Shown piece by piece: positions 1-20,715 of a stretch of DNA of 20,715 bases. The DNA is taken from the IMG/VR virus record IMGVR_UViG_3300032087_004141, positions 1 through 20,715 of that record; one strand, written 5' to 3'. Made by a program: the position numbers and the translations under genes. The DNA is from a virus. Every line of letters begins with the position of its first letter. The first letter of the stretch is position 1. Under the pieces are notes generated by a model. That model had not been told where the DNA came from. It did not search any database and worked only from the letters and a program-made list of their open reading frames with translations.

Positions 1-63
1 AGACAGGCTGTGCAAAATTTGAATATAAAATATAATTTTCCAATTACTAGAGGTTTGGTATGA
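1..63 (+). CDS. 3' end of an upstream bacterial gene (partial), possibly a PLP-dependent aminotransferase
   Basis: Reading frame 1 is open from the window edge and stops with TGA at 61-63, giving a 20-residue tail that begins RQAVQNLN. The stop overlaps the ATG of the next gene as ATGA, which supports it being a real translated end. Tails of the form RQAVRN are common at the end of AlaC-type aminotransferases, and such a gene commonly sits just upstream of hom in Alphaproteobacteria. That identification is inference from very little sequence and is weak; the existence of a coding end here is firmer. Confidence 0.5.
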   Translation, partial: RQAVQNLNIKYNFPITRGLV

Positions 64-290
64 TTAAAAATTATTTATTCATAATTGTATTCATCTTATT
101 GGCAAATTGTTCACTAAATTCCAATTCAAAATATTGGACAGAAAATTCAGTTGAAGATAACAGCAATAAAGAGAAAATTGAAAAAATTAAGCTTAAAGCT
201 GATGATATTACTTCTATGACAATGGAAGAGTATGAAATATATTTAGAAGAATACACAAAAAATAGTGATTACCCTGATATTAACAAATGA
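60..290 (+). CDS. small putative lipoprotein
   Basis: The 76-residue product has a short basic start, a hydrophobic stretch (residues 5-15) and a cysteine at residue 17 preceded by Leu-Ala-Asn. This looks like a lipoprotein signal, although Asn before the Cys is not the usual residue. The rest is hydrophilic and rich in Glu, Lys and Asn, so the mature protein would be a small polar, membrane-anchored peptide. It overlaps the gene before it and hom after it by ATGA in each case, so all three are probably co-transcribed and translationally coupled. I do not recognise a family. An antisense frame also covers it, but the lipobox and the start/stop overlaps favour this strand. Confidence 0.65.
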   Translation: MIKNYLFIIVFILLANCSLNSNSKYWTENSVEDNSNKEKIEKIKLKADDITSMTMEEYEIYLEEYTKNSDYPDINK

Positions 291-1576
291 AAGATACAAT
301 AAAAATAGCAATTGTTGGATTGGGTCAAGTTGGTAACTATTTATATAATGAACTTAAAATCAAACAAAAAGATATAGAACTTAAAACAGGAAAAAAAATA
401 GAAATAGTTGGAATATCTGCAAAATCAAAAAACAAAAAAAGAAAATTTAAAATTGATAAAAAAATTTTTTATTCAAACCCAATAAAAATTATTACCGAAG
501 TAAAACCAGATATATTATTTGAAGTTATTGGTCAGCCAGATGGGATTTCTAAAAGAATAGTTGAATTGGCTCTAAAGAATAAGATACACGTAATAACACC
601 AAATAAGGCTTTAATTGCAAAACATGGTAATAACCTTGCACAATTAGCGGAACAAAATAAAGTTAATCTTGAATTTGAAGCCTCAGTTGCTGGAGGAATA
701 CCTATTCTAAGAACAATAAAAGAGGGTCTTGCTACAAACAAAATTTCAAAGATTTATGGAATTTTAAATGGAACAACTAACTATATTCTTTCTGAAATGG
801 AAAATTCTAATCAAAACTTTTCTGAAGTATTAAAAAAAGCTCAACAATTAGGGTATGCAGAACCTGGAAACCCAAAACTAGATTTAAATGGTTATGACGC
901 ATTTGCAAAAATTAGAATTTTATCATCTCTAGGATTTAATTCTAAGATTGCAAATAATAAGTGTTTAATGGAAGGCATTGAAAATATTGATTTAAAAGAC
1001 ATTAAAATTGCAAGCCAGTTAGGAATGAGAATAAAACTTCTTGGAATTACAGAGATAATTAAAGGTGAGTTGTTTGAACGTGTTCATCCCTGTCTGGTAG
1101 ATAATAAGTCGTATATTGGAAATGTTAATGGTGTAATGAATGCAGTAATTTTAAATGGTTTACCAGTTGGAGAAACTATATTACAGGGTGAGGGGGCAGG
1201 GCCAGGACCTACTTCATCTTCATTATTATCTGATTTATTATCAATTTTAAGAGGTAATATTAAAAATCCTTTTGGTATTTCATCTATTAAGCATAAAAAA
1301 TTAAAATCTTATAATTTAGCTAATTATACAAATTCATTATATTTGAGATTTGAAGTTAAAGATGTACCAGGTGTAATGTCTAAAATAACTGATAAATTAG
1401 CAAAATATAAAATTTCTATTAAAAGATTAATTCAAACACCCAATCACAAATCGAAACGAGCAACAATTGTTATGACTACTCATAAAACTACTGAACAAAA
1501 TATACAACAATGCTTAAAAATTATTAATAAGGATAAAACAATTTTAGAATTTCCTAGATTAATTAGAATTTTTTAA
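287..1576 (+). CDS. hom: homoserine dehydrogenase
   Basis: Reduces aspartate semialdehyde to homoserine with NAD(P)H, the branch step toward threonine and methionine; cytosolic. The 429-residue protein starts with a Rossmann nucleotide-binding loop (GLGQVG, residues 11-16). It has the catalytic-region lysine in TPNK (residue 107), the family core ILNGTTNYIL (159-168), and the segment GYAEPGNPKLDLNGYDAFAK (189-208) with the conserved Glu, Asp and Lys. A C-terminal ACT-type regulatory domain (about 347-420, with DVPGVMSKI) suggests feedback control by threonine, as in the standard bacterial enzyme. Length is normal. The start overlaps the preceding stop as ATGA. Very AT-rich codon use matches its neighbours. 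Confidence 0.95.
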   Translation: MKDTIKIAIVGLGQVGNYLYNELKIKQKDIELKTGKKIEIVGISAKSKNKKRKFKIDKKIFYSNPIKIITEVKPDILFEVIGQPDGISKRIVELALKNKIHVITPNKALIAKHGNNLAQLAEQNKVNLEFEASVAGGIPILRTIKEGLATNKISKIYGILNGTTNYILSEMENSNQNFSEVLKKAQQLGYAEPGNPKLDLNGYDAFAKIRILSSLGFNSKIANNKCLMEGIENIDLKDIKIASQLGMRIKLLGITEIIKGELFERVHPCLVDNKSYIGNVNGVMNAVILNGLPVGETILQGEGAGPGPTSSSLLSDLLSILRGNIKNPFGISSIKHKKLKSYNLANYTNSLYLRFEVKDVPGVMSKITDKLAKYKISIKRLIQTPNHKSKRATIVMTTHKTTEQNIQQCLKIINKDKTILEFPRLIRIF

Positions 1577-1579
1577 TTG

Positions 1580-2479
1580 ATGGAAGTTTTATTAAAATTA
1601 TTTGAAGTTGTATTTCCAGTATTCTTTGTAGTTGGCATTGGTTATTATTTAGGAAAAAAAAATCCAAAAATTGATACAGATTTTATTACTAATTTTGCTG
1701 CAAATATAGGAACACCGGGTTTAATATTTTTCTCAATAACTTCAACAGGTGTAACATTTAAATTATTTTCATCTTATTTTATTTATGCTTTTATAGCTAT
1801 TTTAGGTTTTTCATTAGTAGGTCTAATATTTCTTCTAATCCTAAAAAAAGATTTAGTTACTGAATTACCACCATTTATTTTGCCAAATACAGGAAATATG
1901 GGACTTCCAATTTGTTTATTTGCTTATGGCGCAAAGGGATTTGGTGTTGCATCTGCTGTTGCTGCAATCATTATGCTACTTCACTTCACAGTAGGTGTCT
2001 TTTTAGCTAAAAAAAAATTCGATGCAAATTTGATTTTTAAAACTCCAGCTTTTTATGCCATATTATTCTCAGTTGGTTTCTTATATTTTGAATTAAATCC
2101 TCCAACTTTTTTAATCAATTTAACAATGTTGTTATCGTACGCTACAATTTTTTTAGTTTTGATGTCTTTAGGTATTGCACTTACAAGATTAAAAATTTTT
2201 GATTTTAAGAATGCAGTTATTTCATCATTTTCAAGAGTAATTATTGGACCCGTAATTGGTTATTTGGTAATCAAATTTTTTAATTTAAATGGATATGCTG
2301 CAGGATCACTATTAATTCAATGTTCTATGCCTAGTGCTGTTTTAACTTATCTAGTTGGCTCAATGTATTCTAAAAAAAAAGTTGTTGATAACATTGCTAG
2401 TATGATTGTTGTATCAACTATAATGTCTTTTTTTACTATTCCTATCGTTGTATTCTTTGCTTTAAAGTACTTTAATTAA
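1580..2479 (+). CDS. AEC-family (auxin efflux carrier-like) permease
   Basis: An integral inner-membrane transporter of 299 residues with about ten hydrophobic segments in two halves. It shows the family signature NTGNMGLPI near residue 104 in the first half and the matching MPSAV segment in the second half. Bacterial members are linked to export or uptake of small organic acids such as malonate; the substrate here cannot be told. It begins three bases after the hom stop. A TTG at 1577 could add one residue, but the ATG at 1580 is the likelier start. Probably in one transcript with hom; the function need not be related to threonine synthesis. Confidence 0.85.
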   Translation: MEVLLKLFEVVFPVFFVVGIGYYLGKKNPKIDTDFITNFAANIGTPGLIFFSITSTGVTFKLFSSYFIYAFIAILGFSLVGLIFLLILKKDLVTELPPFILPNTGNMGLPICLFAYGAKGFGVASAVAAIIMLLHFTVGVFLAKKKFDANLIFKTPAFYAILFSVGFLYFELNPPTFLINLTMLLSYATIFLVLMSLGIALTRLKIFDFKNAVISSFSRVIIGPVIGYLVIKFFNLNGYAAGSLLIQCSMPSAVLTYLVGSMYSKKKVVDNIASMIVVSTIMSFFTIPIVVFFALKYFN

Positions 2480-2495
2480 TATATATCGTAGTCTA

Positions 2496-3077
2496 ATGAA
2501 GGCTATAATTTTGAATGCATCCGCTTGGATGATCGTTCCGGTAATGGATGCTTTTGCTAAATTCTTAAGTAATTCGATGAGTGTTTTTCAAATAGCTTGG
2601 GCGAGATATTTTTTTTCAGCGCTTTTTACGTTAAGCCTTATGATTTTTTTTTATAGAAAAACACTTGTTTGGAGCAAAAATCCTAAATTACAATTAATTA
2701 GAGGTTTTATTTTAGTTTTATCAACTCTATGTTTTTTTTATGCAATTTCAGTTATCTCACTACCAAAAGCTCTAACTTTAGCATTTGTTGCTCCAATAAC
2801 TTGCACAGCTTTTTCTCCTATATTTCTCAATGAAAAAGTAGGGATTAGAAGGTGGTCCGCTGTTTTAGTAGGTTTTTTAGGAGCTTTAATTGTTATAAGA
2901 CCTGGGTTTATTGAGGTAAATTTAGCAACATTAGCTGCGGTTTCTTGCGGAATTTTTTATGGCTTTTATTTCATAATTACTAGAAAACTAAGCACTTCAG
3001 ATAATTCCTTATTAACATTATTTTTTACAAGTGTAGTAGGGCTTTTGATAATTTCATATGAATGTAGCAGAGCGTGA
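2496..3077 (+). CDS. EamA/DMT-family permease, truncated by the junction
   Basis: Drug/metabolite-transporter superfamily membrane protein. Full members have about 290 residues and ten membrane helices in two EamA repeats. Here the first repeat is complete (about residues 6-140, with helices and the FLNEKVGIRRW-type loop ending in a GALIVIRPG segment), and only the start of the second repeat follows. The protein resembles the family up to about residue 187 (position 3056). The last six residues before the stop are read in foreign phage DNA. The cut coincides with the jump in base composition, so this is an interrupted gene at a sequence join, not natural decay. It lies 16 bases after the AEC gene. 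Confidence 0.8.
   Translation: MKAIILNASAWMIVPVMDAFAKFLSNSMSVFQIAWARYFFSALFTLSLMIFFYRKTLVWSKNPKLQLIRGFILVLSTLCFFYAISVISLPKALTLAFVAPITCTAFSPIFLNEKVGIRRWSAVLVGFLGALIVIRPGFIEVNLATLAAVSCGIFYGFYFIITRKLSTSDNSLLTLFFTSVVGLLIISYECSRA
3050..3065. other. junction between AT-rich bacterial DNA and higher-GC phage DNA
   Basis: Left of this point codons are A/T-dominated with long A and T runs; right of it GC rises sharply and codon use matches the rest of the phage region. The EamA gene loses its C-terminal third and the phage virion gene loses its N-terminal part at the same place, in different reading frames. No direct repeat, tRNA or integrase gene lies at the join. The simplest reading is a chimeric assembly or clone; illegitimate recombination is possible. 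Confidence 0.8.
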
Positions 3078-4170
3078 CATCCTAGCACGTTGGATGGTAG
3101 GTTCATCTGCGTTACTTATGGCTGCAGACTACGACAAAGAACGCCGTGAGCAAGGCTTGGGTGTATATGATGTAGACGTAGGTGGCGGCACAATCGTTGA
3201 TGCTAAGAACACATATCCGTTCTCACTATTCCTAGCAGCAGGACGTGTCTATAACATGATGCGTAACAACGAGACTGTACCTGACGAACTTAAGACAGAG
3301 TTTCTAAACCAGTTGGCTGTAGGTCAAGTTGCTAAAGACATGCAGTTCGGCAACGACTTGATGAATATACTAGATGTGTTTGTTAACCAAGACGAGGGCG
3401 CACGTGGTATGACTACTGATGCGTTCTACAAAATGGCAGGTAACTTTGCTGCAGGTTTCACACGTCCACTAGATGCATTTAATAAAGCCATAGGTTTTGC
3501 TGCAGGTACAGACACTGTGAAAGACACACGTCAGGCAGAAGGTGCCACGATGTTTACGCAGACTGCAAGCAAATACATGGATAACATTCTTGAAGTCTTC
3601 ATAGATAAGACAGACACTATTACAGGAGAGGACTTGGCAGTAGCCACACGTGAGGGAGAGATATACGATGCTAATCCGTTTGCTAGAATATTCGGTATTA
3701 CTGTCAAACCAGGACGTACAGCCGCGCAAAAAGCGTACTCCATGTCAGAAATGCAAGAGTGGACAGCCAGCGAAAGAACTAAGATTCCCGCTTATGACAA
3801 AGCCTTTAACGGCTTGTTGGCTCCTATGCTGGAACGTCAAACCCAGCGTCTAATTGATACCCCTGCATTTAAAGAGGCATCACTTGAGGGTCGTCGTAAG
3901 ATGCTCAAGACTATGATGGGAGAGATGAAGAAGTTTGTACGTAAGCGTATGGAGAAAGGCTACACTGGTGGCGAGAACGCAAGGCTGAGACTAGCAGCTA
4001 AAGCAGAGAGCCGTGGCAATAAAGAGATACGCAAAGAAGCTCTACGTATGATGAAGGAACAGTACGGTGTTACTGGTACGGTGAAAGACTTCGACTTCCA
4101 AGAGTTAGATATCTTCATAGAGTATGTAGACTATCTCAATGATATGTACGAAGAAGTAGGTAAGTTATAA
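3058..4170 (+). CDS. C-terminal part of a large phage virion protein (5' truncated)
   Basis: 370 residues remain, rich in charged helices with a hydrophobic Gly/Ala stretch near the start (about residues 10-25). The composition and the helical Lys/Arg/Glu-rich C terminus look like the end of the very long internal virion proteins of podoviruses, which exceed 1000 residues. The ATG at 3058 is only the first in-frame methionine after the junction; an in-frame stop at 3049-3051 lies in the bacterial part, so the true N terminus is missing. It is the only plus-strand phage gene here, converges on the replication genes, and is followed within ten bases by a hairpin terminator, which fits the last gene of a late operon. 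Specific function not recognised. Confidence 0.6.
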   Translation: MNVAERDILARWMVGSSALLMAADYDKERREQGLGVYDVDVGGGTIVDAKNTYPFSLFLAAGRVYNMMRNNETVPDELKTEFLNQLAVGQVAKDMQFGNDLMNILDVFVNQDEGARGMTTDAFYKMAGNFAAGFTRPLDAFNKAIGFAAGTDTVKDTRQAEGATMFTQTASKYMDNILEVFIDKTDTITGEDLAVATREGEIYDANPFARIFGITVKPGRTAAQKAYSMSEMQEWTASERTKIPAYDKAFNGLLAPMLERQTQRLIDTPAFKEASLEGRRKMLKTMMGEMKKFVRKRMEKGYTGGENARLRLAAKAESRGNKEIRKEALRMMKEQYGVTGTVKDFDFQELDIFIEYVDYLNDMYEEVGKL

Positions 4171-4174
4171 GAGA

Positions 4175-4197
4175 GGGGCCAAACGGCCCCTTTACTT
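4175..4197. terminator. hairpin terminator between convergent phage operons
   Basis: A perfect 6-bp stem GGGGCC/GGCCCC (4175-4180 with 4185-4190) around an AAAC loop is followed on the plus strand by a T-rich run. It ends the plus-strand virion gene five bases after its stop. For minus-strand transcripts the same hairpin is followed by TCTCTTAT, a weaker tail. The stop codon of the last minus-strand gene lies in the T-run. Confidence 0.85.
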
Positions 4198-4401
4198 TTT
4201 TATACCGTGACTATCTGCTGCTAACCTAGCCCACATCATAGCCTCTATAAGTCGCTCCCTCGCATTCTCCCTCTGCTCACTCTCGTATAGATTATCAAAG
4301 ATGTACGTGTCTAGATTATTCACAGCTTCACGTAAGCCTTGAGTGAATTGCTTCTTCTTAGCTTCTACAAAGTCATGTGCTTCTAGCTCTATCTTTTTCA
4401 T
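4192..4401 (-). CDS. small phage protein resembling Acb2/Tad1 hairpin anti-defence proteins
   Basis: 69 residues, predicted nearly all helical. The C-terminal part, RENARERLIEAMMWARLAAD (about 44-63), resembles the conserved REKxLALTKLEEAxMWAN pattern of small phage proteins classed with the Acb2/Tad1 hairpin domain (DUF7681). Characterised members bind cyclic-nucleotide or ADP-ribose-type signals and block CBASS or Thoeris defence. The match is by eye over one helix, and many family members have no tested role, so the anti-defence reading is inference. It is the last gene of the minus-strand train, with a TAATG overlap to endonuclease VII upstream and the terminator just beyond. It could instead be an uncharacterised helical phage protein. 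Confidence 0.55.
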   Translation of the reverse strand: MKKIELEAHDFVEAKKKQFTQGLREAVNNLDTYIFDNLYESEQRENARERLIEAMMWARLAADSHGIKK

Positions 4402-4802
4402 TACTTCTGCCTGTCAGTTAAATAATCAATAGCCAGTGCCAAAACAGATACGTTGTCTTTAAACTTACCTAGTCCTTGATTGCAGTTAGCACACAGGTAA
4501 CCTCTAAAGGAACCGTCTTCGTGGTTGTGATCTAAGTGTAAATGTTCGCTGAACTCACCACAAAGCTGACAACAACTGTCTTCTGGTAAAGGATGTATTT
4601 TTCTAAGGGCAGCTGTCTCTTGTGTTTGCTTTCTTATACAAGCTTTGCACGTATGACTTCTGCCCTTTTCGTTATTCTTTTTGTAGTAGGGTACATGGAA
4701 GTCTTCTAAATCTTTTAACTCTCCACACTTGTTGCACTCTCTTGTTTTGTTTGAACTTGGTTTCAACATTACTGTCTGCCTGTTAAAAAGATTTAGCTGC
4801 AT
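4401..4802 (-). CDS. endonuclease VII-like HNH junction resolvase
   Basis: Structure-specific nuclease that in T4 (gp49) cuts Holliday junctions and branched DNA before packaging. The 133-residue protein has an N-terminal zinc ribbon (C23-x2-C26 and C52-x2-C55) and a second CxxC (C78, C81). The endonuclease VII core LDHNH (90-94) is followed by FRGYLCANCNQGLGKFKDN, with C104 and C107 completing a zinc site. The conserved Asp-His-Asn-His and the Arg-Gly before the cysteines are present. TAATG overlaps couple it to both neighbours. The extra N-terminal zinc ribbon is also seen in many phage members. Confidence 0.88.
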   Translation of the reverse strand: MQLNLFNRQTVMLKPSSNKTRECNKCGELKDLEDFHVPYYKKNNEKGRSHTCKACIRKQTQETAALRKIHPLPEDSCCQLCGEFSEHLHLDHNHEDGSFRGYLCANCNQGLGKFKDNVSVLALAIDYLTDRQK

Positions 4803-4990
4803 TATACCCCTTTCGGTATCTCACTACAATATGAAACTACATAAGCATTTTCGTTAGGTCTGGTAGCCATATGCTTTTGATACGACACGTATGCATCAGT
4901 CCAACATCGTTCTTCATCTGTGTATGGAAACGACTCAGCGTATGAAAACATAAGTGGCCCATCAATCAATACAACTACCAGAACCCACAT
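4802..4990 (-). CDS. small signal-anchored or secreted phage protein with two cysteines
   Basis: 62 residues beginning with a strongly hydrophobic stretch (residues 2-16) that could be a signal peptide or membrane anchor, then a polar part with Cys29 and Cys55, which could pair in the periplasm. No family recognised. The gene is supported by TAATG overlaps at both ends: its start is fused to the stop of the 46-residue membrane protein and its stop to the endonuclease VII start. Small envelope proteins in this position could act in lysis or superinfection exclusion, but nothing in the sequence shows this. Confidence 0.65.
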   Translation of the reverse strand: MWVLVVVLIDGPLMFSYAESFPYTDEERCWTDAYVSYQKHMATRPNENAYVVSYCSEIPKGV

Positions 4991-5130
4991 TAGTCTAGCT
5001 TCTCTTGTACGTACTCGTAACCAGCTTTACCTTGGTCAATGACGTAGTTTGCAGTAGGTTGTACTACTTCTGTGAAGACACCGCCTAAGAGCGCAGCACC
5101 AACGACTACAGGGATTAAAAATTCGAACAT
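4990..5130 (-). CDS. 46-residue membrane protein
   Basis: A short open frame beginning MFEFLIPVVVGAALLGGVF, with a single membrane helix (about residues 4-22) and a polar tail ending in KLD. Its TAA overlaps the ATG of the next gene (TAATG), and its start lies 16 bases inside the end of the glutaredoxin gene. This fills what would otherwise be an unexplained gap in a fully packed operon. Single-helix proteins of this size are common in phages; a holin or envelope role is possible but unsupported. Confidence 0.75.
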   Translation of the reverse strand: MFEFLIPVVVGAALLGGVFTEVVQPTANYVIDQGKAGYEYVQEKLD

Positions 5131-5351
5131 GTTAGATACTCCTTGAGTTCTGTGTACCCTCCAATGTGCGTCCCCTTGTCATTGAAGATTTGTGGTACAG
5201 TAGTTATACTGGAACGCTTAAGTAAGTATAGCAACCATGCGCTAGACTTAGATTGTATATTGTACTCTACGTACTGAATACCCTTACCTTTCATAAAAGC
5301 TTTGGCATCATCGCAGAAGTTACATTGATCACGTGTTATTATCACGTACAT
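5115..5351 (-). CDS. glutaredoxin
   Basis: Small thiol-disulfide oxidoreductase of the thioredoxin fold, 78 residues. The active site is C10-N-F-C13, the cis-proline is in TVPQIF (P53), and the glutathione-binding Gly-Gly follows at HIGGY. All match ordinary phage and bacterial glutaredoxins. It lies two genes downstream of the class II ribonucleotide reductase, whose C-terminal cysteine pair must be re-reduced after each turnover, so it is the likely reductant (inference from context). A GGAG ribosome site precedes the ATG. The coding region overlaps the DUF1289 gene by 23 bases. Confidence 0.92.
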   Translation of the reverse strand: MYVIITRDQCNFCDDAKAFMKGKGIQYVEYNIQSKSSAWLLYLLKRSSITTVPQIFNDKGTHIGGYTELKEYLTCSNF

Positions 5352-5529
5352 CTTTTCTCCATTTCAGTTCGTGTAACAGTTTCTTTTGTTCGTACTCAGA
5401 CATTATCATCCAATCACGTATCTCGTCAACTGTTCTCTTACACCCCACACACTCGTCGTTTTCAAGGCGACATATACGTATGCAGGGTGAAGGTGTTTTA
5501 CCTAAGCGGTGAGGTCTACGATTTCGCAT
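5329..5529 (-). CDS. DUF1289 family protein
   Basis: 66 residues with the family pattern SPCIRIC, a CVGC pair and the TVDEIRDW segment. The four cysteines (16, 20, 27, 30) suggest a small metal or Fe-S site, but the biochemical role of the family is unknown. It is usually found in proteobacteria and in phages that infect them, sometimes beside redox genes. Here it sits between the reductase (28-base overlap) and glutaredoxin (23-base overlap), so a link to redox or metal supply for nucleotide reduction is a reasonable guess only. Confidence 0.85.
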   Translation of the reverse strand: MRNRRPHRLGKTPSPCIRICRLENDECVGCKRTVDEIRDWMIMSEYEQKKLLHELKWRKDVRDNNT

Positions 5530-7403
5530 GAGTCACCAGAGCAAGCCATTGTCTGCATGGCTACTGTGTTGTCCTCTTGCTCGTACTCAGAGAGCTTAGT
5601 CCAGTCTACGTTAGCTGGCATCTTAGCTAGTAGCTCTTCATACTCTTCTTTGGTGCAGTCCTGGTACGGTGCTTGCTGATAGGTATGATCTGAGTGTGGC
5701 AAAAATGACACACCTGACATCTCATCGAAGTACTTGTACACAAATGCACCTACCTCTAGCCACTCACTGTCACGGACTGAGATAGTCACAGATGGTTTAT
5801 GCTCACACCAATGACGCTGATACGTTAGCCACATCTCTAGCTGCTCAATAGCTGTCATATCATTACGTGTTACTGCACGATCAGGTGACTTCTGTGGGAA
5901 GCTAAACACGGTAGTGGTATCGCCCTTAAATACGCAAGGCTCATTAGGAATACCCTGATCAATCATCATCTGTGTTAGTGGGTCTTTGTTATCACCACGG
6001 ACAGTACGAATATAGTAGGGGCTATGACGAGCATGAATACCACTAGCGGAGTCAACCAGTTGCGATACTGTACCTGATGGTTTAACGCATGTGATCGAAG
6101 CAGAAGCAGGGATACCAAGGCGTTCAGCCCACTCAGCGTTAGTAGCAACAGCGATGGATCGTAGATGCTCAAGAGTTTTCTCCAGTCCTTTGTTCTTACT
6201 TGTTAGTAGAGGGTTGTCCATTATCCCTGTAAGAGACACGCCAAGCAACCTCTCTTCCTCAGTATTCTTCTGCCACACCTTTCGCAGGTATGGGAACTTT
6301 GTGAGGGTTGACTGGATTGTACCAAGGATCGTGGCAAGTTTGACTTTGCGTTCCAAATCCTCGATGGAATCTGTAGCACGTACCACACACTCAGTGAGAT
6401 TGCAGAACTGATAAGGACGCAGAATGATTTCACTACACGGATTCGTACCAAAGTCGAAATCAGGATTACGTCTACCAAACTTTGCCACTTGTTTCTTAGA
6501 TGCTTCACGGTTGAATACCCCACGCTCACCAGACTTAGACTCTACCAACGCAGTCCACTCACGCATGAATGTTTCTACGTCAGGCTTCTCAGTGTATGAC
6601 ACAGAGTTGTTAGCCAATGCACGATGCGCTGCAGTTTCCCACCACTGTCCTGACTTAGCGTGACGCATACGGTCATCACTTAGGTTGGACAATGAGATCA
6701 TCGCAGAGCGACGAACACCACCAACCACAACGATCTGCCCAATGAAACACATTAAGTCGTGACACTCTAGTGAGGATAGCTTACGTCCTTGTGCATTCTT
6801 AAACGTAGACACAGCGAAGTTAAACAGTTCAACCAAAGGCGCTGGACCTGATGCACGTCCACCGAATGTCTTTAGTCTAGCACCTGCAGGACGTACCTTT
6901 GATACGTTCCACTTAGGAATCTCACCAGCCCACAGGAGAGCAAGCACTTGACGGAAAGCCTTAGCCCACCCTTCTTTACTATCCCTAACCATGACGGTAG
7001 TTTCACTGTCGTAGAGCGTAGGCACTTCGGGGAGCTTCGATATGTACTGTCGTTCAACAGAGAAGCCGACTCCTGTACCACACAAGAGGATATACATCGC
7101 TTCGTCGAAGCTCTTAGGGTCATCTACGGGGAGATATGAACAGTTGTATCCTGCTGTGTTGTCACGCTCTAGTGCTGGACCTGCAGTCATCATAGCTCTC
7201 ATGGATGGCATGATGTCTAGGCTTAGAATAGCATCACGAATCTGATTGATGTAACTGTCGTCACCTGCTACAGGACGTACAACGTTATCCATGTAACGCT
7301 CTACTGTTTCATCCCAGTTCTCACGCCCCTTACCATCGAAGTACTTAGCGTAACGTGACTTGTGAATGAATGACTGATAGTCTGTTGGTAGTAAGTTGCT
7401 CAT
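5502..7403 (-). CDS. nrdJ: adenosylcobalamin-dependent (class II) ribonucleoside-triphosphate reductase
   Basis: Converts ribonucleotides to deoxyribonucleotides with a B12-generated thiyl radical. The 633-residue protein contains the substrate-reducing cysteine pair (C88 in YNCSY and C334 in QFCNLTE). The radical-site triad is in TNPCSEI (N321, C323, E325), and a C-terminal cysteine pair C621/C626 passes electrons in from a thioredoxin or glutaredoxin. These features match the monomeric RTPR type (Lactobacillus leichmannii enzyme), common in marine podoviruses. Class II needs no oxygen or iron but needs cobalamin from the host or its surroundings. ATGA overlap with MazG upstream; the end overlaps DUF1289. 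No intein or truncation seen. Confidence 0.95.
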   Translation of the reverse strand: MSNLLPTDYQSFIHKSRYAKYFDGKGRENWDETVERYMDNVVRPVAGDDSYINQIRDAILSLDIMPSMRAMMTAGPALERDNTAGYNCSYLPVDDPKSFDEAMYILLCGTGVGFSVERQYISKLPEVPTLYDSETTVMVRDSKEGWAKAFRQVLALLWAGEIPKWNVSKVRPAGARLKTFGGRASGPAPLVELFNFAVSTFKNAQGRKLSSLECHDLMCFIGQIVVVGGVRRSAMISLSNLSDDRMRHAKSGQWWETAAHRALANNSVSYTEKPDVETFMREWTALVESKSGERGVFNREASKKQVAKFGRRNPDFDFGTNPCSEIILRPYQFCNLTECVVRATDSIEDLERKVKLATILGTIQSTLTKFPYLRKVWQKNTEEERLLGVSLTGIMDNPLLTSKNKGLEKTLEHLRSIAVATNAEWAERLGIPASASITCVKPSGTVSQLVDSASGIHARHSPYYIRTVRGDNKDPLTQMMIDQGIPNEPCVFKGDTTTVFSFPQKSPDRAVTRNDMTAIEQLEMWLTYQRHWCEHKPSVTISVRDSEWLEVGAFVYKYFDEMSGVSFLPHSDHTYQQAPYQDCTKEEYEELLAKMPANVDWTKLSEYEQEDNTVAMQTMACSGDSCEIVDLTA

Positions 7404-7777
7404 CGGTTGTCCCCGCTTCCTCTTAGTTTGTTTCGTTTCTGTCTGTCGTCTAGCTTTTGAATGTTAAGCTCTAGCACTTCCTGCAGCCCACGTCCATAGA
7501 TGTTTGCTAGTGCAGTGGCATAGAATACCACATCACCTAGTTCCTTCATGATCTCTTCATTGGCATACTTGTTGTTGTCACGGATCAGCTTTTTGATCTT
7601 CTCCGCTACCTCACCTGCTTCCCCTACAAGACCAAGTGTATTCTCAACCAAACGTTCTTGTCCTTTGGTTAGAATCTTTTTCTCTACCCAACCTGAGTAT
7701 AGGTCAGCCCAGTCTACTTCATCACTGCCAAAGGCATCGAAGTACCCCATCTCTTCTAAGTCTTTCTCACTTATCAT
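7400..7777 (-). CDS. MazG-like nucleotide pyrophosphohydrolase
   Basis: 125 residues with the all-alpha NTP pyrophosphatase motif: E53-x2-E56 in GLVGEAGEVAEK and E79-x2-D82 in KELGD, which bind magnesium. The family removes pyrophosphate from NTPs or dNTPs. Phage copies were once thought to lower ppGpp and are now thought to degrade (d)NTPs, perhaps selectively. The substrate cannot be read here. It is directly upstream of the ribonucleotide reductase with an ATGA overlap, so it belongs to the nucleotide module. The first 40 residues are an N-terminal extension without a recognised domain. Confidence 0.88.
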   Translation of the reverse strand: MISEKDLEEMGYFDAFGSDEVDWADLYSGWVEKKILTKGQERLVENTLGLVGEAGEVAEKIKKLIRDNNKYANEEIMKELGDVVFYATALANIYGRGLQEVLELNIQKLDDRQKRNKLRGSGDNR

Positions 7778-7941
7778 CCTCGTTCCTTCACAACTAAGTT
7801 CTCTATTTCTACATCATCTACATCATGCATGGCATTTAGTATCAAGTCATGCATGTCTTCTTCGTGCGCATCTTCATAGGAAGACAGGAAGTTATTCTCT
7901 TCATCTACCTTAGCTACAAATGTAATGCTAAACTTTTTCAT
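7774..7941 (-). CDS. 55-residue phage protein of unknown function
   Basis: The frame starts MKKFSITFVAKVDEENNF and ends VKERG. It looks like a small beta-alpha protein with an acidic middle. Its ATG overlaps the DUF3310 stop and its TGA overlaps the MazG start, both as ATGA, so it exactly bridges two neighbours that would otherwise be 160 bases apart. No family recognised; a beta-strand start with VKERG-type end is seen in many small phage proteins. Confidence 0.8.
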   Translation of the reverse strand: MKKFSITFVAKVDEENNFLSSYEDAHEEDMHDLILNAMHDVDDVEIENLVVKERG

Positions 7942-8159
7942 TGATGTTTCTCTTTGTACACTTCAATTAGTTTATTCAGATACCACTCTGCCTTTTGTAA
8001 ATCCTCAAGGCCATTCTTGTAACGGTAACGCCAGATGTACTTCATTATGTTACCTTGTAGATACCCTTCACTCTGCTCATTAGTTGCAGCTAGGATAGCT
8101 TCAATAGCTTCAATACCACCTGTGTTATAGTGTATTGGTTTGTTTACTGGATCGTTCAT
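7938..8159 (-). CDS. DUF3310 family protein (SaV-like)
   Basis: 73 residues showing the family pattern: DPVNKPIHYNTGGIEAIEAI at the start, then NIMKYIWRYRYKNG and EDLQKAEWYLNKLI. The family is widespread in phages and is often found among nucleotide-metabolism and replication genes, as here; its activity is not known. Length and motif order are normal. ATGA overlaps join it to both neighbours. Confidence 0.9.
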   Translation of the reverse strand: MNDPVNKPIHYNTGGIEAIEAILAATNEQSEGYLQGNIMKYIWRYRYKNGLEDLQKAEWYLNKLIEVYKEKHQ

Positions 8160-8515
8160 GCACTACCCTCTGTCTTAGTCCATCTGTTAAGACGAATAAC
8201 GTTACCGTCTGCTTCGTAACCATCTTGTTCGTCTATCTCTTTTCGTGCTGCTTCATATGCATCAGGGAATATTTCTGATAACATACTCTCTTTGTACTCC
8301 ATAAGCTCGTCCTCAAAGTCAGGATAGTCTTGGATGAAAGGTAGACATGCTGCCATGCTGATAGCTGCGTTCAATGCTGCACGTCCTGCATCTTCGTAGT
8401 TACCTAGCTCATTACCGAAAGAGATAGCTGTCTTCAACTCATAAGTCCAGTCACCGTTGTCATCAAAGATAGGCTTAATAATGATAGCCACTTCATCTTC
8501 TTTTACCATATACAT
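8156..8515 (-). CDS. phage protein of unknown function
   Basis: 119 residues. The first 30 look like beta strands (EVAIIIKPIF, WTYELKTAISF), the middle is a helix rich in Ala and Met (AALNAAISMAACLPF), and the C-terminal half is acidic. No family recognised. The start overlaps the endonuclease I stop as TAATG and the end overlaps the DUF3310 start as ATGA. A second methionine two codons in is possible but the overlap favours the first. Confidence 0.75.
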   Translation of the reverse strand: MYMVKEDEVAIIIKPIFDDNGDWTYELKTAISFGNELGNYEDAGRAALNAAISMAACLPFIQDYPDFEDELMEYKESMLSEIFPDAYEAARKEIDEQDGYEADGNVIRLNRWTKTEGSA

Positions 8516-8952
8516 TACGCTCTCCGTTTTACTTTAAGTCGTTGCTCTTTAAGTCGGCTACCCTTCTCAAGCAACCACCCTTCAGGTATGACACGGTGCG
8601 CCCACTTGAAGTTATTCTTTTCACACCAATCACAATAGCGAGACTTGGCACCCTTGTAAAGCTTGGCGTTAGCGTTGCTGAATACAAAGCGAATGTCTAA
8701 CTTAGGGTGCTGCTTCTGTATTTCAAGGTGCTTGCGTCTATCTGCTGGACTGAAGATGCCTTTAGTTTCGATTATGATACCGTTGTCCAACTCAAAGTCT
8801 GGCGTGTATGTGCGGTACTTCAAGTCTTCCCATTCGATCTTCAGCTTCTCATAGGCTACAATCTTTTGGCGGGACTCCAAGAAAGTTGCGGCCTCTTGTT
8901 CGAGGCCACTACGATAAGTTCTTTTGTTATGTCTACGCGGCAAGACCATCAC
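8515..8952 (-). CDS. T7-type endonuclease I (Holliday junction resolvase)
   Basis: Resolves four-way junctions and branched DNA and in T7 (gp3) also helps degrade host DNA. The 145-residue protein aligns by eye along its whole length with T7 gp3: RSGLE, YTPDF, IIETKG, RKKHL-like RRKHLEIQKQHPKLDIRFVF, and the KLYKG/CEKN segments. The catalytic set is present as E18, D52, E62 and K64. It normally acts as a domain-swapped dimer. It follows the exonuclease with a 20-base overlap. The window also encodes an unrelated resolvase (endonuclease VII). Confidence 0.95.
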   Translation of the reverse strand: MMVLPRRHNKRTYRSGLEQEAATFLESRQKIVAYEKLKIEWEDLKYRTYTPDFELDNGIIIETKGIFSPADRRKHLEIQKQHPKLDIRFVFSNANAKLYKGAKSRYCDWCEKNNFKWAHRVIPEGWLLEKGSRLKEQRLKVKRRA

Positions 8953-9796
8953 CTATAAACACATAGTCTACCTCTGGTGGGTTAGCAGACTTAGAGACAC
9001 GACTTGGCAGCGTCTGTAATGTCTTGTGACACTTGTGTTTGAAGCTACAGAACTTACATGCGCTGGGTAGCACAAGGTTACCTGATGGCTTCTTGTAGTA
9101 AGTCTCTGGTACTGGCTCAAAGCAACGCTCAAAAGGTTCGTCGTTGTCAATGTAGTCCACTAGGTTTTGAATGTCCTGCAGTACAGCATCCTTGTCTACC
9201 TCAGATGCATCAACGTACTTAAACTCACCATTACCTTTGTTGACTACCCACCAACCACCAACATCTTTACCTGCTGCTGTAGCGTAGCCCACTAGCTGTG
9301 CGACATAGCCAAAGCTGTCACCCTTACTGAGTGACTCAAAGTCTTTGAACTTGTTTGTGAATGACCAAGGTGATGCAGACTTAACGTCATCAATCTTGCC
9401 ATCCATCTCCATGTCGTACTCGCCCTTGATCTCCTTACCATTAGCAAGCTTGAGTGTGACAACATCATTGTCTTTGAACTCAGCACCTGCTGCACGAAGC
9501 AATCCTTTGAACACCGCTTCAACGATGTCACCCAGGATCATGTTCATTAGGAAGTGGGGCGGCAGTGGTATCTTATCTTCAGGGTCATTCTTCTCAAACC
9601 ACAACTGGCACTTAGGCTTACCAATGTTAGACATACGTAGACGGAAGTCATCACGTGGTCCACTATTGAACTGTTTGTTAAGAGCAGCCTCAACATCAGC
9701 GGCAACCTGTTTGGTCACCGCCTCTGTCATGTTAGCCTCACCAGCCATAGCCTTTTGCAAGAAGCTAAAGACCGCTAGTTCTGCTGGATGATTCAT
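8933..9796 (-). CDS. Cas4/RecB-like PD-(D/E)XK exonuclease with probable Fe-S cluster
   Basis: 287 residues. The nuclease core shows a helix Glu in GDIVEAVF (E93), an Asp in MEMDGKIDD (D132), the D-V-K triad (D137, K139), and the Q-x3-Y motif in VAQLVGYA (Q167, Y171). Four cysteines, C63 near the N terminus and C247-x2-C250-x5-C256 near the C terminus, have the layout of the 4Fe-4S cluster of Cas4 and AddB. Such phage enzymes take the place of T7 gp6, trimming DNA ends for recombination or breaking down host DNA. It sits between the putative ssDNA-binding protein (TAATG overlap) and endonuclease I. No cas1/cas2 is near, so a CRISPR role is unlikely. Confidence 0.85.
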   Translation of the reverse strand: MNHPAELAVFSFLQKAMAGEANMTEAVTKQVAADVEAALNKQFNSGPRDDFRLRMSNIGKPKCQLWFEKNDPEDKIPLPPHFLMNMILGDIVEAVFKGLLRAAGAEFKDNDVVTLKLANGKEIKGEYDMEMDGKIDDVKSASPWSFTNKFKDFESLSKGDSFGYVAQLVGYATAAGKDVGGWWVVNKGNGEFKYVDASEVDKDAVLQDIQNLVDYIDNDEPFERCFEPVPETYYKKPSGNLVLPSACKFCSFKHKCHKTLQTLPSRVSKSANPPEVDYVFIGDGLAA

Positions 9797-10680
9797 TAGT
9801 CTACATCCACATCCACAAAGTCATTGTTGATAATGTCAGACACCATAGCGTCATCATCAGCAGACATAGACTTGTTGGCACGTTCATGGTGTAGATCAAG
9901 AATCTTACCGTTGCTGTACTCAATCAGTTCGATAAAGTCTTTCAGCATTTCGTTGTCACCTTCAACGATGTCAACCTTGTCACCAGTAGATGCACTGATC
10001 TTACCAAAGGTAGCACCAGTAGGAATGCTATCCTCAACACCTGCCAACTTGATAGTAGACATGATAGGTAGCATGTTCTTGCGCTTCAGTGCATTCATCA
10101 CACCGTTGATAGACTTCAGTGAGTCACGGTTCTTAACATCCATGACGAATGGAATGTCACGATATGTTTCATAGTCTAGTGCTTCACCCTTCTCATTGAC
10201 AGGGTTATCCAAAGACACTGTGCCGTAGTAAACATTGACACGCTTCACGCTACGGATGACTTGCTTAGTTGCATCAGGTAGTGCGTTAAAGTCTTCAATC
10301 CAACCAGACGGACGCCCTAAGTTGAACCCACCAATGCTGTCCTTCATGTCACCGTTAAGTGAGTTAGCTAAGACAGACTTCTCCATCTCTTCAGTCTCAC
10401 TGTTCCAACGCTGCCACTGCTGGCGCTGGGCAAAGATACGCACGGTGATACCATCACTGTACACTTTCTCTTCGCCACGTGTAAGGATGAACGCACCAAC
10501 AGATACAACATCTGTCTTGATCATCTTACCGTTGACTTCGATCTCACCTTTGAGTGGTGAGTGTAGCATACCAATACGTGCAATGCTTGGGGTAGCATCA
10601 CCGCCACCAGACATTGACACACCCATTAGCTCAGCCATTGATTGACCACGCTCTTGTGCTACTGCTAGTTCTGTACTCAT
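9796..10680 (-). CDS. putative phage ssDNA-binding protein
   Basis: 294 residues with beta-rich stretches through the middle (e.g. EIEVNGKMIKTDVVSVGAF) and a very acidic C-terminal tail ending DFVDVDVD. An acidic tail is typical of single-stranded DNA-binding proteins such as T7 gp2.5 and bacterial SSB, which use it to contact polymerase and helicase. The place between DNA polymerase and recombination nuclease matches gp2.5. I do not see a clear OB-fold signature, so the call rests on tail and context. It has its own strong-looking promoter (10714-10741) and an AAAGG ribosome site, fitting a protein needed in high amounts. Confidence 0.55.
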   Translation of the reverse strand: MSTELAVAQERGQSMAELMGVSMSGGGDATPSIARIGMLHSPLKGEIEVNGKMIKTDVVSVGAFILTRGEEKVYSDGITVRIFAQRQQWQRWNSETEEMEKSVLANSLNGDMKDSIGGFNLGRPSGWIEDFNALPDATKQVIRSVKRVNVYYGTVSLDNPVNEKGEALDYETYRDIPFVMDVKNRDSLKSINGVMNALKRKNMLPIMSTIKLAGVEDSIPTGATFGKISASTGDKVDIVEGDNEMLKDFIELIEYSNGKILDLHHERANKSMSADDDAMVSDIINNDFVDVDVD

Positions 10681-10713
10681 TTCTATACCTTTCGATAGAG
10701 TTAAAGATGCTTA

Positions 10714-10741
10714 GTTATAGCTCAAACATCAACTGTGTCAA
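10714..10741 (-). promoter_or_regulatory. near-consensus sigma70 promoter upstream of the putative ssDNA-binding protein
   Basis: On the minus strand a perfect -35 box TTGACA (10741-10736) is followed after 16 bases by TATAAC (10719-10714), five of six matches to the -10 consensus. The -35 lies inside the last codons of the DNA polymerase gene; the -10 lies in the 41-base gap 10681-10721, the largest gap in the gene train. Transcription would begin near 10707 and give a short leader containing GAAAGG before the ATG at 10680. Confidence 0.65.
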
Positions 10742-12770
10742 GCCAATTCGGTCCTATCTTTGCCTCAAGTAAGAGAGGCACATTCATCTTGATACCATAC
10801 CTATCTTCTACCAAATCGTTGATACCATTGTTAAGTAGTTGAATGATATGTAGTACCTTTTGTTCTTCGTCAGGATGTACGTCTACTACCATACTGTCAT
10901 GCACTGAGTTGACTACACAGGATTGTAACGGTTGTAACAATTCGTGAAGTCTATTGAGTACGACAGGTACGACATCACCTGTGGCAAAGCCCTGCACGGG
11001 GTAGTTCTTGATCATGGTAAAGTGACTAGGCATACCATTGTCTCTGCGTTTACAGTCAGGGAAAGCATATTGTCTGCCAGAGATGTTAGTGATCTTCTGG
11101 AAACGTATTGCCTCTTCTCCTAGGTTCTTGTGCCACGCCGCTACTCCTCTGTATTTTTCGACGAAGTGATGGTAATAGGCGGCTTCAGCTTTTGAACGTC
11201 CAAATCCAGTGGCTCCAAAGAGGGGAGCGAAGGTGTGCGCCTTTGCTTCCTGGCGGGACGTTTGTTGCCCTGCTTCAGTAATGACTTTCGCTGTGTACGA
11301 GTGTACGTCAAACCCTGTTGCGATTTCTTCCATTGCCGTTTCGTCCTGCGCGAGGAACGCTGCGGTTCTGAATTCGAGTTGGGCAAAGTCTGCCTCCATA
11401 ATTTTGCCACCGTCCCAACGAGATACAAACACCTTCTTCACAGGGAATGTACCACCGCGTGGCATGTTTTGCATGTTAGGGTTACGTCCACTAAAACGTC
11501 CTGTGGCAGTGATGTGTTGGGTTAACCCTACGTGTAAGAAACCATCGTGCTTTGTGTAGTTAGCGATACCTTCTACAAAAGAACTAAGATAAGAACTAAT
11601 AGCAGAGAGGCGTTTAAGATCAGCGAGAAAGTTTGCAGCGTCAGCCATCCCACGGTTTTTAGCAGTCGCTTCCAACGACTCAAGGTTACCCTTGCTTGTA
11701 CTAAAACCATTCGCGCTAACCCAATCTTTACTTGGGGCTGTGAACTTGAGTCCCGCGACTTGAGATGTTTCTTCCAGTCTGAAGCCACGTGCTTCGCAGT
11801 CCTTACATTTGTTCGGTTTGGCATACTTTGTCCCATCCTTCCTTACTTTATACGTTTTCCCTTGCCCTTCACACGTAGGACAGGTGTAAGCTTTAGTGCG
11901 GTAGATCGTTTCACTATTCGCTTCGACTGCTTCTTTGAATTCTTGAACAGTTGATGTATAGTCAAATATTTCTTTCCACTCCCCCTTATTCTTAATGCGT
12001 TTAGAGAAGACGACTTGTGACATCTGCTCAGGCGAATTAAGATTGATAGGGGTCGCGCCCATAAGTTCCCTGACTTTGATTTGCAGACGCGCTTCGATCT
12101 CTGCTTTCTCTTTCTCAAACTCATGTCTTACTTGCTCCAAGACTTGAAGATCGACTCTGATTCCTGACATGTACATTTGGGTAAGGGTTCGACAGGTATC
12201 AAAGGTTGTATCTCTAATGGTGTGGAGAGAGGTGCTGTCGGGTTTGGCGTAGTCGGCTTCGATAGCATGGAACAATTCGCTAGTAGTAAGAAGGTCATGC
12301 CGCAGATAAAAGGTAAGCTCTTTGAGCGGTATCTCGTTGACGTTGTACCCTTCTTTGAAGTAGCGTTTAAGTGTATCATCTTTCTGTACCTCTAGTTGTC
12401 TGCGCTCAGCACATGCTGCCAAGCTAAGGGGTGACCGCTGTCCACGATCAAGCACATACTCCGCTAACATGGTGTCATATATTTTACCATCATACTTGTA
12501 GCCTGATTCCCACAGCCACATAAGATCGTGCTGTGCGTTGTGCATTATCAACAGCGTTGTCTGATCTAAGACTTGCTGTATAAACTTACGCCCCTTGCCT
12601 GTCGTATCCTTTGCCTCGTCATGGTTAAGGTTAACAATCCACCGCTGCTTATGATCGTCAGCGTTAAGCATACCCACCTGTACTAGCTCATTGCTAGGCT
12701 CGAAGGGGTCCATGTGATCCTTGCCATTACGTTTTGTGACGCTGTTCTCTACGTCTAGTACTACTCTCAT
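10722..12770 (-). CDS. family A DNA polymerase with DnaJ-like zinc insert
   Basis: Replicative phage polymerase, 682 residues. A 3'-5' proofreading domain comes first (D6 and E8 in LDVEN, HNAQHD at 77-82, Asp in YLRHDLL at 159). The polymerase domain follows: TGRFSGRNPNMQNMPRGG (423-440), motif A Asp461 in MEADFAQLEFR, the O helix RQEAKAHTFAPLFG (506-519), and motif C HDS at 624-626. The O helix has Phe at both positions matching E. coli 762 and 766. Between exonuclease and polymerase, CPTCEGQG (297-304) and CKDCEARG (322-329) form a DnaJ-type zinc pair. I recall such a central DnaJ-like part as a mark of HMO-2011-type marine podoviruses. The gene follows helicase by eight bases. Confidence 0.95.
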   Translation of the reverse strand: MRVVLDVENSVTKRNGKDHMDPFEPSNELVQVGMLNADDHKQRWIVNLNHDEAKDTTGKGRKFIQQVLDQTTLLIMHNAQHDLMWLWESGYKYDGKIYDTMLAEYVLDRGQRSPLSLAACAERRQLEVQKDDTLKRYFKEGYNVNEIPLKELTFYLRHDLLTTSELFHAIEADYAKPDSTSLHTIRDTTFDTCRTLTQMYMSGIRVDLQVLEQVRHEFEKEKAEIEARLQIKVRELMGATPINLNSPEQMSQVVFSKRIKNKGEWKEIFDYTSTVQEFKEAVEANSETIYRTKAYTCPTCEGQGKTYKVRKDGTKYAKPNKCKDCEARGFRLEETSQVAGLKFTAPSKDWVSANGFSTSKGNLESLEATAKNRGMADAANFLADLKRLSAISSYLSSFVEGIANYTKHDGFLHVGLTQHITATGRFSGRNPNMQNMPRGGTFPVKKVFVSRWDGGKIMEADFAQLEFRTAAFLAQDETAMEEIATGFDVHSYTAKVITEAGQQTSRQEAKAHTFAPLFGATGFGRSKAEAAYYHHFVEKYRGVAAWHKNLGEEAIRFQKITNISGRQYAFPDCKRRDNGMPSHFTMIKNYPVQGFATGDVVPVVLNRLHELLQPLQSCVVNSVHDSMVVDVHPDEEQKVLHIIQLLNNGINDLVEDRYGIKMNVPLLLEAKIGPNWLDTVDV

Positions 12771-12778
12771 GTCTCACC

Positions 12779-14002
12779 TCATGCTGAATAGATAGAGCGT
12801 GACCCATCTAACATACAGGTAATCTTCCCTTGGAATCCATTCAGTTTATTCTTAGCTAGGTTGAGGTAACGAACTGGGTCTTCATCCTCACCCTCTGCTT
12901 GTTGTGTCTTACCAATGAGGATCATTAGGTCAGCCTCTGCGGCCTTGCCTGTCTTTGATCCTTCCATCATAGCTTGGTTTAGGTCAGCCTTACCTTCAGC
13001 TTCTGCTGATAGCTGCGACATCCAGATCACACAACAGTCATACTGCTTAGCAATGTTACGTGCATGGATGGCAGCAGCCTTGAGCGTGATGTCGCTACGC
13101 TCACTACTAATATCAGCGAACTTGTCACCCATGTCAAGCACTACGATGTCAGGCTTCTCTTGTTTAACCACAGCCTCAACCCATGCCATACCCTTACCTG
13201 TACTATCCTTGAACATCACGTTCTTACGGACAGCCTCATAGCGTTTATGTGCTAGGGCTTTGTTCTCACGTACCTCAGTCATAGTCATGTTGGCAGAGGC
13301 ACTGATGTACCGTGCAGCCACACGTGTGTATGCTTCCTCATTACACAGCACGATACACTTGGCACCCTGATGTGCAAACCCTTCAGCCCCTGCTAGTAGA
13401 GAGGCATGGAAAGAAGTTTTACCAGTATTGGGACGAGCGCCAACCAACACAAGATGACCACCGCTAACGCCTTCAACCCTTCGGGCGAGTGAGGAGATGT
13501 TGAACTTGAATCGCGATTCCAGAAGCGTGGCATCAAGTATTGTGTCAAGGCTATTGTCATCCCAGTCAACACGAAGATTAGGAGTAAAGTCATCTTTGAA
13601 ATCCTCTAATAGTTTACGCAGTGGTTCAAGACTGCTCTCTGTACCGTTAACAAAGTCGAAACCAAGGTTAGCAACCTGATCACCGACATACTGTTGAAAC
13701 ATTTGTGATAGTGCATCTTGTGCTATCTCTTCTTTGATAGGCTCAATAATCTCTAGACGCTTGAACAGATCGTCGTAGGCACCACGTGTAGCTGTGGTCA
13801 TGCTTGCGTTCATGCGGTTGAACACAGCATGTAAGTCAGCAACAGTTAGGTCTACGTACTCATACGCTTCCATCGCTGCGTCAAGGGATTGCTTGATCTT
13901 ACGCACGTCCTTGGTAAAGATTTTGTCAGGGCATTTGATACCCTTGTGTCTGTCGTAAAAGTCACGATTCAGTAGCGTCTTAACTAGAGCTAGTTCCATC
14001 AT
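12779..14002 (-). CDS. DnaB-like replicative DNA helicase
   Basis: RecA-fold hexameric helicase, 407 residues. The C-terminal motor has Walker A GARPNTGKT (188-196), Walker B with D290 in PDIVVLD, and a sensor-like WMSQLSAEAEGK segment (about 327-338). The N-terminal half (1-160) is helical and has no zinc-binding or primase motif, so unlike T7 gp4 this helicase is separate from the primase, which is encoded three genes upstream. It would unwind DNA ahead of the polymerase. Two ATGs are adjacent; AGGAG nine bases upstream fits the first. The start overlaps the small membrane protein by 23 bases. Confidence 0.9.
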   Translation of the reverse strand: MMELALVKTLLNRDFYDRHKGIKCPDKIFTKDVRKIKQSLDAAMEAYEYVDLTVADLHAVFNRMNASMTTATRGAYDDLFKRLEIIEPIKEEIAQDALSQMFQQYVGDQVANLGFDFVNGTESSLEPLRKLLEDFKDDFTPNLRVDWDDNSLDTILDATLLESRFKFNISSLARRVEGVSGGHLVLVGARPNTGKTSFHASLLAGAEGFAHQGAKCIVLCNEEAYTRVAARYISASANMTMTEVRENKALAHKRYEAVRKNVMFKDSTGKGMAWVEAVVKQEKPDIVVLDMGDKFADISSERSDITLKAAAIHARNIAKQYDCCVIWMSQLSAEAEGKADLNQAMMEGSKTGKAAEADLMILIGKTQQAEGEDEDPVRYLNLAKNKLNGFQGKITCMLDGSRSIYSA

Positions 14003-14177
14003 CGTCTGTGTCTCCTGTTAGTATCTTCCAATAAACTTCCAACGCTGCCAAGGGCCACATCAATGCGAACCGCATAGGCGCACCTGTATCTTCCTCATCT
14101 ACTGGTGACGCTAGATAGCGTAGGAAAGGTATCGCAAACAGATATGTAAATGCAACCCCATATAAAAAATTAATCAT
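13980..14177 (-). CDS. small two-helix membrane protein
   Basis: 65 residues with two likely membrane helices (about residues 4-21 and 36-53) separated by an acidic loop, and a polar Asp/Ser-rich tail. No family recognised. Its start overlaps the preceding gene by eight bases (ATGATTAA) and its end overlaps the helicase start by 23, so it is part of the same transcript. Possible roles include anchoring of replication or a holin-like job; neither is supported by a motif. Confidence 0.65.
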   Translation of the reverse strand: MINFLYGVAFTYLFAIPFLRYLASPVDEEDTGAPMRFALMWPLAALEVYWKILTGDTDDDGTSSS

Positions 14178-14412
14178 TGCTGTTCTTCTTTGCTCGTTCC
14201 ATCGCAGCCTTACGTTCTTCTTGTGTGAAGGGTAGGATTGATTTAGTTTTGTAGTTCACAACCACGCCTGTGTTCCAACGTGAAGCTTCTTCTTCTGCTG
14301 CTTTCTTAGTGCTGAATATCTTAGGTGCAGGGTGGTTAAGAAACCCATGTGTATTCTCAGGGACATACATCCAATCGCCATCAACGTCTATCATTACTGC
14401 ATACTGTATCAT
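14170..14412 (-). CDS. phage protein of unknown function
   Basis: 80 residues beginning MIQYAVMIDVDGDWMYV: a beta-strand start, a short hinge and a Lys/Glu-rich helical C terminus. The start at 14412 is chosen because its ATG overlaps the primase stop as ATGA and AGGAG lies 11 bases upstream. An ATG nine bases earlier (14421) would sit only two bases from that AGGAG. Similar short proteins with a D-G-D-W strand are frequent in marine phages, but I know of no function. Confidence 0.7.
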   Translation of the reverse strand: MIQYAVMIDVDGDWMYVPENTHGFLNHPAPKIFSTKKAAEEEASRWNTGVVVNYKTKSILPFTQEERKAAMERAKKNSND

Positions 14413-15200
14413 CTTCCACATAGCTCCTGTAAGTTTTCCATATCCTCTGGCATACGGTATTTGATATCATCAGATAAGCTCAGGGCTTTAGCTTGCTTAC
14501 CTGTCCATAGTTCTATCTCTCTGCGGTACTCAATCGTCTTACCTACTGCATCAGGATCAAGGGCTATGACCGATTGGTTATACTCACCTATCTTTTCAAA
14601 GTGTTTATGATTCATAGTGGTACCCAAGATAGCCATACAGGTAACATCTGATAGCTCTTGGTATGCTACGATAGCAGAGATAACATCCTCAACAATCAGC
14701 ATCGTTGAGCCATCACCAATAGTGTAGTAGTCGGCAGCACCAGTATAGCGATACCACTTGGGTTGCTTGCGTGTACCAACTGCACGTCCTACTGCATCAA
14801 TCATTCTACCCTTGTGATAGATAGGAAAGACAACACGCTCTTGCTGTACATCGTAGTACGTACCACCGACGATACCCCAACGGCGCATGAATCGGTTGTG
14901 CTTAGTGTGCTGTGGTGTAGGTATAACTAACTGAGCAGGTAGTTCCATTGTCTCTATCTCTTTAGGTGTGTTGTCATTAGCAGGGCGTAAGTGTCTGCGT
15001 ATCTCAGCAGCAGTCATGTCTGTATCAAACACGCCACCTACATCGCAGCCTAGCTTGTAACAGTTATACTTAAGTTGCCCTAGTTCGCAAGTAGCAGAGA
15101 AAGTATTTTTGCCATTGCAGAATGGACAGTCACCACGGTATGGGCCTTGGGATGAGACAGACTCAGCGTACTCTCTGTGTAGTTTCCATTTACTCTTCAT
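14409..15200 (-). CDS. DNA primase (zinc ribbon plus TOPRIM)
   Basis: Makes RNA primers for replication. The 263-residue protein has an N-terminal zinc-binding part (CPFC at 25-28, then C47 and C52 in NCYKLGC) like T7 gp4. A TOPRIM domain follows with the conserved Glu in LIVEDVISA (E171) and the D-x-D in IALDPDA (D215, D217). There is no helicase domain; the separate helicase gene lies downstream. An ATG at 15200 with AAGGA nine bases upstream is preferred; a GTG one codon earlier is possible. The start overlaps the AT-rich orphan gene by 11 bases. Confidence 0.9.
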   Translation of the reverse strand: MKSKWKLHREYAESVSSQGPYRGDCPFCNGKNTFSATCELGQLKYNCYKLGCDVGGVFDTDMTAAEIRRHLRPANDNTPKEIETMELPAQLVIPTPQHTKHNRFMRRWGIVGGTYYDVQQERVVFPIYHKGRMIDAVGRAVGTRKQPKWYRYTGAADYYTIGDGSTMLIVEDVISAIVAYQELSDVTCMAILGTTMNHKHFEKIGEYNQSVIALDPDAVGKTIEYRREIELWTGKQAKALSLSDDIKYRMPEDMENLQELCGR

Positions 15201-15894
15201 CACATAGGTTCCTTTTTATTTCACGCAAAAGATTCTTATGTATTTTGTTTCTAGTAAACATGTCATATAACGTGCGTAATGGTGTGTTAGATTGTATTTG
15301 TTTAAAGCTACCTGTCATATCATTTACTTGCTCTGTATAAGTAGTAGCATTGAACTGTACTAAATTAACAGGGCAATCAAACTTAATGTATAAGCATGGT
15401 TCTCCTGCGTTTACGATAAGCTTATCAATAGAGTCAGGCAATGTGAAAGCAGGGCTAAGTAGCCTAAACCATTTAGAGATATCATAAGTACCTGCTGCAC
15501 CTGGATAAGTATTAGCGTGAAGATAAGGCGGTGTCATTGTTAAGTTAGCAGGTTGGTCACTAAAAAAATTATAACCATAGAATTCGTGCATTTGAACTGG
15601 CTGATCTCCATCAACACATACCCATCTGTCTCTTTGGGTGTAGCTTTGCTGGTTTTTACTGTAGGGAGACACCCTTATAACGTTTGCATTTCTGTCTCTT
15701 TCAAACAGTATGCTGTAAGGTGTTCTAATTAAATAAGTATTTTTAATTGTACTAATTAACGAGGGGCATCTTACAAGTTGACTGAAGAAAGGATCACCTT
15801 TAATTGCTGTGACCAAAGGTTCTAATCCATAGTCGCATAAATGTTGTAGGGTGTGAGGCTTCGTTGCCCAGTATACATTAGTCTTCTTCATCAC
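15190..15894 (-). CDS. phage protein of unknown function, AT-rich
   Basis: 234 residues, soluble, rich in Tyr, Phe, Pro and Asn with many predicted beta strands; it begins MMKKTNVYWATKPHTLQHL and ends RNLCDEE. I do not recognise a characterised family, though similar proteins with an N-terminal VYWA strand and an NTYLIRTPYSI-like strand occur in marine phages. Base composition is noticeably more AT-rich than the primase and integrase genes beside it, suggesting a separate history. It overlaps the integrase end by 17 bases and the primase start by 11, so it is fully built into the transcript. No catalytic motif seen. Confidence 0.75.
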   Translation of the reverse strand: MMKKTNVYWATKPHTLQHLCDYGLEPLVTAIKGDPFFSQLVRCPSLISTIKNTYLIRTPYSILFERDRNANVIRVSPYSKNQQSYTQRDRWVCVDGDQPVQMHEFYGYNFFSDQPANLTMTPPYLHANTYPGAAGTYDISKWFRLLSPAFTLPDSIDKLIVNAGEPCLYIKFDCPVNLVQFNATTYTEQVNDMTGSFKQIQSNTPLRTLYDMFTRNKIHKNLLREIKRNLCDEE

Positions 15895-16789
15895 TACCTC
15901 TTGCTGCTAGTGCTTTAGTTGCACCGCTTAATGTGTTGACCATGTAGGGTTTTACTGACTGGATGTTCTTGTGTCCTGTCACCTGCATGATGTTCGCTAA
16001 GTCAACGCCCCCTTCCATCATCTCAGTCACAGCAGTACGGCGTAAGTCCATAGCTGTAAGTTCAAGTGGTAGGTTAGCTTCATCTAGTACCTCATTGATA
16101 AGATGAGATATTTCTTGTTTGTCGTAAGGTGTATATGCCCCAGCGCGTGGCTTAATACGCGGTGCTACATAGTCCTGGAATCCAAAGTCTTCCTTCTGTT
16201 GACGCAGCATGTCACACAACCCAGTGGAAATCGGGAGGTGTACCTCTGCGTTGCGCTTAGATTGTGTAAGGTCAAGTTGGCAACCAACTAAATCCAACTT
16301 GTCCCACTTTAGTACACGCATGTCACCGACACGCTGACCCCAATCGTAGGCCATGTGTACTATCAATCCTATGCTGCGCCAACGGAAGTCACTGTAAGCA
16401 GTCTCAAGGAATGACTGAACATGATCACGTTCCCATAGTGTGCGGCGAGGAGACACCGACTCAGTTTGTACGAGTGCTACAGGGTTGTGGATCATCACGT
16501 CATAACGCATAGCGTTTTTCCATGCCGCCGAAAGCACGGACTTACGATAGTTAGCAGTACGTACACCGACAGTTAGCCACTGTTCATACGCTTGTGTAAG
16601 ATGACGCACCTTGATTTTGCTACAGCGATATTCCCCAAGGTCTTTGCCCTCAACAGATGTGTTGAGTACTGCAATAAGATGTACTTCATAGTCGCGCTGG
16701 GAGGATGCGCTGAGCCTACGAAACGCAGGGGAAAGGAAATAAAAACCTACGATCTCACTTAGTTTGGCATTGCCCTTGGGGATATTCAT
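15878..16789 (-). CDS. int: tyrosine recombinase / phage integrase
   Basis: 303 residues with the start used here. An N-terminal SAM-like core-binding part (about 1-100) is followed by the catalytic domain. Catalytic residues visible are R153 (GQRVGDMR), K178 (SKRNAEV), R250 in MDLRRT, H273 in TGHKN and Y282 in VKPYM. The box usually written HxxR reads MDLR, so the first His is Met; other phage integrases also vary here. The start at 16789 lies one base after the preceding stop and has AAGGAG 11 bases upstream. An upstream in-frame ATG at 16858 has no ribosome site and would run 67 bases into the previous gene. The next gene overlaps its end, leaving no space beside it for a separate attachment site. 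Confidence 0.9.
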   Translation of the reverse strand: MNIPKGNAKLSEIVGFYFLSPAFRRLSASSQRDYEVHLIAVLNTSVEGKDLGEYRCSKIKVRHLTQAYEQWLTVGVRTANYRKSVLSAAWKNAMRYDVMIHNPVALVQTESVSPRRTLWERDHVQSFLETAYSDFRWRSIGLIVHMAYDWGQRVGDMRVLKWDKLDLVGCQLDLTQSKRNAEVHLPISTGLCDMLRQQKEDFGFQDYVAPRIKPRAGAYTPYDKQEISHLINEVLDEANLPLELTAMDLRRTAVTEMMEGGVDLANIMQVTGHKNIQSVKPYMVNTLSGATKALAARGSDEED

Positions 16790-16790
16790 A

Positions 16791-17030
16791 TTACCATTGT
16801 CTCCTTGTTTTCCAGTAGGACCAGCAATGATTGCAATGATCCTTACCGAATACTCCATCTATAAGCCATACGATATTAGGCTTACCGTTTCTTCTCCACT
16901 CCCAGTTCCTCGCTGAGAATGTCTGATTTAGATTGCCCCCTAGAATCACGTTTGTCAAGACGCTCAGTGCTATCGCTATCCGTTTTAGGTAGCTTACCAA
17001 TCCAGTGGGTAATGTCATCATGCGGGTCAT
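16791..17030 (-). CDS. conserved small phage protein with N-terminal membrane segment
   Basis: 79 residues starting MTRMMTLPTGLVSYLKR, with a hydrophobic stretch (about 18-30) and then GGNLNQTFSARN, KPNIVWLID and FGKDHC. This NQTFSARN...VWLID...DHC pattern recalls small proteins found near replication genes in many phages; function unknown. The reading frame is open to 17135, but the ATG at 17030 overlaps the stop of the 27-residue peptide gene as ATGA, so the shorter start is preferred. The TAA is one base before the integrase ATG, and the integrase ribosome site lies in its last codons. Confidence 0.75.
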   Translation of the reverse strand: MTRMMTLPTGLVSYLKRIAIALSVLTNVILGGNLNQTFSARNWEWRRNGKPNIVWLIDGVFGKDHCNHCWSYWKTRRQW

Positions 17031-17110
17031 CCATCTTTGTAGAATCTGTAACATGCGTACACCCAGAATATTATGTAGATGAATGCCACCGCCAAGGGTA
17101 GGCTGTGCAT
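17027..17110 (-). CDS. 27-residue membrane peptide
   Basis: A tiny frame beginning MHSLPLAVAFIYIIFWVYAC and ending FYKDG: one membrane helix with a short positively then negatively charged tail. Its ATG overlaps the preceding stop (TAATG) and its TGA overlaps the next start (ATGA), so both ends match neighbouring genes exactly. It is far below usual gene-calling limits. Function unknown. Confidence 0.65.
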   Translation of the reverse strand: MHSLPLAVAFIYIIFWVYACYRFYKDG

Positions 17111-17292
17111 TAGAACATTGGATACCATACTTCACCTCTATTTATTGCTTCCTTAACAGGCGCAGCCTCACGTTCTAGCTGCTTACCTTTTTCGTTATCG
17201 CCTCGCCAGTATGCATCATCAGCACACTTCATAAGCCAATCAAAATGCTTCTGTGATGGGACCACTCGTTGGTCTTTGTGCAACATATTCAT
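17110..17292 (-). CDS. small charged phage protein
   Basis: 60 residues, helical and highly charged; a core reading QRVVPSQKHFDWLMKCADDA followed by RGDNEKGKQLEREA, ending WYPMF. The frame opens with TTG at 17298 and ATGs at 17292 and 17286; GGAG ten bases before 17292 favours that start. It begins inside the previous gene (about 53 bases of overlap), more than elsewhere in the train, so the start is less certain. No family recognised. Confidence 0.6.
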   Translation of the reverse strand: MNMLHKDQRVVPSQKHFDWLMKCADDAYWRGDNEKGKQLEREAAPVKEAINRGEVWYPMF

Positions 17293-17425
17293 TCTCAATC
17301 ATCTCCACCTTAGCACGTGACCACTGTGAGTCACGCATGTCTTCTGCTGCTTTCTTGTTGTTAGTGTTGTAGTAAGCAAAGAGCTTACCTGTTTTGTCAT
17401 AGAAGTTAATGCGATACTTAGTCAT
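17240..17425 (-). CDS. small phage protein of unknown function
   Basis: 61 residues starting MTKYRINFYDKTGKLFAYY, a beta-hairpin-like start, then a helical KKAAEDMRDSQW segment and a polar tail. The ATG at 17425 overlaps the preceding stop by eight bases (ATGACTAA) and has a purine-rich AAGAGG in front. A longer reading from 17467 would add a Lys/Arg-rich stretch inside the previous gene and is less likely. No family recognised. Confidence 0.65.
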   Translation of the reverse strand: MTKYRINFYDKTGKLFAYYNTNNKKAAEDMRDSQWSRAKVEMIENEYVAQRPTSGPITEAF

Positions 17426-17915
17426 CCTCTTCTTCCTCTTGCCACTCTTTCCAGTTCTCATACTCATTGTCTAAGTCCCAATCGTCAATCAAGTCTTGTG
17501 GGATATTGTCTGCCCAATCCTCTTCACTGAAGTCAATATCAAAGCTACGATCTGTACCTAAACCACTGTCGTACTCACCAATAAAGCACATACCTGGTTC
17601 GTAGTAGCTTGCTTCAATGTGCATGTCTTCATGTTCTGAAGTGTAGTTGTCATAGGCTGTAGTGGGTGGTCCCCATGCTGTGTCAAAGTTTAGGCTTAGT
17701 ATGTCGCCCTCTAAGTCAGCATAGGCTTCACCTGCGTCCCACTTAGTACCCCAGTTTTCTAGTCGCCATGAGTACCAAGACTGATCGTCAAGATATTCTT
17801 TAGGCATAGGCACCATGTGCTGTAGCATCTCACCATTGTTTACTGCTTCTAGGATAGCCTTGAGTTTGTCAGGGTTACCCTTGATAGTCAGGCTATTCAT
17901 ACACCAGTTAGGCAT
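17418..17915 (-). CDS. DUF1281 / YubB ferredoxin-like family protein
   Basis: 165 residues. It shows the family start MPNWCMNSLTIKG, a VPMPKE segment and the NWGTKWD motif (about 54-60), then DTAWGPP. Members are found on plasmids and phages and adopt a ferredoxin-like fold; they are often near other transfer or early genes and have no proven activity. The C-terminal 40 residues are strongly acidic. The ATG at 17915 overlaps the preceding stop as TAATG, so the five extra upstream residues possible from 17930 are rejected. Confidence 0.85.
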   Translation of the reverse strand: MPNWCMNSLTIKGNPDKLKAILEAVNNGEMLQHMVPMPKEYLDDQSWYSWRLENWGTKWDAGEAYADLEGDILSLNFDTAWGPPTTAYDNYTSEHEDMHIEASYYEPGMCFIGEYDSGLGTDRSFDIDFSEEDWADNIPQDLIDDWDLDNEYENWKEWQEEEEDD

Positions 17916-18166
17916 TACGAAACCCTCCACACACGATAGTCGTCACCCGCATTGAGTCGCCGTGCTGTTACCTTGACACCTAAATCCTTGGCAGCTTTGC
18001 GTAGCATACCACACTTGGATAGTGTCAGTACCACACTGTCACCCTTAGTCATGTTGGCAATGAGTGCCTCATACTTTTGAGTGCGCTTGCGTCCACGATT
18101 CCATGCAGGGATTGGGACGTTCTGTTGAATCACGAACTCGCCATTGTATTTAAACTTAGCCATCAT
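17915..18166 (-). CDS. small basic phage protein
   Basis: 83 residues starting MMAKFKYNGEFVIQQ, with a basic RGRKRTQKYEAL region, SKCGMLRKAAKDLG and a strand-rich end DYRVWRVS. The layout (short helices between strands, net positive charge) is compatible with nucleic-acid binding but no family is recognised. The start at 18166 overlaps the previous stop as ATGATG with AAGGAG close upstream; a longer start at 18193 is not needed. TAATG overlap with the DUF1281 gene. Confidence 0.7.
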   Translation of the reverse strand: MMAKFKYNGEFVIQQNVPIPAWNRGRKRTQKYEALIANMTKGDSVVLTLSKCGMLRKAAKDLGVKVTARRLNAGDDYRVWRVS

Positions 18167-18405
18167 TTGTCTCCTTCTAACTTGGCTTTCCATTTAGCAC
18201 CATGAATAGTGCGCTCAGGGTAGGACTCAGTGTTGCGTCCGTTGTTGATCTGTTCACGCGCCCACGTCCATGAGATACCATAGTAACGTGCGGCCTCTGC
18301 AATACTGCGAAAGTCTTTGCCATACAGTCGGCATGTTGTGCCTTGCTTCTTGCGTGTGGGTTCGTGCTTGATGCGTTGATACATTGGTAGGTGTTTAGGT
18401 TGCAT
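18163..18405 (-). CDS. small HTH-type putative DNA-binding protein
   Basis: 80 residues, basic. The segment FRSIAEAARYYGISWTWARE (about 33-52) reads as a helix-turn-helix: a helix, the turn YYGIS, then a recognition helix. This resembles the NUMOD1-type modules seen in phage and homing-endonuclease proteins, but no nuclease motif is present. It may regulate early genes or act on DNA; the target is unknown. TAATG overlap with the gene before it. Confidence 0.6.
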   Translation of the reverse strand: MQPKHLPMYQRIKHEPTRKKQGTTCRLYGKDFRSIAEAARYYGISWTWAREQINNGRNTESYPERTIHGAKWKAKLEGDK

Positions 18406-18764
18406 TAGTCCATCCGTGTTACATAATAGCCATTGGCTGTGGGTAGTGCTGTGATAGCGTAAGGGTAGAACAATGCTATCTTGCCATCATGCATAGTGAC
18501 TTGCCCATAGGGTGCAAGCGGTTCATCATCCTCATATGAATACTCTTGTGTGTCAGGATCAACGACACCCTTGAACTCAAAGAGATCACCGAAACCGTAT
18601 GCCTCTGTCATGTAGTCCACAAGTGTACCATCATAGGCACCTACCTTGGACATGAGATCATACTGGGCAACCCACATAGGTAGGATGCCACACGCTTCTT
18701 GTAACCACGCAGGGTCAGTGTCAGGGTATGCCTTAGTGTTGACTGTAAAGATTGATGTTCCCAT
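18405..18764 (-). CDS. phage protein of unknown function
   Basis: 119 residues starting MGTSIFTVNTKAYPDTDPAW, acidic, with a long middle YDGTLVDYMTEAYGFGDLFEF and a strand-rich C-terminal part (VTMHDGKIALFYPYAI). No family recognised and no membrane segment. TAATG overlaps at both ends fix the reading frame and its place in the transcript. Confidence 0.7.
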   Translation of the reverse strand: MGTSIFTVNTKAYPDTDPAWLQEACGILPMWVAQYDLMSKVGAYDGTLVDYMTEAYGFGDLFEFKGVVDPDTQEYSYEDDEPLAPYGQVTMHDGKIALFYPYAITALPTANGYYVTRMD

Positions 18765-18976
18765 TATGCTGTCTCCGAAATTAGGTGGTAGCGTTTGTAG
18801 CGTTGTCCTGTTACAGGGTGTGCTTTCAGTACCTTGTTAAACTTATAGCCAAGCTCTTCAAGATCATTGATGCGGCGGGGTAGAGACATGATGTTGTACT
18901 CTACGATTGCCTCGCGGTTAGTGATGCTACCTGTTGTGTTAAGGTGCTTAAGGATAGTTTTAAGTTGTGGTTTCAT
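18764..18976 (-). CDS. winged helix-turn-helix protein (HTH_39-like)
   Basis: 70 residues. The segment GSITNREAIVEYNIMSLPRR followed by INDLEELGYKF (about residues 16-46) matches the phage helix-turn-helix family HTH_39, in which the ExxIMxLxxRIxDLxxxGY pattern is typical; a short strand pair (KVLKAH, KRYHL) forms the wing. Probably a small DNA-binding regulator. It overlaps the methyltransferase-like gene by four bases (ATGA). No lysogeny repressor features such as a cleavage domain are present. Confidence 0.75.
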   Translation of the reverse strand: MKPQLKTILKHLNTTGSITNREAIVEYNIMSLPRRINDLEELGYKFNKVLKAHPVTGQRYKRYHLISETA

Positions 18977-19698
18977 ACTAGTTCCTCCTTTGAATTGAAC
19001 TCATACACTGCACGGGCAAAGCCGCGTGGTGTTGCACTGCGTATGTCTTTAGTGCGTTGCGATTTACCACCTAGCTTTAGGTGTTGTTGACTGTAACCAT
19101 CAGGCTTTTCTGTCGGACGTTTGGGAGGCATAGTGAAACCACCACCTGTCCAAAGACATGTCTTCTTAGTGTAGGCATCCTTGGGTGCGATGTAGTCAGG
19201 CCACCGTGGGTGTTCTGCCTCTGCGTCAGGGATGTATTCGCCATACTCATATGGGTGGAACGTGTAGTTAGGCTTGCGCCATAGCGTGGACAAGCGAGAC
19301 ACAGGGTTCTCAATAAAGTATGGTATCTCTAGTGCCTCGAACAGTGATGCACACCAACGTGCGTGGTTGGCTGCACGTATTTGAAATCCGGGATTTTCTG
19401 CCTCTTTGCGTTTGAAGTGTGCAGCACCCGACACAGCTAGGTCTGTGCATACTGGAAATGCCATGCCGAACACAACGTCCCTGCCTGTGAACGTGGATTG
19501 CAATGATGCAATTACATCAAGGTTATGCAGGTCAGCGTTGGCGTAGCGGATAAACCCACCGCTGTCGAATTTATCCATCAATATTTTGTCGGCAGGATGT
19601 TGAATGTCAAAGGCATAGCACTCATACCCTGCCTTTGCCCAAGGCTTGAGTGCCTCGCCTGTGAAGTCATACAGTGATAGTACGATACCTTTAGTCAT
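18973..19698 (-). CDS. DNA cytosine methyltransferase-like protein
   Basis: 241 residues with the order of a C5 cytosine methyltransferase: a SAM-binding-type start (LSLYDFTGEALKPWAKAGY, 8-25, then FDI), a catalytic-loop-like FPVCTDLAVSG (81-91, Cys84), and FIENP (128-132) where the family has the ENV/ENP motif. A CLWTGGGF segment (181-188) and TPRGFARAV close the protein. The usual PPC is PVC here, and no clear target-recognition domain fits in the short length. Such solitary phage proteins may methylate phage DNA against restriction. No restriction nuclease is nearby. An activity other than 5-methylation cannot be excluded. Confidence 0.7.
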   Translation of the reverse strand: MTKGIVLSLYDFTGEALKPWAKAGYECYAFDIQHPADKILMDKFDSGGFIRYANADLHNLDVIASLQSTFTGRDVVFGMAFPVCTDLAVSGAAHFKRKEAENPGFQIRAANHARWCASLFEALEIPYFIENPVSRLSTLWRKPNYTFHPYEYGEYIPDAEAEHPRWPDYIAPKDAYTKKTCLWTGGGFTMPPKRPTEKPDGYSQQHLKLGGKSQRTKDIRSATPRGFARAVYEFNSKEELV

Positions 19699-19846
19699 TT
19701 AAGTCATGCTCCTCTACTGTAACGATGTAGTAAAAGTCACCTAGCATATCCACAATCTGTGTGGTGTTGTATGCTTTAATCGTAAAGCTCACTACATTAT
19801 GTTCGTTTAGTCTGTTCTTTAATCCTACGGTATATTTACGCATCAT
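19691..19846 (-). CDS. 51-residue phage protein of unknown function
   Basis: A short frame starting MMRKYTVGLKNRLNEHNVVSF and ending HDLND, with beta-strand-like segments (FTIKAY, FYYIVTV). Its stop overlaps the methyltransferase-like start by eight bases (ATGACTAA), and its start lies 11 bases inside the zinc-ribbon gene. Two ATGs are adjacent at 19846 and 19843; which is used is unclear. No family recognised. Confidence 0.65.
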   Translation of the reverse strand: MMRKYTVGLKNRLNEHNVVSFTIKAYNTTQIVDMLGDFYYIVTVEEHDLND

Positions 19847-19988
19847 TGTCTTGTTCCTCTACATATACAGTTTTATGTGGGTCCGGGTTGTTACAGTGTG
19901 GACATACCGCAATGAATAGTTCTTCGCTCTCACGATATGTGTTGTCACACTCTAAGCAATGCACAAGTAAGTCTTCCTCTACGTTCAT
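19836..19988 (-). CDS. 50-residue zinc-ribbon protein
   Basis: A short frame starting MNVEEDLLVHCLECDNTYRE with two cysteine pairs, C11-x2-C14 and C29-x2-C32 (CPHC), spaced as in a zinc ribbon. The tail is acidic. Such small ribbons often bind DNA, RNA or RNA polymerase; the target is unknown. The ATG overlaps the preceding gene's stop as ATGA and the end overlaps the next gene by 11 bases, which supports it despite its size. Confidence 0.75.
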   Translation of the reverse strand: MNVEEDLLVHCLECDNTYRESEELFIAVCPHCNNPDPHKTVYVEEQDNDA

Positions 19989-20185
19989 GATCTTATAATC
20001 TCCCCATTGGTTGGGCTGTCAGGGTCAGTGTCAAACTGATACCCTAGTTCCTCTGTGATCCATGCCATGGCTGACATGATGTCGTCGTGTTGTTCAGGTG
20101 TCACAGCCTGTGGGTGGATCAGGTGTAGTGCTTCCCATATTGTCTCTACCCATGTCAGTGTGTTGTATCTATGTAGTTCAGTCAT
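19985..20185 (-). CDS. small acidic phage protein
   Basis: 66 residues, helical in the first two thirds (WVETIWEALHLIHP, HDDIMSAMAWITEELGY) and acidic at the end. No family recognised. ATGA overlaps on both sides place it firmly in the transcript. Confidence 0.65.
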   Translation of the reverse strand: MTELHRYNTLTWVETIWEALHLIHPQAVTPEQHDDIMSAMAWITEELGYQFDTDPDSPTNGEIIRS

Positions 20186-20376
20186 TGTGCTACCTCTATA
20201 AATCCAAAGCCGCCGCCGTTGCCCTCCTCATCCATGCTTAGGCTAAGCTCTACCTTCTGCCCACCAACGGACAGCGTGAAGACAGGCATAGGTTCCAGTA
20301 GGTATTCATCCTTGTACCACTTGAAGCCTACGATAGTGCCTCCGATTAGTTGCGAATAGTATTTATCCATGTTCAT
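20182..20376 (-). CDS. small phage protein of unknown function
   Basis: 64 residues, mostly beta strand (IGGTIVGFKWYKDEY, VFTLSVGGQKVELSL) with a Gly-rich end GNGGGFGFIEVAQ, which may form a small barrel. The ATG overlaps the preceding stop as ATGA, and AGGAG lies eight bases upstream. No family recognised. Confidence 0.65.
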   Translation of the reverse strand: MNMDKYYSQLIGGTIVGFKWYKDEYLLEPMPVFTLSVGGQKVELSLSMDEEGNGGGFGFIEVAQ

Positions 20377-20660
20377 GATGTTGTCTCCTCTGGTTCATCA
20401 TATCCGTAGAATGCCCGATAGAATGGGTCAGCGGGTGGTATCTCTTCACCCTCTTGTTCAAGGTAATAGTCGAGCGTGGTTTTCAGTTGTGACTTTATCC
20501 ATGTCCAGTCAATCTTGGCACATTCTTCTGCGCCATGCTCTTGTGTGAAGTACTCTTTGGATAGTTCCAACCATTGGTCAGGACATTCAAATGCGTAGTA
20601 CTCAAAGTATTCATCATGCGCTGCCCATGCACAGCGTGTTTCTAGATTAACGGATTCCAT
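20373..20660 (-). CDS. acidic phage protein of unknown function
   Basis: 95 residues with the start used here: it begins MESVNLETRCAWAAHDEYFE and has many aromatic and acidic residues (DQWLELSKEYF, DWTWIKSQLKTTLDYY). The ATG at 20660 has GGAG eight bases upstream. A longer reading from 20711 would run through the end of the preceding gene and is less likely. No family recognised; net charge and helices are compatible with a small host-interaction protein, which is speculation. Confidence 0.6.
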   Translation of the reverse strand: MESVNLETRCAWAAHDEYFEYYAFECPDQWLELSKEYFTQEHGAEECAKIDWTWIKSQLKTTLDYYLEQEGEEIPPADPFYRAFYGYDEPEETTS

Positions 20661-20715
20661 GTTCTCTTCTCCATGTTGTCCAAGTGATCGCTTGTAGTTC
20701 GTGCGGTTCAATGCC
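20647..20715 (-). CDS. 3' end of an upstream phage gene (partial)
   Basis: A frame open from the window edge ends at 20647 with a 22-residue tail that includes EPHELQAITWTTWRREHGI. The P-x-E-L-Q-A-x-T-W-x-x-W-R-R pattern is a tail I associate with the phage family DUF7178, of unknown function; this is by eye only. Its stop lies 14 bases inside the next gene, the same tight packing as the rest of the train. Confidence 0.45.
   Translation of the reverse strand, partial: GIEPHELQAITWTTWRREHGIR

Follow-up and report, generated by a model that had tools for sequence, protein, structure and literature searches.

HMO-2011-type marine viruses, described as dominant and broadly distributed (PMC9038755), are the closest described counterparts of the locus presented here. 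A partial DnaJ domain with two CXXCXGXG motifs is reported for the DNA polymerase of these phages in the relevant passages of PMC9038755 and PMC6918029, and a DnaJ domain with two such motifs in those of PMC8528129. The partial domain is located between the exonuclease and polymerase domains (PMC9038755) and serves as a criterion for the HMO-2011-type group (PMC9038755, PMC8528129), while PF00684 already figures in the polymerase note of the GenBank record of HMO-2011. The original prediction for the stretch of DNA under study presented this feature as a trait of HMO-2011-type marine phages, which is indeed published (PMC9038755, PMC6918029, PMC8528129), and considered its role unsettled; this concurs with the published passages, whose sole hint at a role is the mention of DnaJ in lambda replication when the domain is described (PMC9038755). 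The titles and abstract openings retrieved in a literature search contained no thumb placement or functional test of the module. Since the partial DnaJ domain of HMO-2011-type phages was already published, the polymerase described below is a further case of a known trait, one that marks and helps to recognize a widespread marine virus group. Added here are the thumb-tip position of the module, its strict conservation, its restriction to the group, its basic charge, and its confident predicted fold.

The whole stretch of DNA analysed, hereafter the window, consists of 20,715 bases from an IMG/VR virus record. Its polymerase gene (10722-12770, minus strand; identified as an ORF with Pfam matches) encodes P0001, a family A DNA polymerase of the HMO-2011 type with 682 residues and a DNA_pol_A match at E = 3.5e-50. 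The closest isolates are CRP-207 (80.1% identity), CRP-603 (72.6%), and CRP-2 (71.4%), the polymerase of HMO-2011 itself being 57.0% identical. Primase, helicase, polymerase, endonuclease, and RNR genes follow in succession with small genes between them, an order common to the window and HMO-2011-type phages. The next gene downstream of the polymerase (9796-10680, minus strand) encodes an unannotated 294-residue protein with an acidic C-terminal tail, and a glutaredoxin-like gene is found at 5115-5351. Regarding the structural genes of the window, a single identification was obtained, a fragment of a gp39 relative. Within P0001, a 3'-5' exonuclease domain match covers residues 66-171 (12258-12575, minus strand; PF01612, E = 8.7e-6, 26.1 bits with a cut-off of 23.6) and a polymerase domain match residues 352-677 (10740-11717, minus strand; PF00476). 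These matches flank the cysteine pair, in agreement with its predicted situation between both domains.

The first motif of the pair, CPTCEGQG (residues 297-304, 11859-11882, minus strand; C297, C300, G302, and G304), conforms to CxxCxGxG, and the second, CKDCEARG (residues 322-329, 11784-11807, minus strand; C322, C325, and G329), to CxxCxAxG. They are separated by a basic hairpin, KTYKVRKDGTKYAKPNK (residues 305-321, 11808-11858, minus strand). The residue numbers originally given for both motifs are right and the second was correctly written as CxxCxxxG; the pair also lies where the accompanying DNA span of 11795-11885 put it, although that span cuts the second motif short, the two motifs together occupying 11784-11882 of the window. 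A chance origin of the pair is ruled out, as among 200,000 shuffles of P0001, which contains eight cysteines, any C..C-(10-60)-C..C arrangement appeared in 54 and the arrangement plus the glycine pattern in none. Its DnaJ type is further sustained by a match of Pfam DnaJ_CXXCXGXG (PF00684) over the pair, at residues 292-332 (E = 6.4e-4), which scores 20.4 bits for the whole protein and 23.3 bits for the polymerase fragment, both below the gathering cut-off of 32.7.

Relatives were collected from seven viral-contig scans, one genome-contig scan, and named phages; five of the seven viral scans reached a ceiling of 600 candidates and contributed their best 80 loci each, so that the collection is a sample. 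The HMO profile matched 594 ORFs, and presence of the pair was counted in the 398 with at least 550 residues, leaving out 196 shorter ones (10 with the pair and 186 without it, the latter including partial contigs and split polymerase halves). In this sample, all 329 ORFs scoring at least 682 on the profile have the pair (C..C-(10-60)-C..C) and none of the 69 scoring 358 or less does, the two score ranges being without overlap. After removing identical ends, 293 distinct sampled polymerases with the pair and 68 without it were retained. The span of both pairs is 29 residues in 278 of these 293 and 41 residues in the other 15; in CRP-738, the hairpin between the pairs is 12 residues longer, which accounts for the extended span. 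Both motifs follow strict CxxCxGxG in 171 of the 293 polymerases, and a strict first motif is accompanied by a relaxed second one, as in P0001, in 110. Published members also deviate at the second motif, with CxxCxAxG in CRP-2 and CRP-345 and CxxCxTxG in CRP-207. P0001 thereby falls within the two-CXXCXGXG rule as the papers on the group apply it, and outside the rule taken literally.

Conservation was evaluated on the 86 HMO-type rows of an alignment (A4) that also includes one outgroup row and has a mean column identity of 47%. All four cysteines are conserved in 100% of these rows, and so are glycines 313 (within the basic hairpin), 329, 340, and 355. Lysine or arginine occupies positions 262, 291, and 360 in 100% of the rows, position 308 in 99%, position 310 in 94%, and position 321 in 88%. 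A quick tree was calculated after discarding columns with residues in fewer than 70% of the rows, and the insert with them. P0001 groups in it with CRP-207 and CRP-603 (SH-aLRT 100), and all 35 rows with the pair are placed on one side of a branch, with one trait change needed and a branch support of only 72. Of the 48 rows outside the StenR-like clade that lack the pair, the tree includes 12 (the lowest scoring, T7 among them), and Percy and others appear in it as long branches. When 50,697 phage records were searched with the 115-residue tip, 12 records of HMO-type phages were retrieved (11 phages, HMO-2011 twice), together with three other matches at E values of 3-5, none annotated as polymerase.

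Substitution rates of the module and of the rest of the polymerase were compared with five relatives. Against L003, the module shows dN 0.050 and dS 0.282 (ratio 0.177) and the rest dN 0.047 and dS 0.526 (0.089); against L005, the values are 0.062 and 0.530 (0.117) for the module and 0.108 and 0.646 (0.167) for the rest. In the three other comparisons (L008, L010, and CRP-207), dN is higher in the module than in the rest (0.161 vs 0.114; 0.197 vs 0.134), the values for L008 and L010 being identical and the module dS being saturated in all three. Judging from its two usable ratios (0.177 and 0.117), the module seems to be under purifying selection, with no clear difference in strength from the remainder of the polymerase.

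The module forms part of an insert of ~83 residues, made up of two short helices, a two-stranded stem, and the cysteine knuckle, which takes up the thumb-tip loop between helices H1 and H2 (residues 258-342, 11745-11999, minus strand; from alignment and model). Directly before the insert, alignments locate the thumb motif INLNSPEQMSQVVFSK (residues 242-257, 12000-12047, minus strand), which we take to be helix H1 and which aligns with FNINSPKQLGVILFEK of Bst polymerase and FNPSSRDHIQKKL of T7 polymerase. Placement relied on a profile built from 67 polymerases that lack the cysteine pair. The insert of P0001 (here residues 257-339) opens after column 320 of this profile, behind the H1 motif INLNSPEQMSQVVFS, and those of HMO-2011, HTVC033P, CRP-3, and CRP-738 open after the same column. 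On the contrary, the T7 insert (T7 residues 259-329) opens earlier, after column 300, and precedes the T7 H1 motif FNPSS (residue 334), which the profile sets opposite INLNSP. The residues at the T7 insert site number 11-17 in the HMO-type group and 79 in T7. Alignment with T7 gp5 and the HMO-2011 polymerase hence confirms that the insert belongs to the thumb, at its tip after H1, but the expectation that the pair would sit about at the thioredoxin-binding loop of T7 does not stand, columns 320 and 300 being different sites in neighbouring loops of one subdomain. The module is accordingly in the thumb tip, one loop beyond the thioredoxin-binding domain, and homology with the T7 thioredoxin loop is ruled out by the 67-row profile alignment. 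A different profile alignment, in which the HMO rows were forced globally against T7 and Percy alone, put H1 opposite WYQPKGGTEM of T7; it was confused in the thumb and was set aside.

The loop from H1 to the next helix measures 96-126 residues in HMO-type polymerases (median 108, 285 rows). The corresponding loop is 20-47 residues long (20 rows, median 21) in polymerases resembling the one of Stenotrophomonas phage StenR_269, which are the closest relatives found to lack the pair. In 62 MEP402-like polymerases, this H1-H2 loop holds an insert of 51 residues, with a CxxC in 0 of the 62.

The AlphaFold2 model of P0001, obtained with 87 aligned rows, has a mean pLDDT of 92.7 and a pTM of 0.86, the 10-residue blocks of residues 261-340 ranging from 85 to 93 in pLDDT, and its best match as a whole is Bst polymerase (Z 34.4, 531 residues aligned). 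Helices are predicted at residues 262-271 and 275-284, followed by stem strands at 290-296 and 330-338 that flank the cysteine pairs; fragment 243-362 folded alone displays the same elements (pLDDT 89.7). The best fold matches of this fragment in the PDB are DnaJA2, anti-TRAP, BSD2, and then UvrA, all of them weak (Foldseek E of at least 0.18, Z of at most 4.4), as expected for such a small part; lambda Q and E. coli DnaJ are among further weak ones. The predicted secondary structure and these matches are compatible with a closed zinc knuckle at the cysteines, and we infer that the four cysteines bind a single, putative zinc ion. Profile comparisons lead to the same families: a search with the fragment gave E. 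coli DnaJ (1exk) first (E = 0.0048), aligned with DnaJ motifs 2-3 in our own motif numbering, PF00684 is matched by all 86 rows at E of at most 1 (best 4.6e-7), and Pfam Anti-TRAP by 54 of the 86 at the same threshold. NCBIfam RtpA reached 15.2 bits, with a cut-off of 65. Foldseek comparison with viral models returned 194 matches at E of at most 10; no polymerase-named entry appeared among the best 50, many of which are nameless. Several small unnamed or DnaJ-like phage proteins were observed among these 50.

Charge was then considered along the thumb tip. Over the 86 rows, the median of the net charge is +8 in the zinc module (residues 286-342; range +1 to +13), +5 in the stretch 301-321, and -2 in the whole polymerase, and the tip loop is at least +6 in 285 of 285 HMO-type rows. 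Tip loops without the pair were evaluated likewise: the MEP402-like insert is at least +2 in 60 of 62 rows, StenR-like loops have a median of +2 (at least +2 in 13 of 20), and the other 47 a median of +3 (at least +2 in 31). Per residue, the charge amounts to 0.113 in the zinc loop, 0.096 in StenR-like, 0.088 in MEP402-like, and 0.154 in the other loops. The zinc loop is no more basic per residue than the loops without the pair taken together, its larger charge being due to its greater length. Because the MEP402-like insert, located in the same loop, is mostly basic without any CxxC, these data suggest that a charged thumb tip may be a common theme, with zinc as one way of stiffening it.

Considering that (i) the module is basic, (ii) its lysines and arginines are conserved, (iii) precedents exist for thumb elements acting on DNA, and (iv) MEP402-like polymerases carry a basic insert in the same loop, the most likely reading, to which we give a little less than an even chance, is that the module is a zinc-stapled basic hairpin extending the DNA grip of the thumb. 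Regarding the precedents, E. coli Pol I with a truncated thumb is described as less processive and less accurate (PMC10061031, citing Minnick 1996), and in plant organellar polymerases thumb insertions were modelled touching duplex DNA, insertion 1 being lysine-rich (PMC7699545). In P0001, a short lysine/arginine-rich hairpin would project from a DnaJ-type four-cysteine knuckle atop the stem, zinc stapling on the thumb tip what would otherwise be a floppy element. Once stapled, the hairpin would rest on the phosphate backbone of the duplex as it exits the active site, or on that of the nearby template, a contact that would make DNA binding tighter and synthesis more processive with no extra subunit. 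If so, the module would provide a compact, single-chain route to processivity. With its thumb-tip placement and its basic, strictly kept character, the "partial DnaJ domain" becomes more than a label and leads to a testable proposal on how the polymerase stays on DNA. Weighing against a DNA grip are the positive charge also found in tip loops of polymerases lacking the pair, the charge of the zinc loop being due to length, the dN pattern of the module in the five comparisons, the weakness of the fold matches of the fragment (best Z 4.4), and the fact that acidic protein tails could bind such a basic surface just as well.

The idea of a DNA grip can be carried further, into a scheme that we regard as unlikely when taken as a whole. 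Whereas T7 borrows thioredoxin, HMO-2011-type phages would have a clamp built into the polymerase: a DnaJ-type zinc protein, small and similar to those that phages also encode as free-standing proteins, would have been inserted once in the thumb-tip loop, and the resulting zinc-stapled basic finger would hold the duplex and render the polymerase processive on its own. Were this clamp reading true, it would be the first DnaJ-type zinc module known as a polymerase clamp, as far as the literature search shows.

The main rival to the DNA grip, conceivable though rather doubtful, is that the basic zinc hairpin serves to dock a replication partner by its acidic C-terminal tail, the protein encoded downstream being the first candidate. 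The analogy comes from T7, whose thumb insert binds the tail of T7 SSB: the SSB contacts the polymerase through the thioredoxin-binding domain and its own C-terminal tail (PMC7699545). That domain is likewise basic (net +6), although the T7 insert is in a different loop. Downstream ORFs were found at 235 of the 329 sampled loci, 205 of them distinct, and the net charge of their last 20 residues is -5 or lower in 159 of the 205 and -3 or lower in 202; the 205 are nonetheless relatives, not independent cases. For comparison, 5 of 64 annotated genes (at least 60 residues, hand-picked from three HMO-type phages) reach -5, two of these five being the downstream gene, which leaves 3 of 61 other genes. 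Acidic tails are common in SSBs, a fact that we count against docking at this site. The downstream protein matches no PHROG at E of at most 0.001, and family searches gave it single weak Pfam matches only and no solved relative at E of at most 10; one of 34 members is weakly like an SSB PHROG (E = 0.086). The protein can be considered a candidate SSB-like partner. The dN pattern of the module across the five comparisons may also fit a partner interface, at least as well as it fits a DNA grip.

A purely structural role, in which the zinc knuckle stabilizes the long thumb-tip loop and makes no contact of its own, appears improbable to us. It is in line with the presence of the cysteines and glycines 313, 329, 340, and 355 among the fully conserved positions of the 86 rows, with the variability of the inner glycine position in the second motif (both motifs strict in 171 of 293), and with the tolerance of the longer 41-residue span in 15 of 293. 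However, basic residues are conserved as well (262, 291, and 360 in 100% of rows, 308 in 99%, and 310 in 94%), and the nearest relatives manage with a loop of 20-47 residues.

Binding of a phage or host glutaredoxin or thioredoxin to the cysteine module, as thioredoxin does on T7 polymerase, is very improbable. The window has its glutaredoxin-like gene (5115-5351), and such a gene matches at least 6 of 11 HMO-type isolates, as judged among the best 40 of 1203 records. On the contrary, no glutaredoxin is annotated in the examined stretches of the HMO-2011 and HTVC033P genomes, whose polymerases keep the pair; invariant paired CxxC motifs with glycines are the pattern of a metal site; and the thioredoxin site of T7 is in another loop. 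DnaJ acts on DnaK only through its J domain, and no J domain is present among the six Pfam matches of P0001 at E of at most 10. A chaperone link, with the partial DnaJ module recruiting host DnaK to the replication fork, is on these grounds hardly credible, even though both motifs align best with motifs 2-3 of E. coli DnaJ (1exk; our own motif numbering) and DnaJ in lambda replication is brought up in the description of the domain (PMC9038755).

When compared with known systems, the module of P0001 shares parts with several of them. The cysteine-rich domain of DnaJ consists of four CxxCxGxG motifs forming two zinc sites. P0001 shows the same CxxCxGxG spacing (PF00684), but it has only two motifs, a subthreshold score, and no J domain found. 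Anti-TRAP (RtpA) has two CxxCxGxG motifs only and one zinc site, and resembles the module in a weak structural match (Z 3.4-3.6, and 2.7 for 2zp9); it differs in being a free-standing small protein with a shorter stretch between its motifs (profile positions 11-36 for query residues 296-332). UvrA and lambda Q, which both handle DNA, are among the proteins that the fragment matches in fold, their matched parts presumably being zinc modules, but they are unrelated proteins, with Z of at most 3.4 and a sequence link limited to weak profile rows. Insertion 1 of plant organellar polymerases, likened here by description only, is also a lysine-rich thumb insertion bearing on DNA handling, with the difference that no zinc pair is mentioned for it in the passages concerned (PMC7699545).

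Among phage family A polymerases, T7 gp5 likewise carries a basic thumb insert (net +6), which differs in lying before H1, between thumb helices H and H1, and not after it as in P0001, and in being without any CxxC. The polymerases of MEP402 and Saratov-12, both Zobellviridae, and of Alcaligenes phage QDWS535 have their insert in the same H1-H2 loop as P0001, but contain no CxxC in the loop and are split into two genes; the MEP402-like insert is of 51 residues in 62 relatives, vs a median of 108 for the HMO-type loop. Finally, HMO-2011-type polymerases (HMO-2011, CRP-1, CRP-2, CRP-207, HTVC033P, and others) share with P0001 the same exonuclease - partial DnaJ - polymerase architecture, with no substantial difference between them, the second motif of P0001 being CxxCxAxG as in CRP-2 and CRP-345.

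The record seems to be chimeric, with a cellular-type start (positions 1-3064) joined to a phage remainder (3064-20715). GC content is 23-32% over the first 3 kb of the window and mostly 39-51% across the phage remainder, and the genes of those first 3 kb, as named from the text of their ORFs, appear to be of cellular type. The phage ORF at 3058-4170 is a partial relative of the CRP-207 protein gp39 (1148 residues), of which it matches residues 781-1143 only, so that the chimera junction would lie inside a gene and remote from the integrase (15878-16858).

HMO-type polymerases were also encountered on contigs assigned to MAGs, both bacterial and archaeal, and on contigs from a single-cell-style assembly (loci L216-L225). 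Since the contig name MHASMcontig_807657 is shared by two MAGs with different phylum labels, the contigs probably belong to phages and were placed in the same bins as their hosts.

The hairpin between the cysteine pairs is longer by 12 residues, largely basic, in the CRP-738 polymerase (L091:95-2242), and longer spacing of the pairs occurs in 15 of the 293 distinct relatives. In QDWS535, Saratov-12 and MEP402 the polymerase is encoded by two genes, the split point falling soon past the NPNLQN region, and a 77-residue ORF separates both halves in MEP402.

Directly downstream of the window polymerase, an unannotated protein with an acidic C-terminal tail is encoded at 9796-10680; it is a candidate single-strand DNA binding protein, and a counterpart ORF is present downstream of the polymerase at 235 of the 329 loci with a cysteine-pair ORF of at least 550 residues.

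Within the polymerase domain, the motif KAHTFAPLFG (residues 510-519 of the window polymerase, 10722-12770, minus strand) contains the residue that, by the E. coli numbering, is the presumed counterpart of Tyr766 in E. coli Pol I. This residue is Phe in the window polymerase, CRP-207, CRP-2 and CRP-738, and Tyr in the remaining seven of the 11 aligned polymerases.
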